NCBI GenBank assembly: GCA_036001465.1
Contig: DASYUH010000052.1
Location: 1 to 64,000, forward strand
DNA length: 64,000 bases
Reading direction: 5' to 3'
From: Candidatus Polarisedimenticolia bacterium
Lineage (GTDB): Bacteria > Acidobacteriota > Polarisedimenticolia > Gp22-AA2
Under the pieces are notes generated by a model, which was given only the letters and a program-made list of their open reading frames with translations, was not told the DNA's origin and made no database searches. Each line of letters begins with the position of its first letter. Position 1 is the first letter of the stretch. Positions 1-64,000 of the stretch are shown piece by piece. The position numbers and the translations under genes were made by a program.

Positions 1-318
1 TTCCGGGCCCCCGTGAAGCTCGGCCACATTCTCAAGCTCTACGCCTCCGTCAACGCGGCCTTCCACACGTCGATGGAGGTCGGAGTGAAGGTCCTTTCCG
101 AGGACCCCCTCTCGGGCCTGCAGGCGCATTGCTGCAGCGCATTCGTGACCATGGTCGCGCTCGACGCGACCGGCCGTCCGACTCCCGTCCCCGGGCTTGC
201 CTTCCGCACTCCCGAGGAGAAGCGGCGCCAGCGTGACGCCACACTGAGGCGCCGGTCGCGGCTGGCACGCCGGGGCCGGAGAACGGCTCCCGCGGCCGGC
301 CGGCGCCGCGCCGGCTGA
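1..318 (+). CDS. Acyl-CoA thioesterase, hotdog fold (5' truncated by window edge)
   Basis: This is the C-terminal part of a reading frame that is already open at base 1. The segment with VKLGHILKLYASVNAAFHTS, then SAFVTMVALD and GRPTPVPGL, matches the end of the second strand-rich half of YciA/BACH-type acyl-CoA hydrolases, which cleave acyl-CoA to free fatty acid and CoA in the cytoplasm. The last 35 residues are very basic (repeated Arg after EEKRRQRD), a tail longer than usual for the family. The start lies outside the window, so length and N-terminal domain cannot be judged. About 150 bases separate it from the next gene on the same strand. Confidence 0.8.
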   Translation, partial: FRAPVKLGHILKLYASVNAAFHTSMEVGVKVLSEDPLSGLQAHCCSAFVTMVALDATGRPTPVPGLAFRTPEEKRRQRDATLRRRSRLARRGRRTAPAAGRRRAG

Positions 319-467
319 CGGACGGGAGCCGGACCGCGACCTCCACCGGCCAGGCAGCTGCCGGGGCGCCTTTCCCCCTTCTCCCCATGGACTCGCCGAG
401 GCGCTGTGTGCTACGCTGCTTTCGATCACAACTTCTCGGAAACTTTCCCGTCAGGAGGCCGGCTCTC

Positions 468-1586
468 ATGAAGATCACGCTGTCCATCATCAAGGCCGAT
501 GTCGGCAGCATCGGTGGTCACATCAAACCCAGCCAGACGATGATCCGGCGCGTGCGTGAAGTCATCGCTTCCGAAGGCAAGGGTCTCCTGGTGGACTCCT
601 TCGTCTGCCACACCGGCGACGACATTTCCATCCTGTCGACCCACACCCAGGGAGTCGACAGCCCCAAGGTCCACAAGCTGTGCTGGGACGCCTTCAAGGC
701 CGCCACGGAGGTCGCGAAGCAGGAGGGACTCTACGGCGCCGGCCAGGATTTGCTCAAGGACGCCTTCTCCGGGAACGTGCGCGGCCTCGGCCCGGCGTCG
801 GCCGAGATGGAGTTCGTCGAGAGGGAGGCCGAACCGTTCCTGCTCTTCATGGCCGACAAGACCGAGCCCGGCGCCTACAATCTGCCGCTTTACCTGGCCT
901 TCTGTGACCCGATGTTCGCCCCGGGCCTGATCCTGAGCCCGAAGATCAAGAAGGGGTTCCGTTTCACGATCATGGACGTGAACCACACCGAGGGAGACCG
1001 GGTCGTCGAGCTCGACACGCCCGAGAACATCTACGACGTCGCGGCGCTGCTGCGCGACAATCACCGATTCGTGGTCGAGTCGATCCGCACGCGCTCGACG
1101 GGCGAGGTGGCGGCCGTCGTCTCCACGTCCCGTCTTCACAACATCTCGGGCAAGTACTCCGGGAAGGACGACCCGGTGATGCTGGTCCGGGTCCAGAGCC
1201 AGTTCCCGGCCACGGGCGAGATGCTGGCGCCGTTCCGGCTGGCACACTACGTCTCCGGCTTCAGCCGCGGAAGCCACCACGGCCCGCTGATGCCGGTGAC
1301 GATCAACTCGCCCATCTCCTTCTTCGACGGGCCGCCGATCGTGTCGTGCGTCGCGTTCTCGATGAAGGACGGCCGGTTCGCCGAGCCGGCCGACGCCTTC
1401 GACCATCCCTTCTGGGACAGGGTCCGGGACAACGCCTCGCGCAAGGCGATCGAGATTCGCGAGCAGGGGTTCTTCGGACCGGCCATGGTCGGCTATGAGG
1501 AGCTCGAGTACGGCGGAATCGTCGACACGCTCAAGGAGCTGGACGCGAAGTTCAAGGTCCGGCAGGAGACCCGCGTCAAGTCCTGA
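468..1586 (+). CDS. fbp: Fructose-1,6-bisphosphate aldolase/phosphatase, type V
   Basis: 372 residues, normal length for the bifunctional FBP aldolase/phosphatase first known from archaea and deep-branching thermophilic bacteria. It makes fructose 6-phosphate from triose phosphates in a single unidirectional gluconeogenic enzyme. Diagnostic segments are the N-terminal MKITLSIIKADVGSIGGH, with the metal-binding Asp and His, and the C-terminal SRGSHHGPLMPV followed by FDGPP. The ATG at 468 is chosen because AGGAGG lies at 453-458 and the conserved family N-terminus begins exactly there; an earlier ATG at 387 only adds a non-conserved leader. The gene stands alone. Its presence suggests autotrophic or gluconeogenic metabolism; thermophily is not proven by it. 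Confidence 0.93.
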   Translation: MKITLSIIKADVGSIGGHIKPSQTMIRRVREVIASEGKGLLVDSFVCHTGDDISILSTHTQGVDSPKVHKLCWDAFKAATEVAKQEGLYGAGQDLLKDAFSGNVRGLGPASAEMEFVEREAEPFLLFMADKTEPGAYNLPLYLAFCDPMFAPGLILSPKIKKGFRFTIMDVNHTEGDRVVELDTPENIYDVAALLRDNHRFVVESIRTRSTGEVAAVVSTSRLHNISGKYSGKDDPVMLVRVQSQFPATGEMLAPFRLAHYVSGFSRGSHHGPLMPVTINSPISFFDGPPIVSCVAFSMKDGRFAEPADAFDHPFWDRVRDNASRKAIEIREQGFFGPAMVGYEELEYGGIVDTLKELDAKFKVRQETRVKS

Positions 1587-1709
1587 GCGGACCTGGACCC
1601 CTCCGTTTCGCGCGGCTCCCGGCGGCCGGGCCACCCGGCGCCCGTGCGGTTTGCCTCCGGCTCTCCCCGACACCATATTGGCGTGCAGTGGCACTGCGGA
1701 GGGACAGCC

Positions 1710-3209
1710 TTGCCTCGCCAGATGGCACGCCTCGAGATCCGCGGCTCCGATGGATTGACCAGGGTCGTCGCGGTCGACCGCACGCCGTTCTCCATCGGAT
1801 CCGATCGCTCCGCCACCCTCCCGCTCCCGGCGCCGGGCATCGCGCCCATCCATGCGCAGATCGTCCAGTTCGGCGGCGAGCATCACCTCGTGCCGCATCC
1901 GTCCGGCACGGGACAGCTCCGGGTCGATGGAAGCCCCGTGCCCGAAGGCGGCATCGCGCTGACGCACGGCATGCGCATCGACCTCGCTCCCGGCTCCCCC
2001 TACACCCTGCGCTTCCTGATCCTGGGGGCTCGGGCCGAGGATCGGGAGGACCGCCTGGTCACCCTCATGGAGGTCGCCCGGACCATCACGTCGTCCCTCG
2101 CGGTGGAGGACGTGCTCTACAGGGTGCTCGACGGCGCGGTCCGGTTCTCCGGCGCGGAGCGCGGCTACCTGTTCCTGAAGGAGGGGGAGCAACTCGTCCA
2201 GTGGCGCCGGAGTTCCGAGGAAGCCGACCGCGCCGAGGTCAGCCTGTCCGTCGTGGAGGAGGTGGCGGCGACCGGGCGACCCGTCTACCGTGACGTCGCC
2301 TCGGGCGATCGGGGGCAGCTCTCGACCGACAGCATCGTCCGTCTCCGGCTGCAGGCCATCCTGTGCCTGCCTCTGGCGATCCGCCAGGACGTCATCGGCG
2401 TGGTCTATCTGGACAGCAGGAAACGCCTGCCGCACCACCAGCCCGATCTGCACCTCCTGGAAGCCCTCGCCGGGCTGGCGGCGGTGGCGATCCAGAACAG
2501 CCATCTGGTCGAGGAGCGGGTTCGCGCCGAGCGCGTGCTCGCCATCGGCCAGATGGCGCGTGCCGTCGTCCACGATCTACGGAGCCCTCTCTCCTCGATC
2601 CGCGGCCTGGCCGAGCTGCTGCGCGAGCGCGCGCCGGAGGGGGATCCCTCGCGCCCCCACCTCGCCACGATCATGGCGGAGGCCGACCGGCTGGCCGGAA
2701 TCACCGGAGATCTTCTGCAGTTCTCGCGCGAAGCGCCGCCGCTGCAGCGGCTCCCTGTGCCGCTCGCCGACCTGGTGCGCCAGACCATCCAGCCGCTCCA
2801 GCCTCTCCTGCAGCGCAGCAACATCAGCCTGGCGTTGATCCTCGACGAAGATGCACGCGCCTCGGTCGATGCGGCGCGCATCCTGCGCGTGCTCCACAAC
2901 CTGGTGACCAACTCCCTGGAGGCGATGCGCAGCGGCGGGCTCCTGGAAATCCGCTGCGGCCGAGCCAACGGTTCCTGTCACCTGAGCGTCCGGGATGGCG
3001 GGTGCGGCATGTCCGAGGAGGTCCGCCGGCGGGTATTCGAGCCGTTCTTCACCCACGGCAAGGCCCACGGAACCGGGCTGGGGATGGCCATCGTGCAGAG
3101 GATCGTCGCCGAGCATGGCGGCTCCATCCGGATCGACAGCACGCCCGGCCAGGGCACCACCATCGAGCTGATCCTGCCGGCGGCCGGTCCGGCGGCCGCC
3201 CGGGCTTAG
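1710..3209 (+). CDS. FHA-GAF sensor histidine kinase (soluble)
   Basis: 499 residues from a TTG at 1710, preferred because GGAGGG (1698-1703) is 6 bases upstream; an ATG at 1722 is the alternative. Order of domains: an FHA-like beta domain (about 1-110, phosphothreonine-binding fold, SIGSDRSATLPLP), a GAF domain (about 120-270), a HisKA helix pair with the phosphoacceptor His near residue 288 (VVHDLRSPL), and a HATPase with N box LVTNSLEAM, G1 DGGCGM and G2 GTGLGMAIV. No membrane segment is seen, so the kinase is cytoplasmic and probably senses a ligand or a phosphoprotein. No response regulator is adjacent; the partner is unknown. It is convergent with rng. Confidence 0.87.
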   Translation: MPRQMARLEIRGSDGLTRVVAVDRTPFSIGSDRSATLPLPAPGIAPIHAQIVQFGGEHHLVPHPSGTGQLRVDGSPVPEGGIALTHGMRIDLAPGSPYTLRFLILGARAEDREDRLVTLMEVARTITSSLAVEDVLYRVLDGAVRFSGAERGYLFLKEGEQLVQWRRSSEEADRAEVSLSVVEEVAATGRPVYRDVASGDRGQLSTDSIVRLRLQAILCLPLAIRQDVIGVVYLDSRKRLPHHQPDLHLLEALAGLAAVAIQNSHLVEERVRAERVLAIGQMARAVVHDLRSPLSSIRGLAELLRERAPEGDPSRPHLATIMAEADRLAGITGDLLQFSREAPPLQRLPVPLADLVRQTIQPLQPLLQRSNISLALILDEDARASVDAARILRVLHNLVTNSLEAMRSGGLLEIRCGRANGSCHLSVRDGGCGMSEEVRRRVFEPFFTHGKAHGTGLGMAIVQRIVAEHGGSIRIDSTPGQGTTIELILPAAGPAAARA

Positions 3210-3246
3210 GAGACCGGAAGCCTGTCCGTCTGGACCGTCAGGCTCC
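3207..3246 (+). repeat. GGAGCC-type intergenic palindrome, copy G
   Basis: It starts with the TAG stop of the histidine kinase (3207-3209), continues as GGAG, then after a short insertion GCCTGTCCG, and ends in GGCTCC. It is a diverged member of the repeat family also found at 4831, 27246, 34179, 43890, 45255, 51669 and 52629. AGCCTG and CAGGCT can pair. It lies between two convergent genes. Confidence 0.5.
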
Positions 3247-3260
3247 TGGAGGGTCGGCGA

Positions 3261-3283
3261 GGGGGCCGGCCTCGCGGGCCCCC
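3261..3283. terminator. Possible bidirectional terminator hairpin
   Basis: GGGGGCC (3261-3267) and GGCCCCC (3277-3283) form a perfect 7-base stem with a 9-base loop in the 82-base gap between convergent genes ending at 3209 and 3292. There is no T-run on either side, so classic intrinsic termination is not certain. Confidence 0.45.
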
Positions 3284-3291
3284 GGTCGGAC

Positions 3292-4821
3292 TCAGGGAGC
3301 GTCCTGAACCGTCAGCGCGAACTCCTCGTGGCCGAGGGTGGGGTCCGGCAGGAACTGGAGCGGCGGCCAGGGGGCGGACGTGGCCGCGCCGCGCAGCAGC
3401 CCCTCCCCCTGTTCCGCCAGCCGGGCGGCCACCTCCGGGTGGACCCGTGCGGTGACCCGGGCGCCCGACGCCATCGGGCCCAGAGTCCGGATCTCCCTCA
3501 GGATCTCCCAGAGGATGGTCTCCGGTGATTTCAAGCGGCCCGATCCGGAGCACGCGGGGCACGGCCTGCACAGCACCCGTTCCAGGTTTCGACGGGTGCG
3601 CTGCCGGGTGATTTCCACCAGGCCGAATTCGCTGATCTGCAGCATGCGCGACTTCGCCCGGTCCTTCTGCATCTCGGCCTCGAGCACCCTGACGACCTCG
3701 TCCTTGCTCGCCTGCTCCGCCATGTCGATGAAATCGATGACGATGATTCCGCCCAGGTCACGCAGGCGGATCTGGCGGACAATTTCCGTCGCCGCCTCCA
3801 GATTGGTCCTGAGAATCGTCTCCTCGAGCCGGTTCTTGCCTACGAATTTGCCCGTGTTCACGTCCACGGCCACCAGGGCCTCGGTCGGGTTGATCACGAT
3901 CGATCCCCCCGATCGCAACCAGACGCGCGGCCGGAGGGAGCGCTCGATTTCCCGTTGCAGCCCGCGCTCCTCGAACAGGGGCCGCGGTCCCGTGTGCCGG
4001 CGGATGCGCGGCATCAGGTCCGGCTCGATCCGGGACACGAACGCCTCCGCCTCACGGCCTGTCGCCTCGCCGTCCCATACGACCTGGACGACGTCACGAT
4101 TCAGGAGGTCCCGGAGCACCTTGATCACCATTCCGGCTTCCTCGTGCAGGAGAGCCGGCGTCGCCAGGGATCCCGTCCGGCGCCGGATCTCCTCCCACGC
4201 CTGGGCCAGGTAGCGCGCGTCGGCCGGAAAATCCGAAGCGTCTCTCCCCTCTCCCGCCGTGCGGACGATGAAACCGCCGGGCAATCCCAGGTCCCGGGCC
4301 AGGTCGCGCGCCGCGTCCTTGAGTCGCTCGCGCTCGGCCACGTCCTCGATCCTGCGGGACACGCCGATGTGGGGTATTCCCGGCAGGTAGACCAGGAACC
4401 GGCCGGGCAGCGACAGGTGCGAGGTCAGCCTGGCCCCTTTGTCCGCCACCGGGTCCTTCCTGACCTGAACGACGATCTCCTGTCCGGGCGCGAGCAGGTC
4501 CTCGATGCGCGGCGGAGGGGGGGTCCCGCTCGAGGGGATCCCCGCCGGCTCCTCCTCCCCTGGATCCCCCTCCTCGAGCCTGTCTGGGTCGACCCGGCTC
4601 CCGGCGTCCTCGACGTACAGAAACGCGTCGCGGTCGATGCCGATGTCGACGAACGCCGCCTGCATGCCCGGGAGGACATTGCTCACGCGGCCCTTGTAGA
4701 TGTTTCCGGCGACGCCGCGGGCCGAGGACCGTTCGACGTGGAGCTCCGCCAGGTGGTCGTCCTCGAGCACGGCGATGCGGGTTTCCGGAGTGATCCCCTC
4801 GATCAGGATTTCGCGACGCAT
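3292..4821 (-). CDS. rng: Ribonuclease G/E
   Basis: 509 residues, the size of RNase G rather than long RNase E. The N-terminal S1 domain (about residues 38-130, NIYKGRVSNVLPGMQAAFVD) carries an acidic insertion around residues 75-105. The catalytic core shows DVNTGKF with the metal-binding Asp320 and a second Asp in IDFIDM. The zinc-link cysteines appear as CPAC near residue 418, used for dimerisation. It cleaves single-stranded RNA endonucleolytically, including rRNA precursors. It is the last gene of the mreB cluster, 39 bases after rodA, a placement seen for rng in many bacteria. The intervening bases hold a GGAGCC repeat, so its transcription may be partly uncoupled. Confidence 0.93.
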   Translation of the reverse strand: MRREILIEGITPETRIAVLEDDHLAELHVERSSARGVAGNIYKGRVSNVLPGMQAAFVDIGIDRDAFLYVEDAGSRVDPDRLEEGDPGEEEPAGIPSSGTPPPPRIEDLLAPGQEIVVQVRKDPVADKGARLTSHLSLPGRFLVYLPGIPHIGVSRRIEDVAERERLKDAARDLARDLGLPGGFIVRTAGEGRDASDFPADARYLAQAWEEIRRRTGSLATPALLHEEAGMVIKVLRDLLNRDVVQVVWDGEATGREAEAFVSRIEPDLMPRIRRHTGPRPLFEERGLQREIERSLRPRVWLRSGGSIVINPTEALVAVDVNTGKFVGKNRLEETILRTNLEAATEIVRQIRLRDLGGIIVIDFIDMAEQASKDEVVRVLEAEMQKDRAKSRMLQISEFGLVEITRQRTRRNLERVLCRPCPACSGSGRLKSPETILWEILREIRTLGPMASGARVTARVHPEVAARLAEQGEGLLRGAATSAPWPPLQFLPDPTLGHEEFALTVQDAP

Positions 4822-4830
4822 GGGGCCCCC

Positions 4831-4863
4831 AGGAGCCTGTCCGACTATGGCGCCGGGTTCTCA
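4831..4863 (+). repeat. GGAGCC-type intergenic palindrome, copy C
   Basis: AGGAGCCTGTCCG at the left and GCCGGGTTCTC at the right, filling nearly all of the 39-base gap between rodA and rng. The right end (4861-4863) is the TGA stop of rodA read on the minus strand. Same family as the copy at 27246. Confidence 0.65.
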
Positions 4864-5949
4864 GTTGACCAGACGTCTCATCCAGACGTTCAGCACCAGT
4901 CCCATTCCCAGGAGGGTGCTGGCGAGCGATGAGCCGCCGTAGCTCATCAGAGGCAGCGGCACGCCGGTGGTGGGCAGGAGACCGACGACGACGCCGATGT
5001 TCAGCAGCGCCTGGCCGGCGAAGACGCACACCACCCCGATCGCCAGGAACACGCCGAGACGATCGCGGGCGGCGCGGGCCGTGGCAAGGCAGCGATAGAT
5101 GATCGCGAAGTACAGGCCCAGGGCCAGGAACGCCCCGACGAAGCCTCGCTCCTCGGCCAGGACGGCGAAGACGAAGTCGGTGTGCTGCTCCGGCAGGAAT
5201 TGCAGCTGACCCTGCGTTCCCGAGAGGAAACCCTTCCCCATCAAGCCGCCCGACCCGACCGCGATGAGCGACTGGATCAGCTGGTAGCCGGATCCCTTCG
5301 GATCGCGGGTCGGCTCGAGGAAGGTCTTGACCCGCTCCTTCTGATACGGCTTCAGGTGTCCCCATGCCAGGGGCAGGGCCAGGGTGGCGATGATGCCGAG
5401 GATCAGGAGAGTCCGCACCCTGATCCCGCCGACGAACACCACGCCGGCGAACAACGGGGCGAAGGTGACCGCGGTGCCGAGGTCCGGCTGCTTCATGATC
5501 AGGAGAACCGGCAGCCCGACCAAAGCGCAGATCGCCGAGAAATGGAGCACTCCAAGGCCGCGCACTCGCTCGCGTCCCATGTACGCCGCGAGCATCAGGA
5601 TGGTGGCGACCTTCGCCAGCTCCGATGGCTGGAACTGCATTCCGCCGACGCCCAGCCACGACTTGCTCGCGTTCACGACCCGGCCGTACACCAGGGTCAG
5701 GGCCAGGAGGAGGAGCCCGAGGCCGTAGAACACGTAGGAGAATTCCGCCAGAGTGTGGTAGTCGATGAGCAGGGCGAGGGCCATCAGCAGAAGGCCCAGT
5801 CCCAGCCAGATCAACTGGCGATGGAAGGCTCCGCTGCTGGGTGTCCCGGTGGTCGCGGAGTAGATGACCGCCAGCCCGACCGAGCAGGCGGCCAGGATCG
5901 CCAGGAGCAGGATCCAGTCGAAATTATTGAGATACCGCCACGCTGGCAA
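4861..5949 (-). CDS. rodA: Rod shape-determining peptidoglycan glycosyltransferase RodA
   Basis: 362 residues with about ten membrane helices; SEDS-family lipid II polymerase working with PBP2 (mrdA, just upstream) in lateral wall synthesis. Family signatures include QLIWLGLGLL, SWLGVGGMQFQPSELAK, KQPDLGTA, LPEQHTDFVF and a final PLPLMSYGGSS. The start is taken as the TTG at 5949, which overlaps the end of mrdA by 26 bases and places the first helix (FDWILLLAILAAC) right after a short hydrophilic stretch; a G-rich SD-like run precedes it. No in-frame ATG gives a normal N-terminus, so the start is the least certain part. The overlap implies translational coupling to mrdA. Confidence 0.92.
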   Translation of the reverse strand: MPAWRYLNNFDWILLLAILAACSVGLAVIYSATTGTPSSGAFHRQLIWLGLGLLLMALALLIDYHTLAEFSYVFYGLGLLLLALTLVYGRVVNASKSWLGVGGMQFQPSELAKVATILMLAAYMGRERVRGLGVLHFSAICALVGLPVLLIMKQPDLGTAVTFAPLFAGVVFVGGIRVRTLLILGIIATLALPLAWGHLKPYQKERVKTFLEPTRDPKGSGYQLIQSLIAVGSGGLMGKGFLSGTQGQLQFLPEQHTDFVFAVLAEERGFVGAFLALGLYFAIIYRCLATARAARDRLGVFLAIGVVCVFAGQALLNIGVVVGLLPTTGVPLPLMSYGGSSLASTLLGMGLVLNVWMRRLVN

Positions 5950-7816
5950 GCTGCTGCACCCCCAGACGCACATCCTGCTTCCCGAAGAAGCGCTCCAGGA
6001 CGGCGCGGGCGATCGGCGCCGCCGTCGTCCCGCCATGCCCGCCGTTCTGCACGAACACCGCCCAGGCGATTTTCGGGTCGTCCCGGGGCGCGAACCCGAC
6101 GAACCAGGCGTGGTCCCGCTTCTCCTTCGGGAGCTTGTCGGCGTCGACATCGCGCGACGCCTTGAACACCTGGGCCGTCCCGGTCTTGGCGCAGATGTCT
6201 CGCCCGGCGATCCGGGCCCGCCCCCCCGTGCCCTCGTCGTTCACCACACCCCACATGGCGTCCTTGATGACCTCGAGCGTCTTCGGTTTCAGATCCACCC
6301 GGCGGACCACGTAGTCCTGGCGTTCGTCCTCCTCCACCCCTTCCCGCACCTCGCGCGACAGGACCAGGTGGGGGCGATAGAGCGTCCCGCCGTTGCCGAT
6401 CGCCGCCGCGAACACCGCCATCTGAATCGGCGTCACCTCGAGGGCCCCCTGGCCGATCGACACCGAGATCGTTTCTCCCGGGTGCCAGACCGGGTCGCGC
6501 GGGATGGCCCGCCGTTTCCAATCGGGGTCGGGGACGGTTCCGGACTCCTCGTACGGCAGGTCGATGCCGGTCGGTTCCCCGAATCCGAGGCGATGCGCCC
6601 ATCTGGAGATGCGCTCGATCCCCATCTCGTTGCCGAGACGGTAGAAGTAGACGTTGCACGATTGGATGATCGCCTCCCGCATCCTGAGGTAGCCGTGCCC
6701 TCCCTTGCGGATCGCCCAGCACTGGTAGGTCTTGTCGCCGAAGCGCCACGAGCCGGTGCAGTGGTCGGTGCGCGCCGGTGTCGCAACGCCCTCCTCGAGG
6801 GCGGCGATCGACATGACGATCTTGAAGACCGACCCGGGGGCGAATTTCGAGAGCGACACGCGATTCTGCAGCGGGTGCCGCGGGTCGCGCACCAGGCCGT
6901 CCCAGGTGTCCTGCGAGAAACGGCGCGAGAACACGTTGGAATCGAATGCCGGACGGGAAATCATGGCCAGGACCGCACCCGAATGGGGATCGAGGAACAC
7001 CGCGGAGCCGGCTTCGTCCGCGTAGGCATCCTCCAGCGCGCGCTGCAGGTCGAGGTCGATGCTCAGCCTGAGGGCCCGTCCGGGGTTCGACTTGCGCCCC
7101 TCCTCGATCTCCTGGATTTCGCGCCCGAGGCTGTTCACCACCACCTGCTTCCACCCCTTCACGCCTTTCAGTCCGGCGTCGTACTGCTTCTCCACGCCGG
7201 CCTTGCCGACGATTTCTCCCAGGTCGTATTCCCCGGACGGATCGGTTTTGATCTGGTCCTCGCTCACCTCGCCGACATACCCCAGCGCGTGCGCCGCAAG
7301 CGGGCCGTACAGGTAGTTGCGTCGCGACTCCACCTCGACCGACAGCATCGGCAGCTCCAGGCGCCGGGACTCGATGTAGGCCGCCTCGGCCAGATCGACA
7401 TCCTCCTTCAGGATGACCGGCTCGAACGCGGGACGACCGCGATACTTCGCCAGGCGCTCGTGGAGCGTGGCCTCCGGAATTCCGAGGATCCCGGCCAGCT
7501 TGGGGAAGAAGGCCCGCATGTCCGGCACCTTTTCCCGGTCGAGCCGGATGTTGAATGCGATCCGGCTGTTCGCCAGGACGCGGTTCTCGGCATCCTTGAT
7601 GACTCCGCGCAGCGGCATGATGGTGACACGGCGCAGCCGATTGCTGTCGGACAGCCTCCTGTAATGGTCCGTCTTGACGACCTGCAGGTACCAGAACGCC
7701 AGCAGGTAGACCACCAGCACCGCCCCGAACAGGGCCTGGATGATGAGGATGCGGACATTGAGACGCCGCGCCTCGTAGTAGTCCTGGAATCCCTTGTAGT
7801 CCTGCTCGAAGCCCAT
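5924..7816 (-). CDS. mrdA: Penicillin-binding protein 2, elongasome transpeptidase
   Basis: 630 residues. A single N-terminal membrane helix (about 20-45) is followed by a class B PBP dimerisation domain and a transpeptidase domain. Active-site motifs are all present: SVFK after PGS (SxxK serine), SCN (SxN) and KTGTA (KTG). It cross-links peptidoglycan during elongation and activates RodA. The ATG at 7816 is preceded by GAGG three bases upstream and lies 5 bases after the mreD stop, so mreD and mrdA are tightly spaced. Longer frames upstream overlap mreD and are not conserved. Length and order agree with the standard mreBCD-mrdA-rodA cluster. Confidence 0.95.
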   Translation of the reverse strand: MGFEQDYKGFQDYYEARRLNVRILIIQALFGAVLVVYLLAFWYLQVVKTDHYRRLSDSNRLRRVTIMPLRGVIKDAENRVLANSRIAFNIRLDREKVPDMRAFFPKLAGILGIPEATLHERLAKYRGRPAFEPVILKEDVDLAEAAYIESRRLELPMLSVEVESRRNYLYGPLAAHALGYVGEVSEDQIKTDPSGEYDLGEIVGKAGVEKQYDAGLKGVKGWKQVVVNSLGREIQEIEEGRKSNPGRALRLSIDLDLQRALEDAYADEAGSAVFLDPHSGAVLAMISRPAFDSNVFSRRFSQDTWDGLVRDPRHPLQNRVSLSKFAPGSVFKIVMSIAALEEGVATPARTDHCTGSWRFGDKTYQCWAIRKGGHGYLRMREAIIQSCNVYFYRLGNEMGIERISRWAHRLGFGEPTGIDLPYEESGTVPDPDWKRRAIPRDPVWHPGETISVSIGQGALEVTPIQMAVFAAAIGNGGTLYRPHLVLSREVREGVEEDERQDYVVRRVDLKPKTLEVIKDAMWGVVNDEGTGGRARIAGRDICAKTGTAQVFKASRDVDADKLPKEKRDHAWFVGFAPRDDPKIAWAVFVQNGGHGGTTAAPIARAVLERFFGKQDVRLGVQQLASVAVSQ

Positions 7817-7821
7817 GGTCC

Positions 7822-8286
7822 TCAGGGGAGCCTTGCGGCCACCCAGAAAAACAGCAGGCCGAACACGCCGTTGCCAAGCCCCAGCTGCAGGATGGGCAGC
7901 GGTCCGGGGAACACGAAACTGCGGCCCATCGCCATCGAGAGGCCCCATTCGGCCAGGGGATCGAACACGGTCGCCGCAAACAGGATACCGAATCTCGGGA
8001 TCGCCTGGTTCAGCATGAACAGGGAGCCGATCGTGCCGACCAGATAGCCGATCAGCGTCTTCTTGAACCCGTTCATCCCGAGGATGGAGCCGATGAGCGA
8101 GTCCTCCACCAGCCCCGCGCCGGTGCCCATCGCCATCGCCGCCGAGGGCGGGCAGGTCAAGCCGTAGTAGACGACCACGATGGTGAACAGGTCGCAGTAG
8201 CCGGCGGCGACTGGAACGTAGCGGGACACCAGGGCCTGCGCCAGAGCCGCAGTCCCCAGGGCCAGCAGGCCGCGGATCGTCCTCAT
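7822..8286 (-). CDS. mreD: Rod shape-determining protein MreD
   Basis: 154 residues, almost entirely hydrophobic, with five probable membrane helices, the usual size for MreD. It is an integral inner-membrane component of the elongasome that contacts MreC. Sequence conservation in the family is low, so the call relies on hydropathy, the internal stretch GAGLVEDSLIGSILGMNGF, and the position exactly between mreC and mrdA. Its ATG overlaps the mreC stop by 4 bases (ATGA), indicating translational coupling. Confidence 0.88.
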   Translation of the reverse strand: MRTIRGLLALGTAALAQALVSRYVPVAAGYCDLFTIVVVYYGLTCPPSAAMAMGTGAGLVEDSLIGSILGMNGFKKTLIGYLVGTIGSLFMLNQAIPRFGILFAATVFDPLAEWGLSMAMGRSFVFPGPLPILQLGLGNGVFGLLFFWVAARLP

Positions 8287-9122
8287 GGCCCGCTCTTCTC
8301 AGGCGGTCCGATCGGCTTCAGGAGCACCAGGACCTCCTCCAGGCGGCGGAAGTCGACCTCGGGTCGGATCTCGATGATCTTGGTGAGACCCTCCCCCTCG
8401 CCGATCGCCGCGATCACCCCGAGCGTATACCCCTTCGGATAGATCTGATCGAGCCCCGATGTGACCACCACGTCCCCGACCTCGACGTTTGCCAGCTCGC
8501 TCACGTACTCCATGCGGCAGCCGCGATCCCCGTCTCCCACGATCATGCCCTGGACCCGCGTCCTCTGGATGAGGCCGGCGACGCCCGCGTTCGGATCGAG
8601 GATGGTCTGCACCTTGCTGGCCCCTCCCGCCGCATCGATGATCCGACCGACGACTCCGCGCGGGGTGATCACCGGCTGGTTGATGCGCACTCCCGCGCCT
8701 GCTCCCCGGTCGAGCGTGACCACGCGCGCGCCGCCGTCCACGCCGCGAGCGATCACCCGGGCCGGCACGCTCTCGAAGGGAACGCCGGCGCGCAGGTCGA
8801 GCAGCGTGCGCAGGCGCTCCAGCTCCTGCCGCGCCTCCGCCGCCTCGTGCGACTGCAGGACCAGGGCATCCAGCTGCTCGCGCAGGCGCCGGTTTTCCTG
8901 TTCCACGCCCCGGAGCCCGACGTAGGCGTTCCAGGTGCCGGAGACGCCCTGCCCGATCGCCCCCGCCGCCTTGAGGAAGGGCGACCCGAAACTCAGGATT
9001 CCCTCCCCGAGGAGCGAGTGCTCGGAGGCGTTCTTGATGCGCGAGGACATCAGCCCGAGGTTGAAGGTCAGCAGGATGAGAAGCAAAAGGTACGGCTTGC
9101 GCTCGGTGAGGAGATGGGCCAT
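8283..9122 (-). CDS. mreC: Rod shape-determining protein MreC
   Basis: 279 residues: one N-terminal membrane helix (about 10-25), a coiled coil (about 70-115, rich in Glu/Arg/Leu) that drives dimerisation, then the two beta-barrel periplasmic domains typical of MreC (ARVIARGVDGGARVVTLDRG; VITPRGVVGRI; LDPNAGVAGLI). It links MreB/RodZ in the cytoplasm to PBP2 and RodA. GGGGAGG lies 8 bases before the ATG. A 50-base gap separates it from mreB. Confidence 0.93.
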   Translation of the reverse strand: MAHLLTERKPYLLLLILLTFNLGLMSSRIKNASEHSLLGEGILSFGSPFLKAAGAIGQGVSGTWNAYVGLRGVEQENRRLREQLDALVLQSHEAAEARQELERLRTLLDLRAGVPFESVPARVIARGVDGGARVVTLDRGAGAGVRINQPVITPRGVVGRIIDAAGGASKVQTILDPNAGVAGLIQRTRVQGMIVGDGDRGCRMEYVSELANVEVGDVVVTSGLDQIYPKGYTLGVIAAIGEGEGLTKIIEIRPEVDFRRLEEVLVLLKPIGPPEKSGP

Positions 9123-9172
9123 CGACTCAGCCTCCCCGCTCGATCCGGGAGGACGGGCCTGCGAAAGGCCGA

Positions 9173-10390
<1,218 letters not shown>

Positions 10391-11863
10391 TCATCGCGCG
10401 CTTTCCACGATTTCCGGTCGCGGACTCTCCGCTTCGGCAAGCGCCACCCCGTTCTTGCCTCGTCCTTTGACCACGTACATCGCATGGTCGGCGCGCGCCA
10501 GCAGGTCGTCCCTGCTTTGACCGTGGTCGGGAAACGAGGCGATTCCCAGGCTGGCGCTGATGCGCACGTCCATTCCGTGGGACGCCAGAAACGGCGTTTC
10601 TTCAATCCGCTGCCGGATGCGTTCCGCGATGATGGCCGCGCCCTCCGGTCCCGTCTGCGGCAGGATCACGGTGAACTCGTCGCCGCCGAAGCGAGCCACG
10701 ATATCGATCTCGCGCACCGTCTGGGCGATGACCTTCCCCACTTCGACGAGCGTGCGGCTTCCCCAGAGGTGGCCGTGCTGATCGTTCACGTTCTTGAAGC
10801 CGTCCAGATCGAGGAAGATCAGGGACACCGGCGTGCGGTAACGCTTGCTGCGCTCAACCTCGCGCCTCAGCGTCGAGTTGAGGAAACGGGAGTTGTAGAG
10901 CTTGGTCAGGTCGTCCGTGATGGACAGTTCTTCCGATTTCCGCAGGAGCAGGGCGTTGTCGATCGCCACGCCCGCGGGCTCGAGCAGGGTCGCCAGCAGG
11001 CGGGCGTCGTGGTTCGTGAAATGGCCCGCCCGCACGCGGTCGACCGCCGCAACCACCCCGATCAGCCGCCCCCGGCTCAGGAGCGGCACGGCGACGACCG
11101 ACCGTGCGGGCACGGGCTTCGATGGATCCGCCGGGCCGAATGCGGAGGTGCCCGCATCGTCCAGGAGCACCGGCTGGCGTCTCTGCGCCGCGCGCCCGGC
11201 CACGCCTTCACCCATCCCGTAGCGTCTCCCCTTGAGCGCGCCCATCCCCTCTCCGAATGTCCGCTCCACCGTGAGGAGACCCTGCTCCGGGTCGGACATC
11301 AGGAACATCCAGGCACGCAGCGCGAGAAACTCCCGCACCCGCTCCATCGCCACGTCCATGATGCGCTGGGGATCGAGCTCGTTGCTCGTGAGGCGCACGA
11401 TGGCGGCGTGGGCCTGCATGCGTGCCTCCGCGTCCCGCGACCGGAGGCTCTCCCGGCGGACGCGCTGCCGCAGGTCGGCGAGCTGACGTTCGCGATCGAT
11501 CAGGACCTCGACGAGGGCCGGATCGACCGGCAGGGTGATGGGAATCGCGGGAGCCTCGCCCTCCGGTCTCGGCCTGGCCCGGCCTCGGGCGGGACGACGA
11601 CCCTGCGTGCTCTGGAGTCGGAACGGCAGGAGAGGAGCGCCGCGGGCGAGCCGTTTGATCTCCCGGAGGCGAGCCGCGGACTCACCGGTCTCGTCCACCT
11701 GATACAGCACCGCGTCGATGCCATGAGACTTCAGGGCCTTCTCCTTCAGCCGGCCGAAGCGCGTCACCGTGAAGCGCTCGGAGTCGCCGCGCGATCGCCA
11801 GGCCGACCGACCGCCCTGCGTGCCGTCCAGGAGGACTACGAGGATTTTCGATTCAGGGCGCAT
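10391..11863 (-). CDS. GAF-domain diguanylate cyclase
   Basis: 490 residues. The N-terminal 60 residues (ILVVLLDGTQ, VDETGESAARL) look like a degenerate response-regulator-like fold. A GAF domain follows (about 155-310, SVVAVPLLSRGRLIGVV), then a GGDEF domain (about 325-485). The active-site signature RFGGDEF is intact, and the inhibitory c-di-GMP site REID sits exactly five residues before it, so product feedback is expected. It makes c-di-GMP from two GTP. No EAL or membrane segment is present. GAGGG lies 7 bases before the ATG, and the gene begins 11 bases after the FecR-like gene, so the pair is probably one operon. Confidence 0.93.
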   Translation of the reverse strand: MRPESKILVVLLDGTQGGRSAWRSRGDSERFTVTRFGRLKEKALKSHGIDAVLYQVDETGESAARLREIKRLARGAPLLPFRLQSTQGRRPARGRARPRPEGEAPAIPITLPVDPALVEVLIDRERQLADLRQRVRRESLRSRDAEARMQAHAAIVRLTSNELDPQRIMDVAMERVREFLALRAWMFLMSDPEQGLLTVERTFGEGMGALKGRRYGMGEGVAGRAAQRRQPVLLDDAGTSAFGPADPSKPVPARSVVAVPLLSRGRLIGVVAAVDRVRAGHFTNHDARLLATLLEPAGVAIDNALLLRKSEELSITDDLTKLYNSRFLNSTLRREVERSKRYRTPVSLIFLDLDGFKNVNDQHGHLWGSRTLVEVGKVIAQTVREIDIVARFGGDEFTVILPQTGPEGAAIIAERIRQRIEETPFLASHGMDVRISASLGIASFPDHGQSRDDLLARADHAMYVVKGRGKNGVALAEAESPRPEIVESAR

Positions 11864-11874
11864 GGCGAGTCCCT

Positions 11875-13323
11875 CTAGTAGGACTCCACGTAAACGCTGC
11901 GCCTCAGCCGCGTCGTATTTCCCGCCCCGTCCTGGGCCACGATCTGGACCTCGTTGGGGCCGTCCCTCTTCATCCGCACGACGGCCGTGAAGGCCCCGTC
12001 GTCATAAACATCCACCTTCTGGCCGTCCACGAGAAGGACGGCGCCCGGCTCGGTCCGGCCGTTGATGATGACCAGGTGGCCGGAAGGCAGGAAATCGACG
12101 ACATCGAGAGGGGGCGGAGTGCTGTCGTCCAGGCGCTGCTCGCGAGAGCTGGCGACCTTGAATTTCCGGATCTCGGAGAAGTGGCTCTCCACGCGCGCGG
12201 CGTCGATGACCGAGACCTTCCAGTAGTAGTTGCCCTCCTGCAGGCCGGGGATCTGGACGCTGGTCGAGTGGATGTCGGACTTGTCGAGCAGCAGCTCGCC
12301 GAACAGCGCGGTGCGCGCGATCTGCAGGCGGTACCGTTCGCCCCCCGCGACCTTGGCCCAGCGCAGCGTGGTGGACTCCGCCGGAGGATCGTCGTGCAGG
12401 AAGACCCGCTGGTCGGTCGGATCGAGAAGGGCCGGCGGCGGCAGGAGTCGCACGCGGCTCACCACCTGCTCCGCGGTGACTTCCATCCGCTCGAGAGGCT
12501 TCAGGGTCATCGTCTTGCCGGCCGTCTGCACCTCCGCCGAGCCGCTCTGCACCTCCGTGCGGGTGCTCCGGGTCCCGGCGTCGTAGGCCACCTGGAATTG
12601 CGATTTGTCCACGGCCCTCGCCGTCGCGGACTCGGTGGCCACCTCGTGGAAGGAGCCGGCCACGTTCGCCCCGGGCATCGTGGCCGAGACGCCGCCCCAG
12701 TTCAGCTTCTCGCGGACCTTGCGCACTTTGGTCGTGGGGTCCTCGAACAGCTCCCGAATCTCCAGCAGGGAGCCGGGGTTGATCGTCGTGATCGTCCCGT
12801 CGAAGTAGATGATCTGGGCCGACCCGTTGCTCGCGGTCTTGATCTGGTCTCCGACCTTGAGGGCGGTGTTCCCGCTGACGTCGTCCCAGACGAATTGTCT
12901 CGAGCGCTTGATTTTGACGTCGCCCTCGTACTTGTAGATCTTCGCGGTGAAGCTCTCGCCGGCAGAACCTTCAAGGATTTTCTGCGAGAAGGATTGCGAT
13001 TGCTGGGCCGCCGCGCGGGCTTCGACGAAGTCCTTGCGCTCGTAAAGCAGCCGGGCCGAGTCCAGGATCTTGCCGGCGCTCTCGATGACCCGCGCGAAGG
13101 ATGGATCGGCGCCTGCCGAAGCCTCCCGGTACATGCGCTCGGCCCGGTTGATGTCCTGCAGCGCCAGCTCCTCGGGAGTGGCTCGTCGTGCGGCGCGCAG
13201 GTAGAAGAACACGCCGCCCATCGCGAGCAGCAGGACCAGGTACACGACGCCCCTCATGATGCTGCGATACGAGATGGTCGCCCAATCGAGGAGGATCGGT
13301 GGTTTGTGGCTGGCCTGCCCCAT
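11875..13323 (-). CDS. FecR-domain membrane-anchored protein
   Basis: 482 residues with one membrane helix near residues 22-45, so most of the protein is periplasmic. After a helical TPR-like stretch (about 50-130) comes a FecR-type beta domain (about 135-260: VGDQIKTASNGSAQIIYFDG). A fibronectin-like segment with RYRLQIARTALF and GNYYWKVSV follows, and then a C-terminal Ig-like domain (VIINGRTEPGAVLLVDGQKV). FecR domains in such proteins are thought to bind envelope polymers or relay signals; here no sigma factor or TonB receptor is adjacent. The ATG at 13323 follows GAGG by 8 bases. It is transcribed with the diguanylate cyclase and could feed it a periplasmic signal; that link is inference. 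Confidence 0.85.
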   Translation of the reverse strand: MGQASHKPPILLDWATISYRSIMRGVVYLVLLLAMGGVFFYLRAARRATPEELALQDINRAERMYREASAGADPSFARVIESAGKILDSARLLYERKDFVEARAAAQQSQSFSQKILEGSAGESFTAKIYKYEGDVKIKRSRQFVWDDVSGNTALKVGDQIKTASNGSAQIIYFDGTITTINPGSLLEIRELFEDPTTKVRKVREKLNWGGVSATMPGANVAGSFHEVATESATARAVDKSQFQVAYDAGTRSTRTEVQSGSAEVQTAGKTMTLKPLERMEVTAEQVVSRVRLLPPPALLDPTDQRVFLHDDPPAESTTLRWAKVAGGERYRLQIARTALFGELLLDKSDIHSTSVQIPGLQEGNYYWKVSVIDAARVESHFSEIRKFKVASSREQRLDDSTPPPLDVVDFLPSGHLVIINGRTEPGAVLLVDGQKVDVYDDGAFTAVVRMKRDGPNEVQIVAQDGAGNTTRLRRSVYVESY

Positions 13324-13463
13324 GAAGGTGTCCTCAAGACCCTGAGGTCTCCGGGCCCACACGGGGCGCGAGACTCAGGCTTTTCTCTCAACCCACTGAG
13401 CAGACACGGCTTAGGGCCACAGGGGTCGTGGCCCCGCGCCGATCGCTCCAGGATACCGACTCA

Positions 13464-13491
13464 AATATAGGAGTGGCGGGGCATTACGCAA
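13464..13491 (-). promoter_or_regulatory. Promoter of the FecR-GGDEF pair
   Basis: Minus strand TTGCGT (13486-13491), 16-base spacer, TATATT (13464-13469). Start would be near 13457, a leader of about 130 bases. The plus strand of the same gap carries a weaker candidate for ppiD (TTGCGG at 13501, 18 bases, TAGACT). Confidence 0.55.
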
Positions 13492-13583
13492 GAGATCCAC
13501 TTGCGGGCCCCTCCCCTCCGCCGTTAGACTGGTGGCTCTCCAAGGCGACCATAGGCCCTGTAGACACCCGAGGAAGAGTACCG

Positions 13584-15476
13584 ATGCTGAAGCAGATGCG
13601 CGACTCGTTCCGCTACCTCAAGTGGCTTCTCGTCATCATCATTTTTATGTTCATCTGGTGGGCTTTCGCCACCTGGGGCGGCGGCACGTCGCGATCGCGC
13701 CCCGAGGCGGAATGGGCCGCCAGGGTCAATGGCGTGTCGATCCCCGTGGCCACCCTGCAGTCGTATGCCCGGCGCCTCGACAGCACGTACCAGTCGATCC
13801 TCGGGGAGCAGTACGCCCAGCAGAGGTCCCTGATCCGGATTGGACAGCAGGCGATCAACACCCTCGTCGAGCAGGAGCTGATCTACCAGGAGGCCCTGCG
13901 CCAGGGGATCACGGTGACCGCCCGCGAAGTCGTCGATGCCATCATGCGCGATCCGAACTTCCAGGAGGGCGGCCAGTTCATCGGCAAGGAGCGCTATCAC
14001 AATCTGTTCCGTGGCAACCGGATGAGCGTCTCCGATTACGAGGACCAGGTGCGCCGGGGCCTGGTGATCGACAAGTTCCGCCGCATGATCGAAGACGGCG
14101 TCACCGTCAGCGATGCGGAGATCCAGGACGAGTTCCGGAAGCGGAACGAGAAGGCGAATGTCGAGTACATCCTCGTCGATCCGGCCAAGGCGGGAGTGGC
14201 GTCATCCCCCGGCGAATCCGAATTGAAGTCGTACTACGACGGGCACCTCGACCGGTACGCCCAGGGAGAGGGCCGCACGGGGATCTTCGTTCTCTTCGGC
14301 GCATCGGAGGTCGCCTCATCCCAGAACGTCTCCGATCAGGACGTGACGGACGCCTACGAGCGATTCAAGGCCACCCGTTTCAACACCGGCGAGCAGCGTT
14401 GCGCCTCGCACATCCTCTTCAAGGTGCCAAGCGGCGCCGCCGCCGACGTCGTGGCCAAGGCCGAGAACAAGGCGCGCGACGTCCTAAAGCGCGCCCGGTC
14501 GGGCGGTGATTTCGCCGAGCTGGCGCGCAAGTTCTCCGAGGATTCGACGGCGCAGGTCGGCGGCGACCTCAAGTGTTTCGGCCGCGGCCAGATGGTCAAG
14601 GATTTCGAGGACGCGGCCTTCACCCTTCCGGAAGGGGGCCTCAGCGACCTGGTGCGGTCGCCCTTCGGATTCCATATCATCAAGGTCACGGGCAGCCGCC
14701 CGCCGCACACCACGCCCCTCGAGGAGGTCCGCGATACGCTCCGGCAGGAGATTCAGCTTGATCGCGCCCGCTCGGAAGTGCAGAAGCGCAGCGCCGAATT
14801 CGCGCGCGCCGCCGCGGGAGGCAACCTGGAGGAGGTGGCCAAATCGCAGCGACTCACGGTCCAGCAGACCGGCGAGGTCCGGGAGGGCGACTCCCTGCCG
14901 GGCCTGATGGCCTCCCAGGCCGTCGTCGAACGCATGCTCAAGCTGGCGCCCGGCCAGGTGAGCGATCCGATCCCCCTGCCGACGGGCCAGATCGTGGTCC
15001 AGGTCACCGGAACCCTGCCGTCGTCTCCCAGGCCATTCCAGGAGTCGCGCGCGCAGATCCTCAAGGATTTCCAGGAGGAGCGCGCGCGTCAGAATGTCGC
15101 CCGCATCGTCGGCTCTGCGGGCGGCCTGCAGGCGGCGGCCCGCGCCCTGAAGACCGAGATCAAGAAACAGGCCGACGTGACACGCGGCTCCAGCCTTCCG
15201 GGCGTCCCACCGGATGCCGCCATCGAGAAGCAGATTGCCGGCCTCGCACCCGGGACGCTGGGTGATCCGGTCTCCACATCCGCCGGGATCGTCGTGCTCA
15301 GCGTGACGGAGCGCCGGGACCACAAGGACGAGTTCAACTCGCAGCGTGACTCCATCAGCGACGGTCTCCTGCGCCAGCGCCAGGACCGCCTGTACCGCGC
15401 GCTGGTCAAACGCCTGCGGGAGCGTGGCGACGTCCTGCTCAATGAGGCGGCGATCAAGTCCATGGACCAGGCCTGA
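13584..15476 (+). CDS. ppiD: PpiD/SurA-like membrane-anchored peptidyl-prolyl isomerase
   Basis: 630 residues, the length of PpiD. One N-terminal membrane helix (about 14-32, WLLVIIIFMFIWWAFATWG) anchors a periplasmic chaperone. The SurA-like N domain (about 45-190) is followed by a parvulin domain at about 270-370 with CASHILFK, GGDFAELARKFSED and FGFHIIKVTG. A second, degenerate parvulin-like region lies at about 400-560 (APGQVSDPIPLPTGQIVVQV). It assists folding of exported and outer-membrane proteins. The ATG at 13584 is preceded by AGGAAG; longer frames upstream add unconserved Pro/Arg-rich sequence. It is divergent from the FecR gene and is followed by a separately promoted TPR gene. 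Confidence 0.88.
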   Translation: MLKQMRDSFRYLKWLLVIIIFMFIWWAFATWGGGTSRSRPEAEWAARVNGVSIPVATLQSYARRLDSTYQSILGEQYAQQRSLIRIGQQAINTLVEQELIYQEALRQGITVTAREVVDAIMRDPNFQEGGQFIGKERYHNLFRGNRMSVSDYEDQVRRGLVIDKFRRMIEDGVTVSDAEIQDEFRKRNEKANVEYILVDPAKAGVASSPGESELKSYYDGHLDRYAQGEGRTGIFVLFGASEVASSQNVSDQDVTDAYERFKATRFNTGEQRCASHILFKVPSGAAADVVAKAENKARDVLKRARSGGDFAELARKFSEDSTAQVGGDLKCFGRGQMVKDFEDAAFTLPEGGLSDLVRSPFGFHIIKVTGSRPPHTTPLEEVRDTLRQEIQLDRARSEVQKRSAEFARAAAGGNLEEVAKSQRLTVQQTGEVREGDSLPGLMASQAVVERMLKLAPGQVSDPIPLPTGQIVVQVTGTLPSSPRPFQESRAQILKDFQEERARQNVARIVGSAGGLQAAARALKTEIKKQADVTRGSSLPGVPPDAAIEKQIAGLAPGTLGDPVSTSAGIVVLSVTERRDHKDEFNSQRDSISDGLLRQRQDRLYRALVKRLRERGDVLLNEAAIKSMDQA

Positions 15477-15543
15477 TCACCCAGGCGCAGACTGACGTTA
15501 TTGTGATGGCCCCTCTCCCCCGGACGGGATTCCGATCCCGGCC

Positions 15544-15571
15544 TTGAAGTTCGCTTCCCCGGCCCTATATT
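15544..15571 (+). promoter_or_regulatory. Promoter of the small TPR gene
   Basis: TTGAAG (15544-15549), 16-base spacer, TATATT (15566-15571). The predicted start near 15578 leaves about 15 bases before the ATG, just enough for the GGGAGG at 15584-15589. Confidence 0.58.
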
Positions 15572-15593
15572 TTTCCGTACACCGGGAGGTCGC

Positions 15594-16103
15594 ATGCGTC
15601 GTTCCGCGTCCCAGAATGCCTTCCTCAAGGGCCAGGACGCCGCAAGGCGCGGCGCTTTTCTCGAGGCGCTCGCGTATTTCGAGGCCTCCGTGCATCTAGC
15701 GCGCCGGCACGAGGAATCGGCGGTGCCGATGAAGTACCTCTCGTATTACGGGTGGTGCCTGGCGATGTCGTCGGATCGTCTTCAGGAAGCGATGGCGGTC
15801 TGCGAGGCCGCGGCGCGCGCGGAGTTCTACGACCCGGAGATTCGCCTGAACCTGGGCCGGGTCTACCTCCGGGCGGGAGACCGGGGGCTGGCCTTCGGGA
15901 CCTTCGTCTCGGGCTTGCGGTTGAGTCCGGACCACCCGCACTTGAAAAGGGAGATCAGGCGACTCGGGATTCGGCGACGGCCGGTGGTGCAGTTTCTGGC
16001 GCGCAGTCATCCGCTCAACCGGATCCTCGGGCTCTGGCGTGGCGGCCTGGCAGGGGGCGGATCGAAGCGACCCGGGGTCCTGGCTCGCTCTAGATTGGAG
16101 TGA
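15594..16103 (+). CDS. Small TPR protein of unknown function
   Basis: 169 residues with no signal peptide. Two to three TPR-like helix pairs are visible: GQDAARRGAFLEALAYFEAS (about 13-35), MKYLSYYGWCLAM (about 46-58) and IRLNLGRVYLRAGDRGLAF (about 83-102). The C-terminal third is basic. TPR units mediate protein contacts; no partner can be named. GGGAGG lies 5 bases before the ATG and a good promoter precedes it. Its last 14 bases overlap the end of the convergent metalloprotease gene. Confidence 0.78.
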   Translation: MRRSASQNAFLKGQDAARRGAFLEALAYFEASVHLARRHEESAVPMKYLSYYGWCLAMSSDRLQEAMAVCEAAARAEFYDPEIRLNLGRVYLRAGDRGLAFGTFVSGLRLSPDHPHLKREIRRLGIRRRPVVQFLARSHPLNRILGLWRGGLAGGGSKRPGVLARSRLE

Positions 16104-19100
16104 TTGCGGACGTGGCGCTTCCGCCTGCGGTCGAGTTGACGGTGACGGTGCCGGGATTCGTGGTCGGAGCGACCGTCAGCCGGTAGACGCTGGCCGCGGG
16201 GACCCAGGTCATGACCCCGTAGCCCTGGACCGAAAGGGTGACCGACCCCAGGGGATAGTTGGTCCTCGCCTCCACGGTCAGCGTGCTGTTCGAGATCCTG
16301 TAGGTCGCCAGGGTGATCGTGACCTGTTCGACGACGTCGTCGATGATGTTGTTGCAGTCGTCGTCGACCCCGTTGAACACCTCGACGGCGTTCGGATGGA
16401 TGGCGGCCACGGAGTCGTTGCAGTCCCCGGCGCAGGTCGTGTAGGTGTCGTTGTCCTGGTCGAACCCCTCGTCCACGCTGCCGTCGCAGTCGTCGTCCAC
16501 GCCGTTGCAGAACTCGGTCGTCGGCGAACCCGCCACGACGCTGCAGGTGGTGGTGCTGGGAGACGCGCAGACGATGGTTCCGGCGCGGAAGCAGCCGCCG
16601 ATGCCTGCGCTGCAGAAGACGCCGGTGCCGAACCCTTCGTCGATCGTGCCGTCGCAGTCATCGTCCCTGGCGTTGCAGATCTCCGTGACTCCCGGGTGGA
16701 CGGCCGCGATGTTGTCATCGCAGTCGACGTCGGCGAAGAAACCGTCGCCGTCGTGGTCCTGGCAGGCATCGCCCAGCCCGTTGCCATCCCCGTCGCTCTG
16801 GCTGGGATTGTACGTGGCCAGGCAGTTGTCGCAAGCCTCCCCCCGTCCGTCGCGGTCCTGGTCGGCCTGGGAGGCGTTCGAAACGAGCGGGCAGTTGTCG
16901 GTCATGTCGAGCACGAGATCGCCGTCGGTGTCACGGTTCTGGGCCTGGCAGGGCACGGCGATCGGCCGGACGATCCCGCCTGTGCCGGTGCCGAGCGTTC
17001 CCTCCCCGCAGACGTTCTTGGCGGCCTGGAGGTAGTAATAGAAGGTCCCGCGTGGCGGCGACTGCGTCTCCGACAGCTGGAGGTTCGCCGCCTCCGACAT
17101 GAGGCAGGCGCTCTGGAAGCCCCAGCCGGTGATCGGGACCTGCCCGCGATAGACGTTGAAGACGTTGGCCTGGGCGACCGGCGTCCAGATCAGGAGGTTG
17201 CTGTCCGGAGAGCCGCTCACGACCAGGTTGAGCGCCTCTCCGGGCACGCTGGCGACGGAATAGAGGACGGGCGCGCAGTCGGCGCCATCCAACACCCCGT
17301 CATTGTCGTCATCCGGGTCGAAGCAGTCCTTCACGCCATCGAGGTCGGTGTCCGGAAACCCTTCGTCGACCCCCAGGCTGCAATTGTCGTCCACGCCGTT
17401 GCACGCCTCCGCCTGCCCCGGATTGATCAGGGGGTTGGCGTCGTTGCAGTCCCCGTTGCAGGTGGTGAAGAGGTCGCCGTCGGCGTCGAACCCGTCGTCG
17501 ACGGTCATGTTGCAGTTGTCGTCGATGCCGTTGCAGATCTCGGTCCGCCCCGGATTGATGAGCGGATTGGAGTCGTTGCAATCGCCGCCACAGGAGCTGT
17601 AGCTGTCGCCGTCGGCGTCGAAGCCTTCGTCGACCACCCCGTTGCAGTTGTCGTCGGCGCTGTTGCAGATCTCCGGGACGCCGGGATGGATCTGGGCGTT
17701 GCCATCGTTGCAGTCGCCGTTGCAGGTGGTGAAGCCGTCCCCGTCGCGGTCGAAGCCCTCGTCCACCCGGGTGTCGCAGTTGTCATCGAAGCCGTTGCAG
17801 CGCTCCGTCGCCCCGGGATGGACCAGCGGATCGTTGTCGTTGCAGTCGGTGTCGGTGGAGTATCCGTCGCCGTCGCTGTCGATGCCGCCGGTGCTGGCGG
17901 CGATCCGCAGATCGTACGACCCGTAGATGCCGAAGTCCGGGGAATGGACCGCCCGGACGTACAGACGTCCGGTGGACGGCGGCGTGTAGACGATCAGCGA
18001 GGACGCGTCGGTCGCGCTCCGGTCGTCGTTGCTGGCCAGCACGGTGCTGCCGTTGCTGGCCAGGAGCGTCAGCGCCGTGTTGGCGTCCCCCAGGAGGCTG
18101 AGCGTCTCGATGGTATAGCTGGTCCCGCCCACGGCATCGAAGGCGAACACGTCGGTGTCCGCCTCGCCCAGAAGATCGCCGTTCCGATCGGCGAAGAAGG
18201 TGGCGTGCTGGGCGGCGGTGCTGGGGACGAGAAGACGCGCCTCGGCCACGGAGTCGTTCATTTCGAACGCGTCGACGAAATACTCGACCCCGAGCTCACG
18301 GAAGGCCGCCTTCATCTCGGCGAACCGGCCATTGTTCACCGTGGGGTAGAACCAGCTGTCCCAGAAGTCTTCCAGGCTGATGTTGGTGGTCGCGGGCAGC
18401 CGGATCGTCATGGCCCGCCAGTACTCGGCGTCGAGTCCCTGCAGGAGGTCCCAGGGCTCCTCCGTTCCGGGCGTCTCGTCGGGGGTCGCCGGGCCGTCGC
18501 CGATGTCCCAGAGCGCGGCGTACACCGTCGTCTCGCTGGAGGCGCCGCGGCAGATGAACGGGATCTGCGTCTCGGCGTCGAAGTAGAACTGGAGGTTGCC
18601 TGGCCCGGGCAGTCCCGTGGTGCGGACGTACGTCGAGGCATGGGGCAGGTTGGCGAAGCGCCGCGCCGACAGGCCGAAGAAGGTCGCGTTCCCCTCGTCA
18701 AACGCCAGCATGAGGTTCTGGTTGCAGTCGCTCAGGTGGTGCTCGAGAGCCGGGCTGTCGGAAGCCGAAAAATTGTACTGGGCATAATGCCCCATCTCGT
18801 GCATGACCACCGTGTCGTCGTATCCCGCGTTGCGCGCCTGGGTGATCGTGTCGTTCGAGGGATTGAAGCTCGAGAGATTGGGGTTCGCCGCATTGAACAC
18901 CACGATGAGGAGCGGGTACGATCCGGCGCCCCGCATCGAAGCGAGGTATTCGCTTCCGACGAGGACGGAGTCATAGAGATTGAACGGCTCGCCCCCCGCT
19001 CCCGGCGTGGCCGCGAGGGTCCCGATGAACAGGTCCTGGTTCGGCGGGTGGGCGGTGAACAGTTGCGTCCGGACCGACCAGATGTCCCCCGACTGGTTCC

Positions 19101-19419
19101 CGGAACGGATGTCGATCGGCACGTTGGTGGTCGTCTGGCGGCGGGCCAGGACGCGGACGTAGATGTCCTTGGTCTGCGAGGCCACGACCCCCAGGACGAA
19201 GTTGCCCGTGGCGTCGGTGACCCCGCTCCCGACGATCTTGGTCCCCTCCAGGACCTGGACGGAGGCGAACCGGATCGGCTTCTGGGGCTCGACCCCCGTG
19301 AAGCCGTTGGCGTCGAACTCGCGGTCGACGTAGACGAACCGGCCGCTCACGTTGTAATCGGCGAGAGCGGGGACGATGGCGGCGGCGACTACGAGGAACG
19401 CCAGGAAGAGTCGCCTCAT
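16090..19419 (-). CDS. Secreted HExxH metalloprotease with PPC domain and MopE/thrombospondin-type repeats
   Basis: 1109 residues with a clear signal peptide (MRRLFLAFLVVAAAIVPALA). Order: a carboxypeptidase-regulatory-like beta domain (about 22-115); a zinc metallopeptidase region with HEMGH (His207, Glu208, His211) and a downstream AFDEGNA that may supply the third ligand; a pre-peptidase C-terminal (PPC) domain (about 395-510). After these come calcium-type Asp-rich repeats (about 512-715), a fibronectin-like insert (about 725-830), further thrombospondin type 3 and MopE-type repeats (about 835-1033), and a C-terminal beta domain. It probably acts outside the cell; substrate unknown. Its ATG overlaps the stop of the preceding 180-residue gene by 4 bases, so the two are coupled. 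Confidence 0.85.
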   Translation of the reverse strand: MRRLFLAFLVVAAAIVPALADYNVSGRFVYVDREFDANGFTGVEPQKPIRFASVQVLEGTKIVGSGVTDATGNFVLGVVASQTKDIYVRVLARRQTTTNVPIDIRSGNQSGDIWSVRTQLFTAHPPNQDLFIGTLAATPGAGGEPFNLYDSVLVGSEYLASMRGAGSYPLLIVVFNAANPNLSSFNPSNDTITQARNAGYDDTVVMHEMGHYAQYNFSASDSPALEHHLSDCNQNLMLAFDEGNATFFGLSARRFANLPHASTYVRTTGLPGPGNLQFYFDAETQIPFICRGASSETTVYAALWDIGDGPATPDETPGTEEPWDLLQGLDAEYWRAMTIRLPATTNISLEDFWDSWFYPTVNNGRFAEMKAAFRELGVEYFVDAFEMNDSVAEARLLVPSTAAQHATFFADRNGDLLGEADTDVFAFDAVGGTSYTIETLSLLGDANTALTLLASNGSTVLASNDDRSATDASSLIVYTPPSTGRLYVRAVHSPDFGIYGSYDLRIAASTGGIDSDGDGYSTDTDCNDNDPLVHPGATERCNGFDDNCDTRVDEGFDRDGDGFTTCNGDCNDGNAQIHPGVPEICNSADDNCNGVVDEGFDADGDSYSSCGGDCNDSNPLINPGRTEICNGIDDNCNMTVDDGFDADGDLFTTCNGDCNDANPLINPGQAEACNGVDDNCSLGVDEGFPDTDLDGVKDCFDPDDDNDGVLDGADCAPVLYSVASVPGEALNLVVSGSPDSNLLIWTPVAQANVFNVYRGQVPITGWGFQSACLMSEAANLQLSETQSPPRGTFYYYLQAAKNVCGEGTLGTGTGGIVRPIAVPCQAQNRDTDGDLVLDMTDNCPLVSNASQADQDRDGRGEACDNCLATYNPSQSDGDGNGLGDACQDHDGDGFFADVDCDDNIAAVHPGVTEICNARDDDCDGTIDEGFGTGVFCSAGIGGCFRAGTIVCASPSTTTCSVVAGSPTTEFCNGVDDDCDGSVDEGFDQDNDTYTTCAGDCNDSVAAIHPNAVEVFNGVDDDCNNIIDDVVEQVTITLATYRISNSTLTVEARTNYPLGSVTLSVQGYGVMTWVPAASVYRLTVAPTTNPGTVTVNSTAGGSATSAITPI
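16330..17885 (-). repeat. Tandem Asp/Cys-rich repeats inside the metalloprotease gene
   Basis: About seven imperfect copies of a unit of about 40 codons with the pattern D-DGD-DC-D, HPG--E-CNG-DD-C, VDEGF. Four are contiguous in the 5' part (about 17275-17885) and three in the 3' part (about 16330-16790), separated by a fibronectin-like insert and type 3 repeats (DNCPLVSN, DNCLATYN). The pattern is the putative metal-binding MopE motif; bound calcium is inferred. Confidence 0.8.
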
Positions 19420-19958
19420 GGAAGAGGCTCCGACACCGGGACCCCGTTCACCTCAAAGGCGCCGGCGTGGTGCCGTCCCTCCGGCGTTTTCGGTCCCCGG
19501 CGCCACAGCACTCCCTGCTCGGTGCGGAACCACCGACCGTCCGCCACCTGGAAAGATGCCCTGAGCCGGATGGGGAGGTCCGCCTCCCGGGTGGCCCTCA
19601 CGGGCACGTTCAGCACCCTCCGCTCCCCGGACCGCAGGCGCATGGCGGCAGGCGAAGAATCCTCGACGGCGTCCTGCCGCACCCCCTCCGGAAAAACCCA
19701 TTCGAGGGAGACCTCGCGCAGGTCGTCGGCGGCGTCGATCACCGCCTCGACGCGTGCCGGGTCGCCGGAGCCCGGACGATCGTCGCGCACCGCGAGATCG
19801 ATTCGAAGTGGCAATCCCGGCTCGACGGTGGGGTGCCGGGGGGAACCCGCTGGCGAAACGGCGGGCGTCTCGAGTCGCGCCGACTGAAACAGCAGGGCGG
19901 CGAGCAGGCAGACGAAGGGGATCGCCACGAGCGCGGTTCGCGGTGTCCTGCGCATCAA
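19416..19958 (-). CDS. Exported protein of unknown function
   Basis: 180 residues. A signal peptide or single membrane helix is seen at about 10-27 (ALVAIPFVCLLAALLF). The rest is a probable beta-rich domain with LPLRIDLAVRDD, VEAVIDAADDLREVSLEWVFP and RRVLNVPVRA; no family is recognised. A second ATG immediately follows the first. The stop overlaps the start of the metalloprotease gene, so it may be an accessory or chaperone for that enzyme; this is inference from coupling only. Confidence 0.65.
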   Translation of the reverse strand: MMRRTPRTALVAIPFVCLLAALLFQSARLETPAVSPAGSPRHPTVEPGLPLRIDLAVRDDRPGSGDPARVEAVIDAADDLREVSLEWVFPEGVRQDAVEDSSPAAMRLRSGERRVLNVPVRATREADLPIRLRASFQVADGRWFRTEQGVLWRRGPKTPEGRHHAGAFEVNGVPVSEPLP

Positions 19959-20024
19959 GCAGCCCCCTCCACGAAGGCCCTAGGATGCTGGCATTGAGAG
20001 TCGGCCGGGCGCCAAATCTCACCC

Positions 20025-20053
20025 TAAGTACGGCGCGTCCTACCTAAAGTCAA
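20025..20053 (-). promoter_or_regulatory. Promoter of the exported protein-metalloprotease operon
   Basis: Minus strand TTGACT (20048-20053), 17-base spacer, TACTTA (20025-20030). Leader of about 60 bases to the start at 19958. Confidence 0.6.
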
Positions 20054-20081
20054 GTACAAATGGTCTTTGCACCCCTGGTCC

Positions 20082-20109
20082 TTGACTCGGGAGCCTTTCG
20101 CCGTAAACT
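20082..20109 (+). promoter_or_regulatory. Promoter of the desulfurase-like operon, near-leaderless
   Basis: TTGACT (20082-20087), 16-base spacer, TAAACT (20104-20109). The next ATG (20121) is 11 bases after the -10 and has no Shine-Dalgarno sequence, suggesting a leader of only about 4 bases. Confidence 0.62.
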
Positions 20110-20120
20110 CTGTGCACCCC

Positions 20121-20399
20121 ATGGACTCCAAGAAGCCGATGAAAATCCTCAACTTCCCGGCCCGCGTTCCCAGGCCACCCGCTGTGAGCCGAAGCATCGT
20201 TTCGGTCGAGACTCTCCTGGCGGAATGCAGGGGAAGGCAGGCGGCCCTCCGGGACGACGGCCGGCGCCTCATGGCGTCGCTCGATCGGCTGTCGCTCCTG
20301 ACGGAGAACCTGATTCGGGGATCGGAGCGGCTGCGGCATACGCTTCTCCGGCTCCGGAATTGCCGGGTCAGGCCCGGGACGCAGGCCCCTCGGGACTGA
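20121..20399 (+). CDS. Small helical protein, first gene of desulfurase-like operon
   Basis: 92 residues, basic, with a probable coiled coil from about 30 to 75 (VETLLAECRGRQAALRDDG; LDRLSLLTENLIRGSERL). No known domain is recognised. The ATG at 20121 is placed by the promoter 11 bases upstream; an alternative ATG at 20139 would give MKILNFPA. There is no ribosome-binding site at either, consistent with a leaderless message. It ends 10 bases before the desulfurase-like gene, so the two are co-transcribed. Confidence 0.5.
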   Translation: MDSKKPMKILNFPARVPRPPAVSRSIVSVETLLAECRGRQAALRDDGRRLMASLDRLSLLTENLIRGSERLRHTLLRLRNCRVRPGTQAPRD

Positions 20400-20409
20400 G
20401 GCCTAGAGC

Positions 20410-21585
20410 ATGCCGGAACGAATCTATTTCGATCACATCTCCACCACCCCCGTCGCCCCCGAGGTTCTCGAGGCGATGCTCCCTTTTTTCGGGGCCCGAT
20501 TCGGAGTGGCGTCGAGCCTCCATGCCCGCGGCCCGACTTCGCGCCAGGCGATCGATGAGGCGCGCGCCGAGGTGGCTGGGCTTCTCGCCGTTCCCGCCGA
20601 GGAGATCCTGTTCACCTCCTCGGCAACCGAGTCGAACAACCTGGCGCTGAAGGGGATGGCCGCAGCCTCGGGGCGCAGGGGCGGTCACCTGATCGCCCTT
20701 CAGACGGAGCACATCGCCACGCTCCACCCGCTGCGCACTCTCGAGAGACAGGGCTTCCGGGTGACGCTCCTTCCCGTGGATCGGCTTGGCCGGGTCGACC
20801 CGGACGACCTGGCGCGGGCGCTGCGGGACGACACGATCCTGGTGAGCGTGGCGCACGCGAGCGGAGAAATCGGCACGATCCAGCCGTTGGCGGAGTTGTG
20901 CCGTATCGCCCGTTCGCATGGCGTCCCGTTCCACTGCGACGCCACCCTGACGGCGGGAACGCCCGCCTGGCGCGAAACGGCCGACGGCCCGGATCTGGTG
21001 ACCCTGACGTCGCACCTGCTGTACGGGCCGCAGGGGATCGCCGCCCTCCGGGTGCGGAAGGGGCTGCGGCTCCTGCCGCTCATCGAAGGGGGGACTCAGG
21101 AAGGGGGACTGAGGGCCGGAACCGAGCCTCTCGCGGCCGCGGTCGGATTCGGCGCGGCGGCGCGACTGGCGGCGAGGGGGATGGACCGCCGCGACGCGCG
21201 CGCCCGGGAACTGGCCGCGCGGCTGCGGGGGGCGGTCGCGGAGCGCCTCGACGGCCTGGTGTGGACCGGTCACTCCGATCGCAGGCTACCGGGTCACGTC
21301 AGCTTCTGCATCCTGGGAGCCGAGGCGGAGGCCGTCCTGCTCGCCCTCGACGCGGCGGGAATCGAAGCGGCGAGCGGCTCGGCCTGCACCACCGGGGCGC
21401 GCAAGCCGTCCCATGTCCTTCAGGCGATGGGCATCGACCCGGTGACGGCACGCGGGGCGATCACCTTCTCCGCAGGCGAGCTGAACAGGGAGGAGGATCC
21501 CGAGCTTGCCGCGGCGGCGCTCGAGGGCGTGGTGTCTCGCCTGCGCGCCCTGAGCCCCTGGCCCCTTGGACCGGGTCGCACCTGA
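20410..21585 (+). CDS. Cysteine desulfurase-like protein lacking the PLP lysine
   Basis: 391 residues, full length for IscS/NifS class V aminotransferase-fold enzymes and collinear with them: FTSSATESNNLALKG, the cofactor-stacking His101 (TEHIA), Asp177 (FHCDAT) and the persulfide Cys326 in SGSACTTG are all kept. At the invariant SHK position, however, the sequence reads SHLLYGPQG: the codon at 21016-21018 is CTG, Leu203, so the lysine that forms the internal aldimine is absent. The usual Gln after Asp (DAxQ) is also lost (Leu180). It therefore should not be a normal desulfurase. It may be a PLP-independent or regulatory paralogue; the frame is intact, so recent decay is unlikely. GAGG precedes the ATG by about 9 bases. 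Confidence 0.85.
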   Translation: MPERIYFDHISTTPVAPEVLEAMLPFFGARFGVASSLHARGPTSRQAIDEARAEVAGLLAVPAEEILFTSSATESNNLALKGMAAASGRRGGHLIALQTEHIATLHPLRTLERQGFRVTLLPVDRLGRVDPDDLARALRDDTILVSVAHASGEIGTIQPLAELCRIARSHGVPFHCDATLTAGTPAWRETADGPDLVTLTSHLLYGPQGIAALRVRKGLRLLPLIEGGTQEGGLRAGTEPLAAAVGFGAAARLAARGMDRRDARARELAARLRGAVAERLDGLVWTGHSDRRLPGHVSFCILGAEAEAVLLALDAAGIEAASGSACTTGARKPSHVLQAMGIDPVTARGAITFSAGELNREEDPELAAAALEGVVSRLRALSPWPLGPGRT

Positions 21586-22866
21586 TCAGTCGAGGGGATC
21601 GAATACCAGCCCGGTGAGAACCTTCGGGTAGAAATAGGTCGACTTCTGCGGCAACCGGTAGCCCCCCCGGGTGACAGCCATCACCTGCTCCAGGCGCGTC
21701 GGGTTCATGAGCACGCCGATCTGCGCCCGGCCTTCGGCCACGCGGTCGAAGACCTCGCGCCGGTCCTTCACGTAGTCGAGATGGTCCTGCCCGGCCTCGG
21801 CCTCGTGGGTGATCTTCAGGAGATGTTCCAGGACCAGGCGGTGCAGAAGGACCACATCGAGATTCCGAAGCGGCGCGGGGGTTTGCGCCATCTCCGGCAG
21901 GGTCAGTCCCTCCCCTTCCCTCCACTCGGCCAAAACCAGGCGTCCTCCCTCGAGCGCCAGCCCGAACACTCCCGGCCGGTCGCGCCTCGAGGTCATCAAC
22001 TGGAGGAGGGACTCCGGATCCGCGGCCGGGAGGAGCCGGAACAGTCCCGCCATCCGTTCCGCGAAGCGGGCGGGATCGAAGCCGGGCAGGGAGCGCACCA
22101 GGCGATGAATCGGAAAGATCGCGAGGCCCGGGTCCTCCAGGCTGCAGAGAAACACCAGGACGTGCTCCGCATCTCGAAAACCGCGCGCCCGCCGCTCGTC
22201 GCGGTAGGCCAGGGCGGACTCGTATCGATGGTGGCCGTCGGCGATCAGGCACCACTGGCCACGCAGGCGGTCCGCCAGGAAGGCCTTCCGCTCGGCGTCC
22301 TCCACGCGGACGACGCGGCTCCGGGTCCCTTCGAGGTCCCGCGCTTCCACCCCTCGATCCCCCTCGAGCGCCCCGCGCAGGAGACGCGCCACCTCGGCCC
22401 CCGGATCCGGATGCAGGAGGAAGACGGCGCTGAGATGGGTCCGGGTGGCGGCCAGGAGCCGCTGGCGATCGGCCCGCGGGCGGTCGAGCGTCCGCTCGTG
22501 CGGGATGACCGAGCCTGATTCGAAGGGCTCGAGCGTCAGTCGCGCAAAGAAGCCGCGGCGCGCGGCCTCCCGGCCGGACGGATCGCGATAGAGTTGCTCG
22601 CAGGCATAGAACGCGGGCCGGGCGTCACGCGCCAGGGTGCCGTCCTCGACCCAGCGCTGGAGGAGCACCGCCGCGGACTCATACGGATCCACCTCCCCGG
22701 ACGGGCGCGGCAGGTCGAGGTGCACCACGTTGCGGGGGTGGCCGTCGGCCAGGCTCCTGCGCTGCTCGTCCGACAGCACGTCGTATGGCGGCGCCACCAG
22801 GCGATCCATCGAGGCCCGGAGGTGGGGGGCGTAGCACAGGGCACGGAACGGCGAGGCGGCCGGCAT
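21586..22866 (-). CDS. DUF1015 family protein
   Basis: 426 residues, the normal length of DUF1015 proteins. Family landmarks are LVAPPYDVLSDEQR near the N-terminus, PHERTLDRPRADR, the strongly conserved IADGHHRYESAL, and a C-terminal YRLPQKSTYFYPK. The biochemical role is not established; members often lie near serC/serA, but not here. Its stop is directly back-to-back with that of the desulfurase-like gene (TGA/TCA at 21583-21588). It begins 10 bases after the upstream exported-protein gene, so it probably belongs to that transcript. The SD before the ATG is weak. Confidence 0.85.
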   Translation of the reverse strand: MPAASPFRALCYAPHLRASMDRLVAPPYDVLSDEQRRSLADGHPRNVVHLDLPRPSGEVDPYESAAVLLQRWVEDGTLARDARPAFYACEQLYRDPSGREAARRGFFARLTLEPFESGSVIPHERTLDRPRADRQRLLAATRTHLSAVFLLHPDPGAEVARLLRGALEGDRGVEARDLEGTRSRVVRVEDAERKAFLADRLRGQWCLIADGHHRYESALAYRDERRARGFRDAEHVLVFLCSLEDPGLAIFPIHRLVRSLPGFDPARFAERMAGLFRLLPAADPESLLQLMTSRRDRPGVFGLALEGGRLVLAEWREGEGLTLPEMAQTPAPLRNLDVVLLHRLVLEHLLKITHEAEAGQDHLDYVKDRREVFDRVAEGRAQIGVLMNPTRLEQVMAVTRGGYRLPQKSTYFYPKVLTGLVFDPLD

Positions 22867-22876
22867 GGCGGTCCGA

Positions 22877-23497
22877 TCAGAGGTGCTCGATTCCCAGGCG
22901 TTCTTCGAGCCGGTGGATGAAATCCGCTTCGATCACACCGGTGGAGCGGCGATCCACCAGCATTCTCACTCGCCGAACCCGGTCGAGTCCCATGACGAGG
23001 ATCCGCGCCCGCACCCGCAACTCGGTGCCATTGCGGGACGAGGAGACCACGCCCTCCAGGGAGACCTTCCCCTGCTTGACCTTGGTCATCTGGAGGATGT
23101 GGTAGCTCCTCCCCAGACGCATGGGGGGCTCGGCGACCGCCGCGGGATACTTCTCCTGGCTGAAATCAACGAAGGACGACTTCACCGTGCGGGTGTCCTG
23201 GCTGGTCTCCTCGGGAGGGAAGCCCTCCGCCTCGAGAGCTTCCAGGAGACCTTTCCAGAGCTTGGCCGGCCGCATCTTGTAGGTCCGCGTCAGGTAAGGC
23301 GACTGGTTTTCGGGCGAAAGCTGCGACTCCGGGGCTTCAGGGGCCGGCGGTTCCGGTGTCGCGTCAGGTTCGGGAGGGGCGATTCCGGCGGGAGGCTCCT
23401 GCCAGGAGGCGCGCGTCGCGGCACCGGGACCCAGTCCCAGGAGCAGCACCGCTCCCAGGATCGCGGTCCGGAACAGGGGGCGTGCGGCCGGGTCCAT
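22877..23497 (-). CDS. Exported protein of unknown function
   Basis: 206 residues with a signal peptide (about 10-29, AILGAVLLLGLGPGAATRA) that lacks a clear lipobox. A Pro/Glu-rich linker (about 33-65) leads to a single mixed alpha/beta domain with LWKGLLEALEAEGFPPEE and VVSSSRNGTELRVRARI. The domain layout is reminiscent of BamC-like envelope lipoproteins, but I cannot confirm homology. The ATG at 23497 has GGAGAGG 5 bases upstream, and TATACT (23530-23535, minus) lies just before it. It is 97 bases downstream of the sensor kinase. Confidence 0.72.
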   Translation of the reverse strand: MDPAARPLFRTAILGAVLLLGLGPGAATRASWQEPPAGIAPPEPDATPEPPAPEAPESQLSPENQSPYLTRTYKMRPAKLWKGLLEALEAEGFPPEETSQDTRTVKSSFVDFSQEKYPAAVAEPPMRLGRSYHILQMTKVKQGKVSLEGVVSSSRNGTELRVRARILVMGLDRVRRVRMLVDRRSTGVIEADFIHRLEERLGIEHL

Positions 23498-23529
23498 GCG
23501 TGCCTCTCCTCGAAGATGGATGGGGCGAA

Positions 23530-23535
23530 AGTATA
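23530..23535 (-). promoter_or_regulatory. Possible -10 box (TATACT) for the exported protein-DUF1015 pair
   Basis: TATACT on the minus strand, 32 bases before the start at 23497. No convincing -35 was found at 16-18 bases. Confidence 0.35.
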
Positions 23536-23594
23536 GCATGCGCCTCGAGCGGCGGCCGGGAAGCCGTGAGGAGAGGGCGCGGATGCGCTCCGCG

Positions 23595-26165
23595 TCAGCC
23601 GCCCGCTGCCGAGCGGGGATGCGGCGCGGCGCCCCCGGCGAGGGTGGCAATCGTGTTCGCCAGGTGCTCGAGCTTGAACGGCTTGTCCACGCAGGGACAG
23701 CCGGAATGATCCAGGAAATGCCGCGTGGCCGGATGGAGCGTGTCCCCCGAGGCGAAGACCACCCGGCGACCCATGTCGGGCCAGCGCCGCCGGATCTCCT
23801 CGAACAGCTGCTGGCCGTCCATTTCGGGCATCTTGAGATCGAGGAGGAGGATGTCGTAGGTGCGGCGCTCGAGCTTCTGAATCGCCTCGCGCGCGCTCCC
23901 GGCGGTGTCGATCGTGTGTCGGCCGTCCCGGCCGAACGCGTCCACGATCAGGTCGAGAATGACCGCCTCGTCATCCACGGCCAGGATGCTCAGAGTCCGG
24001 CCGGCGAGCGCCGGTCCCTGCCCCGCCCCCGGCGTCGCCTCGGAGGCGGCGTCGGCGACGACCGGCACCTCGATCATGATGCTCGTCCCCTCGCCCGCGC
24101 GGCTCTCGGCCCAGATCCGCCCCCCGTGATCCTTGACGATCCCGTACGAGACCGACAGTCCCAGACCCGCCCCCTCGCCGACCTCCTTGGTCGTGAAGAA
24201 CGGATCGAAGATCCTGGCCAGGACCTCGGGCGGCATCCCCGGCCCGTCGTCGCGCACCTCCAGGCGGATCATGCCGTCCCGCGCCGCAGTGGACAGGCTC
24301 AGGGTCCCCTGGCCCCGGTTGGACGCGATGGCGTGCTCGGCGTTGGTGATCAGGTTCAGCAGGACCTGCTGCATCTGGTTGAAATCGAGCATCGTCTTGG
24401 GGATGAGCGGATCCAGGCTCTTCACCACCTTCAGGTTGTTGACCCGCAGCTGGTAGGCCTTCAGATCGAGGGTCTTCTCGATGATGCCGTTGAGCCCCAG
24501 GTAGCGCTTCTCCGAGGGATACCGCCGGGCGAACGCCAGGAGGTTCTGGACGATCTTCTGGCAGCGAAGGGCCGACTCGAAGATCCGCTCCACCGATTTG
24601 CGCTGCCTGGCGTCCGTGGCCCCCCCCATGAGGAGCTGCGCGTAGCCCAGGACGCCGGTCAGGGGATTGTTCAGCTCATGCGCCACGCCGCTGACCAGCT
24701 CCCCCATGGCGGACAGCTTCTCGGTGACCTGAAGGGACCGTCTCGCCGATTTCAGGTCGGTGATGTCCTTGATGATGCCGACCGTCCCGCAGGGCGCCCC
24801 GGCCGCGTCCTTCAGGGGCGAGGCGGCCACCAGCACGTCGCGCAGGCCGCCCTCCCGGCCGCGCACCGTGGTCTCCACGCCCGCGAGGGGCCGCGCCCCT
24901 TCGAGCAGGTTCCTGATGCGGTCGCGCGCCTCGGGATCCGGGTAGAGGTCCAGGCAGCTCGAGCCGATCACCTGGCCGCGCGAGAGCCCGAGCATCGTCT
25001 CCCCCCCACGGCTGAACTCGGTAAACCGCCCCTCGCGGTCGGTCGTGTAGATGAGGTCCGGGAACTGGTCGAGGATCTTCTGCAGCTTCTCCGCTTCCTG
25101 CTGCCGCGCGTGCGCGTCGTGGCGCAGCTGCTCGTAGAGCAGGGCGTTCTTGATGGCGCTGGCGGACGCGTTGGCCACGACCTGGCAGGCGGTGATCTCC
25201 TCGCGCGTGAAGCGCCTCTCGACGCGCGCCGCCCGCAGGAACAGCATCCCCAGGAGGAAGTCCTGGTACAGGATGGGCAGGACCAGGATGGACTGGTATC
25301 CCAGCTTGTCCAGGGTGTCCTTCATCGGCTGCATGAGCGGCTCGGCCGCGATGTCGTTGATCACCACCGTCTCGCGGGTGTCGATCGCCCTGCGCACCTC
25401 GGGGTACTTGTCGAGGTCGATCACGAGGCCGCAGACCCCGGGATTGTCGCTGCTCGCGAGCACGGAACAGGTGCCCGTCTTCGCATCCACCGTCAGCACG
25501 GAGCAGCGCCTGGCGCCCACCAGCTGCGCGATGCGCTGCACGATCAGGTAGAAGACCTCGCGCAGCTCCAGGGTGGAGGTGGTCGCGGCCGTGATCTCGT
25601 GAAACGTTTTGAGCTCGATGCGTTCGCGCTCGATCAGACCGGTTCTCGCCTGGTCCTTCCGCCCCTGGTGGACCAGGTGGCCGTAGTACAGGGCGGCGGT
25701 GTACAGGAACGGGATGCGCATCAGGAGGGCGGAGAGATCGACCCCCTCGACGCCGCGGCGTTTCATTAGATACAGATAGAACCCCGACACGACCGTGGCG
25801 CCCGCCACGATGCGCAGGAGGTCGGTCCCCAGCGCCGCGAGCAGGAGGTTGAGGAAGAAGGCCAGCGGCAGGTCGCCGCCCTCGAGCCCGGCGCGGAACA
25901 ACGCCAGCGAGACGAGGAAGGTGTCCGCGACCACCACGACGTACTCGAGGTTGCGCGAGAGGAACACCCGCTCGGGAAGCGCCGTGAGAGCCACGTTGCT
26001 GGCGACGAACGCCAGGACGAGGCCGAGATCGAACACCGTCAGGCGGATGCCGCCCGGTGGTGAGAGGATCAGGGCGGTGGCCAGGATGAGCATCCAGCGC
26101 AGGGCCAGGCGAACGGTCTTCGGGCTGGTGTGCTCGATCGGTTCCACCCAGGATCGCAGGGCCAA
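23595..26165 (-). CDS. Membrane-bound hybrid histidine kinase (GAF-PAS-HisKA-HATPase-REC)
   Basis: 856 residues from a TTG at 26165, chosen because GGAGGGGAGG ends 3 bases upstream. Five or six membrane helices occupy about 18-165, followed by a GAF domain (about 190-340), a PAS domain with PAC (about 360-475), HisKA with phosphoacceptor His near 496 ([11 protein letters not shown]), and a HATPase with [15 protein letters not shown] and GAGLGLS. A C-terminal receiver has its Asp near 776 ([12 protein letters not shown]) and Lys in DKPF. It would autophosphorylate and pass phosphate to its own receiver; with no output domain, a downstream regulator elsewhere is expected. It is divergent from the DsbA-like gene. 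Confidence 0.92.
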
Positions 26166-26199
26166 GGTCCTCCCCTCCGGATTGCTCCGCTGGGGCGCA

Positions 26200-26227
26200 A
26201 ATATAGTGTTCCCCGGAGCATCGGCAA
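26200..26227 (-). promoter_or_regulatory. Promoter of the hybrid kinase gene
   Basis: Minus strand TTGCCG (26222-26227), 16-base spacer, TATATT (26200-26205); leader of about 30 bases containing the strong SD. Confidence 0.58.
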
Positions 26228-26256
26228 GTCGGACGCCCCCCGGGCGCCCCGATTCC

Positions 26257-26284
26257 TTGACTTTTCATGATCCCCGCGTAGAAT
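26257..26284 (+). promoter_or_regulatory. Promoter of the DsbA-like gene, near-leaderless
   Basis: TTGACT (26257-26262), 16-base spacer, TAGAAT (26279-26284). The ATG at 26295 follows the -10 by 10 bases and has no SD, so the mRNA probably starts within about 4 bases of the start codon. Confidence 0.64.
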
Positions 26285-26294
26285 CAGACCCGCT

Positions 26295-27248
26295 ATGAAC
26301 GCCCCGCGCCTCATCATGTTGCCGACGCTTCTGGTCGTGGCTCTCGCCGTGCCGTCGGCCGGACGCGCCGAGACCCATCCGCCGATCACCGATCTCTCGA
26401 GACTGAAAGAGGTCGACTGGACGGGTCTGTCGGACGCTCAGAAGAAGATCGCCCTCAAGGTGATGAACGAGAATGACTGCAACTGCGGATGCAAGATGAC
26501 CATCGCCACCTGCCGGGACCGCGATTCGTCCTGCCGCCGGAGCCTCATCTTCTCCCGGACGATCATCGACTCCCTGCGCGAGGGGAAGCCGGAGGCCGAG
26601 GTGGTCACGGTCCTGAAGGCCAAGGCGGGCACCTTCGTGGAGGTCAAGCTGCCCGACGATGCGGGCGTCGCCTACAATATCGACATCGACGGCAGCCCGG
26701 TGCGCGGGCCGAAGGAGGCCCGCGTGGTGATCGTGGAGTTCTCCGACTTCCAGTGTCCCTTCTGCGCCGGGGTCCAGTCCACCCTGGAGCAGGTCCTGAA
26801 GGCGTTCCCCAAAGAGGTCAAGCTGGTCTTCAAGCAGTTCCCGCTCAACATCCATCAATATGCCCGGCAGGCCGCCGTGGCCTCGATGGCGGCGAATGCC
26901 CAGGGAAAATTCTGGCCGCTCCACGACAAGATGTTCCAGAACTTCAGCGCCATCAACGAGGAGAACATCAAGAAGTGGGCGAAAGAGGTCGGACTGAACC
27001 AGGCGGAGTTCGAGAAGGCGATGCAGTCCGGCCGGCACGAGGCGCAGGTCCAGAAGGACCTGGCCGATGGAGCGGCCGCCCGCGTCCTCGGGACACCCAG
27101 CATGTTCATCAATGGAAAGCGGGTTCAGGACCGATCGTTCGAGGGCTTCAAGAAGGTGATCCTCGAGGAGCTCGCCGCCGAGAAGAGCTCACCCCCGCCG
27201 TCGACGACCCGGCCCGACACGGTCAAGCGGACGCCGGGCCGCTCTTAG
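26295..27248 (+). CDS. Exported DsbA/thioredoxin-like disulfide oxidoreductase with N-terminal Cys-rich domain
   Basis: 317 residues with a signal peptide (about 1-25, LPTLLVVALAVPSAGRA). An N-terminal domain (about 45-115) carries closely spaced cysteines, CNCGC then CRDRDSSC, and recalls the CcmH cysteine domain. The C-terminal thioredoxin fold (about 135-295) has the redox pair CPFC (Cys154/Cys157) and a cis-Pro segment LGTPSMFING, as in DsbA-type and BdbD-like proteins. It should form or shuffle disulfides in the periplasm. The start is fixed by the promoter 10 bases upstream. It is divergent from the sensor kinase and convergent with the TPR gene, the two stop codons overlapping. Confidence 0.88.
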   Translation: MNAPRLIMLPTLLVVALAVPSAGRAETHPPITDLSRLKEVDWTGLSDAQKKIALKVMNENDCNCGCKMTIATCRDRDSSCRRSLIFSRTIIDSLREGKPEAEVVTVLKAKAGTFVEVKLPDDAGVAYNIDIDGSPVRGPKEARVVIVEFSDFQCPFCAGVQSTLEQVLKAFPKEVKLVFKQFPLNIHQYARQAAVASMAANAQGKFWPLHDKMFQNFSAINEENIKKWAKEVGLNQAEFEKAMQSGRHEAQVQKDLADGAAARVLGTPSMFINGKRVQDRSFEGFKKVILEELAAEKSSPPPSTTRPDTVKRTPGRS

Positions 27249-29428
27249 GAGCCTGTCCGGGTATTGGGCCGGGCTCCAGGACCGCTCACTCCCCCTTGTC
27301 GCTTCTCCAGCCTGTCCAGTAGCGCGCGCAGATCCTCCGCCCGGGCCTGGGCGGGATCCAGGCGGAGCGACGTCCGGAGGTGCTCGATCGCCCTGGCCCG
27401 ATCGCCGGCGCGCGCGGCGTACAGCAGGCCGAGGCTCGCATGGGCATCGGCCAGGTCCGGCTGAATGGCAATCGCCTTCTCGTACTGGACCACCGCCTCG
27501 GAGTAGCGTTCCGTGCGGGTCAGCACATATCCCAGGAAATTGGCGGCCCGCGCCGAGGGCACCCGCGCCCCGGCCGCCAGCCGGAATTCGCGCTCGGCGG
27601 TCTCGAGGTCGCCCCGGCTCAGGGCCACCTCTCCGAGGCCGCGATGGGCTTCGGGCAGGTCCGGATCGATCCGGTAGGCCTCCCGGAACTGCTCCGCCGC
27701 CTCGCTCGTGCGCGCCGCGGCGTTGAGCGCGTCCGCGAGGTTGACCCGAAAGACGGCCATGTGCGGATCGATCGCGACCGCTCGCGCGATCACCTCCGCC
27801 GCCTCCTCCGCGTTTCCGCGTCGCAGCTCGATGGATCCCAGGTTGTTCCAGGCTCGCGCGGATCGCGGGTCGAGCTCCAGGGCGCGGCGGAACGCCGCCT
27901 CCGCCCGTGCCTCATCTCCGAGGGCCTGGTACGCCGTGCCGACGTTCACGGCGAGATCGGCGCTTTGGGGATCGAGGCGCACGGCCGCCTCGAGGAGCGC
28001 CAGGCCGTCCTGCGCCCGGTGCAGCTGCAAGAGCGCCATCCCCAGATTGACGCGGGCATCCTGGAACTCCGGGTAGATCCGGAGCGCCTCCCGATAGTTC
28101 ATCTCGGCTTCGGCGTACCGACCGGCCTTCAGGTGACCGTTGCCCAGGTTGTAACGGATGCGCGCGGATCGAGGGGAGACGCGCGCCGCGCTGCTGTAGA
28201 GGGAGAAATCATCCTTCCACTCCGGAATGCGCGCCCACGAGCGCCCCGCGAGGAGGAGGACGGCGAGCGCCGCGGCGCCGCCCAGGATCCACCGCGCCCG
28301 CGGACCCGTCGACCGTCCGACGGCCCAGCCGGCCAGGAGGCACAGGCCGACGCTCGGCAGGTACATCAGGCGCTCCGCCAGGAGGGTGCCGATGAACAGG
28401 ACCACGTTCGTGGTCAGGCAGGCGGTCGCCGCCGTGAACAGCAGCGCGAAGGCGCACGCGGGGGCCCGGCGCACCAGCCGTGCGCCTCCCACCACGACCG
28501 CCACCAGGATGAGGAGCCCCAGGATCGCCAGGGGATCGAAAAGGCTCCGGATGACCGGGATCTGATCGTAGGAATAATCGGCGGACAGCCGGTCGGGCCA
28601 GAGGAGCAGGCGGGCATAGCGCGCGAGCGTTCCCAGCCCCGTCAGACGGCCCGCGACGGCCCCCGCTGCGGCGGCCGGGTTGTCGACGAATGGGATCGGC
28701 TGGCCGGGTCCGATCGTCCCCAGGACCGCCGCACGGATCCCGAGGTAGCCGAGCGCGACCATGCCGTACCCCGCGTGCAGCACGAGGCGCCGGGCGCGCG
28801 AGGCGGCCTGCACTCCGGGCATCGTCCGTTCGGCCAGAAGGACCAGAAGCGGCGTGACGATGGCCGATTCCTTGGCCAGGACGCCGCCCAGGGCCGAAAC
28901 CCATGCCGCCGCGACCCACAGAGTGGCCCGCTCCGGGCGGGCCAGAAGCGCGCGGCGATGGCACGCGATGGCCGAGAGGACGCCGATCGCGGCCAGGATT
29001 TCGGCGCGGCCGACGATACCCGCCACCGCTTCCACGTGCACGGGATGGACCGCGAAGAGCGCGCCTGCGACTGCGGCCGCCGCCGGCCGGCCCGGCAGAA
29101 GCTCGAGCGCCAGCCCGGCGACGAGAAGCGTGGCGAGGGCGTGCAGCGCCACGTTGACCGCATGAAACCAGGCCGGCCGCATTCCGGAGATCGCGCGGTC
29201 GAGAGCGAACGAGGCGCTGGTCAGGGGCCTGTAGAGCAGCCGGGAGTGCAGCGGCGCGTTCCAGTACGGTGTCACGAACAGCCTGGGCAGGTCGCGGATG
29301 TCGTGCATGAGGGGGTTGGCTTCGATCACGCCGCGATCGTCGAACACGAAATCGTGCCCGAGCGTCGGGATGTACAACAGGAGGGCAAGCAGCGGACCGG
29401 CGAGGAGGGACGACCAGCGGCCCGTCAA
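27245..29428 (-). CDS. TMTC-like membrane protein: GT-C-type helices plus TPR array
   Basis: 727 residues. The N-terminal half (about 1-390) has roughly ten membrane helices. Early loop DFVFDDRGVIEANP holds the acidic pair typical of GT-C glycosyltransferases and of the animal TMTC O-mannosyltransferases. FAVHPVHVEAVAGIVGRAE and WPDRLSADYSY are further TMTC-type landmarks. The C-terminal half (about 400-710) is an array of about eight TPR units (YNLGNGHLKAGRYAEAEMNY; WNNLGSIELRRGNAEEA). It may glycosylate exported proteins with a polyprenyl-linked sugar, but activity is inferred. The start is the TTG at 29428, overlapping the previous stop by 4 bases; longer frames upstream read through the other gene. 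Confidence 0.82.
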   Translation of the reverse strand: MTGRWSSLLAGPLLALLLYIPTLGHDFVFDDRGVIEANPLMHDIRDLPRLFVTPYWNAPLHSRLLYRPLTSASFALDRAISGMRPAWFHAVNVALHALATLLVAGLALELLPGRPAAAAVAGALFAVHPVHVEAVAGIVGRAEILAAIGVLSAIACHRRALLARPERATLWVAAAWVSALGGVLAKESAIVTPLLVLLAERTMPGVQAASRARRLVLHAGYGMVALGYLGIRAAVLGTIGPGQPIPFVDNPAAAAGAVAGRLTGLGTLARYARLLLWPDRLSADYSYDQIPVIRSLFDPLAILGLLILVAVVVGGARLVRRAPACAFALLFTAATACLTTNVVLFIGTLLAERLMYLPSVGLCLLAGWAVGRSTGPRARWILGGAAALAVLLLAGRSWARIPEWKDDFSLYSSAARVSPRSARIRYNLGNGHLKAGRYAEAEMNYREALRIYPEFQDARVNLGMALLQLHRAQDGLALLEAAVRLDPQSADLAVNVGTAYQALGDEARAEAAFRRALELDPRSARAWNNLGSIELRRGNAEEAAEVIARAVAIDPHMAVFRVNLADALNAAARTSEAAEQFREAYRIDPDLPEAHRGLGEVALSRGDLETAEREFRLAAGARVPSARAANFLGYVLTRTERYSEAVVQYEKAIAIQPDLADAHASLGLLYAARAGDRARAIEHLRTSLRLDPAQARAEDLRALLDRLEKRQGGVSGPGARPNTRTGS
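27246..27277 (+). repeat. GGAGCC-type intergenic palindrome, copy A
   Basis: TAGGAGCCTGTCCGGG at the left and GGGCCGGGCTCC at the right; GGAGCC pairs with GGCTCC. The first three bases are the TAG stop of the DsbA-like gene, and TTA at 27245-27247 is the stop of the convergent gene. It is the copy closest to the apparent consensus and may act as a two-way terminator, though no U-run follows. Confidence 0.7.
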
Positions 29429-30276
29429 GAACCGGCTGGCCCCGGGAGGTCCGGGCCGGGCTCCAGAGTGAAGCTCCTGATCTCCAACTGCCGGTCGGAT
29501 CCCCGACCCATGTTGACGAGCCCGTCGAGACGCGTGCGGCGCGCCGCCTCGACGGGGATGTCGGTCAGGTACCCGGTGGTACGGTGGACCCAGGACCCGT
29601 CCCCTTTCACGAGATCGAATGCCGCATAGATGTCGTAGGTTCCCGGGTCGAGATCGAAATCCATCCGCTCGGGGAACCCCACGCACCGGTTCTGCGGCTC
29701 CCAGAACGGCACCAGGGTATCGGGTGCCTGCGGGATCTGCTTCGGCCGCGGCAGCCGCTCCCCCTCGGAAATGATCATCGGAGCCCGGGGCGCCGGCTTG
29801 CGGTAATTGCCGACTTTGGAAGCCGGGCGCCAGGACGCCGTGCGGTACACGGGGGACTCGAAGAGCATCACCACGGTGTCGGCGTCTCCCCTCCTGACCG
29901 CCGCGATGGTGAACTTGTATCCGAAGGTAAAGATCCCGTTCTGCTTGTCCACCACGCCTTCCTTCGCTTCCGGCCGGACCAGACGATCGTCGGGAAAGGT
30001 GCACCAGCGACGGTTGCCGTCGATATGGAGTGCCAGCCTCCCCTTGCCCGGAGCCGGCATGGGCGGCAGACCCGGAGCGCGAATCTCGGGCGGCGTGGCC
30101 GTGGGCGGAACCATGGTCTCCGGGGGTTGCGGCGACGATCCGGTGATGGCCGCGCCCGCCTCCGGCGGTGCCGCAGGGGCTCCGGCGAGGACGGCCAAGA
30201 GCAGCGCCGCGGAGGCCAGATCTCCGCGGTGCGGGCGGCGCTTGTGTGCTACATTCCGTTGGTCGCGGGCGTTCAT
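29425..30276 (-). CDS. Exported protein of unknown function
   Basis: 283 residues with a signal peptide (about 20-43, ASAALLLAVLAGAPAAPPEAGA), a Pro-rich linker and a beta-rich domain (about 80-275). Recognisable stretches are NRRWCTFPDDRLV, FTFGYKFTIAAVRRGDADTV, RMDFDLDPGTYDIYAAFDLV and QLEIRSFTLEP; no family is recognised. The ATG at 30276 sits 10 bases after a TATAAT and lacks an SD. It is translationally coupled to the TMTC-like gene (TTGA overlap), so it may be a partner or substrate of it; this is inference. Confidence 0.7.
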   Translation of the reverse strand: MNARDQRNVAHKRRPHRGDLASAALLLAVLAGAPAAPPEAGAAITGSSPQPPETMVPPTATPPEIRAPGLPPMPAPGKGRLALHIDGNRRWCTFPDDRLVRPEAKEGVVDKQNGIFTFGYKFTIAAVRRGDADTVVMLFESPVYRTASWRPASKVGNYRKPAPRAPMIISEGERLPRPKQIPQAPDTLVPFWEPQNRCVGFPERMDFDLDPGTYDIYAAFDLVKGDGSWVHRTTGYLTDIPVEAARRTRLDGLVNMGRGSDRQLEIRSFTLEPGPDLPGPAGS

Positions 30277-30286
30277 GAAGGCCGGA

Positions 30287-30292
30287 ATTATA
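30287..30292 (-). promoter_or_regulatory. Consensus -10 (TATAAT) of the exported protein-TMTC operon
   Basis: TATAAT on the minus strand, 10 bases before the ATG at 30276. The -35 region (TAGACC at 18 bases) is weak. The geometry again implies a near-leaderless mRNA. Confidence 0.48.
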
Positions 30293-30345
30293 CTTCGAGG
30301 CGGCGCGCCGGTCTACGCATCGCCGGCGCGGCGGTCATGTTGCAT

Positions 30346-30486
30346 TTCCCGGAACTGCCCGTGCTTCGGCTACCGAGGTTGACAAACGCAGAACTGGGAG
30401 CTCGCGCCCCCAGCGATGGTGTGGGGAAGTTCGTGGAAAAGGCTCCGGTACGTGGTCAACTTCTGGAAGGCGGGCAGTTCCGGGAA
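30346..30486. repeat. 141-base element with 16-base perfect terminal inverted repeats
   Basis: Bases 30346-30361 and 30471-30486 are exact reverse complements (core CCCGGAACTGCCCG). The 109-base interior contains further partial complementarity (GTTGAC near the left arm, GTCAAC near the right). It could be a small non-autonomous mobile element or a structured RNA. No target-site duplication is evident. Confidence 0.5.
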
Positions 30487-30595
30487 TCTCACAATCTCTC
30501 CAGCAGGTATCGCGATTTCCCCTGATTGCTCCAACCTGTATACCGGGACTCTACCCAAGATATAGGGGCCTGTCAAGAGAGAAGTACTAAATCTG

Positions 30596-32977
30596 GTGAG
30601 AGGGTTGATCGAGAACGTCCTGTTGGCCCTGGAGTTCGACCAGGTCCTGGGGCTCTTGGCCCGGGAGACCGCCACGCCGCCGGGGACCGCTCTCGCCCTG
30701 GCGCTCAAGCCCTCCTACGATCCCGCAACCGTCGAACGCGAGAACCGGCTGGCAGCCGCCATGGCAGGCTACTCGGAGAGCCGGGGGGCGCTCCCCTTCG
30801 GGGTGGTGCCGGATCCGACGCCGATGCTGTCCAGGCTCGAGATCGAGGGGTCGGTTCTTGGCCCGCTCGAGGTCTTCGACCTGGTCACCCTCATGAAGGC
30901 CGGCCGAAGCCTCAAGTCCGCCCTGACGGAGGCCCGGGCCGAGTATCCGGTGCTCCTGGAAATCGCCCGAGATCTGCCGGACCTGGGGAACCTCGTCCGG
31001 TTCCTGGACGGCAAGGTCGCGGCGACGGGCGAGATCGAGGACGGGGCGAGCGACGAGCTGCGGGCGGTGCGCCAGGAGATCCGCAGGCGCAACGAGCGCC
31101 TGAAGGCGGCCCTCGACGCCATCGTCGGCAGGCCGGAGGTTGCGCGCGCCCTCCAGGACACATTCATCTCGATCCGGAGCGACCGGCACGTCATCCCGAT
31201 CCGCGCCGAATCCCAGGCGACGCTGGCGGGCATCGTCCACGGCGTGTCCGGAAGCGGCGCGACGGTCTTCATCGAACCGATCGAAACGGTCGAGCTGAAC
31301 AACGAGATCGTGACCCTGCGCGATCGGGAGGCGGCCGAGGTCCAGCGACTCCTGCAGGAGTACAGCGACCTCCTGCGCGGGCGCCTCCCGGAGATGCGCA
31401 ATCTGAGCGCCGGGATCGGCACGCTCGACGTCCTGTCCGCGAAGGCGCGATTGGCGCGGAAGTTCCGCGCCCGGCCGGCGGCGCCGTCCCCCTCGGGCGA
31501 CATGCGCCTCGAGGGCGCCCGCCACCCCCTCCTCGAGCTGTCGCTCCGATCGCAGGGACTCCCCATCATGCCGCTCGACCTCGCGATTCCCGCAGGGACG
31601 CGGGTCCTGGTGATCAGCGGCCCCAACACCGGCGGCAAGACGGTCGCCCTGAAGACCGCCGGCCTCCTCGCTCTGATGTTTCAGTCGGGGATATCCGTGC
31701 CGGCGGACAGCGCCCTCCTGCCGATCTTCCGCGGCGTCTTCATCGACATCGGTGATCGCCAGTCGATCCCGGATCGGCTGAGCACCTTCTCGGCCCGCAT
31801 GACGAATATCGCCGGGATCGCGGACCAGCTGGCCTCTCCTGCGCTGGTCCTTCTGGACGAGGTCGGCACCGGGACCGATCCCGAGGACGGCGTCGCCCTG
31901 GCGACCGCCATCGTGGACTATCTGCGCGATCAGGGCGCCCTGGTGATCGCCACCACACACCTGGAAGCCCTCAAGGCGTACGCCGCCACCACCGCGGGAT
32001 GCGCCAATGCCGCCATGCACTTCGACGAGTCGAGCTCCACCCCGACCTACCGCCTGATCCCCGGCATTCCAGGCCGCAGCGGCGGCCTGGAGGTCGCCGC
32101 GCGGCTCGGCCTTCCGGACGCGATTCTCAGGGAGGCGCGCGCCCGACGCGGTCATGCGGGCGAGAGGATTTCAGGTTACCTCACCCGGCTGCAGGCGATG
32201 GCCCAGGAGCTGGAGAGCCGACTGGCGGAGGCGCGGGAGGAGAGGCAGCGGCTCGACCGGGAGCGGGCGCAGATGACCGCCGAGATGGCCTCCAGGGAGG
32301 CGACCCGCCGCGACGCGGTGGCCGCCGAAATCGAGACGGCGCTCAAGGCCATGCGGCAGGAGGGGGAGACGTATCTGACGGCCATCAAGGACCGGAAGCT
32401 CGCGGCGGTCCTCAGGCGCCAGGAGCTGAAGGCGTCCGCCGCTCTGCGGGCCAGGGCGCGCACCCTGATCCGTCAGGCGACCGGCCGCGTCATGCCGCCT
32501 TCGAGGCCGGCGACGACCCTGGCTCCCGGCACGCCGGTTCTCGTCGAGGGCCTGGGGCTGCGCGGCACGCTGGAGGCGGTGCGCGGCGACCGGGCCGTCG
32601 TCGTGGTGCGCGGAATGCGGACGACGGTGGCCCTTGCCGATTGCCGGCCGGAGTCTCCCAAGAGCGACCCGGCCGATCGTGCGTCCCGCCTGCCGGCCGG
32701 GGTCACGCTGGCACGGAAGCCCGGTGCGGACGCGCAGGCCGAGATCCGAATCCTGGGTCTCACCGTGGACGAGGGACTCGCCCTCGTGGACAAATACCTC
32801 GACGACGTCTACCTGGAAGGACTGACTCCGATCCGCATCGTCCACGGCGTCGGATCGGGACGCTTGAAGCGGGCGGTCGCCGATCTCCTGGCCCGCCATC
32901 CGCACGTCGAGACCTTCGCCAGCGCTCCGTCCAACGAGGGGGGCCCCGGCGTCACGATCGTGGAGCTCCGGGTCTAG
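30596..32977 (+). CDS. mutS2: MutS2 family ATPase/endonuclease
   Basis: 793 residues, full length for MutS2. The MutS core and clamp region is followed by the ATPase with Walker A GPNTGGKT and Walker B LVLLDEVGTGTDP. A long coiled-coil insert spans about 520-640, then a KOW-like stretch, and a C-terminal Smr domain (about 715-793) with HGVGSGRLKRAV. MutS2 suppresses recombination and, in some bacteria, rescues collided ribosomes. The Smr LDLRG motif reads IRILG here, a known variant form. The GTG at 30596 is used; a TTG at 30605 would also give a normal N-terminus (MIENVLLALEFDQVL). It stands alone on the plus strand and is convergent with the next gene. Confidence 0.94.
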   Translation: MRGLIENVLLALEFDQVLGLLARETATPPGTALALALKPSYDPATVERENRLAAAMAGYSESRGALPFGVVPDPTPMLSRLEIEGSVLGPLEVFDLVTLMKAGRSLKSALTEARAEYPVLLEIARDLPDLGNLVRFLDGKVAATGEIEDGASDELRAVRQEIRRRNERLKAALDAIVGRPEVARALQDTFISIRSDRHVIPIRAESQATLAGIVHGVSGSGATVFIEPIETVELNNEIVTLRDREAAEVQRLLQEYSDLLRGRLPEMRNLSAGIGTLDVLSAKARLARKFRARPAAPSPSGDMRLEGARHPLLELSLRSQGLPIMPLDLAIPAGTRVLVISGPNTGGKTVALKTAGLLALMFQSGISVPADSALLPIFRGVFIDIGDRQSIPDRLSTFSARMTNIAGIADQLASPALVLLDEVGTGTDPEDGVALATAIVDYLRDQGALVIATTHLEALKAYAATTAGCANAAMHFDESSSTPTYRLIPGIPGRSGGLEVAARLGLPDAILREARARRGHAGERISGYLTRLQAMAQELESRLAEAREERQRLDRERAQMTAEMASREATRRDAVAAEIETALKAMRQEGETYLTAIKDRKLAAVLRRQELKASAALRARARTLIRQATGRVMPPSRPATTLAPGTPVLVEGLGLRGTLEAVRGDRAVVVVRGMRTTVALADCRPESPKSDPADRASRLPAGVTLARKPGADAQAEIRILGLTVDEGLALVDKYLDDVYLEGLTPIRIVHGVGSGRLKRAVADLLARHPHVETFASAPSNEGGPGVTIVELRV

Positions 32978-32986
32978 GGAACTGGA

Positions 32987-33799
32987 TCAGCGAATTCCCC
33001 AGTCCGCGTCGACGGCAGTCCGGTCCGCCGACGGGTCCAGAACCCTCGAGCCCCCGCCCTCGATGGCGCATCCAAGCGACCAGGAGCGCGGTCTCGCCTC
33101 CGATGCGTCGAAGGCGACGACCCGGTAGCGTCCGGGCGCCACATCCTCAAAAGCGAAGCTCCCGTTCCCGTCGGAAATGGCGCGGGACACGGCGTGCTTC
33201 TGGAAGATCGCCTCGGCCCGACCGCGGCACTCCTCGACCACTCTCCGTCGTTCCGCCTCGGCGTCCTTCAGCCGTCGCTGGACCGCGTCATTCCGGGTGG
33301 TGGCGTCCCTGAAATTGTTCGACGAATTGAGCGCTCTCCGCAGATCCTCGTTGAGGACCTCGATCCGCCGATCCGCCTCCTTCACGCTGTCGCCGCATTC
33401 CTCGCCGCCCTTTCGGTGCTCGGCATCGAGCGCGGGGCTCTCCCGGGCCAGGAGCACCAGCAGTCCCGCTCCGGGCGCGCCTCCTGTCCGGATGTCGGGC
33501 CCCAGCACGCCGACGATCCGCGCGCCGCCGGTCGCTGCCGGCGCGGAGGCGGATCCCTGCGACGCGCCTCTTCCCTCCGCCGATCCGGGCACGGCCATCA
33601 TCCAACCCTCCAGCCTCACGCGCCGCCAGCCTTCCTTCTCCTCCAGAACCGTCACGCTGGCGTCTCCGCGCACGGTCGCGAGCCAGCTTCCCTTCGGGAG
33701 ATCGAGCAGCACGAGGTCGGCCGTCTCTCCGCCGGTGGCGGCAGCCTCGAGACCGAACAGCGTCAGGGCCAACAGGCTCAGCGGCAGCACGCGCTTCAT
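32987..33799 (-). CDS. Exported protein with SH3-like and carboxypeptidase-regulatory-like domains
   Basis: 270 residues with a signal peptide (about 1-22, RVLPLSLLALTLFGLEAAA). An SH3-like beta segment (VTVLEEKEGWRRVRLEGWM), a central charged coiled coil (about 135-200), and a C-terminal beta domain (DGNGSFAFEDVAPGRYRVV) typical of carboxypeptidase regulatory-like folds are seen. No catalytic residues are recognised, so a binding or structural envelope role is likely. The ATG at 33799 has GGAG 9 bases upstream; an earlier in-frame ATG adds a non-signal leader. It is divergent from the small gene at 33951. Confidence 0.72.
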   Translation of the reverse strand: MKRVLPLSLLALTLFGLEAAATGGETADLVLLDLPKGSWLATVRGDASVTVLEEKEGWRRVRLEGWMMAVPGSAEGRGASQGSASAPAATGGARIVGVLGPDIRTGGAPGAGLLVLLARESPALDAEHRKGGEECGDSVKEADRRIEVLNEDLRRALNSSNNFRDATTRNDAVQRRLKDAEAERRRVVEECRGRAEAIFQKHAVSRAISDGNGSFAFEDVAPGRYRVVAFDASEARPRSWSLGCAIEGGGSRVLDPSADRTAVDADWGIR

Positions 33800-33888
33800 G
33801 TTCTGGTTCTCCGGATCGGTGTGGCGAACGCGTCCGGTCCCGATCGTGGCCGGCGCGTGTTTCATTTCCGTATCCGCGGCTCCTCGTC

Positions 33889-33916
33889 TTGATCGCGGCG
33901 ACGGCGTCCCTATATT
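33889..33916 (+). promoter_or_regulatory. Promoter of the small gene at 33951
   Basis: TTGATC (33889-33894), 16-base spacer, TATATT (33911-33916). Start near 33923, leaving a 28-base leader that contains GGAGG. Confidence 0.6.
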
Positions 33917-33950
33917 CGCAGAAGCGCGGCCCGACGCCGCGGAGGACGTC

Positions 33951-34181
33951 GTGCTCAAGTCCAAGGTCATTCAGACTATTGTCGAAGCGTGCCGGCAATC
34001 GGAGCCTCGCGCCAAGAGCGGCGCCGCGACTGCGGGCTCCCGCTCGCCGGCCGCAGGGGGAGGGGTGGCGGGTCCGGCGCCTCCTGCGCGACGCGGCCGT
34101 CAGGCTGCCACCGGCCGCGACCCCCGACTCGGACAGAGCACACGGCCCCGGCGCTCCGCCTCGGGCCGGCGCCGAACCTAG
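33951..34181 (+). CDS. Small basic protein, candidate gene
   Basis: 76 residues from a GTG with GGAGG (33941-33945) 5 bases upstream and a good promoter 35 bases upstream. It begins as a short amphipathic helix (MLKSKVIQTIVEACR) and continues as a long Arg/Ala/Gly/Pro-rich tail with very high pI. No family is recognised. The stop codon (34179-34181) is embedded in a GGAGCC repeat, just as at three other gene ends, which supports it being a real gene end. It could be a nucleic-acid-binding peptide, or the 5' remnant of a frameshifted longer gene. Confidence 0.5.
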   Translation: MLKSKVIQTIVEACRQSEPRAKSGAATAGSRSPAAGGGVAGPAPPARRGRQAATGRDPRLGQSTRPRRSASGRRRT

Positions 34182-34209
34182 GAGCCTGTCCGCGAACCGC
34201 GCCGGCTCC
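34179..34209 (+). repeat. GGAGCC-type intergenic palindrome, copy D
   Basis: TAGGAGCCTGTCCGCG at the left, CGCGCCGGCTCC at the right; GGAGCC/GGCTCC form the outer stem and CGCG/CGCG an inner one. The leading TAG is the stop of the small gene at 33951-34181. It lies between that gene and the convergent HTH gene. Confidence 0.68.
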
Positions 34210-34252
34210 CGGGAACCCGACCGAGGACCCGGCGGGGCCGATCGCGTTCCTC

Positions 34253-34951
34253 TCAGTGATCCTGGTCACCGTCCGGAGGCGTGTACGTCTTCACCCACTC
34301 GGGAGCGGGGTCGTACGGCGTCTGGGCCTTCGGGCCTTCCGCCTCCATCTGCGCGATCTCGCGCTCCTTCTGGCGAATCTCCACCAGGCTGCGATCGAAC
34401 GTGTCGACGGTGGCCGCGTGCGCCGCGGCCAGTTCCAGCCTCTTGATCTTTTCCTGCAGGAGCGTGATCTCGATGTTGCGCTCCTCCACTTCGATCTCCG
34501 CCTCCCGCATGTGCTTGCGCAGGAACTGGATCTCGCGGACGGCGCGCGAGCGCAGCGCCTGGTAGCGCTCCTCGGCGCGGCGCAGGTCTTCCTCCCGGCT
34601 CTCCGCGGCGGCCTTGTACTCGAAGAGCTTCTGGCCTCCGGCCCGGATCATCCCGTACTGGACCAGGATCTGCTCGTGCTTCATGAGCAGGTCGTTGAAC
34701 AGGGACACGGGGACCACGGCCTCCTTCGGCTCCGACACCAGGGCGGCCTGGACGGACGAGGCCGTCCGCACGGGGAGATCCGACTGCGCGGCCAATCCCA
34801 AAGACAGCAGATCCTCCCGCCGGATCTTGTACTCCTCTCCGAATTTTCCGAGTTCCTTGTCGGCTTTCAGGCGACCGGAGCGGATGTACCGGCGGATGGT
34901 GGCGGGCGTTCTGCCGACCAGCTGGGAGGCCTCGCGGATCGTCAGGAGCAT
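34253..34951 (-). CDS. Helix-turn-helix protein with long coiled coil
   Basis: 232 residues. The N-terminal 55 residues form a MerR/excisionase-type winged helix (LTIREASQLVGRTPATIRRY, SGRLKA). A long coiled coil follows at about 85-200, rich in Glu/Arg/Leu with heptad spacing, and a Pro-rich tail ends the protein. Proteins of this plan bind DNA by the HTH and oligomerise by the coil; target and signal are unknown. Start at the ATG 34951, with a short G-rich SD. A promoter lies at 35014-35043. It stands alone. Confidence 0.8.
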   Translation of the reverse strand: MLLTIREASQLVGRTPATIRRYIRSGRLKADKELGKFGEEYKIRREDLLSLGLAAQSDLPVRTASSVQAALVSEPKEAVVPVSLFNDLLMKHEQILVQYGMIRAGGQKLFEYKAAAESREEDLRRAEERYQALRSRAVREIQFLRKHMREAEIEVEERNIEITLLQEKIKRLELAAAHAATVDTFDRSLVEIRQKEREIAQMEAEGPKAQTPYDPAPEWVKTYTPPDGDQDH

Positions 34952-35013
34952 GACCCTCGCTCACCCGTATCGAGGTGTCCCGCGATCAGGCGCGGCCGGG
35001 ACGACCGTTGCGA

Positions 35014-35043
35014 TTTATACCAGAATCGTCCTCGCGATCGCAA
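35014..35043 (-). promoter_or_regulatory. Promoter of the HTH coiled-coil gene
   Basis: Minus strand TTGCGA (35038-35043), 18-base spacer, TATAAA (35014-35019); leader of about 55 bases. Confidence 0.52.
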
Positions 35044-35047
35044 GCGA

Positions 35048-35749
35048 TCAGGACTCATGAAGCATGAGGAGGAACCCGACGGCGCCGACCAGGGCGCCGC
35101 TGATCAGGTCGCCGTACCGGGTGAAGAAGGGCAGCTCGATCCGACGCATGCCGCGCATGGCGACGATCGTCACCCCGACCATGGTCGCGATGGTGCACAG
35201 CGCGAACCCCAGCGCCGCCGCCAGGACGGCCCCCGTGCCGGCCGCCGAGGCGGCGAACAGGATCGGCACCAGGAGCGCGCACGGGCTGATGCCGATGACC
35301 AGGACGAGCGCCCCGGCCGTCAGGGCGCCGTGAAACCAACGCTCCAGCAGGTGGCCGTGCACGTGGATGTGCCCGCCGGCCGCCTCCGTCTTCTCCCGAC
35401 TCGGGCCGGCCGTCGCATGGACCCGCGCCTCCCTGAAGTGGCGAAAGACGCCGTACGCCAGCCCGAACACCGCCAGCAGGAGACCTCCCACGAAGCCCAG
35501 GGAGTGCCCGGTCCACTCCGCCAGCCTCTGGACGGACGCGGATCCGACAAAAATTGTCAGACCCCCTGCCACGACGGTCACCAGGACGTGCAGGACCCCC
35601 GCGAGACCTGTCAGCGTGGCGGCCCGCCGCTCGCTCCAGCCCTGCGCGCGCGCCATGAGAACGAAAGGAAGCCAGTGGTCCGGAATGAGGGCGTGGATGA
35701 TGGCGGTGCTGCAGGACGACAGGAACAGAAGGAACGCCGTGCTGGTCAC
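35048..35749 (-). CDS. UreH/NicO-like membrane protein with His-rich loop, putative metal transporter
   Basis: 233 residues with six to seven membrane helices. Signatures are HALIPDHWLPFVLMARAQGW in helix 1, where His and Asp lie on one face as in NiCoT/UreH-like proteins, and a soluble loop with HIHVHGH between the two halves. An ISPCALLVPILFAAS helix follows. These features suggest nickel, cobalt or other divalent cation transport; substrate is not proven. The GTG at 35749 has GAGAGGG 3 bases upstream. It is divergent from the next gene, with a perfect palindrome in the shared control region. Confidence 0.75.
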   Translation of the reverse strand: MTSTAFLLFLSSCSTAIIHALIPDHWLPFVLMARAQGWSERRAATLTGLAGVLHVLVTVVAGGLTIFVGSASVQRLAEWTGHSLGFVGGLLLAVFGLAYGVFRHFREARVHATAGPSREKTEAAGGHIHVHGHLLERWFHGALTAGALVLVIGISPCALLVPILFAASAAGTGAVLAAALGFALCTIATMVGVTIVAMRGMRRIELPFFTRYGDLISGALVGAVGFLLMLHES

Positions 35750-35809
35750 ACGCCCTCTCTGGGAGACTGAACGGAGGACGACCGGCCTTCCCCCTGGCGG
35801 AGCCGGCGG

Positions 35810-35815
35810 ATTATA
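35810..35815 (-). promoter_or_regulatory. Consensus -10 (TATAAT) for the metal-transporter-like gene
   Basis: TATAAT on the minus strand, 60 bases before the start at 35749. The best -35 match (CCGACA) is 19 bases away. Confidence 0.45.
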
Positions 35816-35870
35816 GCACCGGCTTCCGGCTGTCTGTCGGCGGGCTGACGGCCGCCCGGATGGTCCCGGC

Positions 35871-35886
35871 GCGGACTGTAGTCCGC
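35871..35886. promoter_or_regulatory. Perfect palindrome in a divergent control region
   Basis: GCGGACT-GT-AGTCCGC: 7-base arms, 2-base centre, between the divergent genes starting at 35749 and 35951 and upstream of both promoters. It is a plausible operator for a dimeric regulator, possibly metal-responsive given the neighbour. Confidence 0.45.
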
Positions 35887-35917
35887 ACCCAGAGGTCCAC
35901 TGAAACCCTTGTAGGCC

Positions 35918-35945
35918 TTGACTTCCAGCCGGATGGTCGTAGTTT
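35918..35945 (+). promoter_or_regulatory. Promoter giving a leaderless mRNA at 35951
   Basis: TTGACT (35918-35923), 16-base spacer, TAGTTT (35940-35945). The ATG at 35951 is 5 bases downstream, about where transcription should begin. Confidence 0.6.
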
Positions 35946-35950
35946 TCGGC

Positions 35951-36853
35951 ATGCGCCATTTCCAGGATGGACCCGATCACTCGGGACGGCGCCTGAGCCG
36001 CCTGGGACGGGCTTCGGCCCTCGTCATGGCGGGGTGGGTGCTCGCCTTCTCCGGCCGGGCGTCCGCGTCGAGCCTGCCGGAGCCCATCGACGTCACGGGC
36101 GATCGTTCGGGGATGGCCCCGGCGACCGCCACCTTCACGGCTCCCGCACACATTCTCCCGACGTCGTTCACTCTTCCCATCCCGGCGATCTCGCGCCTCG
36201 AGGCGGGACGGACGCTGATCCAGTCGTCCGATTTCACCCTGTCGTCCATGGACAAGCACCGGGAGCCCGGCGAGTTCACTGCATTGGGATTTTCGGGGCG
36301 GCTCATGGCGCGAATGCAGCGGGAGGCGCTGCGGTATCGACGCCAGAACATGTCGGACGTGACGGCGGTCCCCGACAGGGTCTTCGAGGACCTGGATTCG
36401 GACGCTCTCAAGCGGCGGAGCCACGAGGCGTCGCGCATCGTGACCCGATCCGTTCGCCGGGCCTTGGACGTGGAGCTCGAGCGTCTGGCCAGGACCTCGC
36501 TCGGCCTTGGCCGGACCATCGACCTGCTCGGGAGCCTCTCATCCCGAGGCACGCGCTCCCGTCCGCCCGCCAGCCCGGAAAGCACGCAAGCGGGCATGTC
36601 CCCCTCCGTTCCGGGAGCGGCCGATGGGGGATGGCGTGGTGGAATCGGGATGCGTCTCGACGCGCACCCCGCCCTCCTGATGCGCGCCGAAGCGTCCCGT
36701 CTCTCCGGGCGGCTGGAGATTCCGGTGCGCAACGAGCCGATCCGCCTCTCTCTCGACTGTCCGCTCGGGTCGCGCGGGCGCGCGGTGCTGTCCTCCGGAA
36801 TGCCCCGCGACGGACAGGGCTGGGCCACCGTCATGCTCAACTTCAGCTTCTAG
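35951..36853 (+). CDS. Exported protein of unknown function
   Basis: 300 residues. A signal peptide (about 18-40, ASALVMAGWVLAFSGRASA) leads to a domain with a charged helical centre (about 110-190) and a C-terminal beta region ending in TVMLNFSF, a terminal Phe as in many outer-membrane beta-barrel or barrel-targeted proteins. No family is recognised. The ATG at 35951 is chosen because the promoter -10 ends 5 bases before it; in-frame starts at 35918 and 35933 fall inside the promoter. It is convergent with pabB, 29 bases apart. Confidence 0.65.
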   Translation: MRHFQDGPDHSGRRLSRLGRASALVMAGWVLAFSGRASASSLPEPIDVTGDRSGMAPATATFTAPAHILPTSFTLPIPAISRLEAGRTLIQSSDFTLSSMDKHREPGEFTALGFSGRLMARMQREALRYRRQNMSDVTAVPDRVFEDLDSDALKRRSHEASRIVTRSVRRALDVELERLARTSLGLGRTIDLLGSLSSRGTRSRPPASPESTQAGMSPSVPGAADGGWRGGIGMRLDAHPALLMRAEASRLSGRLEIPVRNEPIRLSLDCPLGSRGRAVLSSGMPRDGQGWATVMLNFSF

Positions 36854-36882
36854 ATTCCCCGCCGCGCCGCCGCCCGGCGGTG

Positions 36883-38382
36883 TCAGCCATTGACGAGGCG
36901 GGCCCCCAGCGCATCGAGCAGCGCCTTGGCCTTGTCGAGCGTCTCCCGATACTCTGTTTCCGGCTGGGAATCGGCCACCACGGCCCCCCCGACTCGCAGG
37001 TGCGCCCGGCCCGCTGCACACACCAGGGTTCTTATGACAATGTTGAAGTCCATGCCTCCGTCGAGCGACAGATAGCCGATGCCGCCCGAGTAGATCCCCC
37101 GCTCCTCCCCCTCCAGCTCGTCGATGATCTCCATCGCGCGCACCTTGGGGGCGCCGGTCATGGATCCTCCCGGAAAGAGCGCCTTCAGGACATCGACGCG
37201 ATCCGCGTCCGGTCGCAGGCCCCCGGAGACGGACGAGACCAGGTGGTGCACGGTGGCGAACGATTCCAGGGCGCACAGCTTCTCGACGCGCACGCTCCCC
37301 GTCTCGCAGACCCGACCCAGATCGTTCCGGACCAGATCGGCAATCATCACGTTTTCGGCGCGGTCCTTGGCGCTCAGCGACAGCTCGCGGGACAGGCGCG
37401 CATCCTGTTCCGGCGTGAGGCCACGGGGACGCGTGCCCTTGATCGGGCTGCTCCGGACGCGGCTTCCCTGGAGCGCCACGAAACGCTCCGGCGAGGCCGA
37501 CACCACCTGGAAAGGACCCGCGTCCAGGTAGGCGGAGAAGGGGGCCGGATTGCATCGGGCCAGATCGGCGAACAGGTCGGCGGGGTCGCCATCGAAGGGG
37601 CACTCGATGCGATGCGACAGATTGACCTGGTACAGATCGCCCGCACCGATGTACTCGAGCGCCCGGGCGACGGTCGCGAGGTAGGCCTTTCTGTCCGTCT
37701 TCAGACGGGCGTTTCGGCGGGCACCCTCCCCGCCTCCCCGGGACCCCGGCGCGCGCTCCGGGGCGTGGGCGCGCCCGGGCTCTCCGACCGGGGCCGGGCC
37801 CGACATGACGCGTCGCATCTCCTCGAGGCCGGACGCGGCGCGCGCTTCCCGTTCGCGCTCGCCGGCGGCCCCGAGGCCCGTGGCGACCAGGACGACGCGT
37901 CGTTCCCGATGATCGAAGACCAGGGCGCGATCGTAGAGCCCAAACCATGCATCCGGCTGGCCAAGGGGATCGGGGGGCGCGCACGGCAGGCGCTCCACGG
38001 CGCGCCTCAGACCGTAGCCGAGGTAGCCGATCGCGCCGCCCGCGAAAGGCACTCCCGGTGCGGCTCGCTGCAACGCCCCCGCCGGGGCGAGCGCGCGCAG
38101 GAAATCGAACGGATCGCTCACGGCGCGCCGATCGATCCGCTCCTCACCGTCCAGGACCCGGGCCAGTGTCGCTTCGCCGCCCCGCAGCGTGGCGACGAGG
38201 AGGGGATCCCACGCCAGGATCGAGTGGTGTGATTCGGGATGGTCCTCGAGGCCGCTCAGGAGCAGGACCGGGTTCCTGCGCCGGCGGACACGCAGGAGCG
38301 CCTCCACGGGGTCGATGAAGCGCGGCAGGAACTCCACGACCGCCCGCGGCGGGGGGGACACCGGGAGGAGCGCTCCGGTCAT
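36883..38382 (-). CDS. pabB: Aminodeoxychorismate synthase component I
   Basis: 499 residues, chorismate-binding family. The motif SSPIKGTRPRG contains PIKGT, whose Lys is diagnostic for PabB rather than the PIAGT of TrpE. DLVRNDLGRV, FPGGSMTGAPKVRAM and YSGGIGYLSLDG complete the active site. It converts chorismate plus ammonia to 4-amino-4-deoxychorismate for folate. A Gly/Arg-rich insert of about 30 residues lies near 205-235. Its ATG overlaps the pabC stop by 4 bases. The glutaminase partner PabA is not in the window. It is the last gene of the rny-thiC-mqnE-pabC-pabB run. Confidence 0.92.
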   Translation of the reverse strand: MTGALLPVSPPPRAVVEFLPRFIDPVEALLRVRRRRNPVLLLSGLEDHPESHHSILAWDPLLVATLRGGEATLARVLDGEERIDRRAVSDPFDFLRALAPAGALQRAAPGVPFAGGAIGYLGYGLRRAVERLPCAPPDPLGQPDAWFGLYDRALVFDHRERRVVLVATGLGAAGEREREARAASGLEEMRRVMSGPAPVGEPGRAHAPERAPGSRGGGEGARRNARLKTDRKAYLATVARALEYIGAGDLYQVNLSHRIECPFDGDPADLFADLARCNPAPFSAYLDAGPFQVVSASPERFVALQGSRVRSSPIKGTRPRGLTPEQDARLSRELSLSAKDRAENVMIADLVRNDLGRVCETGSVRVEKLCALESFATVHHLVSSVSGGLRPDADRVDVLKALFPGGSMTGAPKVRAMEIIDELEGEERGIYSGGIGYLSLDGGMDFNIVIRTLVCAAGRAHLRVGGAVVADSQPETEYRETLDKAKALLDALGARLVNG

Positions 38383-39275
38383 GATCGGGCCGTCCCGCCC
38401 GCGGCGGCCGCCGCGGTGGCGCATTCGCGCCGCAGCACGTCCCGGTAGCGCTCGAGGAGATCGCGCGCCACGGCGCCGGGGATTCCGCCTCCGACCGGCC
38501 GGCCTTCCACCCGGACCACCGGCAGCACCTCCCAGGACGTGTTGGTGAGAAACACCTCGTCCGCGGCGAAGAGCCGGCGGGACGGAAGAGGCTCTTCGGT
38601 GACCTCGATCGAGGCGGCTCGCGCGATCTCGATCACCGCTTCCCGGGTGATTCCCGGCAGCCCGCCCGACGGAGCCGGAGGGGTCCGGAGCCGCCCCCCC
38701 TCCACCAGAAACACGTTGCTCACGGTCCCTTCCGTGAGGTTCCCCAGACCGTCGAGAAGAATCGCCTCGAAGGCTCCCCGATTGCGCGCTTCACGCCGCG
38801 CCAGGACGGAGCCCAGGCGCGAGGTCGACTTGATCTGCGGGTCGAGCGCTTCGGGGGGAATCTGACGCCGGGACGGAATGGCGGCCGTCACCCCCTCGCG
38901 ATGCAGCGCCGGGTCGAGCCCGCCGAAGCCCGACGACGAGATCACCACGGTCGCGGGACCGTCCGCCTCGACGTACTCGCCGGGGCGGCCGGCGCCTCGC
39001 GTCACGGTCACCCGGATGCGCGCATCCCGCAGACGATTCGCTTCCAGCAGGTCGCCCACGGCCGCCGCCAGACCGGAAAGCGCGACCGGTAGATCGAGGC
39101 CGATCCCGTCCGCGGAGCGTCGCAGTCGCTGCAGGTGACGGTCGAGGCGGAAGACGCCGCCCCCCACGGCACGCAACGATTCGAACACGCCGTCGCCGTA
39201 AAGAAAGCTGCGATCGAACACCGAGACCCGTGCCTCGCTGTCCGCCACGAGACGACCGTTCAGATGAACCCACAA
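38379..39275 (-). CDS. pabC: 4-amino-4-deoxychorismate lyase (class IV aminotransferase fold)
   Basis: 298 residues of the fold-type IV PLP family. VSVFDRSFLYGDGVFESLRA, the PLP Lys in DPQIKSTSRL, NLTEGTVSNVFLV and FLTNTSWEVLPV are visible. The family also holds branched-chain and D-amino acid aminotransferases; the coupling to pabB makes PabC, which releases pyruvate and p-aminobenzoate, the best call. The start is a TTG at 39275 with a weak SD, fitting the family N-terminus (HLNGRLV), and is the least certain point. It follows mqnE by 50 bases. Confidence 0.85.
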   Translation of the reverse strand: MWVHLNGRLVADSEARVSVFDRSFLYGDGVFESLRAVGGGVFRLDRHLQRLRRSADGIGLDLPVALSGLAAAVGDLLEANRLRDARIRVTVTRGAGRPGEYVEADGPATVVISSSGFGGLDPALHREGVTAAIPSRRQIPPEALDPQIKSTSRLGSVLARREARNRGAFEAILLDGLGNLTEGTVSNVFLVEGGRLRTPPAPSGGLPGITREAVIEIARAASIEVTEEPLPSRRLFAADEVFLTNTSWEVLPVVRVEGRPVGGGIPGAVARDLLERYRDVLRRECATAAAAAGGTARS

Positions 39276-39325
39276 GGGATCACACCCATCCTTCGCGCCG
39301 GTCGTCCCGATTTTCGGGCCCGCCG

Positions 39326-40513
39326 TCAGGCCCGCGGGGCGGTCGCCCGGGACGCGGCCGGTCGCACGGGGAGGGGTGACGGGGCGCGCGGTCCGGAGGG
39401 AGGGAATCCCGCCGCATCCACGCGATTGTAGAGCGAATCTCGCTCCACGGGAATCCGTCCCGCCTCCTCGATGAGAGCGACCATCTGGGGCACGCTGATC
39501 ATCTGCGGGGAGGTGGAGCCCGCACGGTGGTAGATCTCCTCGGTCACGACCGTCCCGTCGAGATCGTCCGCGCCGAAATGCAGCGCCGCCTGCGCCACGC
39601 GAGGGGTCATCATGATCCAGTACGCCTTGACATGGGAGAAATTGTCGAGCATCAGCCGGCCCACCGCGACGTTGCGCAGCTCGTCGGCGGCGGAGGGCCG
39701 GGGCAGGTGCGACAGGCGCGTGTTCTCGGGGTGAAAGGCGAGCGGAATGAACGCCATGAAGCCGCCCGTCTCGTCCTGGGCTTCGCGCAGGAGCTGCATG
39801 TGCTCCAGGCGCTCCTCGAGGGTCTCGACATGTCCGTACATCATGGTGGCGTTGGTTCTCAGCCCGAGCCGATGGGCTGTCTTGGCGATGTCCATCCAGG
39901 CGCGATGGTCGATCTTCCCCTTGAACAGGACCTGGTGCGCATGGTCGGTGAGGATCTCCGCCCCGCCCCCGGGAATCGAGCCCAGACCGGCGTCCTTCAG
40001 CCGGCGCATCACGTCCTCCGGCGTCATGGCGAAATTCTCGGCCATGGCCGCGATCTCCACCATCGTGAACGCCTTGACGTGCACGTCGGGGCGCACCCGC
40101 TTCATGGTCCGGATCACGTCCTCGAAGTAGTCCAGCGGCAGATCGGGATTCACCCCCCCGACCATGTGGATCTCCCGGATCGGCTTGTCGATGTGCTCGC
40201 GCATCCGCCTCTCGACGTCTTCGGTCGACAGCACGTAGGCGTCGCTCTGTCGGGCCGTGCGGTAGAAGGCGCAGAATTTGCAGCCGGCCACGCAGACGTT
40301 CGTGTGGTTGATGTGCTGGTTGATGATGTAGTACGCCGCGCGTCCGTGCCGTTTTTCCCGCACCTCGTTGGCGAGCGCGCCGACCGCCAGGAGGTCCGGA
40401 TGCGCGTAGAGGGTCATCCCATCGTCCCCCGACAGGCGCTGGCCCGCCAGGACCTTTTCCAGGATGCCGCCCAGCCCGCTCCTCGTGATGCAGCGCTCCT
40501 GGAACGGCGTCAT
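39326..40513 (-). CDS. mqnE: Aminofutalosine synthase, radical SAM
   Basis: 395 residues. The radical SAM cluster motif is C74-x3-C78-x2-C81 (CVAGCKFC). MqnE-specific stretches rather than MqnC or CofH are GLGSIPGGGAEIL, KGKIDHRAWMDI, HRLGLRTNATMMYGHVET, FMAFIPLAFHPEN and GADDLDGTVVTEEIYHRAG. It joins the chorismate-derived enolpyruvyl benzoate to an adenosyl radical, the second step of futalosine menaquinone synthesis. The C-terminal 40 residues are an Arg/Pro/Ala-rich extension. Its ATG overlaps the thiC-like stop by 4 bases. No other mqn gene is in the window. Confidence 0.92.
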   Translation of the reverse strand: MTPFQERCITRSGLGGILEKVLAGQRLSGDDGMTLYAHPDLLAVGALANEVREKRHGRAAYYIINQHINHTNVCVAGCKFCAFYRTARQSDAYVLSTEDVERRMREHIDKPIREIHMVGGVNPDLPLDYFEDVIRTMKRVRPDVHVKAFTMVEIAAMAENFAMTPEDVMRRLKDAGLGSIPGGGAEILTDHAHQVLFKGKIDHRAWMDIAKTAHRLGLRTNATMMYGHVETLEERLEHMQLLREAQDETGGFMAFIPLAFHPENTRLSHLPRPSAADELRNVAVGRLMLDNFSHVKAYWIMMTPRVAQAALHFGADDLDGTVVTEEIYHRAGSTSPQMISVPQMVALIEEAGRIPVERDSLYNRVDAAGFPPSGPRAPSPLPVRPAASRATAPRA

Positions 40514-41868
40514 GCGTTCCCCGCCGTGCGCCGGAACGCCGCCGAGCCGACCCGCACGTGGCGGTGCGCCGCGTCGTCCTCGGGCGCCGTCAGGAGCTCG
40601 CCCAGCCGGGATCGGGTGTTCTCGAGGGCCATCGAGCAGAGCGTGCCGCACATCGAGCACACCGCCTTGTCGTAGTCCTCGCTCATGAGACGCAGCTCGC
40701 GGGCCTTCTCCGGATCGAGCGACAGGCGGTATTGCCCTTCCCAGTCCAGGCGCTTGCGGTAGACCGACATCTGGTCGTCGCGGCTTCTGGCCCCGAACAC
40801 CCCCTTGGCCAGGTCGCCCGAATGCGCCGCGATCTTGGTCGCGATGACGCCGTCGCGCACGTCCTCGACGGTCGGCAGCCTCAGGTGTTCCGCCGGGGTC
40901 AGGTAGCAGAGCACGTCGGCGCCCGCGGCCGACGCGACCGCGCCGCCGATCGCCCCGGTGATGTGATCGTACCCCGCCCCGATGTCGCTGGTCAGGGGGC
41001 CCAGCACGTAGAACGGCGCCCCCCGGCACACGCGCTTTTGAAGCAGCACGTTCGACTGGATCTGGTCGATCGGGACGTGACCGGGCCCCTCGATCATCAC
41101 CTGGACCGAGCGCTCGTGCGCCCGGCGCGTCAGCTCCCCGAGGGTCAGAAGCTCCTGGATCTGTGCCGCGTCGGTCGCGTCCCCGGTGGCGCCGGGGCGG
41201 ATGCCGTCCCCCAGCGACAGGGTCAGGTCGTGCTCGAAGGCGATGTCGAGCAGGCGATCGTACTGGGTGAACAACGGGTTCTCTTCCCCGGTCCGCGCCA
41301 TCCAGGAGGCCAGCATCGATCCGCCGCGCGACACGATCCCGGCGATGCGGCCGTCGGCGTCGAGACGCCGCACGGCTTCGCGGGTGACGCCGCAGTGCAC
41401 GGTCACGAAGTCGATTCCGTCCGCGGCGTGCTTCTCGATCACCTCGAAGAGTCCGTCCGCCGTCAGATCGTGGACCGACCCGCGATCGGCGACCGCCTGG
41501 TAGATCGGCACGGTCCCGAGGATCACCGGGCAGCGCCTGAGGATCTCACGGCGCACCCGGTCCAGCTCGTCGCCGGTCGACAGGTCCATGACCATCTCGG
41601 CGCCGCACTGGACCGCCATCCGGAGCTTGTCGAGCTCCTCGTGCAGCTGCTGGTGGTGACCGGAGGTTCCGATGTTGGCGTTGACCTTCGTCGCCAGCCC
41701 CTGCCCCACCCCGATCGGATTGTAGTCGTGGTGGATGTTTTTCGGGATGATGGCGACGCCCGCCGCGATGCGCCGGCGCAGGTCCTCCGGCTCGACGCCC
41801 TCGACGGCGGCGACGTAGCGCATCTCCTCGGTGATCGTGCCGCGCTTGGCCTGGTCCATCTGCGTCAT
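40510..41868 (-). CDS. thiC: ThiC-family phosphomethylpyrimidine synthase, short form
   Basis: 452 residues, the short ThiC form. Family stretches are KRGTITEEMRYVA, VKVNANIGTS-like TKVNANIGTSGHH, MVMDLSTG, TVHCGVT, GDGIRPGATGDA, VMIEGPGHVPID and LTSDIGAGYDHITGAIG. ThiC turns aminoimidazole ribotide into hydroxymethylpyrimidine phosphate for thiamine. The C-terminal cluster motif reads C404-x2-C407-x3-C411 (CSMCGTLC), one residue shorter than the CX2CX4C of the well-studied long enzymes. A benzimidazole-forming BzaF role cannot be excluded by sequence. No TPP riboswitch precedes it. GAGGAG is 8 bases before the ATG; it lies 16 bases after rny and overlaps mqnE. Confidence 0.88.
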   Translation of the reverse strand: MTQMDQAKRGTITEEMRYVAAVEGVEPEDLRRRIAAGVAIIPKNIHHDYNPIGVGQGLATKVNANIGTSGHHQQLHEELDKLRMAVQCGAEMVMDLSTGDELDRVRREILRRCPVILGTVPIYQAVADRGSVHDLTADGLFEVIEKHAADGIDFVTVHCGVTREAVRRLDADGRIAGIVSRGGSMLASWMARTGEENPLFTQYDRLLDIAFEHDLTLSLGDGIRPGATGDATDAAQIQELLTLGELTRRAHERSVQVMIEGPGHVPIDQIQSNVLLQKRVCRGAPFYVLGPLTSDIGAGYDHITGAIGGAVASAAGADVLCYLTPAEHLRLPTVEDVRDGVIATKIAAHSGDLAKGVFGARSRDDQMSVYRKRLDWEGQYRLSLDPEKARELRLMSEDYDKAVCSMCGTLCSMALENTRSRLGELLTAPEDDAAHRHVRVGSAAFRRTAGNA

Positions 41869-41884
41869 GGCCGTCGCTCCTCTC

Positions 41885-43450
41885 TCAATGGGCCGTGGCG
41901 GTGGCCCGCATCTCGCGGATGACCGTCACCTTGATCCGCCCCGGGTACTCCATCTGGGCCTGGATCTTCCTCGCCAGATCGGAGGCCAGCACCGCCAGCT
42001 GGTCGTCGCTCACCTTTTCGGCCCGCGCGATCACGCGGATCTCCCGGCCCGCCTGGATGGCGTAGGACTGCTCCACGCCCTCCATCTCGTTCGCCAGCCC
42101 TTCCAGCTGCTCGATCCGGCGCACGTAGTCGACCACGTTCTTGCGCCGCGCCCCCGGGCGCGACCCCGAAATGGCGTCGGCGGCCGAGACCAGGACGGAG
42201 ATCGGATTGGCCACGTCGGCATCCTCGTGGTGCGTGCCGATGGCGTTGATCACCACAGGGTGCTCATTGTAGCGCGTCGCGACCTCGACCCCAATCTCGG
42301 GATGCGTTCCCTCCCGCTCGAAGTCGATCGCCTTGCCGATGTCGTGGAACAGCCCGGCCCGTTTGGCAAGGGCCCCGTCCAGCCGGAGCTCCGAGGCCAT
42401 GATCGCGGTGAGCTTGGCGACCTCGATCGAGTGCATCAACACGTTCTGGCCGTAGGAGGTGCGGTACCGCAGGCGACCGAGGATGCGGACCAGCTCGGGA
42501 TGGACGCCGGTGATCCCGAGCTCCTTCAGCGCCTCCTGTCCGGCGCGCAGCATCAGCTCTTCGACCCGGCGCTGGTTCTTCTGAACCAGATCCTCGATCC
42601 GGCGGGGATGGATGTTGCCGTCCCTCACCAGCCGATCGAGGGTCAACCGCGCAATCTCCCGCTTGATGGGATTGAAGCACGAGAGGACGACGGTGTCCGG
42701 CTGCTCGTCGATGAGCAGCTGCACACCGGTCGCCTTCTCGAAGGCGCGGATGTTCTTGCCCTCGTGCCCGATGATGCGCCCCTTCAGCTTCTCGCTGGGG
42801 AGCTGGAACGCGGTCACGCTGCGCTCCGCCGTCCATTCCGAGGCGGTCCGTTCGATCGCCAGGGAGACGATCTTGCAGGCCTCGGTCTCGGCCTTCTTCT
42901 GCGCCTCGTCGCGCGCCTCGCGAATCATCCGGGCGGACTCGACGCGGACCTCCTGCCTCAGGGATTCGAGGAGCATCTGCTTGGCGTCTTCCGTGGTGAG
43001 ACCGGACACCCGGCTGAGCTGGTCACCCAGCTCCGCGGCCAGGCGCCGGGACCGATCGCGCTCCCGCCGCGCCTCGGTGTGGACCTCCTGCGTCTCGCGT
43101 TCGCGCTGCTCGAGCGCCCTCTCGCGGGAGCGCACGCGCGCGTCCTTCTCTCTCAGGCCGGACTCACGCTGCTCCAGGGCCTGCTCACGACGATCGCTTT
43201 CAAGCGCCCTGTTCTGCAGCTCCTGATCGAGCCTGGCCTTGGTCTTGAGCCACTCCTCGCGGGCCTGCAGCAGGGCCTGGCGCTTGTGATGCTCGGCTTC
43301 CTTGAGGGATTGGTTGAGAATGTCCCGGCTCTCTCCCCGGACCTGCTCGATGCGCGTGCGTCCGAGGACGATCCGGCTGAGCCATCCAAGAGACACTCCG
43401 ACCAGGAACAGGACTCCCGGCAGGAGCAGATCGTGGAACATCGTTTGCAT
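41885..43450 (-). CDS. rny: Ribonuclease Y
   Basis: 521 residues. One N-terminal membrane helix (about 7-25), a very long coiled coil (about 30-200), a KH domain (about 210-275, GRIIGHEGKNIRAFE) and an HD domain with HDIGK near 366 and THHEDAD. It is the membrane-bound endoribonuclease that initiates mRNA decay in many bacteria. The ATG at 43450 follows AGGAG by 7-8 bases. It is the first gene of a five-gene run and has an unusually long leader (promoter at 43862-43891). Confidence 0.95.
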   Translation of the reverse strand: MQTMFHDLLLPGVLFLVGVSLGWLSRIVLGRTRIEQVRGESRDILNQSLKEAEHHKRQALLQAREEWLKTKARLDQELQNRALESDRREQALEQRESGLREKDARVRSRERALEQRERETQEVHTEARRERDRSRRLAAELGDQLSRVSGLTTEDAKQMLLESLRQEVRVESARMIREARDEAQKKAETEACKIVSLAIERTASEWTAERSVTAFQLPSEKLKGRIIGHEGKNIRAFEKATGVQLLIDEQPDTVVLSCFNPIKREIARLTLDRLVRDGNIHPRRIEDLVQKNQRRVEELMLRAGQEALKELGITGVHPELVRILGRLRYRTSYGQNVLMHSIEVAKLTAIMASELRLDGALAKRAGLFHDIGKAIDFEREGTHPEIGVEVATRYNEHPVVINAIGTHHEDADVANPISVLVSAADAISGSRPGARRKNVVDYVRRIEQLEGLANEMEGVEQSYAIQAGREIRVIARAEKVSDDQLAVLASDLARKIQAQMEYPGRIKVTVIREMRATATAH

Positions 43451-43530
43451 GCCGTGTCTCCTGCGCGGCCGGTGAACCGGCGGCGCGGCAGGATCCTCTC
43501 CCGGCTGTGGCGTGGAATCCGAGATCCATC

Positions 43531-43560
43531 GCGCCCCCGAATCGGCGATGCGGGGGGCGC
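43531..43560. terminator. Strong hairpin between the rny promoter and rny
   Basis: GCGCCCCCG and CGGGGGGCGC flank an 11-base loop (one bulged base). No U-run on the minus strand follows, so it is a candidate attenuator or RNA 3' end rather than a classic terminator. Confidence 0.4.
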
Positions 43561-43802
43561 GGGAAGGCATTTCGGAAAGGGGCCTTGCGTTCGAGTCTCA
43601 GGGAGATGCGTGTGCCAGTGGGGTGCGGGGCCGGACCGTGCGGGCGGAGCGCGCTCGCCCTGGGGGCCATGAGCAGGACATAGTCGGACGGCCGGCCCGT
43701 CTGAGGGTGCCGGTCGCCGCGGCGGACGTCGCCGTCGCGGAGCCTTGAGAGGAATGCGCTCTGTGCCACCCCGCTCCCCCCCCTGCCGGCCGGGCCCGAG
43801 AG

Positions 43803-43821
43803 CCCGGCGTCAGGCGCCGGG
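43803..43821. promoter_or_regulatory. Perfect hairpin in the rny leader
   Basis: CCCGGCG (43803-43809) and CGCCGGG (43815-43821) with a 5-base loop, about 40 bases after the predicted transcription start on the minus strand. Confidence 0.4.
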
Positions 43822-43861
43822 TGAGAGGACCGTTACTCTAGCAGTGACCAAAACCTCGGAA

Positions 43862-43891
43862 AGTATAGCACCCGCCCGAAAGCCGCAGCAA
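43862..43891 (-). promoter_or_regulatory. Promoter upstream of the rny leader
   Basis: Minus strand TTGCTG (43886-43891), 18-base spacer, TATACT (43862-43867). The -35 touches repeat copy F, so the repeat end and promoter overlap. Confidence 0.52.
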
Positions 43892-43919
43892 CCCGGCCCT
43901 GCACCCGGTCCGGCTCCTA
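43890..43919 (-). repeat. GGAGCC-type intergenic palindrome, copy F
   Basis: Read on the minus strand it begins with the TAG stop of moaE (43917-43919), then GAGCCGGACCGGGTG and GGGCCGGGTT. It matches the family but has a diverged right arm. Confidence 0.55.
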
Positions 43920-44354
43920 GGTCCCTTCGATCCACCTGGACGCGTCCTCGTAATGCTCCTTCTTCCAGATCGGCACGACCTCCTTGAGGCGCTCGATGGC
44001 ATGCGCACAGCCGGCCAGGGCCTCGCGGCGGTGCGCCGCCGCCACGGCGATGATCACGCTGGGCTCGCCGATCCGGATGCGGCCGATGCGGTGCACGATG
44101 GCCACGTGCGGCGTCCCGAAGAGCGACGCGACCTCTTCGCCAATCGCGCGCATGACCTCTTCCGCCATCGGGACGTAGGCGTCGTATTCGAGGGACAGGA
44201 CGGTCCGGCCGCCGTGGTGATCCCGGGTGGTGCCGATGAAGGTGGCGATGGCGCCGCGATCGGGGCCCGAGACGGCGCGGATCGCCTCGTCCAGATCCAG
44301 CGGCTCCCGGACGATGCGGTAGAGCCCGGGCATCGTGCGACGCTCCGCGCTCAT
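43917..44354 (-). CDS. moaE: Molybdopterin synthase catalytic subunit MoaE
   Basis: 145 residues, normal MoaE length. Conserved segments are GAIATFIGTTRDHHGG, LEYDAYVPMAEE, VAIVHRIGRIRIGEPSVIIAVAAAHR and a C-terminal PIWKKEHYEDASRWIEG with the catalytic lysines. With MoaD it inserts sulfur into cyclic pyranopterin monophosphate. The ATG at 44354 overlaps the moaD stop by 4 bases; a second Met at 44333 begins the conserved part. Confidence 0.94.
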   Translation of the reverse strand: MSAERRTMPGLYRIVREPLDLDEAIRAVSGPDRGAIATFIGTTRDHHGGRTVLSLEYDAYVPMAEEVMRAIGEEVASLFGTPHVAIVHRIGRIRIGEPSVIIAVAAAHRREALAGCAHAIERLKEVVPIWKKEHYEDASRWIEGT

Positions 44355-44593
44355 CCGCCGCTCACAGGCGGGAAAACCGCGATCTCCTCGCTCCCGCTCA
44401 CGGGACGGTCCGGACGCGCGTACGCGCGATCGCAGGAGAACAACGGGCGCCCCTCGTCCCGCAGCGCGGGGACGCGGGCGCGGACGCGCTCCCACACGTC
44501 CGCGAGAGTCGCCCCCGCCCCGATCTCGATCTCGATCGAGGCCGCGCCGGCCGCCTCGCGGTAGCGGGCGAACAACAGCACCGCAACGATCAT
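44351..44593 (-). CDS. moaD: Molybdopterin synthase sulfur carrier MoaD
   Basis: 80 residues, beta-grasp ubiquitin-like protein ending in the required Gly-Gly (PPVSGG). The C-terminal glycine is adenylated and thiocarboxylated, then donates sulfur in complex with MoaE. LFARYREAAG and FSCDRAYA are family-like. It is coupled on both sides: its ATG overlaps the elbB stop, and its stop overlaps the moaE start. Confidence 0.92.
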   Translation of the reverse strand: MIVAVLLFARYREAAGAASIEIEIGAGATLADVWERVRARVPALRDEGRPLFSCDRAYARPDRPVSGSEEIAVFPPVSGG

Positions 44594-45234
44594 GCGCCTC
44601 CCGCCCCGGACTTGGCGGCGGCCCGTCGCCGGTCCTGCACCCGCCGCAGCACCTCGGCCACCATCGCCTCGACGCCCGCCTTGACGTCGGCCAGGCGCGA
44701 GAAGGCCGTGAAGCCCGGGGTGTGGACGATCCCCCTCTCCCGGTCGATGGCGAGAGCCGCGGGGTCCCCGGTGGGGGCCGGGACGTCGATGGGATCCTCC
44801 AGGACCGCCCGCACGGGTATCTCCCCGAGGCTGATGCAGCCGATCGGCTTGCGTGCTTCGATGAAGTGGCGCAGGAATGCGGCGATTTCGGGAACGAGGG
44901 CGCGCCGCTCTCCGAGTCGTGCGAACCCCGTGGAGAAATTGACCACGGGTCCGTAGCCGCCCGGGATGATCAAGGCCTCCAGCTCCTCGGGATGCGCCTC
45001 GGAAAGAGGCCGGATCGCCCGCCGCGCCAGCCGCGCCGATTCGCGCAGCACGTTTCGCACCTCCTGCACCTCGTCACCCCCCAGGTGCTCGACGGTGCGC
45101 TCCTGGGGCCGATCGGGGGCGATCAGGACCGGCCTTTCCCCCGCGGCCTCGAGAGCCAGGAGGAGGAACACCGCCTCGTGCACGTCCGTCCCGTCGTAAT
45201 GGCCACAGCCACCGAGCAGGACTCCGATGGACAC
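44590..45234 (-). CDS. elbB: ElbB-type DJ-1/PfpI glyoxalase-like protein
   Basis: 214 residues, class I glutamine-amidotransferase-like fold of the ElbB/ES1 family. Landmarks are IGVLLGGCGHYDGTDVHEAV, RNVLRESARLARRAIRPL and ALIIPGGYGPVVNFS; the nucleophile-elbow Cys is in KPIGCISL. E. coli ElbB has weak glyoxalase activity and was linked to isoprenoid output. Here it heads an operon with moaD and moaE, a pairing whose meaning is unclear. A TATAAT lies 66 bases upstream. Confidence 0.86.
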   Translation of the reverse strand: MSIGVLLGGCGHYDGTDVHEAVFLLLALEAAGERPVLIAPDRPQERTVEHLGGDEVQEVRNVLRESARLARRAIRPLSEAHPEELEALIIPGGYGPVVNFSTGFARLGERRALVPEIAAFLRHFIEARKPIGCISLGEIPVRAVLEDPIDVPAPTGDPAALAIDRERGIVHTPGFTAFSRLADVKAGVEAMVAEVLRRVQDRRRAAAKSGAGGA

Positions 45235-45254
45235 CCCAATACCCCCATGCGCGC

Positions 45255-45282
45255 GGCCCGGCGCAACACTCGGACAGACTCC
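45255..45282 (-). repeat. GGAGCC-type intergenic palindrome, copy E
   Basis: Minus strand GGAGTCTGTCCGAGTGTTG then GCCGGGCC. Unlike the other copies it lies in the 5' leader of a gene (elbB) rather than at a stop codon. Confidence 0.6.
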
Positions 45283-45299
45283 AGGTCTCTTCGGGCCCG

Positions 45300-45305
45300 A
45301 TTATA
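45300..45305 (-). promoter_or_regulatory. Consensus -10 (TATAAT) of the elbB-moaD-moaE operon
   Basis: TATAAT on the minus strand, 66 bases before the elbB start; the -35 is weak. It lies 27 bases from the divergent promoter of the corrinoid operon, so one regulator could act on both. Confidence 0.45.
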
Positions 45306-45331
45306 CGGTCCGCCGCTCCCTTTCTTTTCAG

Positions 45332-45360
45332 TTGACTCGCGGCGTACGGGGTGGTACTTT
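45332..45360 (+). promoter_or_regulatory. Promoter of the corrinoid operon
   Basis: TTGACT (45332-45337), 17-base spacer, TACTTT (45355-45360). Start near 45367, giving a leader of about 320 bases to the IclR gene. Confidence 0.65.
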
Positions 45361-45492
45361 TGGTGCGCATTGTGCTAATGAGTTTTAATATGAGGAACAA
45401 GAGACGGAACGACCTGAGATGGGCTGGGGTTGCGCGTGGTCGGTTTCTTATGCTTCTGCACCATTCGACCCATCGGACCGGCACCCGTTGCT

Positions 45493-45539
45493 GTTACGGC
45501 TTCAAGGGCCCATCGATCGTCGCAAGTCATTGCCGTAAC
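45493..45539. promoter_or_regulatory. Inverted repeat in the leader, possible IclR-type operator or RNA stem
   Basis: GTTACGGC (45493-45500) and GCCGTAAC (45532-45539), perfect 8-base arms separated by 31 bases. It lies about 147 bases before the regulator start. Confidence 0.4.
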
Positions 45540-45602
45540 GTCATCATCGGCAAAATAGGGGTTGCGCGGGTGGAGGTCTTCGACGGAGAATCTGGCTGAA
45601 GT

Positions 45603-45658
45603 GTCCTGCCCTCCGCAATGCGAGGACGGCATAAAGGGGTCGCGGCAGGGACAGGACG
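45603..45658 (+). promoter_or_regulatory. Competing hairpins just upstream of the IclR start
   Basis: GTCCTG at 45603-45608 can pair either with AGGAC at 45623-45627 (short hairpin with inner CGC/GCG) or with CAGGAC at 45653-45658 (long hairpin). The alternatives are mutually exclusive, the layout of an attenuator or translation switch. This is base-pairing by eye only. Confidence 0.3.
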
Positions 45659-45685
45659 CAGTCCATGAAGAAAGGAAAGGTCCAC

Positions 45686-46558
45686 ATGGCTCAGGATGTG
45701 ACGGCACAGGGGATCAACAAGAAGAGGAGCGACCGGGGCGAAGGGGTCGTGACGGGGAACCAGGCGGTGCGCCGCGCCATCGCGGTGCTCAAAGCGTTCA
45801 GCGATGACGCGCCCGAGATGGGCGTTACCGAGGTCAGCCGCAAGGTCAACCTCCACAAGAGCACGGTCTACCGTCTCCTCTCGGCCTTCGAGGGAGAGGG
45901 GCTCATCGGCAAGAGCCCGGAGAACGGCAAGTACAGGCTCGGCCCCGAGCTGATCGTCCTGGGCGAGCAGGTCCTGCGGCACACCGACGTGCACCGTGTC
46001 GCCCTCCCCTTCCTGCGCGACATGGCCGACCGCACCGGCGAGACCGTGGACCTCGAGGTCCTGAGCGGCAGCAACGTCGTCACCATCGAGGAGATCGCCG
46101 GCAAGCACGTGGTGGCCGCCGCCGGGGCGATCGGCATGCCCTGGGCGGCCCACGCCACCTCGACCGGCAAGGTCCTTCTGGCGTTCCAGCCGCCGGAGAA
46201 GCAGCGCCAGATCCTGGTGCGCGCGCTCAAGAAGTTCACGCCGCGCACGATCACCGACTCCAAGGTGCTGTCGCGCGACCTGATCAAGATCCGCGAGCAG
46301 GGATATGCCGTGTCCTACGGCGAGCTCGAGGATCACCTGATCGCCATCGGCCTGCCGATCCGGAGCCGCAACGGCGACGCCATCGCCGCCGTCAGCATTT
46401 CGGGACCCGACACACGGCTGACCCCGGACAAGCTGCCGGGCCTCATCCGCATCGGGCTGGATTCCTGCTCCAAGATCTCGGCCCGGCTCGGCTATCACGG
46501 ACCGGCTTCGCTGCGGGCGGCGCAGTCCAAGTTCCTGGCGCCGCGCGCCATCGTCTGA
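45686..46558 (+). CDS. IclR-family transcriptional regulator
   Basis: 290 residues. A winged-helix domain (about 25-90: AVLKAFSDDAPEMGVTEVSR, LHKSTVYRLLSAFEGEGL) and an IclR effector domain (about 100-275: GKHVVAAAGAIGMPWAAHAT, STGKVLLAF, GYAVSYGELEDHLIAIGLPI) are complete. Such regulators bind small aromatic or organic acid ligands. The ATG at 45686 follows AAGGAAAGG by about 5 bases; an ATG at 45665 would add seven residues. It heads the corrinoid operon and very likely controls it; the ligand may be the methyl donor or its product (inference). Confidence 0.9.
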   Translation: MAQDVTAQGINKKRSDRGEGVVTGNQAVRRAIAVLKAFSDDAPEMGVTEVSRKVNLHKSTVYRLLSAFEGEGLIGKSPENGKYRLGPELIVLGEQVLRHTDVHRVALPFLRDMADRTGETVDLEVLSGSNVVTIEEIAGKHVVAAAGAIGMPWAAHATSTGKVLLAFQPPEKQRQILVRALKKFTPRTITDSKVLSRDLIKIREQGYAVSYGELEDHLIAIGLPIRSRNGDAIAAVSISGPDTRLTPDKLPGLIRIGLDSCSKISARLGYHGPASLRAAQSKFLAPRAIV

Positions 46559-46585
46559 AATTCGCGTATCCGAAGGAGGGTTGCC

Positions 46586-47338
46586 TTGAGCCACGACGAC
46601 CTGTACCAGAAGATGGCGGACAGCGTGATCACCGGTGAGGCGGAGATCTCGGCCGCCCTGGCCCGCCAGTCCCTGGAGCTGGGCATCGCCCCGCTCGAGT
46701 CGATCGACAATGGATTCGTGAAGGGCATCCGCGTCGTCGGCGACCGTTTCGGCGCCGGAGAGCTCTTCCTTCCCGAGCTCGTGATGAGCGCCGAGGCGAT
46801 GAAGGCCGCCCTCGCCATCCTGGAGCCGGAGCTCGCCAAGAGCTCCGTGGCGCGCGAGAGCCAGGGAAGCGTGCTGGCCTGCACCGTGCAGGGGGACATC
46901 CACGACATCGGCAAGCGGATCGTCTGCACCATGATGTCCGCGAACGGGTTCACGGTGGTGGACCTCGGGGTCAACGTCAAGATCGACCGCTTCGTCAACG
47001 AGATCAAGGAGCGGAAGCCGGACATCGTCGCCATGTCGGCCCTCCTGACCACCACCGCTCCGAACCAGGGAAAGATCATCAAGCTGCTGCAGAAGGAGGG
47101 GATCCGCGACCAGTACATCGTCATGGTCGGCGGCGCCCCGACCAGCCTGCAGTGGTCGAGGGACATCGGCGCCGACGGCTACGGCGAGAATGCCACCGAG
47201 GCGGTGCGCGTGGCGAAGGAGCTGATGGCCAGGAAGCGCTCGCGCCCCGCGCCGCAGGCCGAGGCCGCAGCGCCCGTCTCCGCCCTCGGCGAGCCGTCCG
47301 CGTCCTCGGTGGGCGCGGCCCGGGCTGCGGCGGACTAA
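46586..47338 (+). CDS. Corrinoid (methyl-B12) carrier protein
   Basis: 250 residues. The N-terminal helical cap (about 1-88) and the B12-binding Rossmann domain (about 94-215) have the signature GDIHDIGK; His106 is the lower axial ligand of the cobamide in the DxHxxG motif. LGVNVKIDRFV, SALLTTTAPNQ and VMVGGAP follow as usual. This is the MtaC/MtbC/MtvC-type shuttle that carries a methyl group between two methyltransferases. The C-terminal 30 residues are an Ala/Pro/Ser tail. The start is a TTG with GGAGGG 5 bases upstream, 27 bases after the regulator. Confidence 0.93.
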   Translation: MSHDDLYQKMADSVITGEAEISAALARQSLELGIAPLESIDNGFVKGIRVVGDRFGAGELFLPELVMSAEAMKAALAILEPELAKSSVARESQGSVLACTVQGDIHDIGKRIVCTMMSANGFTVVDLGVNVKIDRFVNEIKERKPDIVAMSALLTTTAPNQGKIIKLLQKEGIRDQYIVMVGGAPTSLQWSRDIGADGYGENATEAVRVAKELMARKRSRPAPQAEAAAPVSALGEPSASSVGAARAAAD

Positions 47339-47398
47339 GTCGCCCTGGATCTCCCCGGGAGCCGTTCCGCCCCGGGGACCGACTGGAAAGGACCCTGC

Positions 47399-47812
47399 AT
47401 GCCGTTTCCGGTGTCGTTCAGCCTGGAGCCCGTGCGCCGTTTCTTTCGCGGGCACCCGCGCGTGACGCGCTCCCTCGAGCTGGCCGTCCTGCCGCTCGAA
47501 GCCGCCAGCAAGAAGCTCGCATTCGGCTGCAAGATGTGCGGGCAGTGCATCCTGCACGAGACCGGTATGACCTGCCCGATGGGTTGCCCGAAGACGCTGC
47601 GAAACGGTCCGTGCGGCGGCGTGCGCATGAACGGGCACTGCGAGGTCGATCCCGGAATGATGTGCGTCTGGCTGAAGGCCGAGCGTCGCTCGCGCTGGAT
47701 GCCATGGCGCGGCGCCATCCTGCGCATCCAGCCGGCACTCGACTGGAGCCTCAAGGGGAGCTCGGCCTGGGTCGGCCTGATGATCGGCCGCAACGGGAAG
47801 GAGGCCCGGTGA
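47399..47812 (+). CDS. metV: MetV-type protein (methylenetetrahydrofolate reductase C-terminal family)
   Basis: 137 residues with eight cysteines: C44, C47, C50, C59, C63, C72, C81 and C89 (CKMCGQC, TCPMGCPK, NGPCGGV). This matches the zinc/iron-sulfur MetV subunit found with MetF in acetogens and other anaerobes. There it associates with MetF and is thought to pass electrons to or from it. Here it sits directly before metF, overlapping it by 4 bases, so a MetVF complex is expected. GGAAAGG is 7 bases before the ATG. Confidence 0.86.
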   Translation: MPFPVSFSLEPVRRFFRGHPRVTRSLELAVLPLEAASKKLAFGCKMCGQCILHETGMTCPMGCPKTLRNGPCGGVRMNGHCEVDPGMMCVWLKAERRSRWMPWRGAILRIQPALDWSLKGSSAWVGLMIGRNGKEAR

Positions 47813-48849
47813 GCCCTCAGGGTCCGTTCCCGCGATTCGAGGACGCCCTCCGATCCGGCCTGCCGCTCCTGACCTGCGAGATCGCGAGCGGCGACAGCGC
47901 CGACCCGCAGGACCTCCTGCGCCGGGCGCGCCTGGTGCGCGACCACGTGGACGCCGTGAACCTGCCCGACAACACGGCCGGCATCGTCCACATGTCGGCC
48001 CTGGCGGCCGCCGCGATCCTGGTGCGCGAGGGGATCGACCCGATCGTGCACGTCACCTGCCGCGACCGGAACCGGATGGCGCTGCAGAGCGACCTCCTGG
48101 GGGCGGCGGCGCTCGGCGTCCGGAACGTCCTCTGCCTGACCGGCGATCACACGATCCACGGGGATCACCCGGGGGCCAAGCCGGTGTTCGACCTGGACTC
48201 GCTGCAGCTGCTCGGCCTGGTGGGGACGCTGCGCCGCGGGCGGTACCTGAGCGGCCGCGAGATCCGGCCCGCCCCCGAGCTTCTCCCGGGAGCCACCGAG
48301 AATCCCTTCGCGCCGCCCTACGATTTCCGGCCGTTGCGCGTCCAGAAGAAGGTCGAGGCGGGGGCGCGGTTCCTCCAGACCCAGATCACCTACAATGTCG
48401 CGCGCTTCGCCGCCTTCATGCAGCGCGTGCGCGACCTTGGCCTGGACCGCCGGGTGTCGATTCTCGCCGGCGTGGCGCCGCTGCGCTCGGCGCGTTCGGC
48501 GCGCTACATGCAGGAGCGCGTTCCCGGCATGGAGGTGACCGACGCGGTCATCCGGCGCATGGATCAGGCGGGACCCGGACGCAGCCGCGCCGAGGAGGAG
48601 GGGCTCGCGATCGCCGTCGAGATCGTGGAGCAGGTCCGGGAGATCAAGGGACTGGCGGGGATCCATCTGATGCCGATCCACTGGGAAGAGGCCGTGGCCG
48701 AAATCGCCGCCCGCGCGCGCCTCGAGCCGGCGCGCCTCGCCCTGGCGGCCACGGTCGCAGCCCGCGCCGGCCGGGACGCCGGGACGGACCGCAGGGGCCC
48801 GGGCGTGGAGGATTCCCCCCTCGACCGTCCGCGGGAGCATCGAGCATGA
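47809..48849 (+). CDS. metF: Methylenetetrahydrofolate reductase MetF
   Basis: 346 residues, TIM-barrel flavoprotein that interconverts methyl- and methylene-H4folate. Visible motifs are LLTCEIASGD (catalytic Glu region), LVREGIDPIVHVTCRDRNR, NVLCLTGDH, FLQTQITYNV and VSILAGVAPLRS. A 45-residue charged C-terminal tail follows the barrel. The start is a GTG overlapping the metV stop (GTGA) with AAGGAGG just upstream. In this operon it would most simply oxidise methyl-H4folate made from a demethylation reaction; the reverse direction is possible. Confidence 0.92.
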   Translation: MSPQGPFPRFEDALRSGLPLLTCEIASGDSADPQDLLRRARLVRDHVDAVNLPDNTAGIVHMSALAAAAILVREGIDPIVHVTCRDRNRMALQSDLLGAAALGVRNVLCLTGDHTIHGDHPGAKPVFDLDSLQLLGLVGTLRRGRYLSGREIRPAPELLPGATENPFAPPYDFRPLRVQKKVEAGARFLQTQITYNVARFAAFMQRVRDLGLDRRVSILAGVAPLRSARSARYMQERVPGMEVTDAVIRRMDQAGPGRSRAEEEGLAIAVEIVEQVREIKGLAGIHLMPIHWEEAVAEIAARARLEPARLALAATVAARAGRDAGTDRRGPGVEDSPLDRPREHRA

Positions 48850-49760
48850 AGACCATCGTCTCGTCCGCCACGAAGACCGTGGTCATCAGCCCCGAGGACC
48901 CCTTCGTGGTCATCGGGGAGCGGATCAACCCGACCAACCGCAAGAAGCTGGCCGAGGAGCTGCGGCGCTTCGACTTCACCCGGGTGAAGAGCGACGCCCT
49001 GGCCCAGGTGGAAGCCGGCGCGACCATGCTCGACGTGAACGCGGGGATCCCCGGCGCCGACGAACCGAGCATGCTCAAGGGGGCGGTCCTGGCGATGATG
49101 GAGGTGACGGACGTCCCGATCTCCATCGACTCGTCGACGCCCGAGGCCCTGGAGGCGGCCCTTCCGGTGTACAGGGGCAAGGCGCTGGTGAATTCCGTGA
49201 CCGGCGAGGACGAGGTGCTCGAGCGTCTCCTGCCCCTGGTGAAGAAGTACGGCGCCGCGGTCATCGGCATCGCCAACGACGACACCGGAATCAGCAACGA
49301 CCCGCAGGAGCGCTTCAACATTGCCCGGAAGATCGTGGAGCGCGCCGCCGACCATGGCATCCCGAAGGAGGACGTGATCATCGATCCCCTCTGCATGCCG
49401 ATCGGCGCCAACCACCAGTTCGGGCGCATCACGTTCGAGACCATGCGCCTCATCCGCGACGGCCTCGGAGTGAACATGTCGGTCGGCGCGGGGAACGTCG
49501 GCTTCGGGCTCCCCGACCGGCCCCCGCTGACCGCCAGCTTCATCCTGCTCGGCATGCAGGTCGGCCTGACCGCCTCGATCACCAACGCGCTGGAGCCGGA
49601 GATCTACAAGATGATCCTGGCCGGCGACCTGATGCTCGGCAGCGACCCCTTCGGGAAGAAATGGAACGCCCACTTCCGCAGGGTCTCCGCCGCGAGGGCC
49701 GCGGCCCGGCCGGCGACTCCCCAGGCCGCACCGGCCGCCTCCTCCGCTCCCACGGCCTGA
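48846..49760 (+). CDS. Methyltetrahydrofolate:corrinoid protein methyltransferase
   Basis: 304 residues, pterin-binding TIM barrel like AcsE (MeTr) and the H4folate domain of MetH. Motifs are VIGERINPTNRKKLAEEL, MLDVNAGIPG, PISIDSSTPEALEAAL, NSVTGE, IDPLCMPIG and MSVGAGNVGFGLP. It moves the methyl group between the corrinoid protein and H4folate (MT2 role). The C-terminal 25 residues are an Ala/Pro tail like that of the corrinoid protein. The ATG overlaps the metF stop by 4 bases. Confidence 0.92.
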   Translation: MKTIVSSATKTVVISPEDPFVVIGERINPTNRKKLAEELRRFDFTRVKSDALAQVEAGATMLDVNAGIPGADEPSMLKGAVLAMMEVTDVPISIDSSTPEALEAALPVYRGKALVNSVTGEDEVLERLLPLVKKYGAAVIGIANDDTGISNDPQERFNIARKIVERAADHGIPKEDVIIDPLCMPIGANHQFGRITFETMRLIRDGLGVNMSVGAGNVGFGLPDRPPLTASFILLGMQVGLTASITNALEPEIYKMILAGDLMLGSDPFGKKWNAHFRRVSAARAAARPATPQAAPAASSAPTA

Positions 49761-49770
49761 AGGCAGACCG

Positions 49771-51645
49771 ATGGAGCCCCTGACTGCCGTGAAAGCCGAG
49801 AAGGTCAAGGTCACCTTCCTGCCCAAGGAGACCTCGACGCGCGTGCCGGCCGGAACGACGCTGTTCCACGCCGCCGCGTGGACCGGCCAGCCGATCGAGA
49901 GCACCTGCGGCGGCCGCGGGACCTGCGGCAAGTGCCGCGTGCAGGTGATCCAGGGGACCGCGCCCGTCACGCCCGCCGACCTGCAGCACCTGGCCAAGGA
50001 GGACCTGGCCGGCGGCTGGCGGCTCTCCTGCCAGTCGGAGGTGCGGGACGAGATGGTGGTCCAGGTGCCGCGTCTCCTGAGCACACCGAAGACCGCCATG
50101 TTCGGGGTCGGCCGGCAGGTCCTGCTCGATCCGAACGTCCACAAAGTGCACCTGATGCTCGCCGAGCCGACGCTGCACGATCAGCGCTCCGACCTGCAGC
50201 GCCTCAAGGAGGCCCTGCGCCAGGAGGGGTTCGCCATGAACGCCGAGCTTCCGGTGGTGCGCACGCTGCCGAAGGCCCTGCGCGACTCCGAGTTCGACGT
50301 GACGGCCGTCGTGTGCGGCGAGTCCCTGCTCGCCGTCGAGCCGGGCGACACCACGGGCGCCTGCTTCGGCATCGCCTTCGATCTGGGCACCACCACCATC
50401 GTCGGGACGCTCATGGACCTGAACAACGGCGAGGCGCGCGGGGTCACGTCCAACCTGAACGCCCAGGCGATCCACGGCGGCGACGTGCTCTCGCGCATCT
50501 CCCACACCATGGGGAAGAAGGAAGGACTGCAGGAGATGCAGCACTTCGCCGCGTTCACCATGAACGGGATCGTCGAGCGGCTGACCGCCGAGTCGGGGGT
50601 GCCGCTCGACCGCATCTACGAGATCACCGTCGCCGGGAACCTGACGATGATGCACCTGCTCCTGGGGATCGATCCCGAGCCGATCTCCGTGACGCCGTTC
50701 GCCCCGGCGGTGTCGCACGGCCTGAATCTCCGCGCCGCCGATCTCGGCATCACGGTTCATCCGGAGGGCCGCGTCTTCCTGTTCCCGGCGATCGGCTCCT
50801 ACGTCGGCGGAGACATCGTCGCCGGCCTCCTCGCCACGGCCCTGCCGCGCGGCAACAAGCTGCGCCTGTTCGTCGACGTCGGCACCAACGGCGAGATCGC
50901 CCTGGGATCCGAGCCGCGCACCCTGTCCACCGCCGCCCCCGCCGGCCCGGCGTTCGAGGGGGCCGAGATCTCGTGCGGCATGCGCGCCACGACCGGGGCG
51001 ATCGAGGGGGTGCAGGTCACCGAGGACTCCGTCGTCCTGCAGACCATCCAGGACGCGCCGCCGGTCGGCCTGTGCGGATCGGGGCTCATCGACGCCGTGG
51101 CGCAGCTCTACAAGCGGGGCCTGATGGACGCGACCGGCCGCATGCGCTCCGCCGAGGAGCTGCAGGGGCAGGTTCCCCAGTCGCTCGCCTCCCGCCTGGT
51201 CACCGTGGACGGGGTGCGCGCCTTCGTCCTGGCCACGGAGGAAGAGACCGGCGGCAAGCGCATCCTGTTCTCCCAGAAGGACGTGCGTCAGCTCCAGTTC
51301 GCCAAGGGGTCGATCGCCTCCGGGATCCGGGTCCTGATGAAGGAGATGGGGGTGGCGCCCGAGGAGCTTCAAGAAGTCTTGCTCGCCGGGGCCTTCGGCT
51401 CGTACATCCACCCCGACGCCGCGCGCATCATCGGTCTGGTGCCGGCCGTGCCGCTGGCGCGCATCCGCGCCGTCGGCAACGCCGCGGGCGAGGGGGCCAA
51501 GATCGCCCTGCTGTCCTACCGCGAGCGGGAGGCCGCCGAGGCGATGCCGGCGCGCGTCGAGTACATCGAGCTTTCGGGACGCGAGGACTTCAACGACATC
51601 TTCATGTCGGTCCTGGGATTCCCCCCGCTCGACAGTCTCCCCTGA
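49771..51645 (+). CDS. Reductive activator of corrinoid protein ([2Fe-2S] plus ASKHA ATPase)
   Basis: 624 residues. An N-terminal plant-type [2Fe-2S] ferredoxin domain (C46, C52, C55, C87; CGGRGTCGKC) is followed by a linker and an ASKHA actin-like ATPase (about 195-610: FDLGTTTIVGTLMDL, FVDVGTNGEIALGSE, LLAGAFGSYIHPD). This is the RACo/RACE class that uses ATP and a low-potential electron to return inactive Co(II) corrinoid to Co(I). It is 10 bases after the methyltransferase and ends the operon. Its presence argues strongly that the corrinoid protein works as a methyl carrier. Confidence 0.93.
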   Translation: MEPLTAVKAEKVKVTFLPKETSTRVPAGTTLFHAAAWTGQPIESTCGGRGTCGKCRVQVIQGTAPVTPADLQHLAKEDLAGGWRLSCQSEVRDEMVVQVPRLLSTPKTAMFGVGRQVLLDPNVHKVHLMLAEPTLHDQRSDLQRLKEALRQEGFAMNAELPVVRTLPKALRDSEFDVTAVVCGESLLAVEPGDTTGACFGIAFDLGTTTIVGTLMDLNNGEARGVTSNLNAQAIHGGDVLSRISHTMGKKEGLQEMQHFAAFTMNGIVERLTAESGVPLDRIYEITVAGNLTMMHLLLGIDPEPISVTPFAPAVSHGLNLRAADLGITVHPEGRVFLFPAIGSYVGGDIVAGLLATALPRGNKLRLFVDVGTNGEIALGSEPRTLSTAAPAGPAFEGAEISCGMRATTGAIEGVQVTEDSVVLQTIQDAPPVGLCGSGLIDAVAQLYKRGLMDATGRMRSAEELQGQVPQSLASRLVTVDGVRAFVLATEEETGGKRILFSQKDVRQLQFAKGSIASGIRVLMKEMGVAPEELQEVLLAGAFGSYIHPDAARIIGLVPAVPLARIRAVGNAAGEGAKIALLSYREREAAEAMPARVEYIELSGREDFNDIFMSVLGFPPLDSLP

Positions 51646-51668
51646 AGCCGGATCGATCCCGCTCTGGC

Positions 51669-51698
51669 GGCCTGTCCGGGTGTTGGGCCGGCCCCTAG
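51669..51698 (+). repeat. GGAGCC-type intergenic palindrome, copy B
   Basis: GGCCTGTCCGGGTGTTGGG at the left and GGCCGGCCCCTAG at the right. CTA at 51695-51697 is the stop of the convergent DUF481 gene. It lies between two convergent operon ends. Confidence 0.68.
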
Positions 51699-52543
51699 AA
51701 ATTGGCCACGAGCGATGCCGTGAAGACGGTGTCCAGGTCGTCCAGCTGGACGGCGGCGGTCGTACCGGCCGGGGGCAGGAGATCGAGCGGATCGTCGACG
51801 CTCCCGAAGGACGGCTCGTTGTCGTACAGCCACTGCAGGCTCACCTTCAGGGCCAGGCGCGTGCTCATGCTCACCGTGACCCAGTTGGTCATGTCGGCGC
51901 GGAAATCGGAGGTCTCGTCCAGGTTCTCGTCGATCACCAGGTCGTTGCCGTAGGTCGTGACTGCGCCGAGCTTGTGGAGGAACTTCGAGGAGACCCGCGC
52001 CCCGAGGAACGAGTCGTCGGCGCCCGCGACGTCGACCGTGTTCTCCTGCTTGGTGTACGACAGGGCGTAGTCGGTCCGGAACTTCACGCGGTCCTCGTCC
52101 TTCCAGATGTTCCCCACGCCCCCGACCCCGGAGTACCGGTTGTCGACGCCGGCGAAGCGGTTCCTCTCCCATCCGCCCCCCGCGTACCAGAAGAATCGCT
52201 CGGTGATCTTGCGGTCGCAGCGGCCGTTGAAGAAATAATTCTCGGCCGTGAGCTCGGTCGTGGACGTCTCCTCGATCACCGGGCCGAGTTGCACCGCCCG
52301 GGTCGTCTTGGTGGTCTCGCCGCGGACCGCCCCGGCTTTGAGCTCGAAGGAGGACTTCTCCCAGGCCCGCGCCAGGGTGTTCTTGAAGCCCAGCGTGGAG
52401 GTCTCGGAGTTGCCGGCCGTGGCGACGAAGCTGAACTCGGCGGCGTCGGTCCACCGGTCGGGTTTGGCCGGCTCGTCGGCCCCGATTCCGGTCGCGGCGC
52501 CCGACAGGGCGAGCGCGAGCCCGATCACGATCCATCTGGTCAT
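51695..52543 (-). CDS. DUF481 (YdiY-like) outer-membrane protein
   Basis: 282 residues with a signal peptide (about 1-22, RWIVIGLALALSGAATGIGA) and a chain of amphipathic beta strands: AEFSFVATAGNSETSTLGF, AENYFFNGRCDRKITERF, SVSMSTRLALKVSLQWLYDN, ending in a terminal Phe (TASLVANF), as in outer-membrane beta barrels. DUF481 proteins are salt-induced or of unknown function. GGGAGG lies about 4 bases before the ATG at 52543. It is a single gene, convergent with the corrinoid operon. Confidence 0.86.
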   Translation of the reverse strand: MTRWIVIGLALALSGAATGIGADEPAKPDRWTDAAEFSFVATAGNSETSTLGFKNTLARAWEKSSFELKAGAVRGETTKTTRAVQLGPVIEETSTTELTAENYFFNGRCDRKITERFFWYAGGGWERNRFAGVDNRYSGVGGVGNIWKDEDRVKFRTDYALSYTKQENTVDVAGADDSFLGARVSSKFLHKLGAVTTYGNDLVIDENLDETSDFRADMTNWVTVSMSTRLALKVSLQWLYDNEPSFGSVDDPLDLLPPAGTTAAVQLDDLDTVFTASLVANF

Positions 52544-52628
52544 GGTTCCTCCCACGGATCCTCCTCTCCCCTTATGCATCGACGGGATGGTGCCGGGCAT
52601 TCTACCCGAGCCGTGACGGCGCCGCGCC

Positions 52629-52656
52629 GGAGCGCCTGTCCCGGGAGGCGGTCCTA
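52629..52656 (+). repeat. GGAGCC-type intergenic palindrome, copy H (diverged)
   Basis: GGAGCGCCTGTCCCGGG then GGCGGTCC, ending in CTA (52654-52656), the stop of the PH-like gene. Two extra bases separate GGAGC from CCTGTCC. Confidence 0.45.
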
Positions 52657-53139
52657 GTATCGCGGGAAGCCGCGCTGAGCGAGGCCGATCGGCAGCGCCT
52701 GGCTCTCCTCGTAGACAAGCGGCACGAACAGGCGGTGGTGCGCCGCTCCGTAGACCACGAGAACGCCCGCAGCCGGGCCACCGAGGGGCGGGAACTGTCT
52801 CCAGTCCCTGATGTCGGCCCAGCGCACCGTTCGGTCCACCAAAAACCCCTGGAGCCGGAAGGCGCTCTCGTCGAGAACCAGGCGCGCGAGGCCGTACCGG
52901 CCCGCCAGGCCGGCACAGGCGGCCCCCGCCAGGAGAACGAGCGCGCCCTGCCAGGCTGCATGCGGCGCCGATTCAGGCCGCTCCAGGCCACGCGCCAGGA
53001 GGGCGGTCCCGGCCGTGAGCAAACCGACGGAGAAGACGATGACGAGATTGCGCGGCCCGGAACGACATGGCAGGACGAGGGGAGGAAGGGCCGTCCGGGA
53101 GGGTTCGGACGGGGCGGACGGAGGGTCGGCGGGGCTCAC
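52654..53139 (-). CDS. PH-like small membrane protein, unknown function
   Basis: 161 residues. A hydrophilic, Pro-rich N-terminus, two membrane helices (about 32-50 and 62-80), and a C-terminal beta domain (ARLVLDESAFRLQGFLVDRT, RWADIRDW) that resembles bacterial PH-like (YcxB/YdbS-type) domains. The GTG start at 53139 overlaps the nrnA stop by 4 bases. A role cannot be assigned. Confidence 0.66.
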   Translation of the reverse strand: MSPADPPSAPSEPSRTALPPLVLPCRSGPRNLVIVFSVGLLTAGTALLARGLERPESAPHAAWQGALVLLAGAACAGLAGRYGLARLVLDESAFRLQGFLVDRTVRWADIRDWRQFPPLGGPAAGVLVVYGAAHHRLFVPLVYEESQALPIGLAQRGFPRY

Positions 53140-54152
53140 GCCGGCTGCTGGAGCAGGTCCCGGCAGGCGGGAAGAATCAGGTGGATCGTCTCCTCCAGCG
53201 TGCCGGGGACGATCGCCCCCGACGCATTGGTGTGTCCGCCGCCTCCGAAGCGGGAGGCGAGCCGATTGACGTCGAGAGGACCCTTGCTGCGAAACGACAG
53301 CTTGACCCGGCCGCCGTCGATCTCCTTGAACAGCACCGCCAGGCGCGTGCCGTCGATCGTCAGGAGGTCGTTGACGATATCGGACGTGTCCTCGAGCTGC
53401 GCCTGGCAGTGCGCCACCTGCTCGCGCGTCAGCGTGATCCAGGCCATCCGGCCCCCCTCTTCCTGCCGGAGGTCGGCGAGTGCCACGCCAGCCAGTCGCA
53501 GAAGGGCCGGCGTGTTTCGCTCGTACACCTCGGCGTAGACGGCGGGCGGGCTCACGCCGGCGGCCAGCATTTCTGCGGCCGCCTCGTGGCAGCGCGGCGA
53601 CGTCTTGGAGAAGCGGAAATAGCCCGTGTCCGTCACCAGGGAGGTGTAGGCGGCCTGCGCCCCGATCGGATCCACCTCCCCCCCCAGCATCTTGATGATC
53701 TGGAACACCAGCTCCCCCGTGGCGCAGGCATCCGAATCGATGACGTTCACCTTCCAGAACGGCTCGACGACGTTGTGGTGGTCGATGCAGACCGTGGTGG
53801 CGCTCGATGCGCGAACGGCCGGCTCGAGGGGTCCCAGGCGCGAGACGGCGGAGTTGTCGAGCATGACGATGAGATCGGCTCCCCGCAGGAAGGCGTCGTG
53901 TTTCGCGGCGTCGAAAACCTCGACGGTCCCGTCCGGATCGAGGAAGCGGTATTTCGCAGCGAGCGGATCGGTGTTGATGATCCGCGCCTCGATCCCTCGG
54001 GCTTTGAGATAACGCGCCAGGCAGATCTCGGCGCCGATTCCGTCGCCGTCCGGAGTGATGTGCGTCGTGAGCGCCGCGCTCCGGGCCCGATCGACCAGCG
54101 GTTTCAGCCGCCGGGCCGCGTCGGCGATCAGCGCACGGTCTCTTTCGGTCAT
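53136..54152 (-). CDS. nrnA: DHH-family bifunctional oligoribonuclease/pAp phosphatase
   Basis: 338 residues with DHH domain motifs THITPDGDGIGAE, LIVMLDNSA and CIDHHN, and a DHHA1 domain ending in RFGGGGHTNASGA, the substrate-binding loop. NrnA removes 2- to 5-mer RNA left by other nucleases, such as RNase Y and RNase G products, and hydrolyses pAp from sulfur assimilation. Its ATG overlaps the stop of the carbonic anhydrase gene by 4 bases. Confidence 0.93.
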   Translation of the reverse strand: MTERDRALIADAARRLKPLVDRARSAALTTHITPDGDGIGAEICLARYLKARGIEARIINTDPLAAKYRFLDPDGTVEVFDAAKHDAFLRGADLIVMLDNSAVSRLGPLEPAVRASSATTVCIDHHNVVEPFWKVNVIDSDACATGELVFQIIKMLGGEVDPIGAQAAYTSLVTDTGYFRFSKTSPRCHEAAAEMLAAGVSPPAVYAEVYERNTPALLRLAGVALADLRQEEGGRMAWITLTREQVAHCQAQLEDTSDIVNDLLTIDGTRLAVLFKEIDGGRVKLSFRSKGPLDVNRLASRFGGGGHTNASGAIVPGTLEETIHLILPACRDLLQQPA

Positions 54153-54682
54153 GCCCCGCCCTCCCGGGGCACCCGGATCACCCCGTCGCGGTAGGCCCGC
54201 GACAGGTCGACGTAGGCGCGCGCGTTCCGGTGGATCCGATCGATTTCCTCGGCGCGCAAGGCCCGGACGACCCGTCCCGGCACGCCGAGCACGAGCGATC
54301 CTTCCGGGACGCGGGTCTCCTCCGGGACGACCGCGCCGGCCCCCACGAGGCAGTTCCTGCCGATGTGGCAGCCGCTCAGGATGACCGCCTTCATCGCGAC
54401 CAGCACGTCGTCCTCGACGATCGAGGCGTGCACGATGGCGCCGTGGCCCAGGGTCACCCGGTCCCCGATGACCGTCGGCCGCCCTCGGTCGACGTGCACC
54501 ACGCAGGCGTCCTGGACGTTGCTCTCGGCGCCGATGGTGATCGGCTCCATGTCCCCGCGCAGCGTGGCCTGGAACCAGATCGAGGCGTCCCGGCCAACCG
54601 TCACCTCACCCACCAGGGCGGCGCCCGGGGCGACGAATGCCGTCGCGTCGATCTGAAGCTTCGTGGCCCTGTAGGTCGCCAT
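54149..54682 (-). CDS. Gamma-class carbonic anhydrase family protein
   Basis: 177 residues, left-handed beta helix of hexapeptide repeats. Zinc ligand positions are conserved (VVHVDRGRP; TLGHGAIVHAS) and the end reads LVGAGAVVPEETRVPEGSLVLGVPGRVVR. It could hydrate CO2, though many family members have no measured activity. The ATG at 54682 has a GGAGAGAG 5-6 bases upstream. It heads the operon with nrnA and the PH-like gene. Confidence 0.9.
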   Translation of the reverse strand: MATYRATKLQIDATAFVAPGAALVGEVTVGRDASIWFQATLRGDMEPITIGAESNVQDACVVHVDRGRPTVIGDRVTLGHGAIVHASIVEDDVLVAMKAVILSGCHIGRNCLVGAGAVVPEETRVPEGSLVLGVPGRVVRALRAEEIDRIHRNARAYVDLSRAYRDGVIRVPREGGA

Positions 54683-54759
54683 GAACGCTCTCTCCGGGGG
54701 CACAGCGGGACGTCCGCGCGTCAATGAGTCCGCGTAGTCCGTGGCGGGATGAGCCCGCG

Positions 54760-54788
54760 AATATAGGCCAGCGGCGCGGCCAAGTCAA
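54760..54788 (-). promoter_or_regulatory. Promoter of the gamma-CA-nrnA operon
   Basis: Minus strand TTGACT (54783-54788), 17-base spacer, TATATT (54760-54765). Leader of about 70 bases. Confidence 0.66.
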
Positions 54789-54826
54789 GAAACCGGATGG
54801 CTGCTGATCTCGACGATCCGGGAGCC

Positions 54827-57800
54827 TCATCGCCAGTCGCCGGTCGCGACGAAGGCCCCCCAGTAGTACGGATGGGTGCTTTCGCCGGCGCGCCGTCTCG
54901 ATGCGAGCGATGCGAGACTGGCCTCTCGGACCGCTGCGCTCGTCGACAGGCCGGAGAGGCGCGCTTGATAGAGCTCCTTCATCCAGGCGAGCGCCGCGAG
55001 GTCGTTCACCCTCCAGAGGCTGAGGATCAGCGTTCGCGCCCCCGCGATCTGGACCGCCCGCCGCAGGCCCAGCACTCCCTCTCCGGACTGGATCCTGCCC
55101 AGCCCGGTCTGGCAGGCGGAAAGGACGAACCACTCCACGCCCCACAGATCCAGAGAGGCGATTTCCTCCGCGGTCAGGATGCCATCCTCGCCACCGTCAC
55201 CGTCATCCGCGGAGGTCCTCAGATTGGCCCCGGCCAGCGCCAGCCCCGCCAGCAGGAGAGGACTGTCTCCGGTGACGGGGGGAAGAGCCTCGCCCGACTC
55301 CATCCGGATCGGGCCCGCCCGGGCCAGGGCCGAAGGACAGCGATCGTCGAGAAAGAAACCGTGCGTCGCCAGATGGACGATGCGGCGCCCGGAGGCCGAA
55401 TGCCTGAAGGCGCCCTCCGCGGCCTGCACGCCCGTGAGCTCCAGAACCTCGCCGGCACCTTGCTCCCCGTCCGGATTCTTCCGCCTCCAGAGGGTCGCCA
55501 CTGCGTCGGCTTCGAGGCGCGCGCCGGGCAACGGGGCAAACCTCATCGACCCGAAGGTGGGGCACTCGACCTGGAGGACGTCGCCGCTCCTCGTCCGGCC
55601 CGCGTCCCCAAGGAGGCCCTCACCCGATTCGAAGTCCGGACCGCCGACGACCAGGAGCCCCTTGCCCCTCGTCGCCGTCTCTCCGGTGGCGCGGGCCAGG
55701 TCTCTTTCGGCGGAGAGGTAGTGCATCTCCGGGCCACGCTCGAGCAGGGTGCTCTCCCCCACGGGGAGGGTCGACAGGCTCACCAGGTTGAGGACGCCGT
55801 CGGGGACGATGAAAACCTGCCGGGCGTCCTTGAGATGGCCGGCGACCGGATCCCAAATTCTCCGGCGCAGCGCCTGGCCCGCCCGGCGATAGGCGGCTTC
55901 GGCGCTCCGGCGCGCTGCCAGGACGACGGGCGGCTCCGACCCGATCTCGTCCTTCCAGCGGGCGACCAGGGAATCGATGTCTTCTCGCGGCCCGAGCGGC
56001 ACGAGGACCGGCTCCTTCGCGTGGGACGACAGGACCAGCGCCAGGTAGGATCCGCCCGCGGACGTGGTCTTTCTCGCAGAGCCCGAGGGGCCGGCGGATG
56101 TTTCCGGTGGATTGAAGGAGGCGTAGGCGAGGAGCGCGCTGCCCCTCGGCAGGGCCGCCCGCACGTCGTCGAGCCCCACGCGTGCCCTCTCCTGTTCGTT
56201 CCTGAAGTCGGCGCTCCTCACCGCCAGGGCGAGCTCGGCCTTCTCCCGGTCGGCGCGTCTCCGGTCGAGAAGGCTGCGGTACCGGGCCGGTGGCTCCGCG
56301 CCCGGGCCACGGACCACCAGGGCGGCGAGCCTTCTCCGGGCGGCATCGAGGTCCCCGGCGAGCCGGGCCGCTTCAGCGTCGCCGGCGACGTGGACCGAGC
56401 GCTGCCGGGCGGCCATTTCATCGAGGACCAGGGCGCGCGAGCGGACGAGAGCGTCCCAGGCCCGCCCACGCCGACCGGGATCGACCCCCCGCATCGCCAG
56501 GGACAGGGCCAGGCCGAGCCCCGACGTCCTGACCGCGGCGTAGCCGAGGGCCTGCCGTTCCGAGAACGTACGGAAAGTGTGGCGCAGGTGCTCCCTGCTG
56601 ATCGCCTCCGCCCGCAAGGCCAGATCCAGGGCCCGTCCCGAGTCCCCCCCCTCCGCGAGCTCCGTCGCGAGGTCGAGCAGGGTCTCGGCCACGGCCGGAT
56701 GATCGGGACCGAGCGCATTTTCCCGGATCGCCAGGGCACGCTCCAGGAGCCGTCGGGCCCCCTGGTGATCGCCGGTCGCCCGGAGGAGCAGGGCATAGCC
56801 GTTCAGCCCCTTGGCGACGTCCGGATGCTCCGGCCCGTCGGCCTTCTCGAGAATCGCGAGCGAGCGCTCGAACAGCCGGCGCGCGCCCGCATGATCACCG
56901 GTGTCACGCAGCAGGGCCGCTCGGTTGTGCAGGTTCTCCGCCACGCGAGGGTGGTCTCCGAGCTTTTTTTCCAGAATCGCTCCCGCGCGCTCGAAGTAGC
57001 GTCGTGCTTCCGGCACATGGTTCGTGTCGCGCAGCAGGAGCGCGAGATAGTTCATGTTCGAGGCCACGTCGGGGTGCTCGGGGCCGAGCGCCTTCTCGAG
57101 GATCGCCAGCGCTCGCTCGTACAGCAGCCTGGCGCCTTCGTACTCCCCCGTGTTCCAGAGCAGGAGCGCAAGGTTGTTCATGCCCCTGCCCACGTCGGGG
57201 TGTTCGGGACCGAGAACCCGCGACTTGATCGTCAGCGCCCGCTCGAAGAGCGGCCGCGCCTCCGCGTATTCCCCCGTGTTCCACATCAACAGCGCGAGAC
57301 TGTTCAAGGTGCTCGCGACATCGCTGTGGTCCGGACCGAGCGCCTTCTCGCGAATCGCGAGCGCGCGTTCGTAGAGCGGGCGCGCCGGATCGTACTCGCC
57401 CATCCTCATCAGGAGGCCGGCCAGGCCCTGGAGGCTGTCCGCAACCTCGATATGATCCGCGCCCAGGGCCCGCTCGCGAATCGCCAGGGCCCGTTCGTAA
57501 AGGGGTCTGGCCCGGGAACGATCCCCCCGCTCCTTGAAGACGATACCCAGGTTCATCACGCTCTTCGCCACGTCCTGGTGATCCGGACCCAGGGCGTTCT
57601 CTCGGATCTCGAGGGACCGTTCCGCGGACTGCAGCGTCTCCGGCTCCTGCGCCTTGCCGCCTCTCCAGAGCGCCTCCACCAGGAGATCGAGCGCCACGGC
57701 CACCCGCAGAGCGTCCGGCGCCTGCGCGGTCTCGCATTCGGCCACCAGCCGACGCGCACGGCTCTCCGCCTCGGCATAGCGCCCCGCCCGGATCACCTCC

Positions 57801-57955
57801 GCGATCTGTTCGGGAGTGGCCGTAGCGGGCAACTCCGGGTCGCGGGCCGGGTCAGAATTCGGCCGTCCGGCGCCCCGAGGCATCGGGTGCGGGACGAGCA
57901 GGAAAATGACCAGGAGCGCGAGGAGCCGTCTCTCACGGCGCGGTCGAGCCTGCAT
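54827..57955 (-). CDS. TPR-CHAT caspase-like protease
   Basis: 1042 residues. A hydrophobic N-terminus (about 8-24, LLALLVIFLLVPHP) acts as signal or anchor. About eight TPR units of the GPDHxDVAxxLNxLA-ERALAI type fill about 95-430, then a helical linker, and a CHAT domain (about 700-1040) with the catalytic pair His865 (LATHGFF) and Cys948 (LSACQTG). CHAT proteins are clan CD peptidases related to caspases; some act in defence or cell death. No guide-RNA effector, NTPase or gasdermin-like partner is adjacent. The ATG at 57955 is preceded by AAGGA and a promoter at 57997-58024. Confidence 0.9.
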   Translation of the reverse strand: MQARPRRERRLLALLVIFLLVPHPMPRGAGRPNSDPARDPELPATATPEQIAEVIRAGRYAEAESRARRLVAECETAQAPDALRVAVALDLLVEALWRGGKAQEPETLQSAERSLEIRENALGPDHQDVAKSVMNLGIVFKERGDRSRARPLYERALAIRERALGADHIEVADSLQGLAGLLMRMGEYDPARPLYERALAIREKALGPDHSDVASTLNSLALLMWNTGEYAEARPLFERALTIKSRVLGPEHPDVGRGMNNLALLLWNTGEYEGARLLYERALAILEKALGPEHPDVASNMNYLALLLRDTNHVPEARRYFERAGAILEKKLGDHPRVAENLHNRAALLRDTGDHAGARRLFERSLAILEKADGPEHPDVAKGLNGYALLLRATGDHQGARRLLERALAIRENALGPDHPAVAETLLDLATELAEGGDSGRALDLALRAEAISREHLRHTFRTFSERQALGYAAVRTSGLGLALSLAMRGVDPGRRGRAWDALVRSRALVLDEMAARQRSVHVAGDAEAARLAGDLDAARRRLAALVVRGPGAEPPARYRSLLDRRRADREKAELALAVRSADFRNEQERARVGLDDVRAALPRGSALLAYASFNPPETSAGPSGSARKTTSAGGSYLALVLSSHAKEPVLVPLGPREDIDSLVARWKDEIGSEPPVVLAARRSAEAAYRRAGQALRRRIWDPVAGHLKDARQVFIVPDGVLNLVSLSTLPVGESTLLERGPEMHYLSAERDLARATGETATRGKGLLVVGGPDFESGEGLLGDAGRTRSGDVLQVECPTFGSMRFAPLPGARLEADAVATLWRRKNPDGEQGAGEVLELTGVQAAEGAFRHSASGRRIVHLATHGFFLDDRCPSALARAGPIRMESGEALPPVTGDSPLLLAGLALAGANLRTSADDGDGGEDGILTAEEIASLDLWGVEWFVLSACQTGLGRIQSGEGVLGLRRAVQIAGARTLILSLWRVNDLAALAWMKELYQARLSGLSTSAAVREASLASLASRRRAGESTHPYYWGAFVATGDWR

Positions 57956-57996
57956 GATCGGGGTCCTTATGGGTTCGAAACGTCCGTTGCAGGGAG

Positions 57997-58024
57997 AATA
58001 TGCCATCCCCGGATGCCCGATCAA
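57997..58024 (-). promoter_or_regulatory. Promoter of the CHAT gene
   Basis: Minus strand TTGATC (58019-58024), 16-base spacer, CATATT (57997-58002); leader of about 35 bases. Confidence 0.5.
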
Positions 58025-58025
58025 C

Positions 58026-61016
58026 CTACTCCGGGCAGGTGGACGACTCATCCCGGGGAGGGCCGGATGGGACACCCGGCGAGACACAGGCGCGGGAGGC
58101 GGCCGCGGCGACCCGCGGCGGCAGGGCGCCGCCGAGAAGGGAATCGCGCACGATCCGGATCGGATGGACGACCGGCAGCCGCGATCCCTGCTCGATCTGG
58201 ATCTTGCAGGTGCCGCAGCCGGTGGCGACGACGCCGACCCCGGTGGACTCGATGCTGTCGAACAGCGGCCGGCCCATGCGCATCGACTGATGGAAGTTCT
58301 TCTCTTTCATGCCGAACGTGCCGGCGATGCCGCAGCAGTGGTCCTCTCCGATCGGCACGACGTCGACCCCCGGCACCAGCCGCAGCAGGCGCACGACCGC
58401 GTCCCCCATGCCCCTGGATTGAAAATGACAGGGGTTGTGATACGTGAGACGGATCGGCACCGGGCGGAGCCGGGCGCGCCGCTCCGGCTCGGCCTCGAGA
58501 ATCTCGAGGACGTAATCGTGGATGTCCCTGATGTGCCGTGCCAGGACGTCCGACTGCGGCGTGGCAAGCAGGCGGGGGTAGTCCTCGACCAGGGCCAGCC
58601 CGCAGGACGGCGCGCTGTAGAGCACGTCGTAGCCGCGCCGGGCCAGGTCGAGCAGGACCGCCACGTTCCGTTCCGCGGAGGCGCGCACGTCGTCGAGGTG
58701 GCCGTAGGTGATCGCCGCGATGCCGCAGCACTCCTGGGGGGGGATCGCCACGGTGCAGCCGAGCGCCTCCAGGAGATCGACGGCCGCCCGCCCCTCCCCC
58801 TCGACGTCCTGATAGCCGCCGAAGCAGCCGTGGAAGTAGGCCACCTTGCGGCCCGCGGGATCGACCGCCGGCATGCGCGGCTTCAGGGGCTCGCCGGAAA
58901 AGGGCTCCATGTCCCGGGCGGCCGCGAGCCCGGTGGCGGCGGACATCAGCCGGCGCAGAGGGGGGATGCGCAGGGCGGCGTTCGCCAGGGGCGCCAGCAT
59001 CGTCCCGAAGCGGAGCATCGGCCCGGGATTGGTGAGCATCCGCTCGGTGAGGTTCTTCCCCTGCGACCGGACGTAGATCTCCTTGGCCATCACCGCCATG
59101 CCCGGGATGTCGATCGCCGTCGGGCACTCGGAATGGCAGAGCTGGCAATTGACGCACAGATCCATGATCGACTTGAACTCGTCGGTCGCGATCGCGCCCG
59201 GTTCGAGGTGGCCGGAGATCACCGCCCTCAGGAGGTTCGCCTTGGCCCGTGCCGTCGCCGCCTCGTCCCCCGTCTCCACCGCCACCGGGCAGTAATGCCG
59301 GCAGGCGCCGCAGCCGTGGCACTTCTCGATCTCCCGGCCCCAGGCGGGGTCGTCGATGATGGAGGCGGTCGGGACGCGCCGGTAGGCCTCCCCGTACCTC
59401 AGGTCGTCCGTCAGTCCGTACGTCCCATCGTGCACGATGATTCCCGGGTTCAGGATCCCCTGCGGATCGAACAGGCGCTTCACCTCCGCGTACACGTCCA
59501 CCAGCGGCCCGTAGGCCCGGCGCAGGTACGGGGTCCGCAGCCGCCCGTCACCGTGCTCCCCGGACAGCGAGCCCCCCATCTCCATCACCAGGTCGGTGAA
59601 CTCCAGGGCGATCGTCTCCATCAGCGCCACGTCGCGCGGGTCCTTCTGGTTCAGCATGGGATTGCAGTGCAGGTTGCAGTCTCCCGCGTGCCCGAAGATC
59701 GCCGCCTGCAGGTCGTACTTGCTCAGCAGGGCGCGCATCCGCCTCACGAACTCCGCCATCTGCCCCGGATGGACGGCGGCGTCCTCGATGAAGCGCGTGT
59801 TGCGGCGGGTCCCCTCGCGACGTGAGAGGATGGGCGAGGCCGCCTTGCGCACCGCCCAGATGCGTGCCGTGTCCTCGGGGCGGGCGCTGCGCCGCACCTC
59901 GGTCGCCAGGCCCATCCGTCCGGCCAGGAGGTCCGCGAGCCGGAGCAGGCGATCCTGAACCTCCTTCGGGTCCTCGCCGTCGAGCTCCACGATCAGGATC
60001 GCCTCGGTCCCGCCGGGGAGCGTGGCGCCGGTCTTCGGATCGGCCTCCCGGATCACCTGCACGAACGTGCCGTCGAGGAGCTCGACCGCCGACGGAGCGA
60101 ACTTCAGGATCTCCACCACCGCGGCGCCCGACTTCTCGAGATCGTCGAACAGGACGAGGGCGGTCGCCTTGGCCCTGGGCAGGGGGACGATGCGCAGGGT
60201 GGCGTCGAGGATCAGCCCGAGCGTCCCTTCCGACCCGACCAGGACCTGCCCCAGATCGATGCGGCCATTGACTGCCTCGCGCAGGGCGTACCCGGACGCG
60301 TTGCGGCGCGTCTTCGGACTGCGCGTTTCGATCACGTCGCGATGGCGCGTGACGATCTCGTCGAGGCCCGAGGCCAGGCGGGCCTGGGGCCCCGGCTTCC
60401 AGGTCCCCTGCCCGGGGCGCGGCAGCGGCTCCGTGTCGAGCACGGTGCCGTCGGCCAGGGCCAGGCGCAGCGACGCGACGTTGTCGCGCGTCGCGCCGTG
60501 CTTGATGGTGTGCGACCCGCCGGCGTTGTTCGCCAGCATGCCCCCGATGGTGCACCACGGCGCCGACGAGGGATCGGGGGCGAACTGCATGCCGTGGCGG
60601 CGAAGGACACGGTTGAGCTGGGCCTGGATCACCCCGGGCTGCACCCGCGCGGTGCCGAGGGCGGCGTCGATATCGGTCACTCTCTGGAAGTGCTTCGAGA
60701 AATCGAGGACGATGCCGCGCCCGAGCGTCTGGCCGGCCAGTCCCGATCCGCCGCCGCGCGCGGTGATCGGGATGCGATGGCGCCGCGCGTACTCCAGGAC
60801 CGCCAGAACGTCCCCCTCGTGGCGCGGCACGACGGCGCCGAGAGGCATCACCTGGTAGATGCAGGCGGCCGTGCTGTACAGGGTGCGATGCAGCGAATCG
60901 AACAGGACTTCGCCCTCGACGCGCCGCCGCAGGTCGTCCCCGACGGCCGCCGGGTCGGGGCCGGGCGGGGCGTCCTGCGGACCCTCCTCAGCGTGCGCGG
61001 GCCCTTCGCGATCCAT
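58026..61016 (-). CDS. YdiJ-type FAD/iron-sulfur 2-hydroxyacid dehydrogenase
   Basis: 996 residues, a GlcD-like half fused to a GlcF-like half. The FAD-binding segment has ITARGGGSGLAGQ and GGMLANNAGGSHTIKHG, and the FAD-oxidase C domain has HAGDCNLHCNP. Two [4Fe-4S] motifs follow (CHGCGACRHYCP and CVNCQLCHSECP). Two CCG domains come last (ECCGIAAI; EDHCCGIAGTFG). E. coli YdiJ oxidises D-2-hydroxyglutarate; D-lactate or glycolate are alternatives. AAGGTG lies just before the ATG, which overlaps the end of moaB by 29 bases. Confidence 0.92.
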   Translation of the reverse strand: MDREGPAHAEEGPQDAPPGPDPAAVGDDLRRRVEGEVLFDSLHRTLYSTAACIYQVMPLGAVVPRHEGDVLAVLEYARRHRIPITARGGGSGLAGQTLGRGIVLDFSKHFQRVTDIDAALGTARVQPGVIQAQLNRVLRRHGMQFAPDPSSAPWCTIGGMLANNAGGSHTIKHGATRDNVASLRLALADGTVLDTEPLPRPGQGTWKPGPQARLASGLDEIVTRHRDVIETRSPKTRRNASGYALREAVNGRIDLGQVLVGSEGTLGLILDATLRIVPLPRAKATALVLFDDLEKSGAAVVEILKFAPSAVELLDGTFVQVIREADPKTGATLPGGTEAILIVELDGEDPKEVQDRLLRLADLLAGRMGLATEVRRSARPEDTARIWAVRKAASPILSRREGTRRNTRFIEDAAVHPGQMAEFVRRMRALLSKYDLQAAIFGHAGDCNLHCNPMLNQKDPRDVALMETIALEFTDLVMEMGGSLSGEHGDGRLRTPYLRRAYGPLVDVYAEVKRLFDPQGILNPGIIVHDGTYGLTDDLRYGEAYRRVPTASIIDDPAWGREIEKCHGCGACRHYCPVAVETGDEAATARAKANLLRAVISGHLEPGAIATDEFKSIMDLCVNCQLCHSECPTAIDIPGMAVMAKEIYVRSQGKNLTERMLTNPGPMLRFGTMLAPLANAALRIPPLRRLMSAATGLAAARDMEPFSGEPLKPRMPAVDPAGRKVAYFHGCFGGYQDVEGEGRAAVDLLEALGCTVAIPPQECCGIAAITYGHLDDVRASAERNVAVLLDLARRGYDVLYSAPSCGLALVEDYPRLLATPQSDVLARHIRDIHDYVLEILEAEPERRARLRPVPIRLTYHNPCHFQSRGMGDAVVRLLRLVPGVDVVPIGEDHCCGIAGTFGMKEKNFHQSMRMGRPLFDSIESTGVGVVATGCGTCKIQIEQGSRLPVVHPIRIVRDSLLGGALPPRVAAAASRACVSPGVPSGPPRDESSTCPE

Positions 61017-61539
61017 TCTTCACCTTCCCGCGCCTCCGGGGCGCGACGAGCCCCGCCGCGTGTCCCAGCTCCGGCAGGATCATCCGCGCCATCGCCAGGC
61101 GCACGGCGCTCTCGGATCCGGGCATGGAGAAGATCACCATGCCGCGGTAGGTCCCCGCCACCGCCCGGCTGAGCATCGCCGCCGGCCCCATCTCCCGGAA
61201 GCTCAAGCTACGGAAGATCTCGCCGAAGCCGTCGAGGCGCTTCTCCAGGAGCCCGGACACCGCTTCGTAGGTGCGATCGCGGGGGGCGATGCCGGTCCCG
61301 CCGCTCAGCAGGACGGCGCGCGCTCTCCGGCGGGCCGCCAGCGCCCGGAGGTGCCTCACGATGCGCGGTGGATCGTCCTTGAGGATGCGGTAGTCGAGGA
61401 CCGGATGGCCCGCCCTGCGCAGCGCCCGGAGGATGAAGGCCCCGCTCCGATCCGTCGTCTCGTCCCGCGTATCGCTGACCGTGACCACCGCGCAGGCGAC
61501 CGACACGGGACCCGCGCGGCGATGCTCCCTGTGCCCCAT
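60988..61539 (-). CDS. moaB: Molybdopterin adenylyltransferase family protein MoaB/Mog
   Basis: 183 residues. Core motifs are AVVTVSDTRDETTDRSG, LLSGGTGIAPRDRT (molybdopterin loop) and MVIFSMPGSESAVRLAM. It adenylates molybdopterin before metal insertion, or is the MoaB paralogue. The C-terminal 20 residues are a Lys/Arg-rich tail, encoded in the 29-base overlap with the downstream dehydrogenase gene. GGGGAG is directly before the ATG, and the gene starts 31 bases after pepA. Other moa genes lie 17 kb away. Confidence 0.9.
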   Translation of the reverse strand: MGHREHRRAGPVSVACAVVTVSDTRDETTDRSGAFILRALRRAGHPVLDYRILKDDPPRIVRHLRALAARRRARAVLLSGGTGIAPRDRTYEAVSGLLEKRLDGFGEIFRSLSFREMGPAAMLSRAVAGTYRGMVIFSMPGSESAVRLAMARMILPELGHAAGLVAPRRRGKVKNGSRRARAR

Positions 61540-61570
61540 TCTCCCCCCATCGACCCGGCGGCGAGCGGCC

Positions 61571-63085
61571 TCAGGCCGCGAGGTCCATGAGGTAGCGGAT
61601 GAGAGTGCGCACGCCCGCGCCCGACCCGCCCTTCTTCATGTACGAGTAGTCCTTGTCGCCGAAGGCCGGTCCCGCGATGTCCAGGTGCGCCCAGCGCAAA
61701 CCGCTGCGCACGAACTCGCTCAGGAAGAGGGCCGCCGTGATGGCGCCGCCGTAGCGGATCCCCGTGTTCTTGATGTCGGCGATGTCGCTCCGGATGTGCT
61801 CGGCGTACTCTCGATACAGGGGAAGCGGCCACATCGCCTCGCCGGCCCTGCCCGCGGCGGCCAGGATGTCGTCCACCATCTCGCGATCGTTGCCGAACAC
61901 GCCTGCCGCCATCGGCCCCAGCGCCACCACGCAGGCCCCGGTCAGGGTCGCCAGGTCGATCGCTTGGTCCAGATCCTTGAGGGTCGAGGCGTACGACAGC
62001 GCATCGGCCAGGACCAGCCGGCCCTCGGCGTCGGTGTTGCGCACCTCCACCGTCTTGCCGTTCATGATGCGCAGGATGTCGCCGGGACGGATGGCGCCGC
62101 CGCCCGGCATGTTCTCCGCCATCCCCATGAGTCCGACGACCTCGGTTCGCGGCGCCAGGCCGGGAAGGGTCTTCAGTGTCGCCAGGACGGCGGCGGAGCC
62201 GGCCATGTCGCACTTCATCGTCTCCATCCCCTCCGACGTCTTGAGCGACAGCCCGCCCGAGTCGAAGGTGAGCCCCTTGCCGATCAGAGCGACCTTGCGC
62301 ACCGGGCGCTCCTCCGGGTGGTACTCGAGCTGGATCAGGCGGGGCGGATGCCTCGACCCCTGGCCGACACCGAGGATCCCCCCCATGCCCATGCGGCGGA
62401 GCTCGTCCGGCTCGAACACCTTGATGCCGATCTTCTCCTCCTCGGCCACCTGCCGGGCGATCTCGACCATGCGCTCCGGCGGCAGCTCCCCGGCCGGCTC
62501 GTTGACCAGGTCGCGCGCGAAGTTGGTGGCGCCGGCGGTGGTCTCGCCCAGGCTGATCCCGTCGGCGACGTCCCGCGGGGACGCGTCCCCGACGGCCACC
62601 ACGACCTCCCGCAGATGCTTGCGGCCGGCACGCGGCTCGGAACGATGGCGATCGAAGCGATAGGTGCCGAGAAGCACGGCCTCGGCGAGGGCCACGGCCG
62701 CCTCCCGGACCGGGAACTGCGAGGCGCCCGCCTGCAGAAACGGCAGGGCCACGCTCGTCGCACCCAGCCGGTCGCACTCGACCAGGGCATCTCCCAGGTA
62801 GCGGCGCAATCGCTCGAGAGTCAGCTCGCCGCGATCACCGAGGCCGAGCAGGAGGTACCGCCTGCTCTTGAGGCCGTCCGCCGGGGAGGCGTGCCACAGG
62901 AGATGCCGGCCGGCGCGCCCCTCGAACCGGTCTCCCTTGGCGATTTCCACCAGCCGCTGGGCCAGGGTCCGGTCGACCGGCCCCGGCAGCTCCGGGTCTC
63001 CCTTGAACTTGCAGACGATGGCGACGTCGGCCGCCAGGCCCGCGAGATCTCCCTTCTTCGCCTCGATCCGGATGGCGGCGCTCAC
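61571..63085 (-). CDS. pepA: Leucyl aminopeptidase (M17)
   Basis: 504 residues. The M17 N domain is followed by the catalytic domain with metal ligands in GKGLTFDSGGLSLK, MKCDMAGSAAV and NTDAEGRLVLADAL. Late family stretches LTGACVVALG and WAHLDIAG are present. It removes N-terminal residues from peptides in the cytoplasm. The GTG start at 63085 overlaps the dxs stop by 4 bases (GTGA), so it is coupled to dxs. Confidence 0.94.
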   Translation of the reverse strand: MSAAIRIEAKKGDLAGLAADVAIVCKFKGDPELPGPVDRTLAQRLVEIAKGDRFEGRAGRHLLWHASPADGLKSRRYLLLGLGDRGELTLERLRRYLGDALVECDRLGATSVALPFLQAGASQFPVREAAVALAEAVLLGTYRFDRHRSEPRAGRKHLREVVVAVGDASPRDVADGISLGETTAGATNFARDLVNEPAGELPPERMVEIARQVAEEEKIGIKVFEPDELRRMGMGGILGVGQGSRHPPRLIQLEYHPEERPVRKVALIGKGLTFDSGGLSLKTSEGMETMKCDMAGSAAVLATLKTLPGLAPRTEVVGLMGMAENMPGGGAIRPGDILRIMNGKTVEVRNTDAEGRLVLADALSYASTLKDLDQAIDLATLTGACVVALGPMAAGVFGNDREMVDDILAAAGRAGEAMWPLPLYREYAEHIRSDIADIKNTGIRYGGAITAALFLSEFVRSGLRWAHLDIAGPAFGDKDYSYMKKGGSGAGVRTLIRYLMDLAA

Positions 63086-64000
63086 GCCCGTCCCTTCACG
63101 AAGGCACGCACCCGGGCGGCGAGCGCCGCGGGCGACAGGCCCACCTCGTCGAGCAGCTGCGCCATGGAGCCGTGGGTCACGAACCGGTCCGGGAGACCGA
63201 TGTGGTGCAGGGCGCCCACGGCCAGGCCGCTCTCGGAGAAGAACTCGTGCACGGCGTCCCCGAACCCTCCGCGCAGGGTGTTCTCCTCGATGGTGATCAG
63301 GACCGGGCAGCGGCCGGCGAGCTCGCGCAGCATGTCGCCGTCGAGAGGCTTCACGAACCGGCAGTTGACGACCGCCACATCGAGCCCCTCCGGCAGCAGG
63401 AGGGCGCGCGCCTGTTCCGCGGCCTCGACCATCGAGCCGACGGCCAGGAGGCTGGCGTCCCGGCCCTCGTGCAGCATCTCCCAGGTGCCGATCGGAATCG
63501 TGCGGAACGGCCGGTCCGGCGTGAACGTGCGGCTGCTGCGCTTGGGATAGCGGATGGCGAACGGGTAGACCTCCTGGTCGACCGCCGTTTTCAGGAGGTC
63601 GCACAGCTCGTCCCCGTGCCGGGGCGCCGCGATGACGAAGTTCGGCACGGCGCGCAGGTACGACAGATCGAACACGCCATGGTGCGTCGGACCGTCCGCC
63701 CCCACCAGGCCGGCCCGGTCCAGGCAGAAGGTCACGGGGAGGCATTGCACACCCACGTCGTGGATGATCTGGTCGTAGGCCCGCTGCAGAAAGGTCGAGT
63801 AGATCGCCGCCACCGGGCGCAGCCCGGAGATCGCCAGGCCGGCGGAGAAGGTCACTCCGTAGGCCTCGGCGATGCCGACGTCGAAGAACTTCGACGGGTG
63901 CTTCTCCATGAACTTCACCAGCCCGGTTCCGTCGGCCATCGCCGCCGTGATGGCCACGATCTTGTCGTTCTCCGAAGCCAGTCGGGACATCGCCTCCCCG
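63082..64000 (-). CDS. dxs: 1-deoxy-D-xylulose-5-phosphate synthase (N-terminus beyond window)
   Basis: About 305 C-terminal residues of DXS; the frame is still open at base 64000. Transketolase-like central domain motifs are VAITAAMADGTGL, FFDVGIAEAYGVTFSAGLA, YSTFLQRAYDQIIHDV and DRAGLVGADGPTHHG; the C domain has ITIEENTLRGGFGDAV. It condenses pyruvate and glyceraldehyde 3-phosphate for the MEP isoprenoid route, feeding quinone and undecaprenyl synthesis. The thiamine diphosphate-binding N domain is outside the window. Confidence 0.95.
   Translation of the reverse strand, partial: GEAMSRLASENDKIVAITAAMADGTGLVKFMEKHPSKFFDVGIAEAYGVTFSAGLAISGLRPVAAIYSTFLQRAYDQIIHDVGVQCLPVTFCLDRAGLVGADGPTHHGVFDLSYLRAVPNFVIAAPRHGDELCDLLKTAVDQEVYPFAIRYPKRSSRTFTPDRPFRTIPIGTWEMLHEGRDASLLAVGSMVEAAEQARALLLPEGLDVAVVNCRFVKPLDGDMLRELAGRCPVLITIEENTLRGGFGDAVHEFFSESGLAVGALHHIGLPDRFVTHGSMAQLLDEVGLSPAALAARVRAFVKGRA

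Follow-up and report, generated by a model that had tools for sequence, protein, structure and literature searches.

A lysine-less IscS/NifS homologue with a conserved persulfide cysteine in an order of Acidobacteriota

Introduction

IscS, an obligate dimer, is regarded as the universal route by which sulfur enters from cysteine. The established mechanism of PLP-dependent desulfuration relies on a lysine, a glutamine and an arginine, the residues that are lost in the protein described here. The C-terminal segment of E. coli IscS docks IscU (PMC2854127).

Lysine-less IscS proteins are already known as a kind. In Archaeoglobus fulgidus IscS, the lysine is replaced by Asp, desulfurase activity is missing, and the cysteine ligates a 2Fe-2S cluster on IscU (PMC7585200). 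Its structures include PDB 4eb5, 4eb7 and 4hvk, with 4r5f representing the D199K mutant. IscS1 of Methanosarcina acetivorans, which belongs to an iscSU pair, also lacks the catalytic lysine (PMC7585200). A further set of entries, PDB 9wep, 9wer, 9wew, 9wf8, 9wfb, 9wfe and 9wfy, comprises variants of one 406-aa protein labelled "cysteine desulfurase". In 9wfy, Leu takes the place of Lys, and the Gln, Asn, Arg and Thr sites are degenerate. We infer that 9wfy is the wild type, and the other entries, as far as their sequences tell, are apparently stepwise restorations towards Lys/Gln/Arg/Thr/Ala. A literature search for a publication on the 9wep–9wfy entries found none.

The protein P0001 considered here is encoded in the window, a stretch of 64,000 nt from a Candidatus Polarisedimenticolia bacterium, and was the subject of a preliminary description. 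It is not a singular oddity, given the documented cases of A. fulgidus IscS and M. acetivorans IscS1 (PMC7585200; PDB 4hvk, 4r5f). What is new is the neighbourhood of the bacterial representatives, with iscU and tusA; a literature search for a link between lysine-less IscS and TusA found none.

The protein and its closest described counterparts

20410..21585, + strand: P0001, lysine-less IscS/NifS homologue of 391 aa, with an ATG start and without an internal stop

As had been described, the frame is intact and the product can be aligned with IscS/NifS from end to end. It matches Aminotran_5 of Pfam (E 5e-59) and stays under every NCBIfam equivalog cut-off (376 vs 530.75 bits for NifS). Structure modelling, suggested as a check in the preliminary description, returned the IscS fold. 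The AlphaFold2 model reaches a pLDDT of 91.4 and a pTM of 0.91, with the Cys loop (residues 321–330) as a low-confidence flexible stretch, and a Foldseek search with it retrieved human Nfs1, A. fulgidus IscS and E. coli IscS at a TM of about 0.9. Pfam, AlphaFold2 and Foldseek agree in assigning P0001 to the class V aminotransferase fold.

Like canonical IscS/NifS (E. coli IscS, TIGR03402, TIGR02006), P0001 has the fold, the persulfide cysteine and the pocket His and Asp; unlike them, it lacks the Lys, Gln and Arg. With A. fulgidus IscS (TM 0.9, 40% identity), it shares both the fold and the pattern of change, namely the loss of the Schiff-base Lys (Asp199 in A. fulgidus), of the Gln (DATA) and of the Arg (TLLLTLG), with the persulfide Cys kept. 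The two differ in that P0001 has Leu where the archaeal protein has Asp, and in that the latter lacks a counterpart of Cys300. Furthermore, A. fulgidus IscS was crystallised with IscU and has an SPLY tail, whereas P0001 has a trimmed tail and no iscU neighbour; the pairing with iscU in an operon and the SPLY tail are both missing throughout the window's order. The likeness to M. acetivorans IscS1, as described in PMC7585200, concerns the missing catalytic Lys. The protein of PDB 9wfy (44% identity) resembles P0001 in its HLMYGP (Lys to Leu), DAAP, NREIG and VVFS motifs; unlike P0001, the protein of the 9wep–9wfy series has no Cys300.

Active-site residues

Relatives were collected with profiles run against 396 Acidobacteriota genomes and 294 from Brocadia's phylum, together with a contig scan. 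The residues of 49 lysine-less sequences (Acidobacteriota, Brocadiales and others) were compared with those of 64 lysine-containing homologues. The two groups are defined by column 203, so that this column is not independent evidence, while the other columns are.

21016..21018, + strand: Leu203 (CTG codon) replacing the Schiff-base Lys; Lys in 64/64 lysine-containing and 0/49 lysine-less sequences, as the groups are defined
20947..20949, + strand: Leu180 replacing the DAxQ Gln (PLP O3' Gln); Gln in 64/64 lysine-containing and 0/49 lysine-less sequences
21463..21465, + strand: Thr352 replacing the substrate-carboxylate Arg of VRFSLG; Arg in 63 lysine-containing and 1/49 lysine-less sequences (L056)
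20710..20712, + strand: His101, cofactor-stacking, kept; 48/49 lysine-less, 64/64 lysine-containing
20938..20940, + strand: Asp177, partner of cofactor N1, kept; 49/49 lysine-less, 64/64 lysine-containing
21385..21387, + strand: Cys326, persulfide Cys of the mobile loop; 49/49 lysine-less, 64/64 lysine-containing
21307..21309, + strand: Cys300, gained extra Cys; 46/49 lysine-less vs 7/64 lysine-containing, and 12/12 in the window's order
21403..21405, + strand: Lys332, basic residue gained on the Cys loop; Lys in 46 and Arg in 3 of the 49 lysine-less sequences, mostly Glu in the lysine-containing ones

The alignment confirms the residues named in the preliminary description, namely the retained His101, Asp177 and Cys326 and the replacements Leu203 (CTG at 21016-21018) and Leu180. 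The loss of the substrate Arg (Thr352) and the gain of a second cysteine (Cys300) in P0001 come in addition. At position 203, the lysine-less relatives found mostly have Gln (34 sequences, hereafter Q-type) and rarely Pro, His or Tyr. Two lysine-containing homologues, L143 (G259) and L161 (G472), already have Cys at 300 and score highly with the lysine-less profile; they are possible intermediates.

Because Lys, Gln and Arg are lost together, cysteine desulfuration by P0001 appears very unlikely from its sequence. This supports the earlier statement that the protein would not carry out normal desulfuration although it keeps the mobile-loop cysteine, which is present in every lysine-less sequence. 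P0001 has three lysines in total (81, 217 and 332). Of these, the pocket might be within reach of Lys332 alone, which lies on the mobile loop six residues past Cys326. This made it the sole candidate for a lysine taking over from position 203, a role that three relatives with Arg at 332 speak against.

Conservation and phylogeny

Within the window's order, 12 genomes were found, 8 of family f1 and 4 of family f2. The P0001 gene is intact in all of them and the gene order is conserved; pairwise dN/dS values of 0.13–0.27 demonstrate that the gene is under purifying selection. Residue 203 is never Lys, being Leu in 11 genomes and His in one, which rules out a sequencing error at 21016-21018 and answers the question raised earlier of whether orthologues have Leu at this site or SHK. 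A canonical SHK IscS was also confirmed by sequence in six of the 12 genomes (G000, G001, G008–G011), and P0001 is about 44% identical to the canonical copy.

In a tree without long-branch rows, the lysine-less rows all lie on one side of one branch with weak support (55/90), an outcome compatible with a single lysine-less group, and the window's order forms a clade with 100/100 support. Two separate lysine-less groups in a quick tree were produced by the long rows and became a single side once those rows were removed.

Immediate neighbours of the gene

20139..20399, + strand: 86-aa single-helix protein directly upstream, with a conserved ATG at 20139 and an invariant Cys75
21586..22866, - strand: DUF1015 protein (PF06245, E 4e-72), convergent with and abutting P0001
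16090..19419, - strand: protein of 1109 aa with a PPC domain and seven putative metal-binding repeats of the MopE type, a conserved neighbour in the window's order

The DUF1015 gene adjoins the P0001 gene in 12/12 loci of the order. The gene of the 86-aa protein ends 10 nt before P0001. Co-transcription with this small helical protein, as first proposed, is plausible given the short gap and the conserved order, but it is limited to family f1, where the protein occurs in 8/8 genomes (split between contig ends in G007), against 0/4 in family f2. It is thus an addition in one family and not a general partner of P0001. One helix (residues 15–76) is predicted at a pTM of 0.49, and a Pfam search of the protein gave no match. 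A relationship to ISD11/LYR proteins is unsupported, considering the one long helix, the pTM and the lack of a Pfam match.

Association of the relatives with iscU and tusA

Beyond the window's order, 30/37 lysine-less genes are flanked by iscU, and each of these IscU proteins has the three ligand cysteines. In 23/37 lysine-less cases vs 0/67 lysine-containing ones, a tusA gene of the same orientation lies no more than 1600 nt downstream (Fisher p 9e-14, a value that overstates independence, given that related genomes are counted, the flanks span 1.5–5 kb, and the cases represent about four lineages: Brocadiales, several Acidobacteriota families, Dive96 MAGs and one Planctomycetota MAG). One member of the tusA set was matched to PF01206. 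Lysine-less iscS genes with tusA directly downstream are found at L128, L145–L159, L040, L041 and L056, covering Brocadiales, several Acidobacteriota families and two other lineages. At the last three loci, tusA comes straight after the lysine-less gene without an IscU. The neighbourhood of G095 has a DsrE_2 gene in addition.

In the window's order, neither tusA nor iscU adjoins the lysine-less gene in any of the 12 loci, which rules out tusA as a neighbour partner there. In genome G000, IscU is located at C40, as is the canonical IscS, and the single tusA at C13, beside a ThiI/NFACT-R_2-like gene. The docking tail for IscU includes the SPLY motif, which 34/34 Q-type sequences have and 12/12 sequences of the order have lost. 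In the order's IscU proteins, T, S or H stands at Cys37, so that the first of the cluster-ligand cysteines is missing. Such rows comprise G000 C40:62257-62610 (L175:12219-12629), L092–L102 and L106–L109, and a scaffold with two cysteines is odd in itself. Family f2 has a second IscU, encoded beside canonical IscS, that likewise lacks Cys37. Since the loss also occurs beside canonical SHK IscS (L106–L109, and L019 and L020 of the same class), it was rejected as a change matching the lysine-less protein. With no adjacent tusA or iscU, a cut tail and a Cys37-less IscU, the order does not allow the partners of the relatives to be simply transferred to P0001.

Possible functions

P0001 is probably, by a modest balance of the evidence, a non-desulfurase paralogue of IscS/NifS that has retained the IscS fold and the larger part of the cofactor pocket. 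It would work through Cys326, which either accepts and transfers persulfide or provides a cysteine ligand for an Fe-S cluster. This assumption is based on the residues lost, the conservation of Cys326, His101 and Asp177, the purifying selection, the fold and the neighbourhoods; from these, we infer the loss of desulfurase activity and a relay, with its direction of flow and its partners. The universal retention of the loop cysteine and the linkage of the relatives to tusA and iscU point to the handling of sulfur made elsewhere. In P0001, the sulfur would be made by another protein, with the genome's own canonical SHK IscS producing the persulfide, and Cys326 would take and hand on sulfane sulfur or serve as a ligand during the handling of Fe-S clusters. 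In the lysine-less relatives, the most likely partners are TusA as persulfide carrier and IscU as scaffold. Sulfur might then pass from TusA-SSH to the cysteine of the lysine-less IscS and on to IscU; alternatively, the arrangement may be that of A. fulgidus, in which the cluster on IscU borrows a cysteine of IscS as ligand. The gene of the window's order would have moved out of the iscU/tusA operon and lost part of the docking tail, and the partner step is the weakest part of the relay proposed for P0001. The neighbourhoods of the relatives, with tusA and iscU, agree with the earlier suggestion of a persulfide acceptor or regulator.

A regulator or decoy is an unlikely alternative. P0001 could tune the desulfurase by forming mixed dimers with canonical IscS or by competing for its partners, with Cys326 being incidental or redox-sensing, possibly through a disulfide with Cys300. 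The obligate dimerisation of IscS and the coexistence of a canonical copy speak for it, as do the loss of the iscU/tusA neighbours and of the docking tail in the window's order and the gain of Cys300 in nearly all lysine-less sequences. However, P0001 and the canonical copy are only about 44% identical, which leaves mixed dimers uncertain, and the relatives occur in stand-alone units of lysine-less iscS, iscU and tusA.

Retention of a B6 vitamer for other chemistry, with PMP or PLP held non-covalently or Lys332 acting as the Schiff-base residue, is improbable. Lysine-less fold-type-I enzymes that use PMP exist (ColD/E1 type). His101 and Asp177, together with the cofactor-phosphate residues His202, Arg235 and Thr238, are kept in 12/12 sequences of the order, a stronger conservation than among the Q-type relatives (His202 in 6/37), and Lys332 is conserved in 12/12 as well. 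The conservation of His202, Thr238 and Arg235 makes non-covalent binding of a B6 vitamer by P0001 possible, judged by sequence. Nevertheless, Leu203 can act neither as an acid nor as a base, both the Gln and the substrate Arg are missing, and Arg at 332 in three relatives means that a Schiff base there is not general. The new chemistry that the preliminary description had considered thus finds no positive evidence, Leu being no base and the Gln and substrate Arg being lost too.

There is a slim chance that P0001 serves Fe-S assembly on the Cys37-less IscU of the order in the manner of A. fulgidus IscS, with Cys326 (and Cys300) supplying the missing ligand. The archaeal precedent exists, and an outside Cys ligand would suit a scaffold with T, S or H at Cys37. 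The trimmed docking tail contradicts this assignment, as does the loss of Cys37 beside canonical SHK IscS, which does not track the lysine-less protein. That P0001 is a decaying pseudogene or an annotation artefact is barely conceivable, the loss of catalytic residues notwithstanding, as it is already contradicted by the intact gene in all 12 genomes, the dN/dS of 0.13–0.27 and the conserved synteny.

Implications

Returning to the relay through the loop cysteine, a bolder and rather doubtful extension is that of a widespread bacterial IscS branch independent of cysteine, in which sulfane sulfur of inorganic origin would pass from TusA to the loop cysteine of the lysine-less IscS and then to IscU. 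In the window's order, this system would have moved off IscU and been rebuilt around a new partner, the helical protein being added in one family.

If true, carried sulfur could feed Fe-S and thio-cofactor pathways, given an IscS branch that is conserved and selected, has no cysteine chemistry, and yet keeps its persulfide cysteine and, in bacteria, a link to tusA. Many anammox and acidobacterial genes would then carry a wrong automatic annotation, "cysteine desulfurase". Until now, the A. fulgidus case was an archaeal curiosity; the bacterial sets offer many new subjects and a testable partner, and the interest of the lysine-less family is greater than that of P0001 alone.
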